Positions 1 to 57,959 of a stretch of DNA of 57,959 nt are shown piece after piece; the first letter of the stretch is position 1; each line of letters starts with the position of its first letter. The notes beneath the pieces are model-generated. The model was not told the origin of the DNA, ran no database searches, and saw nothing but the letters and a program-made list of their open reading frames with translations. The stretch spans positions 1 to 57,959 of the forward strand of contig JACPSE010000137.1 in the NCBI GenBank assembly GCA_016193465.1. Direction: 5' to 3'. The stretch comes from Deltaproteobacteria bacterium. GTDB taxonomy: Bacteria; Desulfobacterota; Binatia; UBA9968. A program made the translations under genes and the position numbers.

Positions 1-1024
1 AAGAACTGTGGTCCGCAGTGTACTTAGTTTTGGGATATCGACGCGTTGCATGACTGGCGTGGCGCCGGTAGTCATGCGAAGTTGTCTTGATCCTGACCTC
101 CGCTACGTCTTCAGGTTTTATGTCGTGCTCCTTAACCAAGGTTAAAGTCGCTTCGAGGGGGCCTTCCAAATTTCCATCGGCGGCCAGATTCTTGATCCAG
201 GTATACAGGATTGTCCACTCTTTTCTCGGCTGCCTTAACTTCTCCAAGTCCATCTCTCCCCCCGCCACAACCTCAGCCAGGCCGTGATGCCCCTCAAAAA
301 CATTAAGAGGGCCCTTAAACCCTTTCTGCGCCAATAAGGCACCAAGGATACCGCTATAAGCGCCATGCGGAAACCTCAGATTTCTGGCCATGGTGATTTC
401 CTCGTGCGGCGAAACCAAGATGCCCAGTTCCAGAGTGAAGCAGCCTGCGATAGCCAGAGCATTTGCCATTTGCTCCTCGTTAAGCCCAAGGAGCCTGCCC
501 CCAATTAAGGCCATTATGCAGGGTGTTCTAAGAGTCTCAGGCGCCCATCCCCGTCTAATTGGGACACCGCGGTTCCCGCCCATAGAATCAGCGACTTTAT
601 TCAAGAGTTCGTAAGCCAAAACAGTCGCCGTTATGACCTCCTGACCAGTAGAGTGCTGCCGCTCACCCACAGCTAAAATCGGGACAACCGACTCGCCGTG
701 GTGCCCCATGGTAATACGTGCCTCCTTTGTAAGGAAGCCAGTATCCATGTAGTCGAGGTAGCGGGCCATAACGCCATTGGCCAAGGTGGCATACAGACAT
801 GAGGTCTTGAGACCGCTGCCGAAAACCGTCGATTCAGCCGGCCCGTTCATCTCCTTAATCAGGCTCTGAATGATCTGGCTTGGCTCGCTTAGATAGCCGC
901 CAAAGCCGATACCTAAGGTGTCCAGCACCGAACGCTTAGCTTGATGAACCACCTCTGGTGGAAGTTCACGGAAGGTTAACTCCTTAGCCTCATGTGCTAA
1001 TTCCTCAGCTATTGTCTTCGGCAT
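1..1024 (-). CDS. MmgE/PrpD family protein, 3' end cut by window edge
   Basis: This frame starts at ATG 1024 and stays open to the window edge, giving about 341 codons of a family that is usually about 450-470 aa. It opens MPKTIAEELAHEAKELTF and matches the intact copy at 9084-10490 nearly throughout, including the VLDTLGxGFGGY, FGSGLKTS, YLDYMD and GERQHSTGQEVI segments. MmgE/PrpD enzymes include 2-methylcitrate dehydratase and iminodisuccinate epimerase; the substrate here cannot be inferred. They are cytoplasmic and need no signal peptide. The gene lies 55 bases downstream of an SBP gene on the same strand, so co-transcription is likely. The amber codon found in the 2228-3643 copy is absent: this copy has CAG. 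Confidence 0.9.
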   Translation of the reverse strand, partial: MPKTIAEELAHEAKELTFRELPPEVVHQAKRSVLDTLGIGFGGYLSEPSQIIQSLIKEMNGPAESTVFGSGLKTSCLYATLANGVMARYLDYMDTGFLTKEARITMGHHGESVVPILAVGERQHSTGQEVITATVLAYELLNKVADSMGGNRGVPIRRGWAPETLRTPCIMALIGGRLLGLNEEQMANALAIAGCFTLELGILVSPHEEITMARNLRFPHGAYSGILGALLAQKGFKGPLNVFEGHHGLAEVVAGGEMDLEKLRQPRKEWTILYTWIKNLAADGNLEGPLEATLTLVKEHDIKPEDVAEVRIKTTSHDYRRHASHATRRYPKTKYTADHSS

Positions 1025-1079
1025 TTCTAATCTCCTTATCTTTACTTCGGAATTCCCTCACCACAAACATTTTTTTCCT

Positions 1080-2204
1080 TTATTTGCCCGCTTTGGGAAA
1101 ACCGAAGGCTGCAAATATATTGTCCATATATCCATCAAACTTGTCGACATGGTTCCAGTCTACCGCCGATAGCTTCTTGCCCCGGGTTACTTGTGCTGCT
1201 GCTGAGATAGGACTAAGCACCGAGGCCCTAAGGGGCTCGTATTTATCTATGATCTCCTGACCCTCAGGAGACGCCAGGAACTCCAACCATAAGAGAGCGA
1301 CATGAGGGTGATCGGCCGTCTGGAGAATGCCGGTGGCATCGTCAACAATCCTGGTAGGGACGGGCTCAATGATCTTATAGCTAAGGCTGCCTGTCGGGTC
1401 CTTGTCCATAGCCCTCTTAACCGCAGTGTAAGTAGAACCCAAATAGAGAGGATACTCTCCGGCAAGTACGGCGGCGGTAATTCTAGTGTTGCCTCTACCC
1501 CACGCGGGCTGCTGGGTGGCTATCTTCCGGGCGAAATCCAACGTTCTTTCCAGGCCCCAGGCAGGTACCAGGGGAGCTACCCCGAAGGGGAGAATATCTG
1601 TTGTGAATTTCTTTCCCTTGAACTCAGGTTTCAGGAAATCCTCCCATTTAGCAGGTACCTTATCGTCCGAGATAAGCTTCTTGTTGTAAACTACAAGTGA
1701 CACAGTGCTTAAAACGCCTATTGAGTTGCGCTTAACGGGGTGAACCATCTGGGGATGGATTTTAAGCACAGCATGGTTGGCCATGCCGAGGATGTCATAC
1801 TTCACTAGATAAGCCATATACTCTTCGGCAGCGTCGAGGCCTACAAGGACAACGTCCCCCTTAGCTCGTCCTGACTTTATCTCCAGGAGAAACCTCTGGT
1901 AGGCCTCGGGGCCCTGGAGTTCCTCAACCTGGATATCAGTCACAAAAGGATACTTTTGCTGAAATGCATTAATCAACGGCTTGAAATTTGGGCGGCTCAG
2001 GCGATTATCTACCCTGAGTTTTCCCTCCTTCTTTGCCATCGCCACAATTTCGTCGTGAGTGGCATAAAAGATGTACCCCTTAGCCTCAGCCTCTTTCTTG
2101 GCTGTCTGCAGGGTAGGACTAGCTGCATCTGCATAGGTAGTAACCAACATTAATAAAAGGAGAGTGAACAAACCAACGATTTTTTTAAGAACCGTAGTCC
2201 TCAT
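1080..2204 (-). CDS. extracellular solute-binding protein, Fe3+/AfuA-like family
   Basis: This 374-residue periplasmic binding protein begins at MRTTVLKKIVG, chosen because AAAGGAGG sits just upstream; an ATG 27 bases earlier lacks such a site. Residues 1-28 form a Sec signal peptide ending near ADA-A. The mature protein starts with the array's signature (KKEAEAKGYIF...HDEIVAMAKKEGKLRV) and ends with the LLWLEFLASPEGQEIIDKYEPL block and FGFPKAGK. SBPs of this fold deliver small ligands such as iron chelates, phosphonates or organic acids to ABC permeases; the ligand is unknown. It sits between two MmgE/PrpD genes, with no permease nearby. Compared with its paralogs, the DWDIYF-type segment after residue 120 is shortened. 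Confidence 0.9.
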   Translation of the reverse strand: MRTTVLKKIVGLFTLLLLMLVTTYADAASPTLQTAKKEAEAKGYIFYATHDEIVAMAKKEGKLRVDNRLSRPNFKPLINAFQQKYPFVTDIQVEELQGPEAYQRFLLEIKSGRAKGDVVLVGLDAAEEYMAYLVKYDILGMANHAVLKIHPQMVHPVKRNSIGVLSTVSLVVYNKKLISDDKVPAKWEDFLKPEFKGKKFTTDILPFGVAPLVPAWGLERTLDFARKIATQQPAWGRGNTRITAAVLAGEYPLYLGSTYTAVKRAMDKDPTGSLSYKIIEPVPTRIVDDATGILQTADHPHVALLWLEFLASPEGQEIIDKYEPLRASVLSPISAAAQVTRGKKLSAVDWNHVDKFDGYMDNIFAAFGFPKAGK

Positions 2205-2227
2205 GGCCGGCCTCCTTTGGGATAAGT

Positions 2228-3643
2228 TCATAATTTTTGAGAGATCTGCCCAGGAGCCACTAGCAATTTTATTAACTCACCGATATCATCCAGCTTCTCT
2301 AAATTGTAGACAGTATCAATAATCTGCCTCATCTGTTTCTCACCCATGAACTTCCCCGCCATGCTGCGGAATTTCCTCTCAACGTCGGCGTCGCTCATAG
2401 GATTCATGGGATGCCCCTTAGGCTGGAGAACCTCACAGCGATATTTCTGCCCTTTCTTGGTGATGATTTCTACAATGCCTGGCGAGGAGTATTTATCCAG
2501 TTGACGGGCTGGCTCTATAGAAACCTTATCTATCAGCTCTCGTACCTTAGGATCTCGTAGCTTTTGGTCTGAGAACTGCTCAGGTTCTACTGCCCGATCC
2601 AGAAAAGCAATCGCGGCCAGGTAATAAGCACTATGGCCTGCCGTTTCCACGTTTTTGGGATATTTATGCGTTGCGGCGTCAGACATGTGCCAGCCGACAA
2701 CCGAATTTGATTTGATTGTGATCTCCGCCACGTCTTCTGGCTTTATGTCGTGCTCTTTAACCAAGGTTATAGTCGCTGCTATAAAGCCCTGCGTCTGTCC
2801 ATTGGCCGCAAAATTCTTGATCCAGGTATTCAGGATTGTCCAGTCTTTCCTTCGCTGCGTCAACTTTCCCAAATCAATCTTCCCTCGGGCCACAACTTCA
2901 GCAAAGCCATGATGCCCCTCAAAGACATTAAGCGGACCCTTAAACCCTTTCTGCGCCAATAAGGCACCTAGGATACCGCTATAAGCGCCATACGGAAATT
3001 TTAAATTCCTGGACATCGTTAATTCCTCTTCCCCCACATCCAAGATGCCTAGCTCTACAGTAAAGCACCCGGCGACGGCCAGAGCATGCGCCATTTGCTC
3101 CTCGCTGAGTCCAAGAAGGCACCCCACCGCTAAGGCCATTATATAAGGAGCTCTAATCTCGTGTGTCCACCCTAGTCCGAGTATGGTTACAGCGTCTCCC
3201 ATGGCATCAGAGAATCGATTCGAGAGTTCGTAGGCCGAAACGATCGCGGTTATGACCTCCTAACCAGTAGAGTGCTGGCGTTCACCGACGGCTAGGATGG
3301 GCGGAATCGATTCGCTGGGGTGTCCCATGCTGCTACTTGCCTCCCTCGTGAGGAACCCTCTATCCATGTAGTCGAGGTAGCGGACCATTGCGCCATTGGC
3401 CAAAGTGGCATACAGACATGAGGTCTTGAGACCGCTGCCGAAAACCGTTGATTCCGCCGGCCCACTCATCTCCTTAATCATACTCTGAATGATCTGGCTT
3501 GGCTCACTCAGATAGCCGCCAAAACCGACACCCAAGGTATCCAGCACGAGACGCTTAACTTCATGAACCACCTCTGGTGGTAGCTCACGGAAAGTTAACC
3601 CCTTAGCCTCCGCTGCTAATTGTTCAGCTATGGTCTTCGCCAT
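2228..3643 (-). pseudogene. MmgE/PrpD family gene interrupted by an in-frame amber codon
   Basis: The frame from ATG 3643 to the stop at 2228 spans 472 codons and aligns end to end with the 468-aa copy at 9084-10490. Codon 128 is TAG, directly after GERQHSTG. Both paralogs have CAG (Gln) there, so one C-to-T change explains it. The downstream part (EVITA..., then 2228-3202) stays in frame and well conserved, so the lesion is recent, or is read through, or is a sequencing or assembly error. Translation could yield a 127-aa N-terminal piece. The gene follows an SBP fragment and precedes an SBP, the same order as the intact cassette. Confidence 0.85.
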
Positions 3644-3693
3644 TTCTCATCTCCTTTCTTTCGCCGTTGACCCACCACGCACGATTTCTTCTC

Positions 3694-4041
3694 TTATTTT
3701 TTATCCGCTTTGGGAAAACCGAAGGCTGCAAATACCTTCGCCATAGATTCCTCAAGCTCAGGGAAATGATCCATGTCTACCACGGATAGTTCCTTACCCC
3801 GTATCTCCTGTGCTACTGCTGAGCCGGGAGTAAACACCGAGGCCTTAAGAGGCTCGTATTTATCTATTATCGCCTGACCCTCAGGAGAAGCAAGAAATTC
3901 AAGCCAGAGGAGAGCGGCATGGGGGTGATTGGCTGTATTGAGGGTACCGGTGGAATGGTCAACAATCCTAGTAGGGATGGGCTCAATGATCTTGTAGCTA
4001 AGATTCCCTGTCGGGTCCTTGCTCATAGCCCTCTTAACCAA
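3694..4041 (-). pseudogene. C-terminal fragment of an SBP
   Basis: Only the last 115 residues of the array's SBP family remain, beginning KRAMSKDPTGNLSYKIIEP and including the LLWLEFLASPEGQAIIDKYEPL block and the FGFPKADKK tail. DNA similarity to the full-length copies stops near position 4038; upstream, 4042-4153 is unrelated sequence. No signal peptide or N-lobe is present, so it cannot be a working binding protein. Its place between a CapA-like gene and an MmgE/PrpD gene matches the full SBP at 10599-11729 in the intact cassette. Confidence 0.85.
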
Positions 4042-4153
4042 ATTGTCACTATGTTCTTTGCCAGCGTCCAGAACACATCCCCTTTCCCTTCATCACTTGG
4101 TTGCTCTATTCTAGCCCTCTCCTCTTATTCAGTTTTGTCCACACTTCCGCTCA

Positions 4154-5152
4154 TCAAGTATGAATCGCCACTTCATCGCCATCAACCTGGTATTTGGCGT
4201 TAAGCCCTTGACTCTCAGTGATCTCCTTCATATAGCCCAATACTTCGTCAAAGCCTTTATCCTTCCGACGCATGACCTCGGGCTGTGCCTGCTTATTGAT
4301 GAGGACAGGGAAGAAGGAGACCCTCTCGATCTTCTTATTAGAGATGATGCACTTGGCAATGATCGTCTTTCTTGAATCAACAGGGTATGGATAATAAGGA
4401 TACTCTGGGTCTGGCTTTACGTTGTTCCGCATTCTAGCCAGGCTCCCATACCATTTTTTCTCGGGCATGATGAAGTTACACAGGCTATAGAAGATCGCTT
4501 TGCCCTTGTACATCTCAATCCCTTTCAGGATGTGGGCATGGTGTCCTAGTATTAAATCGACGCCGGCATCAATAGCGGCATATCCTACCTCCTTTTGATA
4601 CATGGCGATGACAGCGGGGGCATAATGGATTCCCCAGTGAATGGACATCATGACCACATCTGCCAAAGGCCTTACCTTCTTAATATCGTCCACCATTGCC
4701 GCCAGATCATCCTTATCGGCTAAGGTGACGATCTTAGGAGCCGTCCCGGGCTGCCAATCGACCTGCTCATAGAAGGTGGAGGCTCTCATCGGGGCGCAGC
4801 CCGATTTATCCGGTCGGGCATCATATCCTTTTGGCAGGACCGAGCAGTAAGCCAAGAAAGCGACTTTGGTTCCTTTGCGCTCCAATATCAAGGGCTTTCG
4901 TGCTTCATCGATGTTTCTACCCACGCCTACTACCGCGATATTGTTCCTGGTTAGCGTTTCGATAGTCTCGAAGAAGGCCTCTTCTCCTCGGTCAAGGTGG
5001 TGGTTATTGGCAAAAGACATGACGTCAAAACCGGCGTGTGTCAGCGCCGACACTTTCTCGGGACTGATCTTCTTATTAGTGGTGTAAGTGTACAGTTGAG
5101 GGTTAGGGCGAACATCCCCGACCGCATAGACGGAGACCTTATCTGAGTTCAT
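4154..5152 (-). CDS. CapA-like metallophosphoesterase-fold protein with an N-terminal deletion
   Basis: This 332-aa relative of CapA/PgsA (poly-gamma-glutamate capsule synthesis accessory proteins with a calcineurin-like fold) starts at ATG 5152 behind AAAAGGAGG. It keeps GDV near residue 13, the NNHHLDRG metal motif, the SIHWGIHYAP strand and the GHHAHILKG motif. Compared with the 376- and 394-aa copies upstream in the same array, about 45 residues between GD and NNH are missing, including the segment with the conserved glutamate (QLER or QSER in the siblings). The loss removes part of the putative metal site, so activity is doubtful although the frame is open. No signal peptide is visible, so a cytoplasmic location is expected. 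It heads the decaying cassette copy. Confidence 0.85.
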   Translation of the reverse strand: MNSDKVSVYAVGDVRPNPQLYTYTTNKKISPEKVSALTHAGFDVMSFANNHHLDRGEEAFFETIETLTRNNIAVVGVGRNIDEARKPLILERKGTKVAFLAYCSVLPKGYDARPDKSGCAPMRASTFYEQVDWQPGTAPKIVTLADKDDLAAMVDDIKKVRPLADVVMMSIHWGIHYAPAVIAMYQKEVGYAAIDAGVDLILGHHAHILKGIEMYKGKAIFYSLCNFIMPEKKWYGSLARMRNNVKPDPEYPYYPYPVDSRKTIIAKCIISNKKIERVSFFPVLINKQAQPEVMRRKDKGFDEVLGYMKEITESQGLNAKYQVDGDEVAIHT

Positions 5153-5298
5153 TTTCGCCTCCTTTTCTAATATTTGTGAAGCATTCTGGAGAAAAAAGAG
5201 TCAAGCTGCGGGGTGAGCTTTTCTTCAACCATTCCGGATCCCGTCATAATTGGCGCGCATCCTGCAAGGGCCTCGCCACAAACGATTTCTTTCTCCCT

Positions 5299-5550
5299 TT
5301 ATTTATCCGCTTTCGGGAAACCGTAGGCTGCCGTTATCTTGTGTACATATTTCGCAAACTTGGTGACATGATTCCAGTCTACCACTGACAGCTCTTTCCC
5401 CCGGCTCACTTGCTCATGAAGTGATCCAGGAGTAAACACTGAGGCCTCTAACGTGTATTTATCTATTACCTCTTGACCCTCAGGAGAGGCGAGAAATTCC
5501 AAAAATAATAGAGCGGCATACTGCCCTGGGATAATAACGTTAGTACCCAT
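5299..5550 (-). pseudogene. C-terminal fragment of an SBP
   Basis: About 75 codons of the SBP C-terminus survive, from AALLFLEFLASPEGQEVIDKY to YGFPKADK. It is closest to the copy at 10599-11729, sharing the shortened DKYxLEASVFTPG and SxHEQV wording. Homology ends near 5520; the first codons upstream belong to sequence that trails the leaderless SBP gene and overlap its 3' end by 11 bases. An identical trailer (GATGGGTACTAACGTTAT) follows the paralog at 6763-7857, which marks a duplication junction. Confidence 0.8.
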
Positions 5551-6625
5551 CTCCGGGCATTCCAGGCACTCGCTCCACCAATTTCTGAAAGCTATAGAGG
5601 CCGAAGCCCCTTAATGCATCTAGGTATGTTTTCACAGCTATGTGTCGATATCGCTGCTGAATATTGACCCAGTAGGGCGATTTGTCACCCAGCAGCTTGC
5701 CCTCCTGTTCGTATTTGGCAAACGGAAAGTACCAATCCGGAGTAGTTATATCGGTTCTGGCGGGATCAAAATCTGCTTCTACGAATATCCTCTGGGCTTC
5801 AGGAGAAAGAAGCCACCTGACAAATAGTTTCGACAAGTTCGGTTTCTTCGTTTGAGCATTGATTCCCAGGTAGCTTTCTTTATAAAATGCGCCTTCCTCC
5901 ATAACGAAATAGGCGATGCGATCTCCTTTCTTCCTAGCTTCGACATACCGGGCAGCACCAGTCTGCACAACTATATCTGCCTCCCCCTTCGTTATGAATT
6001 CTATAGCGGCTCGACCGTTCGAGGGAGACTTTGGATTCTGGCCTGCCAAAGCAACGATATATTCGGGTCCATACTTTGCGTACATCCAAGCCAGCAAGTA
6101 TCTACCAGGCTCCATATAATTGACGTCAGGAACTACGAGGCGGTCTTTCCAGCGTGGTTGAAGAAGATCCTGAAAGCTCTTGGGCAACTCGCCTGGGGTC
6201 AACCTATCAGGATTATACAATGGGGCATCTGCAGTTCCAGCACACAAATGAAAATATCCGTCAGGATCACTCATTCCCTTGCGGAGCACCGCTGCCTCCG
6301 GTGGAACATACGCCATGAGACGTTTTCGCTTCTTAAGGGGATACCAGATTTCCGCAACATCCAACGCATGCAGCACGTCAAACTTGAGCCCACCAGAATG
6401 CTCCTCATTCCAAATTGCTGGAGGGGTCTGACCAGGGCCAATAGTGTACCAGTCAATCTCGACCCCAGTCTTCTTCTTCAAGAGATCATACAGATAACGC
6501 GAAATAGTAAGTCTTTGACCAGATGCCCCATCATAAAATCTGAGCGTGCCTTCAGCGCGTGCTGCCTTTGCCATGGCGTCGTATAGCTCTTCTGTGGTCG
6601 ATTCTAGGACGCCTTTATTTTCCAT
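5540..6625 (-). CDS. SBP-fold protein without signal peptide, tandem copy 1
   Basis: This 361-aa protein has the extracellular solute-binding fold: AARAEGTLRFYDG as the first strand, a PRWKDRLVVPD hinge-type segment, and LSKLFVRWLLSPEAQRIFVE near the C-terminus, as in Fe3+/AfuA-type SBPs. It opens MENKGVLESTTEELYDAMAK with no hydrophobic leader, and no upstream in-frame extension supplies one, so export is not evident. It is highly similar to the next gene upstream (6763-7857); the two arose by tandem duplication with a unit of about 1.2 kb. It belongs to a different subfamily from the leader-bearing SBPs of the array. The ribosome site is weak (AAGAGTG). The ligand is unknown. Confidence 0.85.
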   Translation of the reverse strand: MENKGVLESTTEELYDAMAKAARAEGTLRFYDGASGQRLTISRYLYDLLKKKTGVEIDWYTIGPGQTPPAIWNEEHSGGLKFDVLHALDVAEIWYPLKKRKRLMAYVPPEAAVLRKGMSDPDGYFHLCAGTADAPLYNPDRLTPGELPKSFQDLLQPRWKDRLVVPDVNYMEPGRYLLAWMYAKYGPEYIVALAGQNPKSPSNGRAAIEFITKGEADIVVQTGAARYVEARKKGDRIAYFVMEEGAFYKESYLGINAQTKKPNLSKLFVRWLLSPEAQRIFVEADFDPARTDITTPDWYFPFAKYEQEGKLLGDKSPYWVNIQQRYRHIAVKTYLDALRGFGLYSFQKLVERVPGMPGDGY

Positions 6626-6762
6626 TTTTTTTCACTCTTTTCGAAACATTATACTACTGGCATGACTGCGATGCTCTCAACAACCGACCAGATCTAAAGC
6701 ATCGGGACTCGGTAAGGGTTACATGTTCAAAAATGGATAAACGTTATCATGACGATATAACG

Positions 6763-7857
6763 TTAGTACCCATCTCCGTGTACCTTTCCAGGCACGCGAT
6801 CGACCAATTTCTGAAAACGAAAAATGCGCAGGTCGGTGTCCCTTAGTGCGTCCAGGTATGTTTTCACAGCTATGTGTCGATATCGCTGCTGAATATCGAC
6901 CCAGTAGGGCGATTTGTCACCCAGCAGCTTACCCTCCTGTTCGTATTTGGCAAACGGAAAGTACCAATCCGGAGTAGTTATATCGGTTCTGGCGGGATCA
7001 AAATCTCCATCTACTATTATCTTTTGGGCTTCAAGAGAAAGAAGCCACCTAACAAATAGTTTCGACAAGTTCGGTTTCTTCGTTTGAGCATTGATTCCCA
7101 CATAGCCTTCTTTATAAAATGCGCCTTCCTCCATAACGAAGTAGGCTATGGGTTCCCCTTTCTTCCTAGCTTCAACACACCGTGGAGCGCCAGTCTCCAC
7201 GAGTACATCTACCTCCTCCTTCGTTACAAGTTCCACGGCGGCTCGACCTTCTAAGGGCACCTTTGGATTCTGGCCTGCCAAAGCAACGATATATTCGGGT
7301 CCATACTTTGCGTACATCCAAGCTAGCAAGTATCTAACAGGCTCCATACTATTCGGATCAGGAATTGCAAGACGGTTTTTCCAACGTGGTTGAACAAGTT
7401 CCTTAAAGCTCTTGGGCAACTCGCTTGGAGTCAACCTATCAGGGTTATACATCGGGACATGCGCTGTTCCAGAAGAAAAATGAAAATATCCGTCAGGATC
7501 ACTTGTTCCCTTGCGGAGAGCCACTGCCTCCGGTGGAACATAGGCCATTAGGCGTCTTCGTTCCTTAAGTGGATACCAGACACCCGCGACATCCGACGTA
7601 TGCATAACGTCAAACCTGAGTTCACCAGAATAGTCTTCATTCCAAACTAATGGAGGGGTCTGAGCAGGGCCAGAAGTGTACCAATCAATCTCGACCCCAG
7701 TCTTTTTGAGGAAGAAATCATAAAGACTACGACAAATAGCGAGTCGTCCACCGGTCCACCCATCATAAAATCTGATCGTGCCTTCAACACGTGCTGCCTT
7801 TGCAATGGCTTCATATAGCTCGTCTGTGTTCGATTCTAGGGCACCTTTATTTTCCAC
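6763..7857 (-). CDS. SBP-fold protein without signal peptide, tandem copy 2
   Basis: This 364-aa paralog of 5540-6625 probably starts at GTG 7857, spaced correctly from AAAGGAG. Like its twin it starts with MENKGALES and has no signal peptide. Conserved blocks are RFYDGWTGGRLAICRSL, EDYSGELRFDVMHTSD, VPPEAVALRKG, MEPVRYLLAWMYAKYGPEYI and DFDPARTDITTPDWYFPFAK. Both copies being leaderless implies that their common ancestor already was. It could act as a cytoplasmic ligand binder or be mis-localised; either reading is inference. It follows the SBP at 7922-9052 by about 60 bases on the same strand. Confidence 0.85.
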   Translation of the reverse strand: MENKGALESNTDELYEAIAKAARVEGTIRFYDGWTGGRLAICRSLYDFFLKKTGVEIDWYTSGPAQTPPLVWNEDYSGELRFDVMHTSDVAGVWYPLKERRRLMAYVPPEAVALRKGTSDPDGYFHFSSGTAHVPMYNPDRLTPSELPKSFKELVQPRWKNRLAIPDPNSMEPVRYLLAWMYAKYGPEYIVALAGQNPKVPLEGRAAVELVTKEEVDVLVETGAPRCVEARKKGEPIAYFVMEEGAFYKEGYVGINAQTKKPNLSKLFVRWLLSLEAQKIIVDGDFDPARTDITTPDWYFPFAKYEQEGKLLGDKSPYWVDIQQRYRHIAVKTYLDALRDTDLRIFRFQKLVDRVPGKVHGDGY

Positions 7858-7921
7858 TCTTTGCTACTCCTTTCATAATATTTTTCGTGGTATTTTACCT
7901 GCACAATGCCAACTGATCGAA

Positions 7922-9052
7922 CTATTTGTCCGCTTTGGGAAAACCATAGGCTTCAAATATCTTACTCAGATATTCCTCATACTTGGCGCTATGATCCCAG
8001 TCTAGCGCCGATAGCTTCTTCCCCCGAACTTCCTGTGCTACTTCTGAACCAGGAGTAAACACTGAGGCCTTAAGGGGCTCGTATTTATCTATGATCTCCT
8101 GGCCCTCGGGAGAGGCGAGAAACTCCAACCATAGGAGAGCGGCATGGGGGTGATCTGCCGTATTGAGAATACCGCCGGCATCGTCAATGATCCTGGTAGG
8201 GACAGGCTCAATGGTCTTGTGGATATAGTTTCCTGTCAGGTCCTTGCTCATAATCCTCTTACCCGAATCGAAACTAGAACCCAAGTAGAGGGAATACTCT
8301 CCGGCAGCTACGGCGGTCTGAATTGTGGAGGCGCCTCTACCCCACACGGGCTGCTGGGCGGCTATCTTCCGGGCGAAATCCAGCGTTCTTTCCAGCCCCC
8401 AGGCAGGCACCAGGCCAGCTACAGCGACGGGCCGAACTTGCAAGGCGAATTTCCTTCCCTTGAACTCAGGTTTCAGAAAATCCTCCCATTTAGCAGGGAC
8501 CTTATCTTCCGAGATAAGCTTCCTGTTGTAGGCTATGCCATATAGACTGGATGTGACACTTAATAGATTCTTCTCCGTGGAGTGTATCATTCCGGAATGG
8601 ATTTTAAGCACACCGTGGTTGGCCATACCAAGGATGTCATGCTTTTTCAGATAAGGCCGAAGCTGTAAGGCCCAGTCGGGGGGTATAAAGTAGATGTCCC
8701 ACTCCTTAGCTTGTCCTACCTTTACCTCCAGGACAAGCTTCTGTAAAGCGTCCTGGCCCCGGATCTCCTCAACACGGACATCAGTGATAAAAGGATACTT
8801 TTGCTTAAATGCATTAATCCACGGCTTGTAATTTGGCGGCCCCAGGCCGGTAATAACCCTGAGTTTTCCCTCCTTCTTTGCCATCGCCACAATCTCGTCG
8901 TGAGTGGTAAAAAAGATGTAACCCTTAGCCTCAGCCTCCTGCTTGGCTTGCAGAAGGGTAGGACTAGCCGCATTTGCATGCGTGGCAGCCAACATGAATA
9001 ATAAAAAGAGAGTGAAGGAACCAACGATTTTGTTAAGAACCGTATTCCTCAT
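7922..9052 (-). CDS. extracellular solute-binding protein, Fe3+/AfuA-like family
   Basis: This 376-residue SBP starts at ATG 9052 with AAAGGAGG upstream. Residues 1-28 are a Sec signal peptide ending HANA-A. The mature protein carries the array signature (KQEAEAKGYIFFTTHDEIVAMAKKEGKLRV), the KYPFITDVRVEEI strand, WDIYFIPPD, VPAKWEDFLKPEFKG and the C-terminal LLWLEFLASPEGQEIIDKYEPL block. It is the second SBP of the intact cassette and follows the intact MmgE/PrpD gene by 31 bases. That spacer is nearly the same as the one before the SBP at 1080-2204, which supports cassette duplication. No permease is adjacent, and the ligand is unknown. Confidence 0.92.
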   Translation of the reverse strand: MRNTVLNKIVGSFTLFLLFMLAATHANAASPTLLQAKQEAEAKGYIFFTTHDEIVAMAKKEGKLRVITGLGPPNYKPWINAFKQKYPFITDVRVEEIRGQDALQKLVLEVKVGQAKEWDIYFIPPDWALQLRPYLKKHDILGMANHGVLKIHSGMIHSTEKNLLSVTSSLYGIAYNRKLISEDKVPAKWEDFLKPEFKGRKFALQVRPVAVAGLVPAWGLERTLDFARKIAAQQPVWGRGASTIQTAVAAGEYSLYLGSSFDSGKRIMSKDLTGNYIHKTIEPVPTRIIDDAGGILNTADHPHAALLWLEFLASPEGQEIIDKYEPLKASVFTPGSEVAQEVRGKKLSALDWDHSAKYEEYLSKIFEAYGFPKADK

Positions 9053-9083
9053 GGCCGCCTCCTTTGGGATAAGTTCATAATTT

Positions 9084-10490
9084 TTAAGAGTTCTGCCCGC
9101 GAACCACTAGCAATTTTACCAACTTACCGATATCATCGAGCTTCTCTAAATTGTAGATAGTAGTAACGACTTCACTCATCTGTTTCTCGCCCATGAACTT
9201 CCCCGTTAGACTGCGGAATTTCTCCTCGACGTCGGCGTCGGTCATAGGATTCATCGGATGCCCCTTAGGTCGGAGAACCTCACAGCGATATTTCTCCCCT
9301 TTCTTGGTGGTGATTTCTACAATACCTGGTGAGCTGAATTCATCTAGCTTAGGGTCTGGCTCTACGAAAATCTTGTCTACCAGCTCCCGCACCCTGGGAT
9401 CTTGTAGCTTCTCGTCCGAGTACTGATCAGGTCCTACTGCCCGGTCCAGAATAGCAACCGCCGTGGTGTAGTAAGAACTCTGGTCCGCCGTATACTTGGT
9501 TTTGGGATATCGGCGTCTTGCAGTATCGGCCTGGCGCCGGTAGGTATGCGCAGTTGTCTTAATCTTTACCTCCGCTACATCTTCAGCTCTTATGTCATGC
9601 TCTTTAACCAGAGTTAAAGTCGCGTCTAGAAAGCCATGCAGAAGTCCCTCAGCAGCAAAACTCTTGATCCAGGTATACAGGATTGTCCAGTCTTTTCTCG
9701 GATGCCTCAACTTCTCCAAATCCATCTCTCCCCCCGTCACGACTTCAGCAAGGCCGTGATGCCCCTCAAACACATTAAGCGGACCTTTGAAACCTTTCTG
9801 CGCCAATAAGGCGCCAAGGATACCGTTATAAGCACCGTAAGGAAACCTCAGATTCCTGGCCATAGTGATTTCCTCATGAGGCGAAACCAAGATGCCCAGC
9901 TCCTGAGTGAAACACCCTGCGATAGCCAGAGCGTTTGCCATCTGCTCCTCGTTGAGTCCAAGAAGCCTACCCGCCACTAATGCCATGACGCAGGGGGTTC
10001 TAATAGCCTCGGAGGCCCATCCTAGTCTAGGTAGGACCCCGCGGTCTCCTCCTGCAGAATCAGAGACTTTATTCAGGAGTTCGTAGGCCAGAACGACCAC
10101 TGTTATGACCTCTTGACCCGTAGAGTGCTGCCGCTCACCCACAGCCAAGATGGGGGGGATCGACTCGCTGTTGTGCCCCATGCTGATACGTGCCTCCTTT
10201 GTAAGGAAGCATCTATCCATATAGTCAAGGTAGCGAACCATAACGCCATTGGCCAAAGTGGCGTACAGGCACGAGGTCTTGAGACCGCTGCCGAAAACCG
10301 TTGATTCGGCCGGCCCTTTCATCTCCTTAATCAGGCTCTGAATGATCTGGCCGGGCTCACTCGGGTAGCCGCCAAAGCCGACACCAAGGGTATCTAGCAC
10401 CTGACGCTTCACTTGATGAACCACCTCCGGTGGTAGCTCGCGAAACGTTAACCCCTTAGCCTCACGTGCTAGTTGCTCGGCAATTGTCAT
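9084..10490 (-). CDS. MmgE/PrpD family protein, intact copy
   Basis: This 468-aa protein has the normal length for the family that includes 2-methylcitrate dehydratase PrpD, cis-aconitate decarboxylase and iminodisuccinate epimerase. Recognisable segments are VLDTLGVGFGGYPSEPGQII, YLDYMDR, GERQHSTGQEVI, the helical LLGLNEEQMANALAIAGCF stretch of the first domain, and RFPYGAYNGILGALLAQKGF leading into the lid domain. The start at ATG 10490 follows GAGGACTC. It is the reference for the truncated copy at 1-1024 and the amber-broken copy at 2228-3643. Flanking SBPs suggest it acts on an imported carboxylic acid (inference). The exact reaction cannot be assigned. Confidence 0.93.
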   Translation of the reverse strand: MTIAEQLAREAKGLTFRELPPEVVHQVKRQVLDTLGVGFGGYPSEPGQIIQSLIKEMKGPAESTVFGSGLKTSCLYATLANGVMVRYLDYMDRCFLTKEARISMGHNSESIPPILAVGERQHSTGQEVITVVVLAYELLNKVSDSAGGDRGVLPRLGWASEAIRTPCVMALVAGRLLGLNEEQMANALAIAGCFTQELGILVSPHEEITMARNLRFPYGAYNGILGALLAQKGFKGPLNVFEGHHGLAEVVTGGEMDLEKLRHPRKDWTILYTWIKSFAAEGLLHGFLDATLTLVKEHDIRAEDVAEVKIKTTAHTYRRQADTARRRYPKTKYTADQSSYYTTAVAILDRAVGPDQYSDEKLQDPRVRELVDKIFVEPDPKLDEFSSPGIVEITTKKGEKYRCEVLRPKGHPMNPMTDADVEEKFRSLTGKFMGEKQMSEVVTTIYNLEKLDDIGKLVKLLVVRGQNS

Positions 10491-10598
10491 TTCTGAGTCC
10501 TCACTAATGCTTTATCGTTCGCATGGTTAGTTTGGAACCAACCAATGTTGGCAGGCATAATGTCGGAATTGCCTCACCCCAAACCGTTTCTTTCTCCT

Positions 10599-11729
10599 TC
10601 ATTTCTCCGCTTTCGGGAAACCCTGGGCTGCAGATATCTTCTTTACATATTCCTCGAACTTCGTGACATGATCCCAGTCTACCAGGGACAGCTTCTTCCC
10701 CCGGGTCACTTGCTCATGAACTGAGCCAGGAGTAAACACCGAGGCCTCTAACTCGTATTTATCTATGATCTCCTGACCCTCAGGAGAGGCGAGGAACTCG
10801 AACCATAAAAGAGCGGCATGGGGGTGACTGGCCGTATTGAGGATGCCGTTGCCATCGTCAATAGCCCTGGTGGGAACAGGCTCAATGGTCTTGTAGCTAA
10901 GGTTCCCTGTCGGATCCTTGCTCATAATCTGCTTAAGCACACTGAAATTAATGCTCGCGGCGAAGGAATATTCTCCGGCAGCTATAGCGGTGGTATATCT
11001 AGTGGCGCCTCTAGCCCACACGGGCTGCTGGGCGGCTATCTTCCGGGCGAAATCCAGCGTTCTTTCCAGGCCCCAGGCAGGTACCAGCGCGCCTAATTCT
11101 ATGGGCCGAATATCCATGAGGAATTTCCTTCCCTTGAACTCAGGTTTCAGAAAGTCCTCCCATTGAGCAGGGACCTTATCCTCCGAGATAAGCTTCCTGT
11201 TGTAAGGTACGACTTTTACGGTGCTTATAACGCCGATAATGTTCCTCTCACCGGGGTGAACCATCCGTGGATCGATTTTGAGCACGCCATGCTTGGCCAT
11301 GCCAAGGATCTCATGCTTCATTAGATACGGCATATACGCTTTGGCAAAGTCGAGGGGTAGATGAACAATGTCCCACTCCATAGCTTGTCCTGACTTCATC
11401 TCCAAAAGAACCCTCTGGTAAGCCTCCGTGCCCGAGATCTCCTGAACATGAAGATCAGTAATGAAAGGATATTTTTGCTTGAATGCATTCATCAACGGCT
11501 TGGAAGTCTGGGGCTCCAGGCCAATCATGACCCTGAGTTTTCCCTCCTTCTTTGCCATGGCCACAATCTCATCGTGAGTGGCAAAAAAGATGTACCCCTT
11601 AGCCTCAGCCTCCTTCTTGGCTTTCACTGGGTCAGAACTGGCTGCAACCGCATGCGTAGCAGTCAACATTAATAATAGAAAAAGGAGAGTGAGAGAAACA
11701 ACGATTTTGTTAAGAACCGCAGTCTTCAT
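10599..11729 (-). CDS. extracellular solute-binding protein, Fe3+/AfuA-like family
   Basis: The protein is 376 aa from MKTAVLNKIVV, preferred over an ATG 39 bases upstream because AGGAGGTCAGCC sits directly before it. The signal peptide ends near HAVA-A. The array signature KKEAEAKGYIFFATHDEIVAMAKKEGKLRV is followed by KYPFITDLHVQEI, WDIVHLPLD, VPAQWEDFLKPEFKG and a C-terminal LLWFEFLASPEGQEIIDKYELEASVF. The stretch encoding RTLDFARKIAAQQPVWARGA is nearly identical at the DNA level to the paralogs at 1080-2204 and 7922-9052. It is the first SBP of the intact cassette, 87 bases downstream of a CapA-like gene. Confidence 0.92.
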   Translation of the reverse strand: MKTAVLNKIVVSLTLLFLLLMLTATHAVAASSDPVKAKKEAEAKGYIFFATHDEIVAMAKKEGKLRVMIGLEPQTSKPLMNAFKQKYPFITDLHVQEISGTEAYQRVLLEMKSGQAMEWDIVHLPLDFAKAYMPYLMKHEILGMAKHGVLKIDPRMVHPGERNIIGVISTVKVVPYNRKLISEDKVPAQWEDFLKPEFKGRKFLMDIRPIELGALVPAWGLERTLDFARKIAAQQPVWARGATRYTTAIAAGEYSFAASINFSVLKQIMSKDPTGNLSYKTIEPVPTRAIDDGNGILNTASHPHAALLWFEFLASPEGQEIIDKYELEASVFTPGSVHEQVTRGKKLSLVDWDHVTKFEEYVKKISAAQGFPKAEK

Positions 11730-11816
11730 GGCTGACCTCCTTTTTATTTTTGTTTTGAATAAGTTCATAGGGTCATACCCGCAGATCCAAATAGGATCAC
11801 AGGTCGACCGATTTGT

Positions 11817-13001
11817 TCATTCTTCGTAAACGACTACCTCATCACCCGTAACGGTTAGTTCCGTTCCCAATTTCTTTGCCAATGGTCTCATATAACCCAC
11901 TACCTCCTCGAACCTTGGGTCTTCCTTGTTAAGTGGCTGCGGCTCTATTAGCGGGTTCACATACATCGGTAGGAATCCAACTTTGCGAATCTTTTTGTCC
12001 GTTATCACACACTTCGCGACCAAGACATAGCGCCTGTAAATCGGGCCCTGGAAGCGGTTCCACTCGGGATCATGCAGCCATTCTACGCCGTAGGGTTCCA
12101 TCCTAGCCAGATGGCGACCTGTCATAGAAAAGCCACCCTGTTGAGGGATCTTACCCAAACCAGAAGAGCCTTCCTCGGAAAAGTCACCTACGCTGTAAAA
12201 AATCGTTTTGCCCTTGTAGACCTCAATACCTTTGGGAACGTGCGCGTGATGGCCGACAATCAGATCCGCACCCGCGTCTATGGCCGCGTGACCGACAACT
12301 GGCTGATACATGGCTAGCATCCCAGGAAGATAAGGAATGCCCCAGTGCTGGGATACAATGACCACATCGGCTTTACTCTTTACATCTTTGATCTCCTGCT
12401 GCATGCGCTCCATGTCTTCCTGGTCCGCAATCGTAACGACCTTTGGAGGATCACCAGGAGAAACCGTGCCCGGCATCCTACTCGCCGGCTCGTAGTAAGT
12501 GGATACATGAATAGGGTTGATGCCCGGCCTGTCGTCTAAGGCTTCGTAGCCAGGCGGCACCACACAGCAGTACGCCAAGAAGCCGATTCGTGTATCTTTT
12601 CTGTCGATGAATACCGGCTTCCTCGCCTCAGCTATGTCACGTCCGGCGCCAACCGGCGTAATCCCATTTTTCTTCAATAGGTCGATCGTGTCCACAAGCG
12701 GATCGGGGCCCCATCCCATAATCTTATTGCTAGCTAGAGACATGATTGTGAAACCAGCAAACGTGAGTGCCCTAATGTTATCGGGGTGCACTCGCGTAAC
12801 ATACTGGTTGGGGGAATGATATTGAACAGAGCCTCTCAGTGAGAAGTTTCGCTCCAACTGGCCAAATAGAATGTCGGCCTCTCTCAGCTTTGGGGCACAC
12901 GCCTTATAAAGGTCCTCAGGATTTTCCCCATGCTCGATCCGCCTCGGACCGTTATCTCCTACTAGGTGGATCACAACAGTGTTCTTTTCTCTTCCGTCCA
13001 T
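11817..13001 (-). CDS. CapA-like phosphoesterase-fold protein with altered metal motif
   Basis: This 394-aa CapA/PgsA relative starts at ATG 13001 behind AAAGGAGG. It has GDNGP near residue 15, GQLERNFSLRG with the conserved Glu, VIVSQHWGIPYLPG and GHHAHVPKG. The normally invariant NHxxDxG motif reads SNKIMGWG, so both the His and the Asp are replaced. The siblings at 13156-14286 (SNHVMDWG) and 4154-5152 (NNHHLDRG) keep them. The fold is therefore clear but phosphoesterase-type metal chemistry is questionable. No leader peptide is visible. It follows the other CapA-like gene and precedes an SBP. The family's capsule role need not apply here. Confidence 0.88.
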   Translation of the reverse strand: MDGREKNTVVIHLVGDNGPRRIEHGENPEDLYKACAPKLREADILFGQLERNFSLRGSVQYHSPNQYVTRVHPDNIRALTFAGFTIMSLASNKIMGWGPDPLVDTIDLLKKNGITPVGAGRDIAEARKPVFIDRKDTRIGFLAYCCVVPPGYEALDDRPGINPIHVSTYYEPASRMPGTVSPGDPPKVVTIADQEDMERMQQEIKDVKSKADVVIVSQHWGIPYLPGMLAMYQPVVGHAAIDAGADLIVGHHAHVPKGIEVYKGKTIFYSVGDFSEEGSSGLGKIPQQGGFSMTGRHLARMEPYGVEWLHDPEWNRFQGPIYRRYVLVAKCVITDKKIRKVGFLPMYVNPLIEPQPLNKEDPRFEEVVGYMRPLAKKLGTELTVTGDEVVVYEE

Positions 13002-13155
13002 ACTATACCTCCTTTACCATGCAGTTATTTCGGCTCACCAAAGTAACCGTGAAAGCCAGCCTGTTCGTTTTATTTAGGCATGACCTATCCACCTATTTTT
13101 GAGGCGTCATAGGTAAGCATCCTTGAGAACATGGCAATTAGCCGGAACATGGAGG

Positions 13156-14286
13156 TCATTGAGGTTGCTCAACCACAACTTCGTTGCCTTCAACCCGGAA
13201 CTTATGAGGCACGAAGTCAGACACCCATTCCATAGTCTGCACCACCTCTTGGAAACGTGGGTCCTTTGAGTCTAGCACCTCGGGCTGGGCCAGCTCGTTA
13301 ATAAGGGCTGGTAGGAAAGAGACCCGCTCTACGCCCCGCTTGCTGAACACGATCTTGGGCAGGATGGTCTGCTTGCAGTGGATGGGGAAGCAGTATAGTG
13401 AGTCCACCTCAACCTGGTACCAGAGGGGTGAAATAAACATATTCTTCTCGACCTCGGGGCGCTTTTTATGGCTACCATTGGTCAGAAAGTTGCCGATGCT
13501 GTAGAAACATACCTTGCCCTTGTAGACCTCCACCGCCTTCGGGACGTGAGAGTGGTGGCCCAAAATTAGATCCGCCCCAGCATCGATAGCGGCATGGGCC
13601 ACCGGCGGCTGATAAGCGGCAACGATCTTGGGGAACAAGCGGATACCCCAATGGATAAAGATGATTACGGAATCCACCGCCGCCTTGGCTCTCTCGATGT
13701 CCTCCCTCATGGCTGCGATATCCTCCTCAAGAGGGACCGTGATAATGTTTGGTGGTGAGCCTGGCTGGAAGTCTACAGGCTCGTAGTAGGTGGAGGCTCG
13801 CATTGGAGCAATCCCGGGCTTCCTGTCACCCGCAGCCTGCCCATCCCGCAGCACGGAACAGTAGCCCAGGATAGCCACCTTCACCCCGTTCTTCTCCAAG
13901 ACGGCGGGACGCCGGGCCTCCTCGGCGTTTCTCCCTGCTCCGATAACCTGCATGCCCATGTTTCGGAAAAGGTCGATGGTGTCCAACATAGGTTCGTATC
14001 CCCAGTCCATGACGTGGTTGGAGGCCAAGGAGATCACATCGATGCCCGCCTTCTGAAACAGGGAGGCCATCTTTGGCTCTTGGCGGCTGTGTTTCCCGCT
14101 CGGTATCGTCGTCTTCCATTCTTGGTACCACCCTCGCTCCGAATATGTCCGTTCGCTCTGGGCCACACGGAAATCTGCCTGGCGCAACACCGGCAGTACC
14201 AACTCCGCAAGACGGTCGACCGGCTCCATGACAGGCCCCACATCTCCACCAGCGATGAGGGTGAGGGTGTTTAACGCCTGTGTCAT
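13156..14286 (-). CDS. CapA-like phosphoesterase-fold protein, motifs intact
   Basis: The 376-aa protein starts at MTQALNTLTLIAGGDVGP, chosen because AAAAGGAGG precedes it; a longer frame from 14355 lacks a ribosome site. All CapA metal-site motifs are present: GGDVGP, AQSERTYSERG, SNHVMDWGYEP, IFIHWGIRLFP and GHHSHVPKA. CapA/PgsA proteins assist poly-gamma-glutamate capsule synthesis, but related genes occur widely outside capsule loci. There is no signal peptide or membrane anchor, unlike classical CapA, which suggests a soluble role. It is the first gene of the minus-strand array and faces a divergent gene across a 346-base spacer. Confidence 0.9.
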   Translation of the reverse strand: MTQALNTLTLIAGGDVGPVMEPVDRLAELVLPVLRQADFRVAQSERTYSERGWYQEWKTTIPSGKHSRQEPKMASLFQKAGIDVISLASNHVMDWGYEPMLDTIDLFRNMGMQVIGAGRNAEEARRPAVLEKNGVKVAILGYCSVLRDGQAAGDRKPGIAPMRASTYYEPVDFQPGSPPNIITVPLEEDIAAMREDIERAKAAVDSVIIFIHWGIRLFPKIVAAYQPPVAHAAIDAGADLILGHHSHVPKAVEVYKGKVCFYSIGNFLTNGSHKKRPEVEKNMFISPLWYQVEVDSLYCFPIHCKQTILPKIVFSKRGVERVSFLPALINELAQPEVLDSKDPRFQEVVQTMEWVSDFVPHKFRVEGNEVVVEQPQ

Positions 14287-14632
14287 GCTGGCCTCCTTTT
14301 CCCCGGAATTTCCGATTTCAACTTCGTCTTTGCGGAAAACCATATGGCAGCCCACCCTCCCGAGTCAAGCTCAAATCGCCCTGGCCCCCTTTGGGTGGCA
14401 TCGTGGTTCATTTTGGCCGTTGCCGGCGACTTGTCTGGTGTGTTTCCCGTCTCTCAGATGCCTCGCCGCTGACACCTGTCCCTCTAGACGATTTCTGAGC
14501 GCTCGTGTATTGTCTATCCTATAAGATCGAAGCGACTACTGCCTTTTCTGGCCCCTTCTCAGTCGCCTCTTTAACTTTGGCCTTACTTTGCGTAATATCC
14601 AAACCCACTCACTTATCTAGGAAGGGAAAGCT
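14287..14632. other. divergent intergenic spacer
   Basis: This 346-base stretch separates the minus-strand array from the plus-strand racemase-like gene. It should contain the array promoter and the promoter of 14633-15358. No convincing paired -35/-10 boxes, hairpin or small gene stand out. The only clear element is the AGGAAGGG ribosome site just before ATG 14633. Confidence 0.5.
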
Positions 14633-15358
14633 ATGCCCTATACGAGTTGGCGCGGGGTAGTGGGTCTGGTCAAACCGACCATGAGGCCGGGCTCCTTGGA
14701 AGAATTTATTCGCTTGCTCCCTGAGGGGATCGGCGTGCTGCCGCTCTTTCTCGGGATTCAGCGGGGGACCGAAGAGGAGTTTCGCGGGGTCCTGAAAGCC
14801 TTTGAGGAGAAAGTGGAAGAGCTGGCGCAGCTCAAAGTTGATCTCGTCCACCCGGAGGGGGCGCCGCCGTTTATGGTGCAGGGTTATAAAGGTGAGGGGA
14901 GGATCGTCAAAGAATGGCAGGAAAAATATCGGGTCCCTATTGTCACGGCGGGGATGACGCAGGTAGAGGCATTGCGCATCCTGAAGGCCAAAAAGATTTT
15001 GGGCGTGACCTATTTCACGGGGAAGATCAACGACACTTTTTCGCGCTATTTTGTCGAAGCCGGCTTTGACGTCCTGGCGATGGAGGGAATCTCTGTTGCC
15101 TTTGAAGACGTAGGAAGGCTCTCTTCGCAAGAGGTTTATGCGCACACCAGAAAGGCCTTTCTGAAGCATCGTGGAGCGGATGCGGTCTACATGTTGGGCT
15201 CCGGTTGGCGCACGCTGGATATCATCAGTATGCTCGAGCAGGATCTTCAGGTCCCTGTAGTGCATCCGGTACCCGCGCGCGTCTGGGCGATCCAAAATAG
15301 GCTGCACGTGAGGCAGCCCGCCAAAGGCTACGGCCGACTCCTGGAAGAGATGCCCTAG
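14633..15358 (+). CDS. Asp/Glu racemase-like (arylmalonate decarboxylase/maleate isomerase) protein without cysteines
   Basis: This 241-aa protein matches the arylmalonate decarboxylase / maleate isomerase branch of the Asp/Glu racemase superfamily: KVDLVHPEGAPPFMVQGY in the first lobe, KKILGVTYFTGKIN starting the second, and WRTLDIISMLEQDLQVPVVH near the end. Members normally use one or two catalytic cysteines, in the first lobe and in a CxxLRTxD-type motif. Here those positions read GAPPF and GSGWRT, and the whole protein contains no cysteine. Normal cysteine racemase or decarboxylase chemistry is therefore excluded; it may bind a dicarboxylate or act differently. The close paralog at 34382-35128 shares the substitution. 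AGGAAGGG precedes the start. Confidence 0.85.
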   Translation: MPYTSWRGVVGLVKPTMRPGSLEEFIRLLPEGIGVLPLFLGIQRGTEEEFRGVLKAFEEKVEELAQLKVDLVHPEGAPPFMVQGYKGEGRIVKEWQEKYRVPIVTAGMTQVEALRILKAKKILGVTYFTGKINDTFSRYFVEAGFDVLAMEGISVAFEDVGRLSSQEVYAHTRKAFLKHRGADAVYMLGSGWRTLDIISMLEQDLQVPVVHPVPARVWAIQNRLHVRQPAKGYGRLLEEMP

Positions 15359-15560
15359 TCTCAAAGAGTAAGCATCTGCTCTAGCCAATTTCTGATCCGC
15401 TGCCAGCTAACGCAGCAAATATAGCCGGGTTTTTGGCGCGCCTTGCGGGCAACCTCCGGGCTCGGGGCGACTTTTAGAAACTTGTCCATAGCGCTGGGAG
15501 GTCTTGCCGTCAAACAGGTACGGACTGAGGGTGCAAAGAAGAATTTGTTTGGCTGCTCGG

Positions 15561-16796
15561 TTATACGCCTCCCGGCTGTGCCTCGCCCGCAGGAGGAGTC
15601 CGTTGTTGATAGGCCCATACGGGCATGCCGGTAGTCATTCCCTCGGCCGCCAGTGCCGCCTGGTACGCCTTGCGGATCTGCGGGTCCTCGTCCACATAGG
15701 AGATGGCTCTGCCGCCGTCGCGCGTGTCTATAGCACCGCCGTCTTTTGTCTCGTCGCCGGGCGCTCCCCCATGGCGGAAGCCGGGCCCATAGGGACCGTC
15801 GAAGACAAGCAGCCGCAGGCCGTCAGGGTGCGTGCCGAAGTGCTGGTGGAACCAGTCTCCCCTCATGGGCGCAGCGCTGATCATGCCCACCGGCTCGTAG
15901 GTCTGCTTCTTCACTTGGTCGCCGAGCCCTGCCTCCCACGGCCGCATGCCCAGGCGGTCGGGCCACGTGTAGCTGTAGCCCTTCCCCTTAATGCAGACGA
16001 GGATGGCGCCGGAGGAGTGCTTGTGGGCCTTCGAGTACTGCCCGGTGGCATACTGGGCGATCTTCATATAGAAGTTGGCCCAGGCCATGTGGGGCTCCAC
16101 CCGCCTGTAGCTGAAGGAGCGTCGGTTGTCTCGCGGCAGCTCGCAGGTCAAGATGTCGGGTATGATGTTGGTTTGGCGCATGGCGAGGCCTCGGACCGGG
16201 TCGGCGTAAATATCCTCCACCGGCTTAAAGTAGTCGTCCGAGGCGTCGAACCGCTTGAGGAAGTCGTAGGGACAGTTCATCATGAATTCGGCATCCCTGA
16301 TGAGATTGATGACGTTGGGCGCCGTGGTCCCCGCGAGTAGTAGCGCAGGCGACGAGGTGGCGTTGACCACTCGGTGCCATGCGTTGAGCGGAATGGCGAA
16401 GAGCGATCCAGGGCCCCATTCGAATGTCTGCTTCTTCGGGCGGCTCTCCTGCCAGACCTCGGTTGTGCCGCGCCCTTCCACGACGTAGTAAATTTCCTCG
16501 TAAAGGTGTCGCTCGGGATTCAACGCTCCTCTTCCTGGCACCTCGACCACGTACATTCCCCACAGGTGCTCGCTGCCAAGCAGTTGAATGGCTGTGCCCC
16601 GCCCGCCCAGGCGCTTCCAAGGCGCCAGCGGCAGGTTTTGGATTTTGTGCACCCCGATGTCCCTGTGGATGGGGATCCCCTGTGATTCGATGAACAGGTC
16701 GTAGGGCGACTTGGGGTTCTTCCACTTGCCGAAGCCGGCCTTCTCTCTGGGTCCCGGCTCGCGCCACTCGAACAACTCTTCATTTAGCATGACCAT
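15561..16796 (-). CDS. double-cupin protein, gentisate 1,2-dioxygenase-like
   Basis: The 411-aa protein has two cupin domains. The first, around residues 75-155, carries NPERHLYEEIYYVVEGRGTTEVW with His/Glu metal ligands and ends at IPLNAWHRVVN. The second, around 255-335, has KAHKHSSGAILVCIKGKGYSY and GDWFHQHFG. This resembles gentisate or hydroxynaphthoate ring-cleaving dioxygenases (Fe2+ dependent), though several bicupins of this shape have other roles. GAGGAGGG precedes ATG 16796. It lies 20 bases downstream of the saccharopine-dehydrogenase-like gene on the same strand, so the two are probably co-transcribed. The C-terminal 70 residues are Gly/Pro rich and less conserved in appearance. 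Confidence 0.85.
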   Translation of the reverse strand: MVMLNEELFEWREPGPREKAGFGKWKNPKSPYDLFIESQGIPIHRDIGVHKIQNLPLAPWKRLGGRGTAIQLLGSEHLWGMYVVEVPGRGALNPERHLYEEIYYVVEGRGTTEVWQESRPKKQTFEWGPGSLFAIPLNAWHRVVNATSSPALLLAGTTAPNVINLIRDAEFMMNCPYDFLKRFDASDDYFKPVEDIYADPVRGLAMRQTNIIPDILTCELPRDNRRSFSYRRVEPHMAWANFYMKIAQYATGQYSKAHKHSSGAILVCIKGKGYSYTWPDRLGMRPWEAGLGDQVKKQTYEPVGMISAAPMRGDWFHQHFGTHPDGLRLLVFDGPYGPGFRHGGAPGDETKDGGAIDTRDGGRAISYVDEDPQIRKAYQAALAAEGMTTGMPVWAYQQRTPPAGEAQPGGV

Positions 16797-16816
16797 GCTA
16801 GTGCCCTCCTCGCGGT

Positions 16817-18037
16817 TTACGCCGGCGCGGTTTTCTGCGCCTGTTTTTGTTCCGTTGGCGGAGTTCGATTTTCCACTATCTCGATCTTTATCCCGCTCTG
16901 ACCGAGTTTCGCGATTAATTCATCCCTTGTTTTGTCGTCCAATGCCTCTGGCGGAAAAACTCCCTTCCGTTCTATTTTTGGGATCTGCAACGCGAAAAGC
17001 GCCGCCGTAAAGCCTGCGGAATAGGAGATGAAGTTGGCGCCGGGATAAAGCTTATTGACTTCTGTTTGTGATGGAAATTTGATAATCGCTTTATACACCC
17101 GCTTCCTGGCGTCTCTTAGTCCCGCTACCTCAACCACGGCCCAAAAATGAGCGTTCCTTAATTTGCCGGAGGCGGCAAGCTTTTTCATACTGTTCAAGCC
17201 AAGCACATCCGGCCATACGCGAACCGAAAATTCATACGGAGGAACCTCCACGCTGCCGACCTTCATCGGCCTGGTTTTCATAAAGCCTAATTTATAAAAC
17301 ATATTCGCGGTTCGTGCTTCGCTGCCGCCAATCTTCAAATCAACATACTTGGTTTTGATATAAAGGGGAATTGTCTCAACTTCTTCCTGGAGGACCAAGA
17401 AACATTTTTCGTTCATGAACGGCACAGGGAAATCATAAATTTCCTCTCCGGCGAAACTCTTGAACTTGGTAAACTTATCCCCCTCCCACACAAGAGGCGG
17501 CGTCGCGAACTCCTCGAAAAACACCACCTTGGACCATGCGGTAAAAGGAACATCTGAGCTTACGTCCTCCAGCAGCCTGATCTTCACATAATCCACGCGT
17601 TTCAATTTGGCTGTCAATTCCTTTGCCATCAGGTTGGTAACCCCGGGAGAAGCGCCCACATTTATAAGGCCAATCAAGTTTTTTTCTTTGAACTTGCCAT
17701 CCAGATCGGATTGCTCGACTCTCCCATTCGGCAGAGTATGCGAAGCCATATCCACGTAGTGCATATTCCCGTCAAGGGCAATCTGCATGAGGTGCTTATT
17801 GAATTTCGGCAAAGATGCGCTGACGAGCATGCCGCAGCCTTTAGCAGCCGCAAGCACGGCATCTTTTTGGGAGGCGTCAAGTATTTTAAAGGCGACCTTG
17901 GGATCAGGAACCATAAATCGCCTCGCTTGCTTGAAACTTATATCACCGCAAATCACACCTTCTATATCCTTATCCTGCGCCAAAAACTTCGCAATTATTG
18001 ATCCGACCGCGCCGGCTCCTATTACTAGGACTCTCAT
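16817..18037 (-). CDS. saccharopine dehydrogenase-like NAD(P)-binding protein
   Basis: This 406-aa protein begins MRVLVIGAGAVGSIIAKFLA, a Rossmann GxGxxG dinucleotide site, followed by VICGDISFKQARRF and a second-domain segment (LINVGASPGVTNLMAKEL) typical of the saccharopine dehydrogenase / LYS9-like superfamily. Such proteins reduce or oxidise imine-linked amino acids, but many homologs have unknown substrates. The C-terminal tail (ENRTPPTEQKQAQKTAPA) is low complexity. Transcription runs into the double-cupin gene 20 bases on. The upstream spacer to the divergent amidase is 188 bases. Confidence 0.88.
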   Translation of the reverse strand: MRVLVIGAGAVGSIIAKFLAQDKDIEGVICGDISFKQARRFMVPDPKVAFKILDASQKDAVLAAAKGCGMLVSASLPKFNKHLMQIALDGNMHYVDMASHTLPNGRVEQSDLDGKFKEKNLIGLINVGASPGVTNLMAKELTAKLKRVDYVKIRLLEDVSSDVPFTAWSKVVFFEEFATPPLVWEGDKFTKFKSFAGEEIYDFPVPFMNEKCFLVLQEEVETIPLYIKTKYVDLKIGGSEARTANMFYKLGFMKTRPMKVGSVEVPPYEFSVRVWPDVLGLNSMKKLAASGKLRNAHFWAVVEVAGLRDARKRVYKAIIKFPSQTEVNKLYPGANFISYSAGFTAALFALQIPKIERKGVFPPEALDDKTRDELIAKLGQSGIKIEIVENRTPPTEQKQAQKTAPA

Positions 18038-18225
18038 ACGTTGATGCTAGCACGCTAAAGAGATTACCTTTGACCCGTCCTTCAGCCAGCTATAATTACC
18101 CGTTACCCCAAGGCGGAGCAAATGTCCAGCTTTGCCTGTGTCTGAAAGCCGCGTCCCAGGTGATGACATAACGTTACCTTATCGGATATAGTCCGGCAAA
18201 TGAAAAAAATAAGGAGTGCAAGGCC

Positions 18226-20247
18226 ATGAAAGCGAAAAAATCTGTGCCGGGGTTTGCATGGCGCTTCCGTCTTCACGAAGCGACGATCGCCGATGTCCAT
18301 CGAGCCTTCAAGGCAAAACAGTTAACGGCAACGCAATTGGTGAATTTCTACCTGAAGCGCATCGAGGCGTATAACGGGACCTGCGTTAAGGGGGATGTCG
18401 ATCCCGCCACTGGACTGCAGCTTGGGGATATCACTCCTGTAGAGAAGGCAGGGCAGCTCAATGCCCTGATGACTCTGAACATAAGGGGAAAGCGTTCAAA
18501 GACCGATCCGGTCGATAACGATCCAAAGATGCCGGATGCCTTGGAAGTTGCCAAGGTGTTAGACGACGAGTTTGCACGGACGGGCAAGCTGAAGGGAGCG
18601 CTTCACGGCATTCCGGTGGCTATAAAGGATCAGTTCGATACGTTTGATATGCGCTCGACGAGCGGGGCTGCGGCGAATTATGCGAATGACAGGCCGCCGA
18701 GAGATGCGGGCGTAGTTGCGAGGCTGCGGAAGGCCGGAGCCATCATCCTGGCTAAGGCGAACATGGGTGAATACGCTTCAGGGGACCGGAGCACTTTTGG
18801 CGGCACGACCTGTAATCCGTATGACACTACTCGGAGCGCTGGTCGCTCAAGTGGAGGCTCAGGCGCATCCGTGGCGGCGAACCTTGTCATGTGCGCGATC
18901 GGAGAGGAAACCGGCCCCTCAGGTCGGAATCCGGCCGCAAATAACAGTCTCGTTGCAATCGTTGCCACGCACAGTCTGGTCAGCCGAGCGGGCCTGATTC
19001 CCGGTTCAGTGACAAGGGATAGACCAGCCGTGATGTGCCGCACGGTTAGAGACGCGGCTATCGTCCTTGGCGCGATAGCGGGTTATGACCCCCGGGATCC
19101 AATAACAGCGGCCAGCGCGGGACAGTTACCCCGCGTGCCTTACCAAAATTTTGCCGCAAAGGCGAGCCTTAAAGGCGTCCGGATCGGTGTCGTGAGGGAG
19201 TTCATGCAACCGTTTACCAAGGCTGATGAAGATTCCGTTCGCATCGGGAACCAGGCCTTGGCCGATTTGAGCAAAGCTGGCGCGGTCCTCGTGGATCCGG
19301 GTCCGAGTGGGCAGCTATTCAAAGACGCCATAGCCGAGCTGCTTCCTTCGCTTGACACTTCTGCGCTCGTGGCTACATTCAAGGAGTTCTTCCCTAGCTC
19401 TGTTCCCGTAGTCGATAAGCTGCTCGATATTTCCTCCCATCCCTCGCTACTTTGTCCAGAGGTTACGCTACGGATTCTCGTGGAGGCTGACGTCTCCGCC
19501 GTCGGCGAGACAAACTATGCATTGAACCGCTACCTCCGGGAGCGGGGCGATAAGAATATCAAGAGCATCCAAGAGCTGATAGATAAGTCGACCTTTTACG
19601 ACCATGCCCCGATCGCTGGCGTATCCCTGGCGCCCAAAAGCAGGCTGGAAAATAACCTGACCCGAACCCAGCGGCTCAAGAAAAAGAGCGATGGCACCCC
19701 TTTCACTCATAGGACGCCAATTACAAATTTGGATATCAGCGGGATGCACGCCCGAAGAGTCATGCTTCAGGCGCTGGTGCTGAAAGTGATGGCCGATCAC
19801 AGGCTAGATGCGTTGGTCTACCCCACCAAGACGATTCCGGCCCCGATTCTCGGGGCGCCTGTGGAGCCAACGAACCTCAAGTCCGTCTCAGAAACATCGA
19901 CTGTGACCATTGATGGCGTGGAGTACGTGAGGACATCCGAGAGAGCGCTTGATGCGAGGCACCCCTTGGCTTGGCGCCTCAGTCCATTCGCAGGGTTGCC
20001 AGCGATTGTCGTTCCTGCTGGGTTTACCAGAGAAGTTTATGATCGCGCCCCGGTGGTAGGGCCGGATGGGAGCAAGAGGCCGGGGGATCTCGTCGGTCCT
20101 AAACCCATTGCGCTGCCTGTCTCTATCGATTTCCTCGGTAGGCCTTTCAGTGAGCCGACGCTGCTAAAAATTGCCGCCGGGTATGAAAAGGCGAACCGCC
20201 ACCGCCGCCCGCCCAAGGGCTTTCCTCCTTTGCGGGGAGAGCCTTGA
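18226..20247 (+). CDS. amidase-signature family hydrolase
   Basis: The 673-aa protein has the Ser-cisSer-Lys amidase signature: Lys near residue 134 in HGIPVAIKDQ, the Gly/Ser-rich loop RSSGGSGASVAANL around 207-220 with the cis-Ser, and the nucleophile region EETGPSGRNPA near 232. The usual GTDTGGSIR wording is altered to EETGPSGR but the serine is kept. It is about 150 residues longer than typical amidases; the extra length is mostly in the middle (residues 330-500). It hydrolyses amides or related C-N bonds, substrate unknown. No signal peptide is seen. AAGGAG lies 10 bases before ATG 18226. The gene is convergent with the VWA gene. Confidence 0.92.
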   Translation: MKAKKSVPGFAWRFRLHEATIADVHRAFKAKQLTATQLVNFYLKRIEAYNGTCVKGDVDPATGLQLGDITPVEKAGQLNALMTLNIRGKRSKTDPVDNDPKMPDALEVAKVLDDEFARTGKLKGALHGIPVAIKDQFDTFDMRSTSGAAANYANDRPPRDAGVVARLRKAGAIILAKANMGEYASGDRSTFGGTTCNPYDTTRSAGRSSGGSGASVAANLVMCAIGEETGPSGRNPAANNSLVAIVATHSLVSRAGLIPGSVTRDRPAVMCRTVRDAAIVLGAIAGYDPRDPITAASAGQLPRVPYQNFAAKASLKGVRIGVVREFMQPFTKADEDSVRIGNQALADLSKAGAVLVDPGPSGQLFKDAIAELLPSLDTSALVATFKEFFPSSVPVVDKLLDISSHPSLLCPEVTLRILVEADVSAVGETNYALNRYLRERGDKNIKSIQELIDKSTFYDHAPIAGVSLAPKSRLENNLTRTQRLKKKSDGTPFTHRTPITNLDISGMHARRVMLQALVLKVMADHRLDALVYPTKTIPAPILGAPVEPTNLKSVSETSTVTIDGVEYVRTSERALDARHPLAWRLSPFAGLPAIVVPAGFTREVYDRAPVVGPDGSKRPGDLVGPKPIALPVSIDFLGRPFSEPTLLKIAAGYEKANRHRRPPKGFPPLRGEP

Positions 20248-20305
20248 GTGAGACTTAGCTTCAAAACAAATTCCTGCTCACTCACCTTTGCATTGACTGA
20301 GGTAG

Positions 20306-20337
20306 CCTTGTCCGCAGCCGGAGGTCTGCCGACAAGG
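20306..20337. terminator. hairpin between convergent genes
   Basis: CCTTGTC (20306-20312) pairs with GACAAGG (20331-20337), and the inner GCAG pairs with CTGC around an 8-base loop, interrupted by one C/C mismatch. It lies between the amidase stop and the stop of the VWA gene, where a bidirectional terminator would be expected. There is no U-tract on either side, so factor-independent termination is uncertain. Confidence 0.4.
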
Positions 20338-20344
20338 TGTGGAG

Positions 20345-21931
20345 TTAAAACTTTACGAAGATATCTTTGGCCTCGTCGCCCGTGAGCTGTTTGATGGTCG
20401 TGATCCGGTCGCTGAATTCTTTTAGTGTTCCCAAGGAGCTGGGACCGATGTCTATGAGGATTGAGAAGAGGGAAAAACCCAGTCGCTCTTTTTCGTCGCG
20501 GAACTTCTCCGCCCATTCGGGGGTTACCTGACACTCGCCGTCAGTGATGAACACGATATCGCCTTTTTTGTAGCGTGATTTTTTCAGGCATTCGAGGGCC
20601 GCGTCCAAAGGCTTTTGAAAGTCCGTGCCTCCGCCCGGAAAATATTCCGCCAGATCCATCACCTTCTCCATTTCCGCCTCATAGCGTTCTCTTGGGTTCA
20701 TATCGAGGATCTGCAGGGGTGTATCGTCGGATGAAAAACAGATGGAGCGGAAGAGCCGCCGCTGACGCCGGGCAATCTCCAGCAGGGTGAGGGTTACCGC
20801 CTTAGACCAGATCTCTTTTTCCCCGGCCATCGAAGAGCTGCCATCCAGACAGACTACCATGGGCCCTTTGCCCTTTTCTTCGATCCCTCTAAGGGAGTAT
20901 TGCAGCAACTCTTGGTCGAGGAAGCGGCGGTGAAAATCCTTTCGAAGGACGGGATGGTAAAGGGTCAGGAGCTCATGGGGAAGGAGGCGGTTGAGAAAAT
21001 CGCCTCTCTCCACCTCCAGGATCTCCTCGCTGGAGCGCTCGAAGATCTTTTTACGCAGAGCCAGGGCCTGAAATTTCATCCGCCCGACCATTCTGGCGAG
21101 CTTCTTGAGCTTCTCGTTCCCGGCCAGCCTCTTGCCCAGTTCCAGCTTTTGGCCAGGGGGGGAACGGTAACCTGTCCCAAGGGTCAAGCCCCAATTGTCC
21201 GCTTCCTCAGCAGCGTCCTCAAGCTGCTGGGCCACTTTGATCGCCTCCGCCTGGACGCGATTTGTTGCTTGCGGCTCAAGTCGGCGAAGATCTTCCTCTA
21301 ACCTCTTGGCCTTCTGGCGCAAGAGGGCTTCAGCGCCGTCAAATTCGCCCTCCAACCTGTCTTTTGCCCTTTCGAGGCTTTTCTTGGCTTCGTTGGATAG
21401 TTGCGCTTCAGCGAGTTTCTCTGTCTCTGTCAGCTCCTCTCTTTTCTCTTCCAGAATCTCCTCCTGTTTTTGGATATCCCAGAGATCCAGCATGTCACGA
21501 CGAGTAAGGAGCTTTTCGGACTTGAGCAGAGAGAGGAGCGCTTCGCCCAGGAGAAGGGTGCAGAGTCCGGCTTTGGCCTCGTCCAAGAGCGTTAACTCGC
21601 GCAGGATGCGATAGAGGTTGCCTTGCTGCAGAGCGTTCAAAAGGATCCGGTTGAAAAGCGCGCTAGGCAGGACTTCGACGTCCTTCAGGAAGATAATGTT
21701 ATACTTGAATAATAGGCAGAAAAGGTCTTGAAGAAACGACGGACAGTGGGGAATAAAAGTAGAGCCGTTTTTCTCCAGGGCGCGCAGGGAAGGAGACTCG
21801 GAGCGCAGGTTGCCGTAGGCTCTGCGATCATAAGCATCGCTTTCTATCCAGCAGCTATTTTGCGTTAAGGGCTGGAGGACTCTTTTTGGCGGAACCTTTT
21901 TTTCCCGTTTAGGAGGCATCGAAGCAGTCAT
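20345..21931 (-). CDS. VWA-domain protein, ViaA-like partner of a MoxR AAA+ ATPase
   Basis: This 528-aa protein has a long helical N-terminal region with an extended charged coiled coil (about residues 130-250: EKREELTETEKLAEAQ and following) and a C-terminal von Willebrand A domain from about 345. The MIDAS metal site is complete: DGSSSMAG (DxSxS), FPGGGTDF (Thr) and ITDGECQ (Asp). This is the architecture of ViaA, the VWA partner of RavA. Its start overlaps the stop of the MoxR gene by one base (TAATG), implying translational coupling. The pair is thought in E. coli to act as a chaperone on membrane respiratory complexes; the targets here are unknown. Confidence 0.9.
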   Translation of the reverse strand: MTASMPPKREKKVPPKRVLQPLTQNSCWIESDAYDRRAYGNLRSESPSLRALEKNGSTFIPHCPSFLQDLFCLLFKYNIIFLKDVEVLPSALFNRILLNALQQGNLYRILRELTLLDEAKAGLCTLLLGEALLSLLKSEKLLTRRDMLDLWDIQKQEEILEEKREELTETEKLAEAQLSNEAKKSLERAKDRLEGEFDGAEALLRQKAKRLEEDLRRLEPQATNRVQAEAIKVAQQLEDAAEEADNWGLTLGTGYRSPPGQKLELGKRLAGNEKLKKLARMVGRMKFQALALRKKIFERSSEEILEVERGDFLNRLLPHELLTLYHPVLRKDFHRRFLDQELLQYSLRGIEEKGKGPMVVCLDGSSSMAGEKEIWSKAVTLTLLEIARRQRRLFRSICFSSDDTPLQILDMNPRERYEAEMEKVMDLAEYFPGGGTDFQKPLDAALECLKKSRYKKGDIVFITDGECQVTPEWAEKFRDEKERLGFSLFSILIDIGPSSLGTLKEFSDRITTIKQLTGDEAKDIFVKF

Positions 21932-23049
21932 TAAAATCGCTGCAGCATCTGCTTTTGGATTTCTTCGATCTCTTCCTTGATGGTCCCTACCTGTTCCAGG
22001 GGCCGGCCGAGCTTTTTTGCCTTCTCCATGATCTGCTCGACCTTGGCTAGGATATTTCGCAGCTTGGTGTGTACCTCTATAAGGGCGCGGGCGCGCTCAT
22101 CGCTGGTTTTCCAAGGGCGCAGCGCGGAATCCCGTATCTCCCGCGACTCATAGAGGAGCTCTTTGACTTCCTGTTCGTAACCGAGGAGAAGTTCACGGAT
22201 GGTATCACGGACCTGAGGTTGCTCCCCGGGATCGCGCCAGAGAACGTGTTCCAGAAAAAAGAGATTCTTTTCTGCGACCTCGCCCTCCCCGGAGAGATAG
22301 GCATGGGCTTGGAGAAGGGAAAGAGATTGGCGGTAGCGTCGGTCCGAGGCGACAATGCTTTTCCTTCCAAGTTCCCGCCGGATATCAGCGATGGTCCGGT
22401 AAATATAGCCGGGTATCGGGACGCTTCCGGCCTCCGTCTGCATCTCACGGAGTTCTTGTAGGCTGATGGTGGTCCGCTCCACCGGAGCCGCAGCCTCGAG
22501 CATTCTGAGAAAGCGAAAGTCCTCCTCGATGTATTTCACGACGAAGCGCAGCAGGAAGCGGTCGTAAAGCGCCATGAGCTCATCGTCCTCTGGCAGCTCG
22601 TTGCTGGCGCCGAATAGCGTGAGCAAAGGGACAGGGACGATCTCTTTGCCGTTATGGAAGATGCGCTCGTTGATGAGGGTCAGGATGGCGTTCAAAATAG
22701 ATGAGTTTGCTTTGAAGATCTCATCCAGAAAGGCGACGTGAGCCTCAGGCAGTTTGTGGGACGTCACCCTGCGGTAGTCGTCCTGTTCCAGTGCCTTGAG
22801 GCTTACGGCGCCAAAGATCTCCTCCGGCGTGCTAAAGCGGGTCAGGAGCCATTGGAAGTAGTTGGCGCCCTGGATTCGGCGGCAGATCTCGTCGGCGAGC
22901 ATCGATTTGGCGGTCCCCGGCGGCCCGATGATCAGCACGTGCTGGGAGGAGAGAAGGGCGGAGAGGGCGCCATCGATCAGATCACCGCGTTCCAGAAAGG
23001 TCTGTTTTAGCTCCTCGCGGATCTTTTTGATTTTTTCTTGCGTGGTCAT
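21931..23049 (-). CDS. MoxR-family AAA+ ATPase, RavA-like
   Basis: The 372-aa protein carries Walker A GPPGTAKS (residues 42-49), Walker B VAFLDEIFKANSSILNA (around 103-119), a sensor segment LFGASNELPEDDELMALYDRF with the expected Asn and arginine finger region, and a C-terminal helical lid. This is the MoxR/RavA group, which always pairs with a VWA protein, as here. It is shorter than E. coli RavA (about 500 aa), lacking the LARA domain. The last 80 residues form a helical bundle or coiled coil (VGTIKEEIEEIQKQMLQRF). The divergent neighbour is an SBP gene 167 bases away. Confidence 0.92.
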   Translation of the reverse strand: MTTQEKIKKIREELKQTFLERGDLIDGALSALLSSQHVLIIGPPGTAKSMLADEICRRIQGANYFQWLLTRFSTPEEIFGAVSLKALEQDDYRRVTSHKLPEAHVAFLDEIFKANSSILNAILTLINERIFHNGKEIVPVPLLTLFGASNELPEDDELMALYDRFLLRFVVKYIEEDFRFLRMLEAAAPVERTTISLQELREMQTEAGSVPIPGYIYRTIADIRRELGRKSIVASDRRYRQSLSLLQAHAYLSGEGEVAEKNLFFLEHVLWRDPGEQPQVRDTIRELLLGYEQEVKELLYESREIRDSALRPWKTSDERARALIEVHTKLRNILAKVEQIMEKAKKLGRPLEQVGTIKEEIEEIQKQMLQRF

Positions 23050-23216
23050 GAACAGGACCTTAAGCTATTACGCTATCAAATAGCCCCGTCGGACACAAAT
23101 GTTTCGGCTTCCTCCGGCCATTACTTGGGCTTGACGTGATACTGGATTCCTTATAGCCTTATTGTCCAAAGGCAGATCAAATGAATTTCAATCCTGAACT
23201 CCTGGAGGTGCGATTC

Positions 23217-24239
23217 ATGGCGGCTTTCAAAAATCTTCGGTTGCAGGTTCTGTCGATTCTGGCTTTATTTGCTCTTTTCTGTTTGCCCGCGGCGGCCCGG
23301 GCGCAGAAAGTTAATATCGAAGCGGCAAAGAAGGAAGGCAAGGTTGTCGTCTATGGATCCGTGGTGCCGCAGGCGATGGAAGGGCTCCACAAGGGTTTTG
23401 AAAAAAAATATGGCATCACGGTGGAATACTGGCGCGGGGATTCAACCAAGGTGATGGATCGCGCCCTGACAGAGTCGCGGGCCGGACGTCCAGGATTTGA
23501 TGTCGTGGAGGCGAACCGCGGCGTCCAGCTCATCATGAGACAGGAAGGTCTCTTCGCGAAATATATCCCGCCTGCGTCGGAAAAGTTTCCGGCACAGTTC
23601 AAAGAGAAGGATGCCCTCATCACGCCCTGGCGTGTCCTTCCGATCAGCATTCTCTATAACACAGAGTTGGTGAAGCCGGGAGATGTTCCCAAGAGCCTCG
23701 ACGACCTATTAAGCCCTAAGTGGAAAGATAAGATCAGCATGCCGGATCCTTCGCGGCACACGACCACGGCTCAATTTCTGTGGAACTTGCAAAGACTCCG
23801 GGGGGAAAAATGGCTCGATTTCGTCAAGGCACTGGCCAAGCAGCAGCCACACCTGGTGGAGTCGCTGGCCCCGGTGGCCAACGTGATCATCAAGGGCGAA
23901 GCGCACGTCGGAATTACCTACATTAAATACGTGAAGCAGTATAAAGGCCCGCTGCACTACGTGCTGATGGACAAATATCTGACCGACCCCAACTATATGA
24001 GCCTGTCGGGCAAGGCGGCGAACTCCAATGCCGCTAGACTCTACATCGACTATGCAACCTCGGCCGAGGGACAGAAGGCGATCTCGGAAGACGGGGAGTT
24101 TGTCCTGTACCCGGGTGTCCTTCCTCCCATTAAGGACGCGGAGAAGGTAGCGCCCAACATGATCTTCATGGATAACCCCACCGGCGAGGAGTTCAAAAAG
24201 TTGAGGAACGACTTCCGGCAGATCTTTTTCGGCAAGTAG
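23217..24239 (+). CDS. extracellular solute-binding protein of the 23-28 kb operon
   Basis: The 340-aa protein starts at MAAFKNLRLQVL, selected because TGGAGG lies 8 bases upstream; an ATG 36 bases earlier would put charged residues before the leader. The signal peptide ends ARA-QK. The mature start IEAAKKEGKVVVYGS and the KWKDKISMPDPS hinge segment mark the Fe3+/AfuA-type SBP family. It is a different subfamily from the left array. It is the first gene of an operon with a double permease, but a strong hairpin terminator follows it directly, a common way to express SBP in excess over permease. The ligand is unknown. Confidence 0.92.
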   Translation: MAAFKNLRLQVLSILALFALFCLPAAARAQKVNIEAAKKEGKVVVYGSVVPQAMEGLHKGFEKKYGITVEYWRGDSTKVMDRALTESRAGRPGFDVVEANRGVQLIMRQEGLFAKYIPPASEKFPAQFKEKDALITPWRVLPISILYNTELVKPGDVPKSLDDLLSPKWKDKISMPDPSRHTTTAQFLWNLQRLRGEKWLDFVKALAKQQPHLVESLAPVANVIIKGEAHVGITYIKYVKQYKGPLHYVLMDKYLTDPNYMSLSGKAANSNAARLYIDYATSAEGQKAISEDGEFVLYPGVLPPIKDAEKVAPNMIFMDNPTGEEFKKLRNDFRQIFFGK

Positions 24240-24261
24240 GGGATTCCGCGCTGCGACTTTG

Positions 24262-24305
24262 AGGCTGGTCCGCGGAGTCTAGCGCGGACCAGCCTTGTTG
24301 TTTTT
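24262..24305 (+). terminator. Rho-independent terminator between SBP and permease genes
   Basis: AGGCTGGTCCGC (24262-24273) and GCGGACCAGCCT (24284-24295) form a perfect 12-bp stem around a 10-base loop, followed by TGTTGTTTTT. It starts 22 bases after the SBP stop and precedes the permease start by 23 bases. It probably lets only part of the transcription continue into the permease, giving more binding protein than membrane subunits. Confidence 0.88.
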
Positions 24306-24328
24306 GCTGTCTCACAACAAGCCTCATC

Positions 24329-26074
24329 ATGAACCATAACGCGGTCCTGACACGCCTTCGCGTTTGGCCTCTCCGATCCATGCGTGAAGATCCCCAGGCA
24401 CTGGTCATCCTCTCAGTCGCGTTTTTGATCGCTTATCTCAGCCTCTCTCCAACCTTGATGCTTTTTTACGGCAGTTTTTTGAGCGAGCCTCTCGGGGTGG
24501 CCGGCCGTTTCACGCTCGCGCACTACATCGCCGCTTATTCAGACCCCCAGACATACCAGCTCCTGGTGAATTCCTTCGTTTTTGCCGCCGGCTCCGCTCT
24601 GCTCTCGACGGCTCTGGCACTGATATTGGCTTGGATCACAGTTCGCACCAACGCTTCTTTTAGAAAAGTATTCGAGCTTACGGCGATCATACCGAACATC
24701 TTCCCACCGGTGATGCTTGCCGTCTCGTGGGCAGTCCTTCTCAATCCCCGGGTGGGCCTGATTAATCTTTTGTTGAAGGAGCTCCTGGGACTGGAGGGCT
24801 CTCCCCTCAACATCTACTCCATGTGGGGGATGGTCTTTGTCGAGGCGCTCATCACCACGCCGCTGGCCTTTTTGATCATCTCGGCAGGGCTATACTCCAT
24901 GGATCCGGCGCTGGAAGAGTCGGCCAGGGTGGCAGGCTCCGGAGAGATCCAGGTGGCTACGCGCATCACCTTCCCGATCATCAGACCGGCAATCCTAGCG
25001 GCGGCTACGCTCAACTTCGTCAGGGCCATCGAGAGCTTCGACACCCCGGCGATCATCGCGCTGCCCGCTCGCATAGAAGTCTTTACCACGAAGATTTACC
25101 GCGAGACCATCGGCGCCTTTCCTCCGAATCACAATCTGGCGGCCACCTATGCCGTTTCGCTGCTGGCGATCACCATGCTTTTTGTCTATCTCTATCGTCG
25201 ACTGACGGTGCGGTCCGAAAGATATGTCACTGTCACGGGCCGGGGCTATCGGCCCACGATCATCGACTTGGGCAAATGGCGTTATCTCGCCTCAGCAGTC
25301 GCTGCTCTGATTCTTTTCCTCATCGTTGTTCTTCCCTTTGTCGTCCTGCTCTATACTTCGTTCGTGACCTACGTCCATGTCCCGGGTAGGAAGACCCTGG
25401 GCCTGCTCACGTTGGACCATTATCGCTCGAACCTGGGAGATCTACGCACCTACCGGGCCTTGAAGAACAGCATCTTTCTGGCGGTCACCGGCGCCACTCT
25501 GTGCATGATCCTCGCAGCCGTCACTTCTTACATTACGGCCAAGACCAAGACCGCGGGCAGAGGAATCATCGAAGGGCTGACCTTTATCCCATGGGCCTTT
25601 CCAGGAACCGCCCTCGCCATCGGGCTTCTCTGGACCTATGTTTTCATACCGCTTCCCATATACGGCACGATCTGGATCCTGCTCATCGGCTACATCACCC
25701 GCTTCCTGCCCTATGGTTTGCGGTCTATGACCAGCACAATTGTTCAAATTCACGATGAGCTGCAAGACGCCTCCAAGGCCTGCGGCGCGGGTTTCATTGC
25801 GACCTTCCGCCGCGTTCTCCTCCCGCTCATGAGGCCCGGGTTCATCGCGGGTTGGATCATCCTGGCTACCATTTATTTGCGGGAGTTCAGCACGTCGGTT
25901 TTCCTTTACTCGCCAGGCTCGGAGCCCATTGGACCGCTTCTCTACCACTTCTATGTGGATGGCAACCTGGGACCCATGTGTTCCCTGGCCGCGGTCGTGA
26001 GCATCGTCTCTGTCATCCTCATTGTTATCGCCCGCCGGGTGGGAAAGAGCGGAGCCCAGTTCGAAGGCGGATAG
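24329..26074 (+). CDS. ABC transporter permease, fused double-domain (FbpB/ThiP type)
   Basis: This 581-aa inner-membrane protein contains two permease units of about six segments each. EAA-loop motifs that contact the ATPase occur in both halves: EESARVAGSGEIQVATRITF with the following P (around residues 195-220), and QDASKACGAGFIATFRRVLLP (around 475-500). Such fused permeases serve Fe3+, thiamine or putrescine-type importers with one SBP and an ATPase dimer. The SBP is just upstream but no ATPase gene follows; the only ABC ATPase in the window is at 40263-41381. No clear ribosome site precedes ATG 24329. Confidence 0.93.
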   Translation: MNHNAVLTRLRVWPLRSMREDPQALVILSVAFLIAYLSLSPTLMLFYGSFLSEPLGVAGRFTLAHYIAAYSDPQTYQLLVNSFVFAAGSALLSTALALILAWITVRTNASFRKVFELTAIIPNIFPPVMLAVSWAVLLNPRVGLINLLLKELLGLEGSPLNIYSMWGMVFVEALITTPLAFLIISAGLYSMDPALEESARVAGSGEIQVATRITFPIIRPAILAAATLNFVRAIESFDTPAIIALPARIEVFTTKIYRETIGAFPPNHNLAATYAVSLLAITMLFVYLYRRLTVRSERYVTVTGRGYRPTIIDLGKWRYLASAVAALILFLIVVLPFVVLLYTSFVTYVHVPGRKTLGLLTLDHYRSNLGDLRTYRALKNSIFLAVTGATLCMILAAVTSYITAKTKTAGRGIIEGLTFIPWAFPGTALAIGLLWTYVFIPLPIYGTIWILLIGYITRFLPYGLRSMTSTIVQIHDELQDASKACGAGFIATFRRVLLPLMRPGFIAGWIILATIYLREFSTSVFLYSPGSEPIGPLLYHFYVDGNLGPMCSLAAVVSIVSVILIVIARRVGKSGAQFEGG

Positions 26075-26101
26075 ACGAGGCAGCAGGCAATAGGCAATAG
26101 T

Positions 26102-27289
26102 ATGAGTCCTGACGCGGCGAAGAAGCTCATCGAAGAGAAACTCCGTTACGAAGAGGTCAAAAAACTCCTAATCAAATTGGTGCAGACCCCCAGCCCGCAG
26201 ACCGAGCTGCTGGAGAAGGAGCCGCAAGTCCTCTCGTTGATCCGGGAGCAGGTCAAGCCGGAGCTGGAAAAGTCCGGGATCGAGCCTGTGATCGATGACG
26301 AAGGAAATCTCCTTGGCCACGTCAAAGGCAAGGGGGGCGCCAAGAGCCTTTTGCTCGTCAGCTACGCGATGAACGCGGCGCCGAGCACAATGCAGAATCC
26401 TTACTCCGGCGCCGTGGTAGACGGTGCGCCGTACGGTCTCAACGGAGAGTGCGTCTGGGGAAGAGGGGCGTGCGAGCAGAAAGGAAGCCTTGCCGCGATG
26501 CTCTCGGCCCTCAAGCTGGTCGGGGAATGCGAGACGGAGCTTCCCGGAGATCTCTATTTTGTTACGAGCACGGCCGGGGAGACCGGGCGGCATGATTCCA
26601 TCGCCCATGTGCTTGAATACGGCAAAGTACGGGCGGACTGGGGAATCATTGACGGTCCGCCGGAGATCCAGATGGGAAACAAGGGCCGCGTCGATATTCT
26701 CGTTACCGTAAAGGGTAAACAGTCGCACAGCAGCCGGCCTTGGGAAGGGATGAACGCTATTGATGGGGCGATGAGGGTTCTGGAGAAGCTGAAACCGCTC
26801 ATGCCCTATCCTTTGGAGCAGTCACACCCTGAGCTTGGGAAGGTTTCTTTGGTTGCCATGGCGATCGAGAGCTTTCCCAAGGCGACGCACACGATCCAGA
26901 GCGAGTGTCGGATACTTTTCGACCGGCGGCTGCTGCCGGGTGATGATCCCGCTGAGGCGATCGGGCAGATCGAGGCGGCTATCGGCGATATGGATCCGTT
27001 CAAAGTCGAAGTCCAGAGAAGAGACTTCATGTATCCCAGCGAAGTCTCGAAGGATGCCGAGGTGGTGCAGGCGCTCAGCCAGGCGATTCGCGTCATGCTT
27101 GGACGAGAAGCGAGCTATAGCTACTCCACGGCGGCGAACGATACCGGACTGCTCAACGTGAAAGGAATCCAGGCGGTCAACTACGGCTCGAGGGATATCC
27201 GATTCCAACACACAGATCACGACCTGGTCTCAGTCCAGAGCGTCTTCGAAGCTGCCAAGGTTTTTGCCTTTCTCGCGCTTCAGCGCTAG
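26102..27289 (+). CDS. M20/ArgE-DapE family protein with degenerate active site
   Basis: The 395-aa protein has the M20 metallopeptidase layout: a catalytic domain, a dimerisation insert (about residues 195-305, starting NKGRVDILVTVKGKQSHSSR) and a catalytic return. Key motifs are eroded. The GHxDxVP ligand site reads SYAMNAAP (His and Asp lost); the bridging Asp in GRGASDMKG is Glu in GRGACEQKG; the DEE motif reads AGE. Only the final His (FQHTDHD) is kept. Known M20 enzymes hydrolyse N-acyl amino acids or dipeptides; this one may be a non-zinc or non-catalytic variant (inference). It lies 27 bases after the permease in an operon. Confidence 0.85.
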   Translation: MSPDAAKKLIEEKLRYEEVKKLLIKLVQTPSPQTELLEKEPQVLSLIREQVKPELEKSGIEPVIDDEGNLLGHVKGKGGAKSLLLVSYAMNAAPSTMQNPYSGAVVDGAPYGLNGECVWGRGACEQKGSLAAMLSALKLVGECETELPGDLYFVTSTAGETGRHDSIAHVLEYGKVRADWGIIDGPPEIQMGNKGRVDILVTVKGKQSHSSRPWEGMNAIDGAMRVLEKLKPLMPYPLEQSHPELGKVSLVAMAIESFPKATHTIQSECRILFDRRLLPGDDPAEAIGQIEAAIGDMDPFKVEVQRRDFMYPSEVSKDAEVVQALSQAIRVMLGREASYSYSTAANDTGLLNVKGIQAVNYGSRDIRFQHTDHDLVSVQSVFEAAKVFAFLALQR

Positions 27290-27312
27290 CAGACCATGAA
27301 AGGTTAAGGAAA

Positions 27313-28410
27313 ATGCTGATTCTCAATAACGATGAGATCGAATCGCTTATTTCAGTCGAGACCTCGCTGCGGTTTTTGGAGAAAGCTTACAGTCAGCAAG
27401 CCGAAGGAAGAGCCGTCTACCGGCCGAGGACGGATCTCTACCTGCCGGAGACCACCCGCAGCGGCGTTTATGCCTTCAAGTCCATGGAAGGCGGTCTTAC
27501 GGATCCCCCGGTCGTGGCGCTGCGTCTCAACTCGAATGTCATCCGCTGGGAAGAACGGGAGGGAAGGACAATCAAAAGAAAAATCCCGCAGGCAGGAAGC
27601 GGAAAATGGGTGGGTCTCATCCTGCTATTTTCCGCCGAGACCGGAGAGCCTCTGGCCATTTTTCCTGACGGCGTCATCCAGAGGTGGCGGGTAGCCGGCA
27701 CCAGCGCCCTGGCGGCGCGCTATCTTGCCAGGGAAAACGCGGCGACCCTTGGCATATTCGGCTCTGGATGGCAGGCGGGGGCGCATGTGCCGATGATGTG
27801 CGGGGTAAGGACGATCAAGCGCGTCCGGCTCTACAGCCCCACGAAGGCCAATCGCGAGCGCTTCGCCGAGGAGATGGAGAGAAAAGTCCGGGTTCCGGTG
27901 GAGGTGGTGGAGCGGGCTGAAGAGGTGGCTGATGGGGCCGACATTCTGGTAGCGGCCACCAATGCCATTACCCGGGTGATCGAACCGCAATGGCTCCGCC
28001 CCGGAGTCCACGTTACCTGCGTCAAGGATTGCGAGCTCGGGGAGGAGACGATCCGCAGGGCGGACCGGCTGGCGATTCACTGCCGCAGGTTCGCGCCGCT
28101 GAATTACATCGCGGGTTTCGGAGACAGAGAGATTGAGGTCCACGACCCGGTTGACTTGGTGCAGCAGGGAAGCGGGAGCGTTCCCCCTCTCGAGCCTCCT
28201 TTCTGGGTCAGCGCCCCGGAGCTAAAAGATCTTGTAGCCGGAACGATCCCCGGCAGAAAATCAGACAAGGAGATTACCTGCTTCATCAACAACATCGGTC
28301 TGGGACTCCAGTTCGCCGCCCTGGGAGCCGGCGTGTACGCGGATGCCAAATCTAAAGGAGTGGGGCGTGAGGTGCCGACGGATTGGTTTCTGGAAAGCGT
28401 GCACCCGTGA
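27313..28410 (+). CDS. ornithine cyclodeaminase / mu-crystallin family protein
   Basis: The 365-aa protein matches the ornithine cyclodeaminase, alanine dehydrogenase and mu-crystallin family: an N-terminal substrate domain (EIESLISVETSLRFLEKAY), a Rossmann domain with LGIFGSGWQAGAHVPMM near residue 155, and GADILVAATNA. These proteins catalyse NAD(P)-linked deamination, dehydrogenation or imine reduction of amino acids. A C-terminal stretch (ITCFINNIGLGLQFAALGAGVY) matches the conserved GxGxQxxA helix. It follows the M20 gene by 23 bases, so an amino-acid-like ligand for this operon is plausible but unproven. Confidence 0.9.
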   Translation: MLILNNDEIESLISVETSLRFLEKAYSQQAEGRAVYRPRTDLYLPETTRSGVYAFKSMEGGLTDPPVVALRLNSNVIRWEEREGRTIKRKIPQAGSGKWVGLILLFSAETGEPLAIFPDGVIQRWRVAGTSALAARYLARENAATLGIFGSGWQAGAHVPMMCGVRTIKRVRLYSPTKANRERFAEEMERKVRVPVEVVERAEEVADGADILVAATNAITRVIEPQWLRPGVHVTCVKDCELGEETIRRADRLAIHCRRFAPLNYIAGFGDREIEVHDPVDLVQQGSGSVPPLEPPFWVSAPELKDLVAGTIPGRKSDKEITCFINNIGLGLQFAALGAGVYADAKSKGVGREVPTDWFLESVHP

Positions 28411-28467
28411 AGGACGTCAGGTTGGAAATACGTTGCAGCTTCTGCGAAAGTTTGGAATACTGGCGAA

Positions 28468-28752
28468 GTGCCGCAGGGACCTGACAACGGTTGGAAGTGC
28501 CTGAATGTCACCGTCAGCGACAAGGAGTCCGGTGATGTTATTGAATACAAAGTCCACTTCTACCGGAAGACCGACGGATGGTACGACGAAGTGCGCTATG
28601 ACAGTCACGAAATCAAGAAGGGAAGGAAGACCCTTGCTCCGCATCTGCACGTCAAGCTCGCTACTCCATTTAAAGATCCCAGGAAGGGGGAAGAGGAGCT
28701 AAGGCAGATCATTGACAGAGTCTTGCCGACCATTAAGGAGATAAGCGTATGA
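28468..28752 (+). CDS. small protein of unknown function, first of a coupled pair
   Basis: The 94-codon frame starts at GTG 28468; no ATG is available in the conserved part and no ribosome site is obvious. The product is a beta-rich small protein (GDVIEYKVHFYRKTDGWYDE, then VRYDSHE and HLHVKL). I do not recognise the family with confidence. The histidine-rich, compact shape and the following gene overlapping by four bases (ATGA) resemble toxin-antitoxin operons. It follows the ornithine cyclodeaminase-like gene by 57 bases but is probably an independent small module. Confidence 0.65.
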   Translation: MPQGPDNGWKCLNVTVSDKESGDVIEYKVHFYRKTDGWYDEVRYDSHEIKKGRKTLAPHLHVKLATPFKDPRKGEEELRQIIDRVLPTIKEISV

Positions 28753-29018
28753 GCCGTGTGCTAGCGATACGGGGGACCGAGGGAGAGAAGGAAGTCGATT
28801 ATTCGTCTCTTTCCCTGAAAGAAATTCAGAAGAAGATTAAGGCCCACGAGAAGAGATACGGAAGCTTCGTCAAGTTTTTGAAAAGCTACGACTGTGAATC
28901 CAGCTCCCCTGAAGACTACCTGGTGCTTATCGACTGGGAATGTCTCATAAACGAGTTGAAGCTTAGAAAAGGCACCGGTCTTACTCTCGTGAAGGGCGGC
29001 AAAAAAAAGCCCCGCTGA
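28749..29018 (+). CDS. small protein of unknown function, second of a coupled pair
   Basis: This 89-aa protein overlaps the preceding gene by ATGA. It is highly charged and helical (LSLKEIQKKIKAHEKRYGSF, then SSSPEDYLVLIDWECLINEL) with a basic tail (VKGGKKKPR). The helical, acidic-to-basic profile fits an antitoxin or adaptor paired with the preceding product, but no DNA-binding motif is recognisable. The function is unassigned. Confidence 0.65.
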   Translation: MSRVLAIRGTEGEKEVDYSSLSLKEIQKKIKAHEKRYGSFVKFLKSYDCESSSPEDYLVLIDWECLINELKLRKGTGLTLVKGGKKKPR

Positions 29019-29193
29019 CTCCTGTTTAGCCGCCGACGTTAGGCGGGCTCTAAACGCAAGAAAACCGCATTCCTTCCATTTGGAAAGAAAGTCGAGATCT
29101 GGAAGTTTGGACCCTGCTGCTAGGTTCCCGGCTTCGTGTCGATCGTAACTCTGGCGGAGCTTGACAAGCGTATCCGAAATAGGATACACATAC

Positions 29194-29388
29194 ATGAGTC
29201 GATGGAAACGTCACGGGGTTATCGTGGTTCTCTATTCGACGGATCACGACCCGAAGCACGTCCATATTTTTGAGGACCGCAAGAGGCTTCTCAAATTCGA
29301 CATCGAGTCTTGGACCGTGATGGAGGGTAAGATGACACCCAAGGCGAGGAAGGCGCTCGAAGCCCTGAGGAAAGAAGGCATTTTATGA
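29194..29388 (+). CDS. DUF4160 family protein
   Basis: The 64-aa product MSRWKRHGVIVVLYSTDHDP followed by KHVHIFEDRKRLLKFDI matches DUF4160, with its typical H-x-P-x-H-x-H segment (DHDPKHVHI). DUF4160 genes pair with DUF2442 genes in toxin-antitoxin-like loci. ATG 29194 is chosen because homologous proteins start near this point; a TTG 33 bases earlier is possible. The stop overlaps the start of the next gene (ATGA at 29385-29388), as usual for this pair. Confidence 0.8.
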   Translation: MSRWKRHGVIVVLYSTDHDPKHVHIFEDRKRLLKFDIESWTVMEGKMTPKARKALEALRKEGIL

Positions 29389-29873
29389 GAAATCCAAAGT
29401 TCAAGGAGATCAAGCCGAATTATCGGAGAAACGTGCTTGAGATCGTCCTGGTAGAGGGAAGGAGAGCAAAGAAATACAACCTCCCCTTTGCCGTATTCCA
29501 GAATAAAGCGATTGGCAGCAAGAATCGTTTTGCGTTGATCACGATCGATCGGGAATTGGGCAACCAGGCGGCCTCGTTTGCGCTTGAAGACGGCTCCAGA
29601 GGAGATTTTCCGGCGGATCTGGTCCTGTATTATTGTGATCCAAGCTATGACTGGTCGCCGATCAACCAGTTGAAGAAGGCGCTCAAGGATAAGCTGGGTG
29701 GATCAAAGCTGTCGGTTCGCGTCCTCGCCGATGCTCTCAACACCTCCCCATCTCAGGTAGTACGGCTCCTCCAGGAGAACCGCGTCTCCAAACAAATCGC
29801 CCAGCTATTTCGTCTTGCCGAGTTGGCCGGCTATCAGGTCGAGCTCACCCTCAAGAAGAAAAAAGCGGCATAA
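29385..29873 (+). CDS. DUF2442-like domain fused to an HTH domain, probable antitoxin
   Basis: The 162-aa protein has an N-terminal DUF2442-like part (NYRRNVLEIVLVEGRRAKKY and FALITIDRELGNQAASF), a linker, and a C-terminal Xre-like helix-turn-helix from about residue 105 (LSVRVLADALNTSPSQVVRL, then LAELAGYQVELTL). The fusion suggests that the antitoxin also acts as an autorepressor of its operon. It overlaps the DUF4160 start gene by four bases. The DUF4160/DUF2442 pair at 30060-30556 on the other strand lacks the HTH domain. Confidence 0.75.
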   Translation: MRNPKFKEIKPNYRRNVLEIVLVEGRRAKKYNLPFAVFQNKAIGSKNRFALITIDRELGNQAASFALEDGSRGDFPADLVLYYCDPSYDWSPINQLKKALKDKLGGSKLSVRVLADALNTSPSQVVRLLQENRVSKQIAQLFRLAELAGYQVELTLKKKKAA

Positions 29874-30059
29874 GTTACTTTTTGAGAATTTGAGGTAGCA
29901 CGTCGTTATCGGATAATGTCTCGGCCAAAAAGAGAGCAGTGGGCGTCTCGGCGCTTACACGGGATCGCTGGGGCGGTTTGAGTTTTCTCGGCGCCTTTAG
30001 GTCAGCAGGAAATTTCTATAAGTCTATCACTCACTCTATCACTTTCACTAACCCGCCTT

Positions 30060-30332
30060 CTAACCCGTTTTCCTTATGTCCGCCGTTTTGATCATGCCAT
30101 CGATGGAAAGATCCTCGTCCAGCTCCGGCCAATGGATGCCGTAGCCCGAGGGGGACAAAACATAATTCATCTTTGTCCGTTCGTCCGCTGACGCAAGCTT
30201 TCTCGAAAAGCGGCGCAGATCGATTCTATAGGCCTTTCCGTCAACTCTGATCAGGAGAAAGTGCTTATCAAAACGGATGTTAGCTATCTCGTGGTATTTT
30301 TTCACTTTCTTTTCCTCTGAAGCTTGTCCCAT
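30060..30332 (-). CDS. DUF2442 family protein, probable antitoxin
   Basis: The 90-aa protein (KYHEIANIRFDKHFLLIRVD, then GKAYRIDLRRFSRKLASA and GYGIHWPELDEDLSIDGMI) is a clear DUF2442 member; the HWPELDEDLS segment is diagnostic. Its start overlaps the end of the DUF4160 frame at 30302-30556 by 31 bases. This is the standard two-gene arrangement, without the fused HTH seen in the nearby plus-strand pair. Confidence 0.85.
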   Translation of the reverse strand: MGQASEEKKVKKYHEIANIRFDKHFLLIRVDGKAYRIDLRRFSRKLASADERTKMNYVLSPSGYGIHWPELDEDLSIDGMIKTADIRKTG

Positions 30333-30556
30333 TCGGCCTCAATATAGTCAAAATGCTGGAAAATTATTCTTTTGACCTCCCTTTTGTCCCGGCCAGTCAT
30401 CCTGTAGCTATAGACTTCCTCCACATCGAAGTTAGCTCTATCCAGCCAATATTTACACTCCTTTTCCGCCTTTTGGCAATGGATGTGAATGGGCTCGTTT
30501 GCCTCATTAGAGTAGAAAAAGAAGCGCCACCCCCTGATAAAAAGAATCGTCGGTAT
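30302..30556 (-). CDS. DUF4160 family protein lacking a standard start codon
   Basis: On the minus strand an 84-aa frame reads xPTILFIRGWRFFFYSNEAN, followed by EPIHIHCQKAEKECKYWL, and runs to RKRK-stop, a full-length DUF4160 protein. At the position where members begin MPTI the codon is ATA (30554-30556), preceded two codons earlier by TAA, and there is no in-frame ATG, GTG or TTG before the conserved core. Either ATA is used as a rare start or the ATG was lost, leaving a broken toxin next to an intact antitoxin. It is too short and start-less for ordinary gene callers. Confidence 0.7.
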   Translation of the reverse strand: MPTILFIRGWRFFFYSNEANEPIHIHCQKAEKECKYWLDRANFDVEEVYSYRMTGRDKREVKRIIFQHFDYIEAEWDKLQRKRK

Positions 30557-30782
30557 CTGTTAAGCCGAATATTATAGGGTGCGGCCATAAAAAGCTACCG
30601 TAGAAGAAGTACGACGCGAGGCGTCGGGACCCGCGATTAGGAGACCAAAAGGCTAAGTTGTGCGAGATTGTTTAGACTGTCGTGCCTAACCCAGACTCCC
30701 CCCCCTTGTCCTATCTGAAATCCTGCAAAATAACTGGCTTAGCTCGATATTATGAAGGCGCTGTGCTTCCCTTGTGGTGGTT

Positions 30783-31982
30783 TCACGCGGCCCCGCGCGG
30801 CGGCTTAAGAAAAAAGTATAAGACCAGGGTCACCAGAAGCGATACGACTGCGGCAGTGCCAAGCCCCAATGCTGCGCCGAAGGCCGCTGTAAGAGCGCCC
30901 AGCAATACTGAACCAAGGGACTGCAACCCGCGGTCGATCCCAAAAACACTTGTTACCCGGCCCAACAGCTCCACGGGCACGTCATACTGAATTACTACCC
31001 GCGCCGTGGTGCGAAAGCCGATCTGGCTGGCACCTATCAGAGCCAGGAAGATCAAGCCGATCAAGAGATTGCGTGACATACAGAAAAAGATCATAGTTGC
31101 CGAACTGAGAATCCCCATCACCCATACCAGCTTCCTCGTGTCGCCCTTCTCGCCGCGCCCTGCCAGCACCAACAAGGTCAACATGGCGCCTACGCCGGGC
31201 GCGGACATTAGCAAACCCAACCCTTCCGGCCCGACTTGAAAGACGTGCTTGGCGAAGACAGGCAAGAAACGCTGGTAGGTTCCGACCAGGATAGTCATGG
31301 TGTATGCAATCCCCATGATCGCCAAAATGGTCGGTGCATGCCTAATGTAATGTAACCCTGCTTTGATCTCGCTCATGAAGTTCTGATTGGCGCTATCCAG
31401 TGTTGGTCCTGAGTGCCGAATCAAAAGCAGCTCTAGGCCGGCGATCAAAAGGACAATCCCGTCGAGCAAGAAACAGCCCCCGACGCCAATCCACAGTATC
31501 AAGGTGCCTCCCAATGAAGGCCCCACGACACGCGCCGCATTGAAGGCAGCCGAGGACAAGGCAACCGCATTCATAATCTGCTTCTCGGGCACCAGCTCGT
31601 GGATGAGTGACTGCGTGGCTGATGGACTGGCGCTTTTGGCGACCGAGACCAGCACTTCCAGAACGATAATGTGCCACACCTCCAGAGTCCCGAGGTAATA
31701 GAGTAGGGACATGATGAAAACCGGGATCGCCGAGAGAAATTGAATAAGCTGGAGAATTCGGACGCGGTTGTAACGATCGGCAAGAGCGCCAGCGAAAAGG
31801 GCTAGCGTTAGCCGCGGCACCGATTCGCAAAGACCCAAAACCCCGAGAACTATGGCGGACGACGTGATTTCGTAAACGTACCAGTAAACCGCGACCTCAC
31901 GGACAAACTGGCCTATGGAACCCAAAAAATCGCTCGACACGAAGAGGGCGTAGTTGCGGTTGCGCAGGGAGCTAAAGATCAA
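30783..31982 (-). CDS. MFS transporter, MFS_3/enterobactin-exporter-like
   Basis: This 399-aa inner-membrane protein has about 12 hydrophobic segments. It opens with MIFSSLRNRNYALFVSSDFL and has the MFS loop 2-3 signature GALADRYNRVRILQL (GxxxDRxxRR type) around residue 70. The MFS_3 branch includes EntS and small-molecule exporters. The start is TTG 31982, with GAGAGGA well placed upstream. It is the last gene of a minus-strand run of oxidoreductase-type genes, so it may export or import their substrate or product (inference). Confidence 0.9.
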   Translation of the reverse strand: MIFSSLRNRNYALFVSSDFLGSIGQFVREVAVYWYVYEITSSAIVLGVLGLCESVPRLTLALFAGALADRYNRVRILQLIQFLSAIPVFIMSLLYYLGTLEVWHIIVLEVLVSVAKSASPSATQSLIHELVPEKQIMNAVALSSAAFNAARVVGPSLGGTLILWIGVGGCFLLDGIVLLIAGLELLLIRHSGPTLDSANQNFMSEIKAGLHYIRHAPTILAIMGIAYTMTILVGTYQRFLPVFAKHVFQVGPEGLGLLMSAPGVGAMLTLLVLAGRGEKGDTRKLVWVMGILSSATMIFFCMSRNLLIGLIFLALIGASQIGFRTTARVVIQYDVPVELLGRVTSVFGIDRGLQSLGSVLLGALTAAFGAALGLGTAAVVSLLVTLVLYFFLKPPRGAA

Positions 31983-32102
31983 TATCGAAGAGTCCTCTCT
32001 AGGTGCGGTATGTTCCTTATAGCTTATCCTTTCAGGCGAAAAAAGGGTATTTCGATATTCCTCTATCTGATTGGTCGCTCAACGCCTCTCATTCGTACTC
32101 CT

Positions 32103-32873
32103 TCATTCAAACGACAACGCGGCGCCGTGGGTGAGGGTTTTGTCCAGAGGGCCAAGCCTGTTGGAGCTTGTCCGCAGCGTTGTGGAGAAAGGGGATGGGC
32201 CGTGCGCTTTCATCCAGTCAGTGAGAGGGCTATTGTCGGTAACAGGTTTGACGAATTCAAAAGTGTGAGGGCCGATTGTAAATCGCAAACCCGCAGCGTT
32301 TAGCTCCTCTCGCCGCACTGCCGCTCCATCATAACCCAGGACGCTCTTATACCACCCTGCGACATTAGGGAGATCATCCACGGCTACGGTGATAGTTCCG
32401 ATTCCGCGAGCGGCGTTCTGGTGATCGAACCTCTGGGGGACCCGTTCGCTCCTGGGCGTCTCGTCCTGGATCAGAAAAGGCGCTACGCCCCGATGCGGCT
32501 CGCGGGCAAGAGAGAGCAGCCACTTGAGCTGGTAGCCGTCCGGCCGGGCGCGCGACCAGGGAACAGGATCATCGATATTCACGCCGGCATTGCGCAGCTT
32601 CGCGGTATCTCCAACCAGGTCGTCGGTCTGCATGCAGAAGTCGACCAGTCCCCCGCCTCTTTGAAGCGCCCTCCACCAACGATGTTCGGGATTGTCTCGG
32701 TAGAACGAGATCAACTCGATATAGGAGCCGTCGGCCAGGGAGATCAAGCCGTTGTAAGTGCCCACGGGATGCTTGCCGCCCGGGACGACAGTGAAGCCGA
32801 CCTCGCGGTAGTCCTGCGCCGCCTCCTCGAGGTCGCGAACGGCAATGACGATGTGGTCGATGCCGAGGAGCAT
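32103..32873 (-). CDS. VOC (glyoxalase/bleomycin-resistance) superfamily protein
   Basis: The 256-aa protein begins MLLGIDHIVIAVRDLEEAAQ, the beta-strand and His metal ligand of VOC domains, followed by GFTVVPGGKHPVGTYNGLI and DGSYIELISFYR with the metal-binding Glu. A second weaker VOC half follows (GTITVAVDDLPNVAGWYKSV). VOC proteins include dioxygenases, isomerases and lyases. It lies six bases after the LLM oxidoreductase stop, with AGGAGG within that gene's end, so the two are translationally linked. Confidence 0.88.
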   Translation of the reverse strand: MLLGIDHIVIAVRDLEEAAQDYREVGFTVVPGGKHPVGTYNGLISLADGSYIELISFYRDNPEHRWWRALQRGGGLVDFCMQTDDLVGDTAKLRNAGVNIDDPVPWSRARPDGYQLKWLLSLAREPHRGVAPFLIQDETPRSERVPQRFDHQNAARGIGTITVAVDDLPNVAGWYKSVLGYDGAAVRREELNAAGLRFTIGPHTFEFVKPVTDNSPLTDWMKAHGPSPFSTTLRTSSNRLGPLDKTLTHGAALSFE

Positions 32874-32879
32874 GGGGAT

Positions 32880-33884
32880 TTAGGAGGCGAACGCGGGAAC
32901 TATTTCGTTGACGAAGCGGCTGAGCTGGCCGCGTTGATCCCAGGAGGTGAGGCGAAGCGTGATGTGCTCGATCCCAGCATTAAAGTAATCCTTTAGCTCC
33001 TGAATACACTGCTTTGAATTCCCTACGGTCGTGAATCCTTCGACAAAGGCGGCGCTAAAGTTCGAGGTGTAGTATTTGTCCAGAAAGGCCTTGCTCTCCT
33101 GGAGCGCCAGCTTGCGATCTTCCTGAATGTTGATGTTGTGGTAGAGGGCGTTTCCCAGCTTCGCCGGATCGCGTCCCTCCTCGCGCGCCATCTCCAGGAT
33201 GCGTGCCCATTGGTGTCTGAATTGCTTCGGGCTCACCTTGTTGGTCATCCAGCCGTCGGCGTAGCGGGCGACGCGGCGGAAGCTCCGCTCGATTGCCGCC
33301 TGAGGGGCGCTCGCGCCGTCTTTCCAGGTGAGGCCTGTGGGGTTGCTGGCGATCCAGATAGGGCAGGGCTGCTGCGCCGGTCTCGGCTCAAGCGTCACAT
33401 CCTCGAAGCGGTAAAAGCGACCGTAGTGAGTCACCCTTTTCTCGGCGAAGAGCTTGCGCAGAATGACAATTCCTTCTTCGAGGCGGGCCATGCGCTCGCC
33501 CGCCTTGATGCCCATGACGGCATGCTCGCGCGCCTGCGCCGCGCTCTGCTCGTTGGGACCGCCCAGGCAAACGGTGAGCCAGCTGCGGCCGCCGGACAGG
33601 ACATCAAGGCTTGCCCATTGCTGGGCGAAGAGTACCGGATGGCGATGCGGGAACGTTGCCATGCAGCCGACGGCGAGCCGGACTTTTTTGGTAACGGCCG
33701 CCAGTGCGGAAAGCAGGGTAACGGACTCAAGGCGTGGCTTCGCCAGCAGGCTGTCCCCGACCCAGACCGCGTCAAAGGCGCCTGAGGCCTCGGCTCGCAT
33801 TGCCATGTCAATAAGATCGCTCGCTTTGACGGCGCCAATAATGACGCCGCGATTCGCCAGAGTCAGTCCAAAAGAGGCTTTCAT
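32880..33884 (-). CDS. LLM-class flavin-dependent oxidoreductase
   Basis: The 334-aa protein is a luciferase-like F420 or FMN monooxygenase: it starts MKASFGLTLANRGVIIGAVK, and has GAFDAVWVGDSLLAKPR, VGCMATFPHRHPVLFAQQWA (strand 3 and following) and LSGGRSWLTVCLGG. ATG 33884 is preferred over TTG 33920 because LLM proteins start at this strand. The substrate is unknown; such enzymes oxidise sulfonates, nitro- or aromatic compounds among others. It is followed directly by the VOC gene. Confidence 0.9.
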   Translation of the reverse strand: MKASFGLTLANRGVIIGAVKASDLIDMAMRAEASGAFDAVWVGDSLLAKPRLESVTLLSALAAVTKKVRLAVGCMATFPHRHPVLFAQQWASLDVLSGGRSWLTVCLGGPNEQSAAQAREHAVMGIKAGERMARLEEGIVILRKLFAEKRVTHYGRFYRFEDVTLEPRPAQQPCPIWIASNPTGLTWKDGASAPQAAIERSFRRVARYADGWMTNKVSPKQFRHQWARILEMAREEGRDPAKLGNALYHNINIQEDRKLALQESKAFLDKYYTSNFSAAFVEGFTTVGNSKQCIQELKDYFNAGIEHITLRLTSWDQRGQLSRFVNEIVPAFAS

Positions 33885-33908
33885 GCTCAACTGCGTACTG
33901 AAAGCAAA

Positions 33909-34427
33909 ATGGCTTGTCAAGGGAAAGCCGCTGATACCTTCAAGGCGCCTCTCGGGACAAATGAGCTCGCCTTACGCGGGCTACGGGGTGAAGCTCTCGC
34001 CCTGGCCCCAGGCGAGACAATTCCGGTCCCATGCATCGCGGAGGCGGAAATCGTGTTGGAAGGGGAGATCCTTCCCGAGGGTTGGAGCCAGCCGGAGGGC
34101 CCCTTCTGCGAGTTTAACCGGCTGATGGGTGGAGTGCATTACAACCCCCGCGTGAAAATTAAGGCAGTGATGCGCCGGCGTGACGCGGTTTGCTACGCCC
34201 TTCACATGCCGTGGAAAAATATTTGGCTGAGCGCGCCGATCTATGAGGCGGCGGCTTGGCGCGTGCTGCGCGAGGCCGGGGTAAGCGCGACCGCGATCAA
34301 CGTGACGCCGGGGGGATGCTGTCACTGGCACATCATGGCCGCTATAAAAAAACAGCCTGGACAGGATGCTGATGAGTTTAATTATGCAGGCGCGGCCTCC
34401 GGCATCTCGGCCAGAAGCCGGCCGTAG
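33909..34427 (+). pseudogene. remnant of a UbiD-family decarboxylase gene
   Basis: An isolated 172-codon frame carries the middle of a UbiD protein: IAEAEIVLEGEILPEGWSQP then EGPFCEFNRL, and INVTPGGCCHWHIMAAIKKQ. These are the conserved LEGE and EGPFGEF region and the later CHxxxxxIKK region of prenylated-flavin decarboxylases of about 450-500 aa. The N-terminal third and C-terminal end are missing. The 3' end runs into, and overlaps, the minus-strand racemase-like gene. The remnant sits inverted within a minus-strand gene run. Confidence 0.75.
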
Positions 34428-35128
34428 CCGGAAGCCGGCTTGCGGAAGCCAAGCCGGATCTGCGTCTCCCAACAGCGCGCTGGCGCAGGGTGGACCACAG
34501 GCACGCCCAAGGTTTGCTCTAGCTGGTCGATGATTTCGAGGGTCTTCCAGGCGGAGCCGAGCAGATAAATCCCTTCGGCGTCCCGGTGCTTCTCAAATAC
34601 TCTTTTTATATGGTCGTAGACCTGCATGGGCGGGAGCGTGGGCACGTCGGCGAAGGGCACCTGAATACCCTCCATGGCCAGCACCCGGAACCCAGCCTCG
34701 GTAAAGTAACGGGCGAAGACGCCGTTCAGCTTTTCGGGAAAATAGCTCGCGCCGATGAACTTATGGATGCCGAGTGTTCTCAGAGCAAGGACGTGGTTCT
34801 GCCCTGAGGTAAACATCGGGACGCCGTATTTCTTCTCCCACCCCCGGATGATCTGCCGCTCCCCCTCGAAGCCAAGGAGCATGAAGGGCGGGGCGCCGCC
34901 GGGACGGATCAGGTCCGCCTCCATCCCTGCAAGCTCCGCCACTTTCGCCTCGTAACCCGGCATCGAAGCGGCGAACTCATCCTCGGTGCCGCGCGTAAAG
35001 TTCATCGTAAGGCTGATATGCCGGATGCCGGGAGGCAGGCTGTCGTCGAGCTGCTGATCTCTTGCCGCTCCCGGCCGGTTCGTCGGGTGGACCGTTCCTA
35101 CGATAAATTCTCTCTGAGTTTGATTCAT
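34382..35128 (-). CDS. Asp/Glu racemase-like protein, catalytic cysteines replaced
   Basis: The 248-aa protein is a close relative of 14633-15358: LIRPGGAPPFMLLGFEGERQ, KFIGASYFPEKLN, YLLGSAWKTLEIIDQLEQTL and PVVHPAPARCWETQIRLGF. At both usual catalytic cysteine positions it has GAPPF and GSAWKT. Its single Cys (PARCWE) lies outside the active-site motifs. Presence of two such variants in one window argues for a cysteine-independent subfamily rather than random decay. AAGGGAAAA precedes ATG 35128. It lies downstream of the SDR gene on the same strand. Confidence 0.85.
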   Translation of the reverse strand: MNQTQREFIVGTVHPTNRPGAARDQQLDDSLPPGIRHISLTMNFTRGTEDEFAASMPGYEAKVAELAGMEADLIRPGGAPPFMLLGFEGERQIIRGWEKKYGVPMFTSGQNHVLALRTLGIHKFIGASYFPEKLNGVFARYFTEAGFRVLAMEGIQVPFADVPTLPPMQVYDHIKRVFEKHRDAEGIYLLGSAWKTLEIIDQLEQTLGVPVVHPAPARCWETQIRLGFRKPASGYGRLLAEMPEAAPA

Positions 35129-35233
35129 CGTGTTTTCCCTTATCTATGTGCCTGGCGTACAAAAGTCATCAGGTTCCCGTGGAGTCTGATAGTTTTCCTC
35201 CCTGGGACGCATCTTTGCCGCTTTTTCGCGGTT

Positions 35234-36004
35234 TCACAGCATCGCGCCCCCGCCGTCTACCGCGATTGTCTGGCCGGTGATGAAGTCGCTCAGGGGAGAG
35301 GCGAGAAAGAGCATGGCGCCGACCAGATCCTGCGGCATCTGAACACGCTTGAGGGCTCGGTCCCGCACCCTTGCCTGGCGCATGCGGATGATTTCCTCGC
35401 TTGGGTTTTCTTCGGAGAGGGTCGAGCCGGGGGCGATGGCGTTCACTTGGATGTTGTCATCGCCGAGCTCGCGCGCCAGAGTACGGGTGAAACCGATAAC
35501 TCCGGCCTTGGAGGTCACATAGTGGATGCGCCCCGGACTGCCGGTTAACGCCGTGCCCGAAGAGATATTGATGATCTTGCCAGACTTCTGAGCGCGCATG
35601 GAAGGCAGCACGGCACGGACGCAAAAAAAGAGCCCCTTCAGGTTGACCGCCATCAAGCGGTCCCACTCTTCGGGGTTGATTGATTCGATCTCGCCCCGGT
35701 TCATCGGGATGGTGGCGAAGATGGCGGCGTTGTTGACCAAGACATCGATTCGCCCGAAGCGCTCCAGAACCGCTTTGGCCATTTGCTTGGTGGATTCCTC
35801 GTTCGCGACATCTACTCGAACCGGCAGAGACTTCCCTTCCGTTTTCCCGCTCACCTCGGCGGCTACCCGGTCGGCGGCGGGCCCGTCGATATCGGCCGGG
35901 ACAACGCGGGCACCGGCGCGTCCGAACCCCAGACAGTACGCTTTGCCGATACCATGTCCTCCTCCGGTGACGATCACGACTTTGCCTTGGAGTCCTTCGA
36001 TCAT
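35234..36004 (-). CDS. short-chain dehydrogenase/reductase
   Basis: The 256-aa classical SDR has the NAD(P) site TGGGHGIGKAYCLGF, the VLVNNAAIF motif, catalytic Ser in ISSGTALTGS and YVTSK as the Tyr/Lys pair, and ends TGQTIAVDGGGAML. It oxidises or reduces a hydroxyl/keto group on an unknown substrate. GAGGGAAAAGAG precedes ATG 36004. It is the first gene of a minus-strand run that continues to the racemase-like protein, and is divergent from the ABC operon at 36306. Confidence 0.93.
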   Translation of the reverse strand: MIEGLQGKVVIVTGGGHGIGKAYCLGFGRAGARVVPADIDGPAADRVAAEVSGKTEGKSLPVRVDVANEESTKQMAKAVLERFGRIDVLVNNAAIFATIPMNRGEIESINPEEWDRLMAVNLKGLFFCVRAVLPSMRAQKSGKIINISSGTALTGSPGRIHYVTSKAGVIGFTRTLARELGDDNIQVNAIAPGSTLSEENPSEEIIRMRQARVRDRALKRVQMPQDLVGAMLFLASPLSDFITGQTIAVDGGGAML

Positions 36005-36305
36005 CTCTTTTCCCTCGCTTGGCTAAGAATTCTCCCCACCATAGAGTCTGCATGCCCGGCTGTCAAGAATCGCCACCGTTGACTAGGCAGACGGCGGGCG
36101 GGGGGGTATTGACGACCTACAACTATTGTTGTAGGGAGGGGGGTCATCGCGGAAGGCTGAAACCCCCAAGAAGCGTTTGGTCTGGGGCGTTAATGGCAAC
36201 GCCCTGTGATTATCTCTTTGGGGTGATCGTCTAAAAGGCAGGGAAGGCGGAGTTTTCCATAAAATGGGCGACAGATCCAAGTTTATCGATAGAAAGGAGA
36301 CTTTT
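36005..36305. other. divergent spacer between SDR and ABC operon
   Basis: This 301-base region holds the promoters for two opposite operons. Its clear element is the palindrome at 36116-36135 (listed separately). A run of G (GGCGGGCGGGGGGG) and TTGACG precede the palindrome. AAAGGAG lies before ATG 36306. No gene was found in it. Confidence 0.5.
36116..36135. promoter_or_regulatory. perfect 8-bp palindrome, candidate operator
   Basis: CCTACAAC and GTTGTAGG flank a TATT centre in perfect symmetry. It lies in the 301-base divergent spacer between the SDR and the ABC operon, preceded by TTGACG, and is not followed by a U-tract, so a repressor or activator site is more likely than a terminator. 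The regulator is unknown. Confidence 0.55.
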
Positions 36306-37328
36306 ATGGGAAAAGCAAGACGTTTCAGCGTTACGGCTCTTTGCAGCTTGGTGGCCGGTTTTGCGCTGTTGTTCTCCCAAGCGCCTGTAGGTGGCGAGAG
36401 CATCGACGAGGTCTACAAGAAGGCCTTGAAAGAAGAGGGGGTTGTCAACTGTTATTGCTCCCTTGCGCAGATCAATGCGGAGAAGATTTACCCGGTATTC
36501 GAGAAGCGTTTTCCTGGCATCAAAATCAACCACGTGGATGCGACCTCCGATAAGCTTGCCGCTCGCGCCATCACCGAGGCCCGCGGAGGGAGGGTGATCG
36601 CCGATGTCCTGGAATTCGGACTTGAGAACGTCGTGCAGGTTTATGAGCAAGGCCTGCTCTCGGAGAAACCTCTCCCCGAGGCATCTGAGTATCCAAATAA
36701 TTTAAAAGGCTCTTATTGGATAGCGAACAATGTCATATTTTTCGTGGGCGCGTGGAACACGAACCTGGTAAAAAAAGAAGAAGAGCCTAAGTCACTTGAT
36801 GATTTTGCGGATCCGAAATGGAAAGGCAGGCTGATTGCTGAGCCCAGGGATGCGGAGATCCTCATAGGGCTGACGCACAAGCACAAGAGCCTCGAGAAGG
36901 CGCGAGATGTCCTCAGAAGGATTGCCGCCAACAACGTGGAGTTTCACAAAGGCCATTCGCAACTGGCGGAATTTTTGGTGGCTGGCCAGGCAGCAGCCTG
37001 TTTTACCTGCTATTCGCACCATTATCCGAGCCGGATCAAGAAAGGGGCGCCGCTGGGCTATATGCTTACGGAAGGGGTCGCGGGGATCATCGCGCTTGCT
37101 GTCATGAAAAATCCGCCTCATCCTAACACCGCATGGCTCTTTGGGCGCTGGGCTCAGTCGGAGGAGGGTCAAAGGGCTTATGCTGTGGGCGGTCGCACGC
37201 CGGCCCATCCCAAGGTCGAGCCCAGGGAGCCGGTGCGGCCCAAGACGATTTACGCGGTTGGCGCCGATGACATAAAACAGTTCGCCAAATACGAAAAGGT
37301 CTGGAAGGAGATATTCAAGCTGAGGTAG
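36306..37328 (+). CDS. extracellular solute-binding protein 1 of the complete ABC operon
   Basis: The 340-aa SBP starts at MGKARRFSVTAL with AAAGGAG upstream. Its signal peptide ends near VGG-ES. The mature protein starts with VYKKALKEEGVVNCYCSLAQ and contains the hinge segment DPKWKGRLIAEPRD. An unusual CFTCYSHHYP motif (around residue 235) is shared with the next SBP. It belongs to the Fe3+-type SBP family with unknown ligand. It is the first gene of a plus-strand operon including permease and ATPase, and 113 bases separate it from its paralog. Confidence 0.92.
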   Translation: MGKARRFSVTALCSLVAGFALLFSQAPVGGESIDEVYKKALKEEGVVNCYCSLAQINAEKIYPVFEKRFPGIKINHVDATSDKLAARAITEARGGRVIADVLEFGLENVVQVYEQGLLSEKPLPEASEYPNNLKGSYWIANNVIFFVGAWNTNLVKKEEEPKSLDDFADPKWKGRLIAEPRDAEILIGLTHKHKSLEKARDVLRRIAANNVEFHKGHSQLAEFLVAGQAAACFTCYSHHYPSRIKKGAPLGYMLTEGVAGIIALAVMKNPPHPNTAWLFGRWAQSEEGQRAYAVGGRTPAHPKVEPREPVRPKTIYAVGADDIKQFAKYEKVWKEIFKLR

Positions 37329-37441
37329 TTTCTGAGGAGAATTTACGTCCCCGATTCTTGACTCATAGGGATCTTTGGTGTTAGTTGAACCGACGTAAGG
37401 CGGGGACGTTGTCGACAACAAACGGTAAGGAGGTAGTGACG

Positions 37442-38461
37442 ATGAACGTGATCGGGAAGCTTTCCGGCCGGACGGCCTTTGCCCTCGGCCTTTTTCTGGC
37501 TGTTTTTCCTCTGGTGTCGCAGGCCGAAACCCTTGATGAGATTCACAAGAAGGGTTTGAAGGAGGGCGGCACGCTTAACTTCTACGGGACGCTGGCGCAG
37601 ATCAACGCCGAAAGAATCCTTCCTATTTTCGAAAAGCGTTTTCCTGGAATCAAGATCAACCATGTGGACGCCACTTCCGACAAGCTGGTGGCCCGGGCGG
37701 TGGCCGAAGCGCGCGGCGGCAAAACTCTGGGCGACGTGTTGCAGATCCCTTTGGAGAATGTCGTTCAAGCGCACGACCAAGGCCTGTTACTGGAAACGAC
37801 CATTCCTGAAAGCGCGGAATACCCGGTTGGAATGAAGGGCCCCTTCTGGGTTTCCTCCGATCTGCAATTCTTTATCGCCGCCTGGAACACGAAGCTGGTG
37901 AAGAAGGAGGAAGAGCCAAAGGAATTCGACGATTTCGCCGATCCGAGGTGGAAGGACCGGCTGATCGCCGAGCCCAGGGATCTTGAGTTTCTCCTGGCTC
38001 TGGCAAAGTATAAGTTCAAGAGCGACGAGAAGGCTGTCGCCTTGTTGAAAAAAATCGCGGCCAATAACGTGGAGTTCCACAAAGGCCACTCCCAGCTCGC
38101 AGAGCTTCTTGTGGCCGGGCAAGCCGCCGCCTGCTTTACCTGCTATTCCCATCACTACCCAAGGAGAATCAAGAAGGGCGCTCCGGTGAATTACATGCTG
38201 ACCGAAGGGATCGCGTCCATCAACGCGACGGCGCTGTTTAAAAACGCCCCCCATCCGAACACCGGGCTGCTGTTCGCCCGCTGGATGGCAAGTCTGGAAG
38301 GGCAGAAGGCGATGGCGACGGGCGGCCGCACTCCGGCGCATCCGAAGGTGGAGCCGGTGGACAAGACTCGAACCCAGAAAATCTACGCCATCAGCGCCAA
38401 CGACATCAAAGAGTTTCCTAAATACGAGAAGATCTGGAAGGAGATCTTCAAGCTGCGGTAG
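37442..38461 (+). CDS. extracellular solute-binding protein 2 of the complete ABC operon
   Basis: This 339-aa paralog of 36306-37328 starts at MNVIGKLSGRTAF with AAGGAGGT upstream; a longer frame from 37385 lacks a ribosome site and would bury the leader. The signal peptide ends SQA-ET. It shares RFPGIKINHVDATSDKL, DPRWKDRLIAEPRD, CFTCYSHHYPRRIKKGAP and GGRTPAHPKVEP with its paralog. Having two SBPs before one permease suggests two related ligands. The permease starts 44 bases downstream. Confidence 0.92.
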   Translation: MNVIGKLSGRTAFALGLFLAVFPLVSQAETLDEIHKKGLKEGGTLNFYGTLAQINAERILPIFEKRFPGIKINHVDATSDKLVARAVAEARGGKTLGDVLQIPLENVVQAHDQGLLLETTIPESAEYPVGMKGPFWVSSDLQFFIAAWNTKLVKKEEEPKEFDDFADPRWKDRLIAEPRDLEFLLALAKYKFKSDEKAVALLKKIAANNVEFHKGHSQLAELLVAGQAAACFTCYSHHYPRRIKKGAPVNYMLTEGIASINATALFKNAPHPNTGLLFARWMASLEGQKAMATGGRTPAHPKVEPVDKTRTQKIYAISANDIKEFPKYEKIWKEIFKLR

Positions 38462-38505
38462 CGATGTATCATGTCCATAGCCTGGGGCTGCTCACGCAAT
38501 GAGCC

Positions 38506-40236
38506 ATGTCCACAATTGCCCTGCCAAGAAACGTTAGAAACACGGTTCCCCTCCTGCGCGAGCCAGCCTTGCTTGTTCCCCTCGTAGGGGCAGGGGTACT
38601 CACCTATCTCGCCATCCTGCCGCTTTTCATGCTCTTCGTGGGAAGCTTTCAGGTGGAGGTGGCCCCTCGGGAGTTTGCTCTCACGCTGCAGAACTACAAG
38701 GCCGCGTATACCAGCGAATACACCTATTCGACATTCAAGAATTCCGTTATCTTTGCGGCGGGCTCAGCCGGGCTAACTTTTCTGCTCGGCACCATACTCG
38801 CTTGGCTGGTCGAGCGCACGAACACGCCGCTGAGGACTATCTTCATCCCGATCGCCGTTGTTCCCTTGATTCTTCCAGGTGTGTTGGAATCGATCGCCTG
38901 GATCTTTCTCTTGAGCCCGAAGTTCGGCTACATCAATGTGGCGTTGATGTATCTCTTTGGCCTGGAGTCGGCGCCGTTTAATATTTTCTCGCTACCAGGC
39001 ATGATCTGGGCCCACTCGGTCGGGCAGGTCCCGCTCGCCTTCCTCATGATGGTGGCCGCCTTCAAATCGATGGACCCATCGCTAGAGGAGTCGGCCATGA
39101 TGTCCGGGGCCAGTACCTGGCAGACCCTGCGCCGGATTACGCTCCGTCTGCTGATGCCGGCTTGCGGCTCCGTCTTGCTCATCCTCTTTGTGCGCACTTT
39201 GGAGTCCTTTGAGACGCCGGCTCTGATCGGCATACCGGCCCGAATCTATGTTTACACCAGCGAGATTTATCTGGCCTTCAACGAGTTTCCTCCGAATTAC
39301 GGCCGCGGCGCGGCGCTGGCCGTGGGTCTGCTGCTGTTGAGCGCGGCCGGGGTGTGGCTTTATACCAGATCCACTCGGGAGGGGAAAAGGTTTCAAACGG
39401 TCACCGGGAAAGCCTTCAGGCCTCGCCAGTTCGATCTCGGACCGTGGCGCTGGGTCGGCTTCGGCTTTTTGATGACCTATTTCTTGATCGTCGTGCTGCT
39501 TCCCTTTCTGGTCATGCTCTGGGCTTCTTTTTTGCCGTTCTTTGCTACGCCGAGCTGGGATGCGCTGAGCAAGCTAAGCTTCGAGAACTACCAGTACCTG
39601 TATGGCTTCAGGCCCTTCTGGCGCGCGATGCAGAACAGCATCCTTCTAGCGCTGATGACGGCGACTGCGGCGATGGTGCTCACCTCGCTGGTGGCCTGGA
39701 TCGTTTACAAGAGCCGGCTTCCGGGTTCGTGGATGCTGGACTTTCTCGCTTTTGTGCCCATCACCGTCCCCGGCATCGTGCTCGGCATGGCGCTGATTCT
39801 TCTCTATGTGGCCTTTCCCATACCGATCTACGGGACGATATGGGTTCTGTTGATCGCCTACGTGACGAGGTACATCCCGTATGGGATGCGTTCGGCGTCC
39901 GGGTCCATTCTTCAAATTCACAGCGAGTTAGAAGAGGCGGCCGCCGCCTCGGGAGCCTCGTGGTGGGAGACCTTTAGGCGGGTGACGCTGCCGCTGCTGA
40001 GACCGGGCTTTGCCGCCGGCTGGATTTATATCTGCATTGTCTCGTTCCGGGAATTCTCGACATCGGTTCTCTTGGCCACTGGTGAAAGCCAAGTGCTTTC
40101 TATCCTGCTGTTTAGCATGTTCGAACAGGGACAGGTCACTGTGGTCGCTGCGATAGGTATTTTGATGATCCTGACGCTCCTGACAATTGTTGCGGTGTTT
40201 TACAAGCTCTCCGGCCGGGTTGGAATTCAAGCCTGA
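38506..40236 (+). CDS. ABC transporter permease, fused double-domain
   Basis: The 576-aa inner-membrane protein is a paralog of 24329-26074. Two permease units carry EAA loops: EESAMMSGASTWQTLRRITL (around residues 193-212) and EEAAAASGASWWETFRRVTL with LP after it (around 470-490). A segment PIPIYGTIWVLLIAYVTRYI is almost the same as in the paralog. It forms the membrane channel for the two upstream SBPs and the downstream ATPase in Fe3+/AfuA-type importers. Confidence 0.94.
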   Translation: MSTIALPRNVRNTVPLLREPALLVPLVGAGVLTYLAILPLFMLFVGSFQVEVAPREFALTLQNYKAAYTSEYTYSTFKNSVIFAAGSAGLTFLLGTILAWLVERTNTPLRTIFIPIAVVPLILPGVLESIAWIFLLSPKFGYINVALMYLFGLESAPFNIFSLPGMIWAHSVGQVPLAFLMMVAAFKSMDPSLEESAMMSGASTWQTLRRITLRLLMPACGSVLLILFVRTLESFETPALIGIPARIYVYTSEIYLAFNEFPPNYGRGAALAVGLLLLSAAGVWLYTRSTREGKRFQTVTGKAFRPRQFDLGPWRWVGFGFLMTYFLIVVLLPFLVMLWASFLPFFATPSWDALSKLSFENYQYLYGFRPFWRAMQNSILLALMTATAAMVLTSLVAWIVYKSRLPGSWMLDFLAFVPITVPGIVLGMALILLYVAFPIPIYGTIWVLLIAYVTRYIPYGMRSASGSILQIHSELEEAAAASGASWWETFRRVTLPLLRPGFAAGWIYICIVSFREFSTSVLLATGESQVLSILLFSMFEQGQVTVVAAIGILMILTLLTIVAVFYKLSGRVGIQA

Positions 40237-40262
40237 GGCTTTGGGCCGTGGCGGAGTAAAAC

Positions 40263-41381
40263 GTGATAGAGGTTCGAGATCTCGTAAAGACTTTTGCGGA
40301 GCATCGCGGCGACAGCGTCAAAGCGGTTGAGCGGGTATCCTTCAAGGTGGAGGACGGGCGGTTCTACACGCTGCTGGGGCCTTCGGGCTGCGGCAAAACG
40401 ACTACGCTCCGCTGCATCGCCGGGCTGGAGAAGCCGGATTCGGGAGAAATCGAAGTTTCCGGAGCGAAAGTTTATTCTTCGATCAATGGGACCTTTGTGC
40501 CGGCATACCGGCGCCCTATCGGGATGGTGTTCCAGAGCTACGCGATCTGGCCGCATCTTACTGTCTTTGAGAACGTTGCGTTTCCTTTGAGAGTGGGCAA
40601 ACATCGCTTCCGCAACGAGGAAGTACGGAAGAAAGTAGGCAACGCTCTCGAACAGGTCGAGTTGGGAGATTTGGGAGAACGGATGGCGACGCAGCTTTCG
40701 GGCGGCCAGCAGCAGCGTCTGGCGCTCGCCCGCGCGCTGGTCCGGGAGCCGCAGGTGCTGCTCCTGGACGAGCCGTTGAGCAACCTGGATGCCAAGCTGC
40801 GGGAGCGCATGCGGGTGGAACTGCGCGAGCTGCAGCGGCGGCTGAGGATCACCACGCTCTATGTCACGCACGATCAGATCGAAGCGCTGTCGATGTCGAA
40901 TGTCATCGCGGTGATGAGCGCCGGGGTGATTGTTCAGGAGGGCTTGCCGCGAGATATCTACATGCGTCCCAGGACACAATTTGTGGCTCAGTTCATCGGC
41001 TCCACAAACCAACTGGGGGGGCGGTTGTTGCGCGTTCAAGGGGAAGGGTTGGGCGTGGTGCGAACGGAGGTGGGGGAGATAGCGTGCGGCTTGATGAACG
41101 ATTTGTCCCCCGGGGCCGATGTAGTGGTGGTGGTCCGGCCGGAAAGCATCGTGTTGCATAGAAAAAGGCCAGCCGAGACGATCAATGTGGTTGAGGGTAA
41201 GGTAGCTACGGTTATGTTCCTCGGCGAATACCTGGATTGCTCGATCGAGCTTGGCAAGAACGTCTTGCAGACGCACCAGCCGCATTCCCTCCAATTGCGC
41301 CGTGGAGAGACCCTATGGGTCGAGCTTCCTCCCGGCGCGTGCATGGCCTTGCCCTCAGAGAATTCAAGTAAGGAATCCTAG
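40263..41381 (+). CDS. ABC transporter ATP-binding protein (FbpC/PotA type)
   Basis: The 372-aa ATPase has Walker A LGPSGCGKTTTLR (residues about 40-52), the Q-loop, signature LSGGQQQRLALARAL, Walker B VLLLDEPLSNLDAKLRERMR and the H-loop VTHDQIEALSMSN. Its C-terminal 120 residues form a TOBE-type regulatory domain (VVVVVRPESIVLHRKR). It starts at GTG 40263, 26 bases after the permease stop. It is the only ABC ATPase in the window and may also serve the ATPase-less permease at 24329-26074 (inference). Confidence 0.94.
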   Translation: MIEVRDLVKTFAEHRGDSVKAVERVSFKVEDGRFYTLLGPSGCGKTTTLRCIAGLEKPDSGEIEVSGAKVYSSINGTFVPAYRRPIGMVFQSYAIWPHLTVFENVAFPLRVGKHRFRNEEVRKKVGNALEQVELGDLGERMATQLSGGQQQRLALARALVREPQVLLLDEPLSNLDAKLRERMRVELRELQRRLRITTLYVTHDQIEALSMSNVIAVMSAGVIVQEGLPRDIYMRPRTQFVAQFIGSTNQLGGRLLRVQGEGLGVVRTEVGEIACGLMNDLSPGADVVVVVRPESIVLHRKRPAETINVVEGKVATVMFLGEYLDCSIELGKNVLQTHQPHSLQLRRGETLWVELPPGACMALPSENSSKES

Positions 41382-41454
41382 CTCCGGTCGTTACCAGGTT
41401 TAGGAGCGCAATAGATCGCTTCAACCCCCAGAAAAATATGGATAACGGGCAGTC

Positions 41455-42045
41455 ATGATTGTAGCTGTGGTGCTTTCAGCCGGGGAGTCGAGCAGAATGG
41501 GAAGCCCGAAGGCGCTGCTGCCGATCAGTGGAGTCTCCTTTATAGAAGAGATCGTGCACGCCCTGAAGGAGACCAAGGTGGGTAGGATTATCGTTGTCCT
41601 TGGCCATCATGCCGAGGAGATACAAAAGAAGATGGCCCATCTCCCGGTAATCTTTGTGGTCAATGAAGGTTACGCGAAGGGTCAGCTTTCCTCTCTGGTT
41701 GCCGCCATCCGGAGTTTCGGACCTCATGAAAAAGTCGACGGGGTGTTGGTTCATTTAGTAGACCATCCGTTTATAAGCCCGATTCTGGTGGACCAGATGA
41801 TTGACCGTTTCTACGAATCCGAAAAGCTCATTATTGTGCCGCGCTACCAGGGGCGCAAGGGTCATCCGGTGCTCTTCTCCCGCGAGCTTTTCCCCGAGCT
41901 GCTCGGCGCGCCTTTGGATCAGGGGGCCAAAGCGGTGGTCCATTCGCATAGAGACCGGACCTTGGAAATCGACACGGACTACCAAGGGGTTACAATAGAC
42001 ATCGACACCCCGGAGGAGTATCGTCGCTATCTGGGGAGGCAATGA
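41455..42045 (+). CDS. MobA/MocA-like nucleotidyltransferase
   Basis: The 196-aa protein has the nucleotidyltransferase signature LSAGESSRMGSPKALLP at residues 7-23, the metal-binding Asp in VHLVDHPFIS, and GRKGHPVLFSRELF, as in molybdenum cofactor cytidylyltransferase MocA. MocA makes the cytosine dinucleotide form of molybdopterin for xanthine-oxidase-type hydroxylases. No such hydroxylase is in the window. The stop is followed without a gap by the next start (TGAATG). Confidence 0.88.
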   Translation: MIVAVVLSAGESSRMGSPKALLPISGVSFIEEIVHALKETKVGRIIVVLGHHAEEIQKKMAHLPVIFVVNEGYAKGQLSSLVAAIRSFGPHEKVDGVLVHLVDHPFISPILVDQMIDRFYESEKLIIVPRYQGRKGHPVLFSRELFPELLGAPLDQGAKAVVHSHRDRTLEIDTDYQGVTIDIDTPEEYRRYLGRQ

Positions 42046-43017
42046 ATGGCAAAACTCAGACTTACCCTGGCCTGTGGGGCCTACGATCTGCTCAGGGCAT
42101 TGATCGGTGGAGTGGTTACCCCGTCGGGAATCGACCTCAATGTCCTTACGATGGCCTCGCCGGAAAGGCATGGGCGGATGCTGCGTCATGCCGAGTTCGA
42201 TGTGTGCGAGCTTTCGTTGGTCGCGTATTTGGTGGCGCGGGATCAGGACAGGCCGTTCACCGCGATCCCGGCTTTTCCCCATCGCCGCTTTCGCCACGGT
42301 TACGTTGTGAAGCGGGCGAACTGCGGGATCGAGAAGCCGAAGGATCTGAACGGCAAGAGGGTTGGGCTGGATACGCTGCAGAACTCAGCGGGCCTTTGGA
42401 TGCGCGGCATCCTTCAGGACCATTATGGTGTGGATCTGAAAAGTATCGAGTGGTGGTGTCAAGAGGAAGAGGATATACCGCTTGAGCCGGCGAAATGGAT
42501 GAGGATCAGGCGCGTCCCGAAAAGGAAAAATATTGATCAGATGTTGCTGGAGGACGAGTTGGAAGGGGCGCTCTATCCGGAGACGCTTCCCTCTATCAGA
42601 AATCGCTCGCCGAAGGTCGCGCTGCTTTTTCCCAATCCTAAAGAGGCTGAGATCGACTATTATAAAAAGAGCGGCATCTTTCCCATCATGCACACGGTCG
42701 TCATCAAAAATGATATCCTGGAAAAAAATCCCTGGGCGGCTGTCAGCATCCTCCAGGCCTTCCAGCAGGCGAAGGAAGTCTGCTACCGGCACATGAAAGA
42801 TCCGCGCAATTTTGCGTTGGTATGGGTGAAGGAACTCATGCAGGAGCAGGAGGCGATCTTCGGACCCGATCCCTGGCCCTACAATCTGGAAGATAACCGC
42901 AAAGCGCTGGAAGCCGTAGTGCGCTACGAGTACGATCAGGGGATGATTAAAAAGAAGTCCAAGATCGAAGACCTTTTTTTCCCCGCGAGCTTGCAAGAAA
43001 TTCAGGAGTACCTATAG
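42046..43017 (+). CDS. 4,5-dihydroxyphthalate decarboxylase-like / ABC substrate-binding-fold protein
   Basis: The 323-aa protein matches the family labelled 4,5-dihydroxyphthalate decarboxylase, which shares the NMT1/THI5-like periplasmic-binding fold: LACGAYDLLRALIGGVVTPS, then RHAEFDVCELSLVAYLVARD, KDLNGKRVGLDTLQNSAGLW. No signal peptide is present. Many members are annotated as substrate-binding proteins rather than enzymes, so true decarboxylase activity is uncertain. The gene abuts the MocA-like gene inside the ABC operon. A ribosome site GGGGAGG precedes it. Confidence 0.82.
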   Translation: MAKLRLTLACGAYDLLRALIGGVVTPSGIDLNVLTMASPERHGRMLRHAEFDVCELSLVAYLVARDQDRPFTAIPAFPHRRFRHGYVVKRANCGIEKPKDLNGKRVGLDTLQNSAGLWMRGILQDHYGVDLKSIEWWCQEEEDIPLEPAKWMRIRRVPKRKNIDQMLLEDELEGALYPETLPSIRNRSPKVALLFPNPKEAEIDYYKKSGIFPIMHTVVIKNDILEKNPWAAVSILQAFQQAKEVCYRHMKDPRNFALVWVKELMQEQEAIFGPDPWPYNLEDNRKALEAVVRYEYDQGMIKKKSKIEDLFFPASLQEIQEYL

Positions 43018-43334
43018 GCTTTGTGGCCGCGTGGCGCTCCTCGAGGAGCATGCTAATGATTTGCGGTAGAGAGTATCGGATAAGGCGGTCTTATGTCATA
43101 TCTGAAAGCGCCGCCCCCCTCAAACTCTTACTCTTCTTCGTCCCCCGATTCGTCGGAGTCATATCTCCGCCGTCCTAGCGGCATGAGGATATTCCAGAAG
43201 CGTGTCGCAATCAACCTGCGGGCGGGTTCGAGACAGGGCTGGACATCTACCCCCAATGGGAGTAAGGAGGCTTTTCAAGAACCTGGCTGTAGGAGGAATC
43301 GAGGGTAATGGTTTTTTGCTGAGGGAGGTGCAAC
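43018..43334. other. intergenic stretch without a supported gene
   Basis: These 317 bases separate the dihydroxyphthalate-decarboxylase-like gene from an SBP gene. Short frames exist on both strands (for example a minus-strand acidic tail ...YDSDESGDEEE ending near 43120), but none has a start with a ribosome site or a recognised domain. GGGAGGTG before ATG 43335 belongs to the SBP. Confidence 0.5.
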
Positions 43335-44468
43335 ATGAAGGTCAATCTTTTTAGGAAGCTCTTTTTTTCTCTTTTCCTCATTTTCTGCGCTGGCGGCTCG
43401 ATCCTTTTGGCTGCCTCAGCTGGTCCTGATTTGCACAAGGCAAAAAAGGAATCCGAGGCTAAAGGTTTTATCTTTGAGGCTAACCACGATGACATAGTGG
43501 CAAAGGCCAAGAATGAGGGTGCGCTACGCGTCCTCACCTCCCTCAACCCGGACACCTTTAGGGAGATGGCGAAAGCCTTCCGACAAAAGTATCCCTTTAT
43601 TGATATCTACGTGGAAGAGATTACCGGAACCGAGGCCGCCCAACGTTTCATGCTGGAGCTGAATGCCGGCACCGTGAAGGATTGGGATAGCTTTCACCTG
43701 TTTGCAGATTTCTATGACCAGTATGCTGCTCACGCTAAGAAATTTGACATCCTGGGCATGGCCAGGCTCGGAGTGTTATCCATTCCAACCGGGATGATCG
43801 ATCCCAACAACCGTAATATTGTGGCTGAATCAAGCGGTATTAGCGTTATCGCCTATAATAAGAAGCTTGTGTCACAGGAGAGGGTGCCAAATCAATGGGA
43901 GGATTTCTTGAAGCCGGGGCTCAAGGGGAAAAAATTTCTGGTGGACATTCGCCCTGCAGGCATGGCTGGATTGATGGTCGCGTTGGGCGAAGAGTGGGTT
44001 ATAAATTACGCCCGCAGGCTTAAGGAGCAGGACCCTATCTGGGTACGCGGCCACACTCGAGCGCTTGCCGGCATAGTTTCGGGAGAGTACGACCTATTCC
44101 AGCTCACCAACTACAATTCTTGCACGCGGGCTTTTCGAAAGGACCTCTCCAAGTCGCTGGTATGCAAGGTTATAGAGCCGGTTTCGGTAAGGCTCCTGGA
44201 GCCGGAAGCGGCATTGAACACCGCTCGCCATCCTTACGCCGCTTTGCTCTGGCTGGAGTTCCAGGCCAGCCCAGGAGGGCAGAGGATTATCGACGAGCAC
44301 GAACCTCTTAACTCTTCTATTTATGCTCCTGGTTCTGAGATAGAGAGAGCGACAAGTGGAAAGAAAGTGTCGATTAACAGCTGGGATACCTACAACTTAA
44401 CCTCGAGGAGGATGGGGAAAATCGTTGAGGCCTTCGGATTTCCTAAAGTGGAAGAGCGGAGAAAATAG
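43335..44468 (+). CDS. extracellular solute-binding protein, left-array subfamily
   Basis: The 377-aa SBP has a signal peptide (residues 1-27, ending near LAASA) and the same mature N-terminus as the left array: LHKAKKESEAKGFIFEANHD, then KNEGALRVLTSL, KYPFIDIYVEEITGTEAAQR, WEDFLKPGLKGKKFLVDIRP and LLWLEFQASPGGQRIIDEHEPL. GGGAGGTG precedes ATG 43335. It is on the plus strand after the complete ABC operon but 317 bases apart, so it may be its own unit. It shows that this subfamily also occurs outside the left array. The ligand is unknown. Confidence 0.92.
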   Translation: MKVNLFRKLFFSLFLIFCAGGSILLAASAGPDLHKAKKESEAKGFIFEANHDDIVAKAKNEGALRVLTSLNPDTFREMAKAFRQKYPFIDIYVEEITGTEAAQRFMLELNAGTVKDWDSFHLFADFYDQYAAHAKKFDILGMARLGVLSIPTGMIDPNNRNIVAESSGISVIAYNKKLVSQERVPNQWEDFLKPGLKGKKFLVDIRPAGMAGLMVALGEEWVINYARRLKEQDPIWVRGHTRALAGIVSGEYDLFQLTNYNSCTRAFRKDLSKSLVCKVIEPVSVRLLEPEAALNTARHPYAALLWLEFQASPGGQRIIDEHEPLNSSIYAPGSEIERATSGKKVSINSWDTYNLTSRRMGKIVEAFGFPKVEERRK

Positions 44469-44573
44469 TCTGCTGTGCTCCCGCGGACGGCAATCAGGAC
44501 CCACTATGGATCGACGAGTGTTGTTTCTAATATTCTGCCCGTGATGGAAAAAACATTACTGAATGTGTTTGTA

Positions 44574-44945
44574 TTAGTTTGCGTGCAATATCCCCCATGC
44601 AAGTAGCAGCCAGCCGAGCAGAAAGGCGAGCCCACCGATCGGCGTGATCGCGCCGAGCCAGCGTATCCCGCTCAGGCTGAGGAGGTAGAGGCTGCCGGAG
44701 AAGATGACGGTCCCGGCCAGGAATAGCCATCCGGCTGCGGTGATACTTCCTGCGGGCCAGCGGGATGAAGCCCAGGCGACTGCTAGCAGGGCCAGGGCAT
44801 GGTACATGTGATAGCGCGCGCCGACCTCAAAGATGTTGAACATCTCCGCAGGGAGCTTTGTCTTCAGCCCGTGCGCGGCAAAGGCCCCGAGGGCGACAGC
44901 TAGAAAGGCTGAGATTGATCCGGCGATGAAGAAGAAACGGTCCAT
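44574..44945 (-). CDS. DUF423 family inner-membrane protein
   Basis: The 123-aa protein has four hydrophobic segments and the DUF423 (YgdD-like) wording: FLAVALGAFAAHGLKTKL, then FEVGARYHMYHALALLAVAW and TPIGGLAFLLGWLLLAWG. The function of the family is not established. It is a complete, normal-length member with convergent orientation to the SBP gene at 43335-44468. Confidence 0.9.
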   Translation of the reverse strand: MDRFFFIAGSISAFLAVALGAFAAHGLKTKLPAEMFNIFEVGARYHMYHALALLAVAWASSRWPAGSITAAGWLFLAGTVIFSGSLYLLSLSGIRWLGAITPIGGLAFLLGWLLLAWGILHAN

Positions 44946-45015
44946 AGATTAGTCCTTCCAAAAAAGCCCTTACTAGGCTCCTTACTTATCGTATAAAATC
45001 CCTGTAGAATTCAAA

Positions 45016-45193
45016 ATGGAAATTGCTAAGGTCGGCGAGTCGCTTCAAGCTGCTGAGTACTGTTACGAAGAAAGCTTGCACAATTCCTCAGTGAGTCGCG
45101 CATATTACTCCATGTATCAAGTGGAGTCATGGCGGATTGCCAGCAGTTTTTTCCCCTGCGCAACGACAGACGTTCCCGAACGGAGAAACGTGA
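45016..45193 (+). pseudogene. HEPN-domain gene remnant (frameshift and internal deletion)
   Basis: Codons from 45016 read VGESLQAAEYCYEESLHNSS then VSRAYYSMYQ, the N-terminal helices of a HEPN domain (COG1895/COG2250 type). The typical next segment (W-S-H-x-G-L) appears only in the +1 frame (WSHGGLPAVFSPAQRQTF) and ends at TGA 45191-45193. A deletion of about 20 codons with a frameshift explains this. HEPN genes often form RNase toxins paired with nucleotidyltransferases; no partner is seen nearby. Confidence 0.7.
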
Positions 45194-45280
45194 GTGCGGT
45201 AGCCAAGAGTTGGAACAATCTCCCATGGCAAACGATCACGACTCAACCTGTTCGAACAAATAGCTCATCTTACGCCAGGA

Positions 45281-46411
45281 CTATTTTCGCTCCGTCGAAG
45301 GGAATCCGTAGGCTCTGACTATTTGTTTTTCGATCTCCCCGCGTTCAACGAAAAACCGCCAGGCAGCAACGGATACCTTCTTGCCTTCCACGTCTTTCTT
45401 TAGAATCGACCCGGGTGCAAAGATGGAACTTTTGTAAGGTTCCACTTCATCCAAAAATTTCTGCGCCTCCGGGGTCGTCATGTGCTCAATCCAGAGCAGA
45501 GCCACGTGAGGGTTCTTTGCGCCAGCAAGTATGCCGGTTGCTTCATGGAGTCTCGCCGGAACCGGCTCGGCAAGGACCGGTTCAACGTCAGCCTTGGGGT
45601 TTTTCATCTTTAACCGCATCACCGAATTGTAGTTCGTACCTCCGTGCAGCGCGTACTCCCCGGCAGCAAGACTCGCAAGCATTCTAGAATGGCCGCGGCC
45701 CCAAATAGGTTCCTGTTCTCTTACTTTGCGTGCAAAGTCCAGAACCTTCTCCAACCCCCACGCCGGAGTCAAGGCCGCGACGGCCGCAGGATCTATGTCC
45801 ATGACGAATTTTTTCCCTTTGAGTTCGGGCCTGAGCAGATTCTCCCAAGTTCTGGGGATCAAGTCACGGCGGAGCAGGCGCGGATTGTAAGCAATGACGT
45901 CGAGGGCGCTCCCCGCGGCAACGATGTCGCGGTTATCCGGGTCAATCATCTGGCTCGGAATCTGTAGTACTCCCTCGGCTGCCATACCCGCAATGTCGAA
46001 CTTAGCCAAGTGGGATAGATAGTTGTTGTAGAAGGGCCCCGACAGATAGATAGCGTCCCATTTCTCACCGGCTATGCCGGCTTGAAGCTCCTGAACGAAA
46101 CGTTGTGAGGCGTCGCTACCGGTGATCTCTTCCGCGCGTTGTATGGTTATAAATGGATACTTTTTAACGAACGTTTCGGCAAAACCTTTATAAGTAGCGG
46201 GATACACACCATAGAGGACCCTTAGTTGTCCCTCTTTCTTTGCCCTGGCGATTATTTCGTCGCGGCTTGTAAGAAACCTGTATCCCTTAGCTTCTGCAGA
46301 CTGTTTGGCTTTGAGCAGCCCGGGACCGGGCTGGGCAGCTGCCCCAGGCAAAACGGTGACCCATAACCAGATAGCAGGCACAATGACAATTCTTAGGAAA
46401 CCATAGAGCAT
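45281..46411 (-). CDS. extracellular solute-binding protein, left-array subfamily
   Basis: The 376-aa SBP starts at ATG 46411 with AAAGGAGGTG upstream. The signal peptide ends AAA-QP. The mature N-terminus (LLKAKQSAEAKGYRFLTSRD, then IIARAKKEGQLRVLYG) and the later KYPFITIQRAEEITGSDASQ, WENLLRPELKGKKFVMDIDP, RARGHSRML-type region and LLWIEHMTTPEAQKFLDEVEPY place it in the same subfamily as the left array and 43335-44468. It is followed after 35 bases, in operon orientation, from the isochorismatase-fold gene at 46447-47049 upstream. The ligand is unknown. Confidence 0.92.
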   Translation of the reverse strand: MLYGFLRIVIVPAIWLWVTVLPGAAAQPGPGLLKAKQSAEAKGYRFLTSRDEIIARAKKEGQLRVLYGVYPATYKGFAETFVKKYPFITIQRAEEITGSDASQRFVQELQAGIAGEKWDAIYLSGPFYNNYLSHLAKFDIAGMAAEGVLQIPSQMIDPDNRDIVAAGSALDVIAYNPRLLRRDLIPRTWENLLRPELKGKKFVMDIDPAAVAALTPAWGLEKVLDFARKVREQEPIWGRGHSRMLASLAAGEYALHGGTNYNSVMRLKMKNPKADVEPVLAEPVPARLHEATGILAGAKNPHVALLWIEHMTTPEAQKFLDEVEPYKSSIFAPGSILKKDVEGKKVSVAAWRFFVERGEIEKQIVRAYGFPSTERK

Positions 46412-46446
46412 CTTGCACCTCCTTTAATCCATTTCTCTCTCGCCCA

Positions 46447-47049
46447 TCAGGCCTGCCAGCAGGCCATGATCTCCTCGGATGAAGCTGCCATCCCGAGATG
46501 CCTGTTTACATAATCGACGACCATTGCATGAATGGGGCCGGAGCTGGGATGGACGCAGTCCTTGACAACCACCACGTTATAGCCTCTGACCATAGAATCC
46601 TTCGCAACGGTCTCCACCGCGCCTAAAACACTCCCCCCGGTGAGAAGGAGAGTTCTGATCCCGCGGCTTTTAAGAACAAGATCCAGCGGACCGTGAGCAT
46701 AGGGACTGTAGGAGTGTTTTACAAAGATCAGGTCGCTTGGTTCCGGTTTCAGCCCTTCCAGGAAATCCACGCCCGGAGTCCCTTCCCAATAGCGGGTTCG
46801 ATAATCTACCCCTATACCCTCCGTCTGCTCGATTCGGCTCTTGGTGTCGGTCCATTCGCTATGTGTGTTGCGCACGAAGATGATCGGCAACCGAACCTCC
46901 CGGGCCGCTTCGATAAGGGAAGTAAGCTCAGGCAGAATCTCCTGTCCTCCAAGTCGGCCGCTTCTGGGAGGCCAAGAACCCTTCTGCATGTCTAATATCA
47001 CAAGCACGGCCTGCTTGGGATCCACTCTCTCTTTCAAGCTTACCGCCAT
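46447..47049 (-). CDS. isochorismatase-fold hydrolase without nucleophilic cysteine
   Basis: The 200-aa protein has the cysteine-hydrolase fold: VLVILDMQKGSWPP with the catalytic Asp, LPIIFVRNTHSEW, and the cis-peptide strand TLLLTGGSVLGAVETVAKDS. In nicotinamidases and N-carbamoyl hydrolases this motif is GxxTNxCVxxTARDA; here Cys is replaced (GAV). Isochorismatases such as PhzD also lack this cysteine and use the Asp, so a vinyl-ether hydrolase-like chemistry is possible. GAGAGGA precedes ATG 47049. It is upstream of an SBP gene on the same strand. Confidence 0.85.
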   Translation of the reverse strand: MAVSLKERVDPKQAVLVILDMQKGSWPPRSGRLGGQEILPELTSLIEAAREVRLPIIFVRNTHSEWTDTKSRIEQTEGIGVDYRTRYWEGTPGVDFLEGLKPEPSDLIFVKHSYSPYAHGPLDLVLKSRGIRTLLLTGGSVLGAVETVAKDSMVRGYNVVVVKDCVHPSSGPIHAMVVDYVNRHLGMAASSEEIMACWQA

Positions 47050-47109
47050 TGTGTTCCTCTCTGTTGGAAGAATCCGATGCCCCGTTTATCCGCAGCAAAC
47101 CGCCCGAAA

Positions 47110-47250
47110 CCACCCGCCGGGTGAGTCACCCTGAGTCCTTCGCTCCCTCAGGATAGACTTTGCGAAGGGTCTTGAGAGACTTGTCCGAACCCTAGGCAAA
47201 GGATTTTTCGGCTTCGCCTCAGAATGACAAATATGCTTCGCCTGAGGGGT
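47110..47250. repeat. intergenic repeat-like element
   Basis: This stretch contains the phrases CACCCTGAGTCCTTCGCTCC, CGAAGGGTCTTGAGAG, AAGGATTTTTCGGCTTCGCC and TCAGAATGACAA, with CTTCGC repeated. It contains several short inverted complements (CTTCGC/GCGAAG, CCTGAGT/ACTTGT-like). Such wording is typical of dispersed noncoding repeats in many metagenome-derived genomes (recalled, not searched). No frame is supported. It separates the two isochorismatase-fold genes. Confidence 0.5.
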
Positions 47251-47273
47251 TTCCATAGTCCCCGGATGAGATA

Positions 47274-47888
47274 CTAGGCGGACTTCCAAGCCTCGACTAT
47301 CTTACGGGACGTGACAACCTCACTGTGATAGCGTCGGAAGAGTTCAATCAGCATAGACCTTTCCTGAGGTTTTCCCCCCGCGATGCAGTCCTCGAGCAGA
47401 AACACATAGTAGTTCTTGGCGAGCGCGTCGCGCGCGGTATCGAAGAACCCACCCCAGACCCCCACGCCACCGAGGAGCAGAGTCCGCACTTCCTTGGCCT
47501 TGAGGGTCAGGTCCAAGTCGGTCTCCAAGAATCCCGAAGCGCGATACTTGTTGACAACGCGATCCCTTTCCTCCGGTACCACCTGATAAAACTCAGCGCC
47601 CCAACTCCCCTCGATGCAGGTAGGCCCGGTCCCCAGCTTCTTCCACCACTCCTCTATCGGTGGCGAGATGGTCCATCCATTGTAGATAGTACGGAGAAAC
47701 AGAACCGGCACCCCATGGGCACGCGCCTCAGGAAGAAAGGAATGGATAGACTCCACTCTCTTTGATAGATCTGGATCGGCCGCAACCTTTGTCCATGCGC
47801 CATTGGGGTGGCAAAAATCATTTTGCAGGTCCACCAAGACCACAGCACAGCTCTGTGGCATGACCTTTTCCTTGAATTCGATTGGCAT
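47274..47888 (-). CDS. isochorismatase-fold hydrolase without nucleophilic cysteine
   Basis: The 204-aa protein has CAVVLVDLQNDFCHPNGAW with the catalytic Asp, VPVLFLRTIYNGWT, and the motif strand LLLGGVGVWGGFFDTARDAL. The family cysteine is Gly here (GVxxxxGxxxTARDA). As with 46447-47049, this matches the PhzD-type isochorismatase state rather than cysteine amidases. GGAGGG precedes ATG 47888. It shares strand with its paralog and an SBP, separated by the 47110-47250 repeat element. Confidence 0.85.
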   Translation of the reverse strand: MPIEFKEKVMPQSCAVVLVDLQNDFCHPNGAWTKVAADPDLSKRVESIHSFLPEARAHGVPVLFLRTIYNGWTISPPIEEWWKKLGTGPTCIEGSWGAEFYQVVPEERDRVVNKYRASGFLETDLDLTLKAKEVRTLLLGGVGVWGGFFDTARDALAKNYYVFLLEDCIAGGKPQERSMLIELFRRYHSEVVTSRKIVEAWKSA

Positions 47889-48147
47889 CCGTTAGCCCTC
47901 CTTATCTCTTAAGGGACTACTTTTGGCCCATCCTTTTCGCAATTAGATCAAATCCCATATAATCCAAGGCAGAGGAAATGTCCATCTCTGCCTGAAAGCT
48001 TACCCCAGGTTGATATAGCAATTCCTTATTTCAATTTTGCTGTCAGCCTTTTTTATGGCTACGGTTTAAACTGGATCAGGTGGAGAAGGGCGACGGGGTG
48101 GTAGTGCTTCACGTTGCAAGACAAGTCGAGAGTCGGCGGGACATGGG

Positions 48148-49311
48148 TTAAGCAGGGAAGCTAAACTCTTCTCTCTCGGCCTGTTCGACTCCAAGCTGGG
48201 TCATTCCTGGGATGTCCAGCCTGGATTCGACGTTTTCCACATCAGCGAGCTTCGCTTTGGTTGCGGGATGCTTGGGCACGAAGAGCTGGCAGCAGTCCTG
48301 ATCCGGTATCGCGGAGGTCTCAAAAGTGCCGATCCTGCGCGCCTGGTCGATGATTTCCTGCTTGTCCATGCCCACAAGGGGTCGCAGAATAGACAGGGTC
48401 GTGGCTTTTTCGATGACCGCCAGGTTTTCTAAAGTCTGAGAGGCGACCTGGGCGAGGCTCTCGCCGGTTACCAGCGCGCCTCCTTTCTCCCTCCTCGCAA
48501 TTGATTCCCCAATCCGCATCATCATCCTGCGGTAGAGCACGACCCTTAAGGGCCTTAACACGGTAGCGACAATTTGGCGCTGGATCTCGCCGAATGGGAC
48601 CAGATAGAGGCGGGAGGTGAACTGATGACGGGTAAGGAGTTGGACAAGCTGCCGCGCTTTCTCCTGTGAGGTTTTATCCAGGTAGGGCGCGCTGTGGAAA
48701 TGGACGAAGATCAGCCGGCAGCCTCTCTGCATCATTCGATAAGCGGCCACCGGAGAATCGATCCCGCCGGAGATAAGAGAGACAGCCCGTCCGCTGGCGC
48801 CTACCGGCAAGCCCCCAGCCCCGGAGATTTTGTCGAAACCAAAAAAGGCGTCGCGCGGGAGAATCTCGATCGAAATCGTGAGTTCTGCATTCTTGAGATC
48901 AACTCGGGCGCCGCTCTTTTCCTTAACTGCCGCGCCGATCTTGCGGTTAATTTCCGGAGAGGTGAGAGGAAAATCTTTATCAGCTCTCTTGGTATCAATA
49001 CGGAAGGAGGCAAAGCCCTGGCCGTTGATAGTTTCCAGGATACTCGATTGGAGAGTATCGAGATCCGGTGAAGTTCGCTCCACAAAGGAGAAATTGGCCA
49101 CGCCGAAGACCCACGCGATCCGGCGGCGGATCTCTTCATGATCGGCTCCGTCGCCCAAGCGCAGCAACAGGCGGCCAGGCAGGCTTTTGATCTCCTCAAA
49201 GCCGAGGTCTCTTACAGAGGAGGCTAAATTTCTCTTCAAGAGCTCGACGAAATAGGGGCGGTTACCCTTTTTCAGCGCCACCTCGTGGTAGCGGACGAGG
49301 ACACAAAGCAT
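48148..49311 (-). CDS. thiI: tRNA 4-thiouridine synthase / thiazole synthesis sulfurtransferase ThiI
   Basis: The 387-aa protein has the ferredoxin-like and THUMP N-terminus (residues 1-165) and the PP-loop ATP-binding site SLISGGIDSPVAAYRMM at 178-194. GESLAQVASQTLENLAVIEK follows, and DQDCCQLFVPKHPATKA contains the conserved cysteine. It lacks the C-terminal rhodanese domain of the long E. coli form, as in most bacteria. It adenylates U8 of tRNA for thiolation. No ribosome site is clear before ATG 49311. It is divergent from the cupin gene. Confidence 0.95.
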   Translation of the reverse strand: MLCVLVRYHEVALKKGNRPYFVELLKRNLASSVRDLGFEEIKSLPGRLLLRLGDGADHEEIRRRIAWVFGVANFSFVERTSPDLDTLQSSILETINGQGFASFRIDTKRADKDFPLTSPEINRKIGAAVKEKSGARVDLKNAELTISIEILPRDAFFGFDKISGAGGLPVGASGRAVSLISGGIDSPVAAYRMMQRGCRLIFVHFHSAPYLDKTSQEKARQLVQLLTRHQFTSRLYLVPFGEIQRQIVATVLRPLRVVLYRRMMMRIGESIARREKGGALVTGESLAQVASQTLENLAVIEKATTLSILRPLVGMDKQEIIDQARRIGTFETSAIPDQDCCQLFVPKHPATKAKLADVENVESRLDIPGMTQLGVEQAEREEFSFPA

Positions 49312-49339
49312 ACAAATAAACTATCAGATCTCGCTGGCT

Positions 49340-49368
49340 TTTGCATGGTATCTTGCCTGTGATACAAT
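49340..49368 (+). promoter_or_regulatory. sigma-70-type promoter for the cupin gene
   Basis: TTTGCA (49340-49345) and TACAAT (49363-49368) are spaced by 17 bases, with TG just before the -10 (TGTGATACAAT, extended -10). It lies 36 bases upstream of the cupin ATG 49405 in the 93-base divergent spacer with thiI. Confidence 0.5.
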
Positions 49369-49404
49369 TTGCGAATCGCGTTCTCTGTTTTCTAGGAGAG
49401 GGAT

Positions 49405-49731
49405 ATGGAAAACTTCAAGAAGATTGCGGAAGTCACGCAGTTTACGCCAGATAAGATGAAGAAGAACAGCGTCTTTGAAACCGATAGGTTCTTTTGTGAT
49501 CTTTATTGTCTGGAGCCGGGCCAAGCCCAAAATCCGCACGCGCACGAGGGCTCGGACAAGGTGTATCTTGTCCTCGAAGGGAAGGGGCGCTTCCAGATTG
49601 GTCAGGAAGAAAGGGACCTCCAGGAAAAGGAAATCGCTATAGCATGCTCCGGGCAGAGGCACGGTGTCAGCAACCCAGGGCCTGGCCGGCTCGTTCTGCT
49701 TGTCTTTGTGTCGCCTAAGCCGTCCCATTAA
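49405..49731 (+). CDS. single-domain cupin protein
   Basis: The 108-aa protein is one cupin_2 barrel: PGQAQNPHAHEGSDKVYLVL with His/His/Glu-type metal ligands, GKGRFQIGQEERDLQE, and RHGVSNPGPGRLVLLVFVSP with the last His. Small cupins bind a metal and act as isomerases, dioxygenases or ligand sensors; the role is unknown. AGGAGAGG precedes ATG 49405. The SDR gene starts 45 bases downstream on the same strand. Confidence 0.88.
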   Translation: MENFKKIAEVTQFTPDKMKKNSVFETDRFFCDLYCLEPGQAQNPHAHEGSDKVYLVLEGKGRFQIGQEERDLQEKEIAIACSGQRHGVSNPGPGRLVLLVFVSPKPSH

Positions 49732-49775
49732 CCTAAGAAGGCAACAGGGAAGCAAGGGTCGATCGGTTAATTCTT

Positions 49776-50495
49776 ATGAAGCCATTGGCCGGAAAGGTTG
49801 CTATTGTTACTGGCGCTGGCAGGGGTATCGGTCGGGCGATATCCCTCCTGCTAGGCCGCTCAGGTGCGCGTCTGGCCTTGGCCTCTCGTAATGAATCTGA
49901 ATTGCTGGCAGTGGGCGAGGAGATCCGCCGGGAGGAGGGAGAGGCGCTGGTTGTCCCGACCGATCTTACGCGCGATGAGGAAATGGAACAGCTCGTCAAA
50001 GAGACTTTGGAGCGCTGGGGCTCGATCGATTATCTCATCAACAATGCGGGCTGGGGCAGACATTCTGCCATTACTAAGGCCAAAGTGGAGGATTGGGATC
50101 GGACCTTTCAGGTCAACCTGCGGGGGCCAATGGTTCTGAGTCAGTTGATTTTGCCAACGCTGATTGAGAAAAGAGCGGGCGCCATTATTAACATCGGCTC
50201 CATTTCCGGGAAGTCGGGTCAGGCCAACACGGCCGCCTATTCGGCCTCGAAAGCGGGCCTCATAAGTTTTACAGAGTCGCTTTACGAGGAAGTCAGAGAA
50301 TATGGGATCAAAGCGGCGGTGATTCTCCCCGGCTTTGTCGATACTCCATTGATCCCGCCCACGCGTAAGTTGGATAGGAGCAAAATGATCCGTCCTGAAG
50401 ATATCGCCCAAGCGGTTTTATTCATTTTAACCTGCGCGCCAAGCTGCTGCCCGGTGGAAATCACCGTGAGACCGCAGAGAACACCATACAAATAG
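49776..50495 (+). CDS. short-chain dehydrogenase/reductase
   Basis: The 239-aa classical SDR, of 3-ketoacyl-ACP reductase type, has VTGAGRGIGRAISLLL, LINNAGWGRH, the catalytic Ser in GSISGKSG and YSASK as the Tyr/Lys pair. The C-terminal region departs from the usual GG motif (CCPVEITVRPQRT), a variant seen in SDRs without the xxGG end. It shares strand with the cupin upstream. The substrate is unknown. Confidence 0.92.
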   Translation: MKPLAGKVAIVTGAGRGIGRAISLLLGRSGARLALASRNESELLAVGEEIRREEGEALVVPTDLTRDEEMEQLVKETLERWGSIDYLINNAGWGRHSAITKAKVEDWDRTFQVNLRGPMVLSQLILPTLIEKRAGAIINIGSISGKSGQANTAAYSASKAGLISFTESLYEEVREYGIKAAVILPGFVDTPLIPPTRKLDRSKMIRPEDIAQAVLFILTCAPSCCPVEITVRPQRTPYK

Positions 50496-50573
50496 GCGGA
50501 AGGCGAGAGGCAAGAGGCAACAGGCAGTGGAGCAAAAAAGGGGATTTGCTGCCTACCGCTTACTGTCGACTGG

Positions 50574-51257
50574 CTACTTAAAAAAGGATTCCAAGAAGGG
50601 AATGGTGACCTCTTCTAGACTTTTCACGACGGCTTCGGCCTCTCTCAGCTCTTCTGCCGGGTGGGAGTTCGTGACCGCCAAGCACTTGATCCCGGCGCGG
50701 TGGGCGCCCAGGATACCCTCCTTGGAATCCTCCACGACCAGACACTCCGAGGGAAGGATAGGCCGGCTGCTGACATTTTTCTGATTCAGGAAGCTCAGGG
50801 CCTTCAAGAAGATTTCAGGGTGTGGTTTTCCTTCACTAACATCTTCTGCGCTGACAATAGCTTGAAAGTAGTTTCTTAAGGTAATACTTTCTAATATCAG
50901 TTCAATCTCGCTCCTTAAGGCGCCGGATGCTATGGCCAGGGGGAATTGAGCGTGGAGATCGGGGAGCAGTTTTTTCACCCCGGGAAAAACGATCATCCGC
51001 TTTTGTATTGTGTCGCGGTAATAACGCGTTTTGCGTCTGATGAGCCCGGCAAGGGAGGCTTCATCGATTTTCCTTCCGTGCTCGTCGTAAGCGGTCTTGA
51101 AGCAACCCCGGTCGTCCATACCAAGATAGCGGGCATAATAATCCTTCTCGCCGAGCGAGATGCCCTCCTCTTTAAGGACTTTCTGGAACATCTCCAGATG
51201 AATGGGTTCGTCGTCGACAAGGATGCCGTTGAAGTCGAAAATGATGGCTCGAAGCAC
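50574..51257 (-). CDS. HAD-superfamily hydrolase, beta-phosphoglucomutase-like
   Basis: The 227-aa protein starts at GTG 51257: MLRAIIFDFNGILVDDEPIH. Motif I reads DFNG, so the acid/base Asp of DxDG is Asn. Motif II Ser/Thr is in AIASGALRSE, motif III includes GKPHPEIFLKAL, and motif IV is VVEDSKEGI. A four-helix cap (about residues 20-90) fits the beta-phosphoglucomutase / phosphatase branch. With Asn at motif I the phosphatase step may be slowed; DxN variants occur among natural members. It is convergent with the SDR. Confidence 0.88.
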   Translation of the reverse strand: MLRAIIFDFNGILVDDEPIHLEMFQKVLKEEGISLGEKDYYARYLGMDDRGCFKTAYDEHGRKIDEASLAGLIRRKTRYYRDTIQKRMIVFPGVKKLLPDLHAQFPLAIASGALRSEIELILESITLRNYFQAIVSAEDVSEGKPHPEIFLKALSFLNQKNVSSRPILPSECLVVEDSKEGILGAHRAGIKCLAVTNSHPAEELREAEAVVKSLEEVTIPFLESFFK

Positions 51258-51317
51258 GGCTAACCCTTATCTAATCTGCCCTTTTGTTTCAAGCCAAACT
51301 GCGGTAGTAAAGGTAGC

Positions 51318-51860
51318 ATGAGCGAGGAAGAAGGGCACGCGCATGGCCATGTAGAGTATCGCTTCTGCCCCCGCTGCGGGGGCGGTCTGGAAAAGCGAAA
51401 ATTGAAGGTCATAGAGCCGGAACGGCTGGTGTGTCTAAGGTGTTCTTTCATATTCTACCTCGATCCTAAAGTTATTGCGGCAACGATTTTCACTATTGAG
51501 GGGCGGGTGGCTTTGCTGCGTAGGGGCGTGGAGCCGGCTATAGGCACGTGGGTTTTTCCCGGGGGCTACGTGGACCGGGGCGAGAGCGTTCGGGATGCAG
51601 CCATTCGGGAGACGCAGGAAGAAGCCAACGTGGAGGTGCGGCTCTGCGGGCTCTTGGATGTTTACTCCTATCCGAATTCCCCTAACGTTATCGTGGTATA
51701 CGCCGCCGAGGTCATCGGAGGGGAGTTGCGGGCATGTGATGAATCGGTGGAAGCCCGCACTTTCAGCGCGGCCGAGATCCCTTGGGAGGAACTGGGATTT
51801 GAGAGCACCAAAGATGCCCTGCGGGATTATCTGAAGCTTTACCTCAATGCAAAAACCTGA
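51318..51860 (+). CDS. NUDIX hydrolase with N-terminal zinc ribbon
   Basis: The 180-aa protein begins with a zinc ribbon (CPRCGG ... CLRCSF, around residues 18-42), followed by a NUDIX fold whose box GGYVDRGESVRDAAIRETQE and EANV matches Gx5Ex7REUxEExGU completely. This is the NudC-like or ADP-ribose pyrophosphatase-type layout. It hydrolyses nucleoside diphosphate derivatives. The selenoprotein peroxiredoxin gene starts 30 bases downstream on the same strand, so both may serve stress clean-up. Confidence 0.92.
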   Translation: MSEEEGHAHGHVEYRFCPRCGGGLEKRKLKVIEPERLVCLRCSFIFYLDPKVIAATIFTIEGRVALLRRGVEPAIGTWVFPGGYVDRGESVRDAAIRETQEEANVEVRLCGLLDVYSYPNSPNVIVVYAAEVIGGELRACDESVEARTFSAAEIPWEELGFESTKDALRDYLKLYLNAKT

Positions 51861-51890
51861 TAAAAAAAGCGCCCGAGGAGGTTTTCAGCT

Positions 51891-52349
51891 ATGGCAATAC
51901 CTAATGTTGGGGAGAAGGCCCCGGATTTCAGCCTGCCGGTCTCCAGAGATCAAAAGGTGGGGCTGAAGGATTTTCTCGGAAAGAAGCATGTGGTGCTGGC
52001 TTTCTATCCGTTGGATTTCACCGGTGGCTGACAGCAGGAGCTAAAGAACCTCGAAGCGGATCGAAAGAGCTTTGAGGCCAAAGACGCTCAGGTTCTGAGC
52101 GTGAGCGTTGATTCCGTATTTGCCCACAAGGCCTTTGCGGAAAAGATGGGGGGCATTGGCTATCCCATGCTTTCGGATTTTTACCCTCATGGCGCCGCTT
52201 GCGCGCTGTATGATTGTCTGAGACCCGAGGGTTATCCCAAGCGGGCGGTATTCATCATCGATAAGCAGGGGATTGTGCGTTTCCGCAAGGAGTACGAAAA
52301 AGGAATTCCAGAAAACAAGGAGCTATTGGCCGAGCTCGATAAGGTATAA
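51891..52349 (+). CDS. selenocysteine-containing peroxiredoxin, AhpE-like
   Basis: The frame from ATG 51891 (GAGGAGG upstream) to TAA 52349 gives 152 aa with one in-frame TGA at codon 47 (52029-52031). The reading is ...[11 protein letters not shown]-[TGA][10 protein letters not shown]..., so TGA falls exactly at the peroxidatic position of the PxxxTxxC peroxiredoxin motif (P40, T44, residue 47). Length and the position of residue 47 match 1-Cys AhpE (153 aa). The frame is open and conserved after TGA, up to [20 protein letters not shown]. This is best read as selenocysteine, helped by the hairpin at 52041-52076. It reduces peroxides using thiols in the cytoplasm. A plain gene caller would report only a C-terminal piece from 52101. 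Confidence 0.85.
52041..52076 (+). promoter_or_regulatory. candidate bacterial SECIS hairpin
   Basis: Starting 10 bases after the TGA, CTAAAG (52041-52046) pairs with CTTTGAG (52070-52076, one bulged G at 52074), enclosing an inner TCGA/TCGA stem (52051-52054 with 52061-52064) capped by the loop AGCGGA. The apical loop begins 24 bases after the TGA, within the distance range needed for SelB recruitment in bacterial selenoprotein mRNAs. Folding was done by eye. Confidence 0.6.
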
Positions 52350-52399
52350 AGATAAGGGATGCAGGGTTGCGGTATATTTATCCCGGCGACTAAGGGGAT

Positions 52400-53488
52400 T
52401 CAAGAGGGCGGATAAAAGGGAAGCGCGGAAACTAGCGCTGGAATTGTTTTGCTATTGCTTACGATAGCTACCCGTGTGCCGGGCTGGAGGTAGTCGCGGT
52501 GCACGTAGCCGAGGGCTAAAGGGCGATTTCGAGCGGGCGAAAATATGGAACTTGTCACCCGTCCGATCTCTTTTTCATCCGCGCGGATCGCGCTCCCATG
52601 CTCGGCCGGGGCGTCTCCCTCTAGGACCATTCCCGCCAGTTTTTTATTCACATGGCCCCGGGAGCGGACTCTTTCCACTACCTCCTGACCCAGGTAGCAG
52701 CCCTTCTGAAAGCTCACGGCCTTGTCGAGTCCGGTTTCGAGTAGCAGAGTATCGTCACTCATGTCGATGCCATAGCGAGGGATTCCTGCCTCGACGCGGA
52801 GGATTTCCTGAGCCTGGGTGCCGATCCAGGCAGGAGAGAACTGTTTCCCCTTTTCCTGGATCCGGGAAACTGCGGGGAGCACATCTCTTACCGCCATGAC
52901 GAGATCATAACCTTCTTCGCCCGTGTGGGTGCAGCGGGCGATTCGGATCTCTGCGTCACCGAGCCGCAACGCCGCGTGGGCAAGCTCCTTTGCCGGGAGT
53001 TCGCTATGGGGAAAAATCTCCTTCAAAAGGAAACGCGTCTTTGGCCCCTGAAGCGAGAGCATCCCGTATTGCCCCGTGAGGTCTGTGATCTCGACGTCAT
53101 CCGCGATAAGATAGCGGTTGAGATGTCTCAGGATGCTTTCCTTCAAGGAGTCCCGGAGGTCTAAAAAGAGAGAGTCGTCCGTGCAGAAGATGCGTATGTC
53201 GGCCAGGATCTTGCCCTGAATGTCCAGAACCGCGGCATAGGTGCCTTCCCCTGGGACCAGTTTCTTAACATCATTGGAGACCATGCCCTGGAGATAGGGG
53301 ACCCGATCGGGCCCGGTAAAGCGAAGAAGCCCACAGTGGCAGAGATCAAGCAGCCCGACTTGCGAGCGGACGGCGTGGTATTCCCGCAGAGGATCGCCGA
53401 AATGAAGGGGCAAAATCCAGCCATCTTCTTCGGCGAATGCGGCACCGTCGGCTTGATGCCGCTCTTTCAGCGGGGATTGATTGGGCAT
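52400..53488 (-). CDS. ygfZ: folate-binding Fe-S cluster maintenance protein YgfZ
   Basis: The 362-aa protein belongs to the GcvT/YgfZ family: an N-terminal folate-binding domain (LLDLCHCGLLRFTGPDRVPY, LQGMVSNDVKKL) and the hallmark motif KGCYLGQEVVERVRSRG around residues 253-269, which distinguishes YgfZ from aminomethyltransferase. It helps build or repair Fe-S clusters in enzymes such as MiaB. The start ATG 53488 lacks a strong ribosome site. It is divergent from the LysR gene and convergent with the peroxiredoxin. Confidence 0.92.
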   Translation of the reverse strand: MPNQSPLKERHQADGAAFAEEDGWILPLHFGDPLREYHAVRSQVGLLDLCHCGLLRFTGPDRVPYLQGMVSNDVKKLVPGEGTYAAVLDIQGKILADIRIFCTDDSLFLDLRDSLKESILRHLNRYLIADDVEITDLTGQYGMLSLQGPKTRFLLKEIFPHSELPAKELAHAALRLGDAEIRIARCTHTGEEGYDLVMAVRDVLPAVSRIQEKGKQFSPAWIGTQAQEILRVEAGIPRYGIDMSDDTLLLETGLDKAVSFQKGCYLGQEVVERVRSRGHVNKKLAGMVLEGDAPAEHGSAIRADEKEIGRVTSSIFSPARNRPLALGYVHRDYLQPGTRVAIVSNSKTIPALVSALPFYPPS

Positions 53489-53519
53489 AGCGTGAAAAAT
53501 ATAGCTCCATTTTCGAGGG

Positions 53520-53549
53520 TTGACAACGCCGCGGCAATTCTCGTTTAAT
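53520..53549 (+). promoter_or_regulatory. sigma-70-type promoter for the LysR gene
   Basis: TTGACA (53520-53525) and TTTAAT (53544-53549) are separated by 18 bases. It lies in the divergent spacer between ygfZ and the LysR gene, and supports ATG 53571 as the true start since the alternative TTG start would fall on the -35 box. Confidence 0.6.
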
Positions 53550-53570
53550 TCCCTGGGGGTCCGACAAAAG

Positions 53571-54482
53571 ATGGTTGAATCCGAGAACGATGTGGATCTA
53601 TATAAGCTCGAGCTCTTTTATTGGGTCGCGGAGCTCAAGAGTTTTTCCCGCGCGGCGGAGCATCTCTCGCTGAGGCAACCCACCGTCAGCGCGCATGTCC
53701 GCGCACTGGAGGAAAAGCTTGGATCAAAGGTTCTCAACCGGGTGGGGGGAGAAGTGACACCTACACCGATGGGCCAGGTTCTGCTGGGGCAGGCGAGGGC
53801 TCTCCTGGCACTGAAGAAAGATACCCTGGCGGCGCTGGACCATTTTCAGGGACGGATCACAGGGGAGCTCGTGATCGGCGGGAGCAATATCCCCGGCGAA
53901 TATATTCTTCCCGGCAAATTAGGGGCGTTCATTAAGAAATACCCGGAGGTCAAACCAATCCTTCGCATCGGTGATTCTGCTGGGATCGTGGAGGCCGTGC
54001 TGGATGGGGAGGTGGAGCTGGGCTTCGTCGGCTTTAAAGGGGAGGACAGGAGACTCTCCTTTCAAAAGATCTGGCGGGATGAAATGGTCCTGACGGTCCC
54101 GAAAGGTCATCCCTGGGCCCGTCATAAGAGCGTTGATGTCAGTGTTCTCGCCAAGGAGGGTTTTATCTCCCGGGAGGGAGGCTCAGGGACGTTGCGGTCG
54201 ATCCGTAATATATTGAGTCGCAAAGGGCAGGAGCCGGAAAAGCTCCTCAATGTTATCATGGAGCTGGGCAGCACCGAGGCTGTCAAGGAGGCGCTTATTG
54301 CCGGCTTCGGCATTTCGATCCTTTCTCGAACCTCCATCCAGCGGGAGATTCGGGATGGGTTTCTGAAAGAAGTCCCCATCCGCGGTCTCAAGCTGGAGCG
54401 GGACTTCTTTCAGGTCTTTCACCGCCGCCGGACCCTTTCACCGGTCTCCCAGGCATTTGTCCACTTTCTCAAACAGGGCTAG
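53571..54482 (+). CDS. LysR-type transcriptional regulator
   Basis: The 303-aa protein starts at MVESENDVDLYKLELFYWVA. Its winged HTH covers residues 10-70 (FSRAAEHLSLRQPTVSAHVR is the recognition region). The effector domain begins around 95 (GELVIGGSNIPGEYILPGKL) and resembles the CysB/CysL type. LysR regulators sense small ligands and control nearby or divergent genes; the divergent neighbour is ygfZ and the downstream gene is a DUF318 permease with its own promoter. A longer frame from TTG 53520 is rejected because it overlaps the promoter. Confidence 0.92.
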   Translation: MVESENDVDLYKLELFYWVAELKSFSRAAEHLSLRQPTVSAHVRALEEKLGSKVLNRVGGEVTPTPMGQVLLGQARALLALKKDTLAALDHFQGRITGELVIGGSNIPGEYILPGKLGAFIKKYPEVKPILRIGDSAGIVEAVLDGEVELGFVGFKGEDRRLSFQKIWRDEMVLTVPKGHPWARHKSVDVSVLAKEGFISREGGSGTLRSIRNILSRKGQEPEKLLNVIMELGSTEAVKEALIAGFGISILSRTSIQREIRDGFLKEVPIRGLKLERDFFQVFHRRRTLSPVSQAFVHFLKQG

Positions 54483-54533
54483 CCCCTTCCCCAAAAAGCC
54501 TATGGCTTCCGGCCATCCATAGATATTTCCTAT

Positions 54534-54562
54534 TTGACACATAGAGAATATTTCAATAAATA
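54534..54562 (+). promoter_or_regulatory. sigma-70-type promoter for the permease gene
   Basis: TTGACA (54534-54539) and TAAATA (54557-54562) have a 17-base spacer in an A+T-rich stretch, 35 bases before ATG 54598. It would let the permease be transcribed independently of the LysR gene. Confidence 0.6.
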
Positions 54563-54597
54563 AAGTAGATCCTTTTGTCCAAGGGAGATTGGCTTTA

Positions 54598-55641
54598 ATG
54601 AAACTGCCTCGTTTTTCTAGAGAGGTTCGAGTGGGAGTGTTCTTCCTGTGCTTGGTGATTGCAGTGCTGGTCTATCTCAAGTGGAGCGGGGCTTATGCGA
54701 AGTACCAGGCCGCCTCCACGTCCCATACCATGACGGAATCGCTTTATCTTACCGGCGGGCCGCTATGGCAACAGCCTTTCCTTTTCACAGCGAAGTATTT
54801 GACGGATATCTGGTGGGCCACCTTATTGGGGCTCCTGGGGGGCGGGGCCGTTATGGCCTTTTTTCCGTTTGGCATTTTCAGAAAAAGTCTGCAGGGAGAG
54901 GGCTTGAGACAGTGTCTGGTGGGGACACTGGTTGCTACGCCGCTGATGATTTGTGCCTGCTGTTCTAGCTTGGTGGTGCCTAGCTTACGGAACAAAGGGG
55001 CCGGGATTGGTCCCAGCCTTTCCTTCTGGATCGCCTCTCCCAGTCTTCATCTAGGTGGTATCGCGATCATTGCCACTCTTTTTTCCTGGCAAGCGGCCCT
55101 ATTTCGACTGCTGCTTGCGTTTGGAACCAGCGTGTTAGTGGCCGCCTTTATCGGAGCGCGGGCGAGTTGCTCCCCGCAAAGCCCGCCGCTAGAATCAACG
55201 AACTCTCCTGATCTCCCCACCGGTTCGTCCCCTGTCTTTGCCTTGCGCTGGATAGAAACCACCCTCAGGCTAGCAGGAAAACTGCTCCCCATCGCCGTTG
55301 GCGCAACCCTTATAGTGGGGGTTCTTAAAACGTACCTTTTTTCCGGTCCTTTTCCCGCGCTCCAGGATACCAGCTTACTTCAACTCTTAATGGTTTCCCT
55401 CCTCGGGGCATTGATGATGGTGCCAACACTGGGAGAAATACCCCTGGTTCTTGCCCTCGCGCAGTTAGGGTTGAGCCAGTCCGCGTCTGTGGTCTTGCTT
55501 TACTCTCTTCCCGCGGTTAACTTTCCTTCCCTTCTCATTGTAGGGCGCTATCTGGGATGGAAGGTGGCCTCGGCCGTCGGGATAGCAGTGACCGGTGTCG
55601 GTTTTGCCGGAGGCCTTGTCTGGCAGGTCCTTTTTTCCTAA
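54598..55641 (+). CDS. permease of the DUF318/ArsP-like family
   Basis: The 347-aa membrane protein starts at MKLPRFSREVRVG, with AGGGAGA 9 bases upstream (a TTG nine bases earlier is less likely). About eight hydrophobic segments are seen. The segment TPLMICACCSSLVVPSLRNKG matches the cysteine-bearing motif of the DUF318/ArsP_1 permeases, some of which export organoarsenicals or metals. Repeat symmetry of two halves is visible (VPTLGEIPLVLALAQLGLS echoes the first half). The substrate is unknown. The preceding LysR could control it. Confidence 0.85.
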   Translation: MKLPRFSREVRVGVFFLCLVIAVLVYLKWSGAYAKYQAASTSHTMTESLYLTGGPLWQQPFLFTAKYLTDIWWATLLGLLGGGAVMAFFPFGIFRKSLQGEGLRQCLVGTLVATPLMICACCSSLVVPSLRNKGAGIGPSLSFWIASPSLHLGGIAIIATLFSWQAALFRLLLAFGTSVLVAAFIGARASCSPQSPPLESTNSPDLPTGSSPVFALRWIETTLRLAGKLLPIAVGATLIVGVLKTYLFSGPFPALQDTSLLQLLMVSLLGALMMVPTLGEIPLVLALAQLGLSQSASVVLLYSLPAVNFPSLLIVGRYLGWKVASAVGIAVTGVGFAGGLVWQVLFS

Positions 55642-55907
55642 GCGGCGGCCTGGGCCAGAGAATTCACATCGCGATCAGCCTTTTCTTCTTCGAGGACGAG
55701 CGAGGTCGAGCAAAGAGGTCGAGGGTCAAAGAGATCGAGGGTCAAATCTTTCACTGTGACATTGACTGTCTCTCATTGCCGCCCGAGCGAAGGTGAAAGG
55801 TAGAGATGCGACCCCTACCTGACCAGTGTATCCCGGCTGACAAATTTTTCACTGCTGGCGGGATTCTCTTCTGGTTACAGAGGCTTGTCAAGGCTTTCTA
55901 GAAGCCT
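55642..55907. other. intergenic stretch with short GA-rich repeats
   Basis: No gene is supported here. Between 55693 and 55750 a short wording recurs imperfectly (GAGGTCGAG, GAGGTCGAGGGTCAAAGAG, GATCGAGGGTCAAATC), a local direct repeat. The stretch leads into the Xre remnant. Confidence 0.45.
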
Positions 55908-56039
55908 TCAGGCCGCTCTCTTAGTCACCAAAGCCACGAAGACCTCGGCATCGAGGGGTTCGGCGATGCGGCGCAGCAGGGGAAGCGAGTGGCGGCCATA
56001 GCCGGCTTGTTCGATTGCAGAAATGGCCTGCTTGACTGA
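55908..56039 (-). pseudogene. C-terminal remnant of an Xre-type antitoxin
   Basis: The minus strand encodes SVKQAISAIEQAGYGRHSLP then LLRRIAEPLDAEVFVALVTK and RAA-stop, the recognisable end of HigA/Xre-type antitoxin proteins (...xLxxIAxALxAxVxVxLV). A stop codon lies directly upstream in frame, so the HTH part is missing. It lies next to an intact VapBC-like pair on the other strand. Confidence 0.6.
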
Positions 56040-56068
56040 TTATCTATCGGCTGGTAGTGTACTTCTCA

Positions 56069-56227
56069 ATGAAGCTAAAGGAATTCGCAAAATATATCCA
56101 GGCTCAATCCCGCTCTGTCCTCCTTCATCGCGCTAGGAGGGCAAGTCTCAAGCGCATCCTTGCGCACGAGGAAACATTAGAGGCGTCGCGCAGGAAACCA
56201 GCAAAGAAGCGAACAGGAACCAGATAG
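56069..56227 (+). CDS. small basic protein, probable antitoxin of the PIN toxin
   Basis: A 52-aa frame from ATG 56069 to TAG 56227 encodes MKLKEFAKYIQAQSRSVLLH, then RARRASLKRILAHEETLEAS and a basic tail (RKPAKKRTGTR). It ends exactly where the PIN gene begins (TAG then TTG), typical of VapB-VapC coupling. The basic, helical character fits an antitoxin, although no AbrB or ribbon-helix-helix motif is certain. No strong ribosome site is seen. Confidence 0.6.
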   Translation: MKLKEFAKYIQAQSRSVLLHRARRASLKRILAHEETLEASRRKPAKKRTGTR

Positions 56228-56710
56228 TTGCTCTATATCGACACGTCCGTTTTGCTGGTCTACACCCTCACCCAGGCAGTTGAAAAGGAACGTTATCCGA
56301 GCACGGAGAGGTTCTTCGCGAAAATCAGCGATGGTTCACTTTCTGGCGCCACTTCTTTTTACGCCCTGCATGAAATCTATGTGTTCTCTATCGATAATGC
56401 CCCGAACTTTTCCACGGGGGCCGCATTTGGGAAAGGCGCGCTAGAAAGGGTGCTTAGACTACCACTCCAAATCCTTCCTTTTGTTTCCCGCAGTGAACGG
56501 GCGCGACACGCCCGCAGGTTCAGCGCCTTGCGGGACGCCAGCGATGTTCCCCATGCGATTGCAGCCTATGTGTATGGATGCGAGGCGATTGTTGCCTACG
56601 ATGAGCATTTCGACGCTATAGCTGACTATCTCATTATCTCTACATTCCTAATTAGGTTGACCCTAAGAGACGACCGTTGGACGCTCTTAAAGAAGGGTAA
56701 GGCGGCTTAG
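56228..56710 (+). CDS. PIN-domain protein, VapC-like toxin
   Basis: The 160-aa protein starts at TTG 56228 immediately after the upstream stop. PIN acidic residues are present: Asp in MLYIDTSVLLVYTL (D5), Glu in FYALHEIYVF, Asp in RDASDVPHAIAAYVYG and Asp in IVAYDEHFDAI. The C-terminus extends about 20 residues past the usual fold (LRDDRWTLLKKGKAA). PIN toxins cleave RNA with a metal ion. The TTG start and zero-base junction suggest translational coupling to the antitoxin. Confidence 0.85.
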   Translation: MLYIDTSVLLVYTLTQAVEKERYPSTERFFAKISDGSLSGATSFYALHEIYVFSIDNAPNFSTGAAFGKGALERVLRLPLQILPFVSRSERARHARRFSALRDASDVPHAIAAYVYGCEAIVAYDEHFDAIADYLIISTFLIRLTLRDDRWTLLKKGKAA

Positions 56711-56804
56711 GATCTGGAGTGGTCATGGGTGGCCAAAGCAACCCGTCGGTGCCGGGAATTTGTCTTGACTTTCAGATGCCATTGGGGCAGGAAAGTAACG
56801 TAGT

Positions 56805-57236
56805 ATGGCCAAGAGAAGTCCCGCCAAGAGGCTTCGAACCATCGATGGGAGATTCACATCTCTGGAAAGGCTCGTTCGGGCCGGATTTCAACAGACGGAG
56901 TCGAGGTTTAGAGGTATAGAGTCAAGGTTTAGAGCTGTAGACTCCAGGTTTAGAGGTGTAGAGTTAAGGTTTCGGGCTCTTAGCTCCAACATCGGGGCAT
57001 TCCGAAAGCAAACGGATACAAGGTTCAGAGTCGTTCATCTTGAGCTTCGTAATCTCCGAAAGGAAATAAATGATAGCCTCGGGGGGGTTGGGGAGCGTAT
57101 CGACCGACTGGCTAACCACGTAGACGGTTTTACGAAGCTGCATGAAACCCTCGACATCGAGATGAAAGTCATAAAAGAGCAGATGAACCGTTTTGACCAA
57201 CGGCTCAGCCGCTTAGAAGCAGCTCAGGCAAGTTAG
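56805..57236 (+). CDS. heptad-repeat coiled-coil protein
   Basis: The 143-aa protein is basic and largely helical. After a start MAKRSPAKRLRTIDGRFTSL, four near-perfect seven-residue repeats (SRFRGIE, SRFRAVD, SRFRGVE, LRFRALS) occupy residues about 32-60, then a longer coiled coil runs to the end (LHETLDIEMKVIKEQMNRFD, QRLSRLEAAQA). The function is unknown; similar coiled-coil proteins of 120-160 aa are widespread in mobile accessory regions. No signal peptide or membrane segment is present. Confidence 0.7.
   Translation: MAKRSPAKRLRTIDGRFTSLERLVRAGFQQTESRFRGIESRFRAVDSRFRGVELRFRALSSNIGAFRKQTDTRFRVVHLELRNLRKEINDSLGGVGERIDRLANHVDGFTKLHETLDIEMKVIKEQMNRFDQRLSRLEAAQAS
56895..56982 (+). repeat. 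tandem 21-bp repeats inside the coiled-coil gene
   Basis: Four units similar to GAGTCGAGGTTTAGAGGTAT follow each other in register (starting near 56898, 56919, 56940 and 56961), each encoding one heptad of the coiled coil. This is coding minisatellite, not a CRISPR array. Confidence 0.8.
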
Positions 57237-57324
57237 CGTGAATCACCTTTAGATGCTTGAAGCAGCTTCAAGTGTCATTGAATCCAATTTTGGAATGGCG
57301 TAGGATTCCCTTCCACAAAGCGCC

Positions 57325-57959
57325 ATGCCAACGCAAGGGCTCCCGTATAAACATCCGGCTCGATACCTCCTCACCCTGACCTTCATTGTGTCCTTGACCC
57401 CGGCATGCACCTTCCGCCAAATGAGCCTTGAAGCGCTGGCAGGCTCGGTCATGGGGAGTGATCGTGCCTATGCTTCTGAGGAGGACCCAGAGCTTGTCCG
57501 AGGCGCCATGCCTTTTGCCTTAAAGACGATTGAGACCTTGCTCGGTGACCTCCCGACTCATCGCGGGTTGCTTCTGAGCGCCGTCAAGGGCTTTACGCTT
57601 TACGCCTATGCCTTTGTGGCGCTGGACGCTGACGACGCTGAGAAAAGAAGTCTGGCAGAGGCCAGAGAGATGCGGGAACGCGCGAAGGGGCTTTATCTTC
57701 GCGCCCGGGATTACGGGATGCGGGCTCTCGAAGTTGCCCACCCCGGATTTCGCCGGCTGCTGGATGAGGATGCGCGCCAGGCGCTTGCGCGGCTGACGCG
57801 GGAAGATGTGCCGGGGCTCTATTGGGCGGGGGCGGCGTGGGCCGGGGCCATCTCGGTGGCCAAGAGTGAAATGGACTTGGTGGCCGATCTCAGGACAGTT
57901 GAATCGCTCATGCGCAGGGCCTTGGAGTTCGATGAGGGCTTTGAGGGGGGGGCGATTCA
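57325..57959 (+). CDS. TRAP transporter TatT component family lipoprotein, 3' end cut by window edge
   Basis: The frame from ATG 57325 stays open to the window edge (211 codons). After a leader (YLLTLTFIVSLTPACTF, Cys at about residue 28 in a lipobox-like LTPAC) the protein matches the TatT family (Treponema Tp0956 type), with SDRAYASEEDPELVRGAMPF, then the helical repeat AMPFALKTIETLLGDLPTHR and ARDYGMRALEVAHPGFRRLL. TatT is a helical, tetratricopeptide-like partner of TRAP uptake systems. Genes for a TRAP SBP (TatP) and permeases would be expected beyond the window edge. Confidence 0.85.
   Translation, partial: MPTQGLPYKHPARYLLTLTFIVSLTPACTFRQMSLEALAGSVMGSDRAYASEEDPELVRGAMPFALKTIETLLGDLPTHRGLLLSAVKGFTLYAYAFVALDADDAEKRSLAEAREMRERAKGLYLRARDYGMRALEVAHPGFRRLLDEDARQALARLTREDVPGLYWAGAAWAGAISVAKSEMDLVADLRTVESLMRRALEFDEGFEGGAI

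Follow-up and report, generated by a model that had tools for sequence, protein, structure and literature searches.

A predicted selenocysteine codon at the peroxidatic site of an AhpE-like peroxiredoxin from Candidatus Binatia

The peroxiredoxin gene and its in-frame TGA codon

The window, i.e., the whole stretch of 57,959 nucleotides analysed here (contig JACPSE010000137.1 of assembly GCA_016193465.1), contains a peroxiredoxin gene interrupted by one TGA codon. The gene and its features are as follows:

51875..51881, forward strand: Shine-Dalgarno-like GAGGAGG, 9 nt before the ATG, as read from the sequence
51891..52349, forward strand: AhpE-like peroxiredoxin gene, 152 codons plus TAA, with a single in-frame TGA
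52029..52031, forward strand: TGA codon 47, located at the peroxidatic position of PxxxTxxU and predicted to encode selenocysteine, based on orthologues and the alignment with AhpE
52049..52077, forward strand: candidate bacterial SECIS hairpin, stem 52049-52057 / 52069-52077, 11-nt loop 52058-52068
52200..52217, forward strand: codons 104-109 with Cys104 and Cys109, possible resolving cysteines of the clade

The reading frame starts with ATG at 51891 and ends with TAA at 52347-52349, and the TGA is its one internal stop. The read-through protein has a complete AhpC/TSA domain (Pfam PF00578, residues 6-131 of 152, E 1.8e-35), scoring 122 bits vs. a cut-off of 26. Its predicted structure has a mean pLDDT of 94.5, and the six top PDB matches of the model are all Mycobacterium tuberculosis AhpE (TM-score about 0.92, 36-37% identity). 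In the alignment, residue 47 falls on the peroxidatic Cys of AhpE, and P40, T44, and R118 likewise align with their AhpE counterparts; with codon 47 written as U, the active-site stretch reads PLDFTGGU. The original prediction, made from the sequence alone, had described an otherwise intact AhpE-like peroxiredoxin of 152 aa with its only in-frame TGA at the catalytic position, and both statements are borne out by the full domain, the best PDB match, and the position of residue 47. Ordinary annotation would probably end the gene product at residue 46.

GGAG precedes the ATG in the 24 orthologues described below (by eye), and the gene order NUDIX-Prx-GcvT-LysR is shared by 14 of 17 named Binatia loci, with the remaining three interrupted by contig ends. 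A plasmid search for the gene returned only homologues of less than 60% identity, and, on reading through a list of further read-through candidates in the window, none was convincing. As a separate observation, the window encodes at least three alike substrate-binding-like proteins (11800-13013 on the reverse strand, 43335-44468 on the forward strand, and 45281-46411 on the reverse strand, by eye) with a common KAKxxxEAKGY...HDxI stretch, which points to a local family expansion.

Judging from the named records with the closest relatives, the host belongs to Candidatus Binatia; the closest records bear the titles Deltaproteobacteria or Candidatus Binatia and are metagenome bins, many of them from groundwater and soil. 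In a set of 145 genomes, including the window's own, 24 genes at 70% identity or more span codon 47, and all 24, the window's gene included, have TGA there. They represent two Binatia families and assemblies of 24 species; a 25th gene (L043, genome G013) is a fragment starting after codon 47 and was dropped. Among the named loci (n = 57), whose Binatia members largely overlap the 24, TGA is likewise present in 16/16 Binatia loci spanning the codon. The original prediction had proposed aligning homologues at this codon and had argued that a random nonsense mutation would be a large coincidence. The alignment is in line with this view: in contrast to the orthologues, the next-closest homologues in named genomes (45-55% identity) have Cys at position 47 in 38 of 38 cases. 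These comprise 33 acidobacterial proteins, 4 of Kryptonia type, and 1 titled Bacillota. Outside the 38 are L135 (29% identity, a thioredoxin-like motif, and Cys) and two loci not spanning codon 47 (L095 and L134).

In a tree of 89 rows, the 24 orthologues fall into a single group made up of Sec genes alone (SH-aLRT 99). The same tree implies five changes between Sec and Cys, a count obtained by a quick method with several long branches. The tree also places remoter Cys paralogues and other Sec peroxiredoxin subfamilies within the class, and 5 of its 20 additionally fetched rows have Cys. It should be noted that one row (L158) is labelled Cys by its alignment column, yet its TGA lies three residues earlier, in a UxxC motif.

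Sequence evolution after the TGA also bears on how the codon is read. Against the congener G003, dN/dS is 0.05 after the TGA and 0.03 before it, with pS at 0.55-0.79 and dS thus near saturation. When both are compared with nine other orthologues, nonsynonymous differences downstream of the TGA are fewer for the window's copy than for the G003 copy in 9/9 comparisons, which are not independent, and there is therefore no sign of decay in the window's lineage. The codons downstream of the TGA are under strong purifying selection.

The candidate SECIS hairpin and other TGA-containing redox genes

The original prediction had also placed a SECIS-like hairpin 10-45 bases downstream of the TGA. A conserved hairpin is indeed present, although its 9-bp stem and loop occupy nucleotides 18-46 after the TGA. 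Across the 24 genes, the seven outer pairs are formed in 168/168 cells and all nine pairs in 199/216. One comparison of the orthologue rows covered 23 of the 24 genes, L035 being omitted as it is cut by a contig end and nearly identical to L031. The pair 52050/52076 covaries: among 20 distinct sequences it is C-G in 9, U-A in 6, and U-G in 5. The covariation score and the share of paired cells were reached by none of 500 shuffles; changes on both sides are confined to one pair, a number that 263 of the 500 reach. When the 3' arm is slid by +1, the covariation score is slightly higher (0.195 vs. 0.183), but only 47% of cells are paired. The hairpin arms are in part a consequence of two F/L-E dipeptides. 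Synonymous conservation, calculated over stretches of ten codons, exceeds expectation by 0.17-0.29 in stretches that begin at codons 41-66 and by at most 0.13 in those that begin before codon 36 or after codon 66, so that its peak lies over the hairpin.

Fold energy by itself proves little. The segment 52029-52080, which the original prediction had singled out for folding, gives -15.4 kcal/mol with z -2.03 against dinucleotide shuffles (4/200 as low); this low value did not extend to two further cuts taken from the window, at z -0.80 and +0.77, or to seven segments from orthologues, which range from -1.13 to +0.38. Several of these cuts clip the stem. Against synonymous shuffles, z is negative in 24/24 genes, but weakly (-0.13 to -3.16; -1.23 for the window's gene). 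The bacterial SECIS criteria given in the available part of PMC13188914 are a stem of 4-16 bp, 16-37 nt from UGA to the apical loop, and an energy of -7.5 kcal/mol or lower; the window's hairpin, with 9 bp, 26 nt, and -15.4 kcal/mol, lies within these ranges. The same part of that source gives an apical loop of 3-9 nt, whereas the loop has 11 nt in the window's fold and 4-15 nt in those of the orthologues. One of the first two positions of the loop is a G in the window and in 14/24 genes in their own minimum-energy folds. With the 9-bp stem imposed, the same holds for 24/24, the G then being base 1 of codon 57 (Asp/Glu).

Taken together, the retention of the TGA, the selection past it, and the conserved hairpin argue that the locus is a selenoprotein gene, as predicted, rather than the product of a mutation. 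The original interpretation of selenocysteine at the peroxidatic site is thus supported. The same genome (G000) contains two further redox genes with an in-frame TGA:

G000:C93:1110-1547, reverse strand: second TGA peroxiredoxin (L157), motif DFTPGU, signal-peptide-like start
G000:C192:1510-1974, reverse strand: AhpC/TSA-type protein (L158), TGA in the UxxC motif HWUPYC, signal-peptide-like

The first groups in the tree with TGA genes of three other genomes (G010, G012, and G021). For the second, several relatives have candidate matches with one TGA and similar scores. In addition, SelD has an in-frame TGA at its active site in all six Binatia loci checked (L073, at 9333-9335, L074, L075, L159, L161, and L163), where KAAG or KAGG is followed by U and then AAK. 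The SelD of these loci is therefore predicted to be a selenoprotein itself.

Cys104 is present in 21 and Cys109 in 23 of the 24 orthologues, each of which has at least one of the two. Neither is found in the 38 Cys-type homologues where these align, and among the other Sec-type rows Cys104 occurs in L171 only. Either residue might possibly resolve the oxidised selenocysteine.

From the features computed so far, i.e., the gene, its conserved TGA and hairpin, the selection past the TGA, and the predicted fold, we infer that the gene product is almost certainly a peroxide-destroying enzyme with a catalytic selenocysteine encoded by UGA. SelB would bind the hairpin that closely follows the UGA and bring Sec-tRNA(Sec) to codon 47. 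In the finished protein, Pro40, Thr44, and Arg118 would activate the selenol of Sec47, which would reduce peroxide to water or the corresponding alcohol; the resulting selenenic acid would be reduced in turn by a thiol, possibly that of Cys104 or Cys109.

Selenocysteine machinery and the break at contig C45

The window's own assembly comprises 4.5 Mb in 238 contigs and is rated 100% complete. Within it, no SelA, SelB, SelD, or tRNA-Sec was found over cut-off (PF03841, TIGR00475, TIGR00476, and RF01852, respectively; for RF01852, 150 of 473 first-look candidates were scored). Among proteins, a SufS-like cysteine desulfurase, EF-Tu, and ThiL match these models best. The tRNA candidates read were Ser, Leu, Cys, Gly, and similar, and no UCA tRNA was present among eight loci scanned in this genome. 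Selenouridine synthase, tried as an independent sign of SelD, was uninformative, with no match over cut-off in 8/8 genomes. The original prediction had called for a search for the sel genes and had named their absence from the genome as evidence against itself. Read literally, the assembly does show this absence, for which an assembly break is the best explanation. The part of the search that concerns relatives turned out in favour of the prediction, since 24 of the 25 genomes with the peroxiredoxin gene have SelB and/or tRNA-Sec, the window's own being the exception.

Over the whole set, SelB is over cut-off in 117/145 genomes and tRNA-Sec in 111/145, in 107 of them at 65 bits or more. The remaining four (G035, G041, G055, and G065) have weak matches of 48-52 bits only; these are doubtful, since the search also matched Caulobacter, Thermus, and Thermotoga, all without a SelB match. 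In the families holding the peroxiredoxin gene, tRNA-Sec matches reach 73-79 bits. Incomplete assemblies often lose these loci: among 25 genomes of the family to which the window's genome belongs, 8 have only one of SelB and tRNA-Sec and 3 (G000, G008, and G023) have neither. In the congener G003, selA-selB-selD-selC form one 4.8-kb cluster (C185:5764-10528) with a UCA tRNA-Sec, and selB, selD, and selC in G001 and selA, selB, and selD in G002 are adjacent up to the contig ends. Because the sel genes are adjacent in all three genomes, one gap could remove all four.

The likely site of such a gap is contig C45 of the window's genome. Cytochrome c-like genes (CxxCH motifs, by eye) adjoin selC in G001, and base 1 of C45 aligns with L074:3106 at 84% identity over about 2.1 kb. 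C45 thus starts within the last of these cytochrome-like genes, about 240 bp before selC is reached at position 3349 of L074. The machinery would be absent from the assembly because C45 breaks off where the sel cluster should begin. From this synteny, the organism's selABCD most likely lie in an unassembled stretch off C45; the case is a strong one, though short of final. The genes flanking the sel cluster are not the same in G003 as in G001, so that gene order around it varies within the genus. A search of the window's genome with the upstream edge of selA in G002 did not locate the far side of the presumed gap, giving short matches at scattered places and one of 181 bp within contig C49. A precedent for a tRNA-Sec absent from an assembly but present in the raw reads is described, for a eukaryote, in the available part of PMC5330540. 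The case also illustrates that a rating of 100% completeness can hide the lack of a 5-kb locus on which the interpretation of a genome depends.

The 12.7-kb sel contig of G003 was also compared with the window's genome (40 of 125 first-look candidates scored). Its sole strong match is to a toxin-antitoxin-like stretch; all other matches are fragments, either short or weak. A G003 control contig (L198, one of five, with 40 of 85 candidates scored) matches colinearly over about 10.4 of 12.7 kb. The toxin-antitoxin-like pair (RelE/Phd type, by eye) lies directly beside selC in G003 (L073:10545-11159), and a copy 80% identical to it is located elsewhere in the window's genome (G000:C197:19766-20376). 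This match was considered as evidence of synteny and set aside as not informative.

It is very likely, in our view, that the gene encodes a selenocysteine AhpE-like peroxiredoxin, with Sec directed to codon 47 by SelB and the hairpin and with selABCD in the unassembled stretch. The lack of Sec machinery over cut-off in a 4.5-Mb assembly rated 100% complete, and a G003 sel contig that barely matches this genome beside a control contig that is largely colinear, could also reflect a recent loss of selABCD, after which the TGA genes would be new pseudogenes giving short stubs. Such a loss is quite improbable, given that the gene adjoining selC in G001 is truncated at a contig end of this genome, whereas, by estimate, 238 contigs give a chance of roughly 3% that an end falls 250 bp or less from any given point. 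Moreover, selection after the TGA is not relaxed, and all three TGA redox genes are still in open frames.

The retention of three TGA genes in an assembly in which no sel gene is over cut-off would equally fit UGA being read as another residue, e.g., Cys, by a suppressor tRNA or near-cognate decoding and without selenocysteine. This is highly improbable, since relatives with the same gene have a UCA tRNA-Sec, SelB, and a TGA-bearing SelD, the conserved hairpin would be needless, and the eight loci scanned contained no UCA tRNA. We assign the same very slim chance to a species that has lost selABCD yet translates its three conserved redox TGA codons by another route; if this were true, it would be a living intermediate between selenocysteine coding and UGA reassignment. 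A sequencing error or chance nonsense mutation could be invoked for a single assembly, but its probability is negligible, as it is contradicted by the TGA in the assemblies of 24 species and in every named Binatia locus spanning the codon.

Relation to known peroxiredoxins and selenoproteins

The closest solved relative is M. tuberculosis AhpE (Rv2238c; PDB 1xxu, 4x0x, 4xih, and 5id2), a 1-Cys enzyme matched at E about 1e-27. The two proteins are alike in the aligned active-site Pro, Thr, Cys, and Arg and in their fold (TM-score about 0.92). Unlike the window's protein, AhpE has Cys in place of Sec, and Ser and Val at the positions aligned with 104 and 109. The AhpE-like Cys peroxiredoxins of Acidobacteriota and Kryptonia are 45-55% identical to the window's protein over most of its length; they differ in having Cys at position 47 throughout and no Cys at 104 or 109 where aligned.

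No published account of selenoproteins in Binatia or Desulfobacterota_B was found in full-text searches of one collection of papers, although papers that say Deltaproteobacteria could cover them. Two papers, PMC9999580 and PMC11382960, combine Binatota with a seleno word, which in PMC9999580 occurs in the reference list only. The peroxiredoxin is of Sec type in every orthologue seen, in a lineage for which we found no such account.

Sec-containing peroxiredoxins of the TxxU type (PF00578) are built on the domain found in the window's protein, with Sec at its peroxidatic site. Against the NCBIfam model of PrxU (NF040737), the window's protein scores 74.1 bits vs. a cut-off of 270 and is therefore not filed as PrxU. 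Sec-containing peroxiredoxin was first reported from Eubacterium acidaminophilum, and we take NF040737 to be tied to that protein. The window's protein would accordingly represent a peroxiredoxin subfamily other than PrxU, being AhpE-like and 152 aa long. TxxU peroxiredoxins are listed as a known selenoprotein family in the available parts of both PMC13188914 and PMC2398784, the latter giving 253 marine sequences. It is therefore well supported that the window's gene adds a member to the known TxxU family of Sec peroxiredoxins and does not constitute a new kind.
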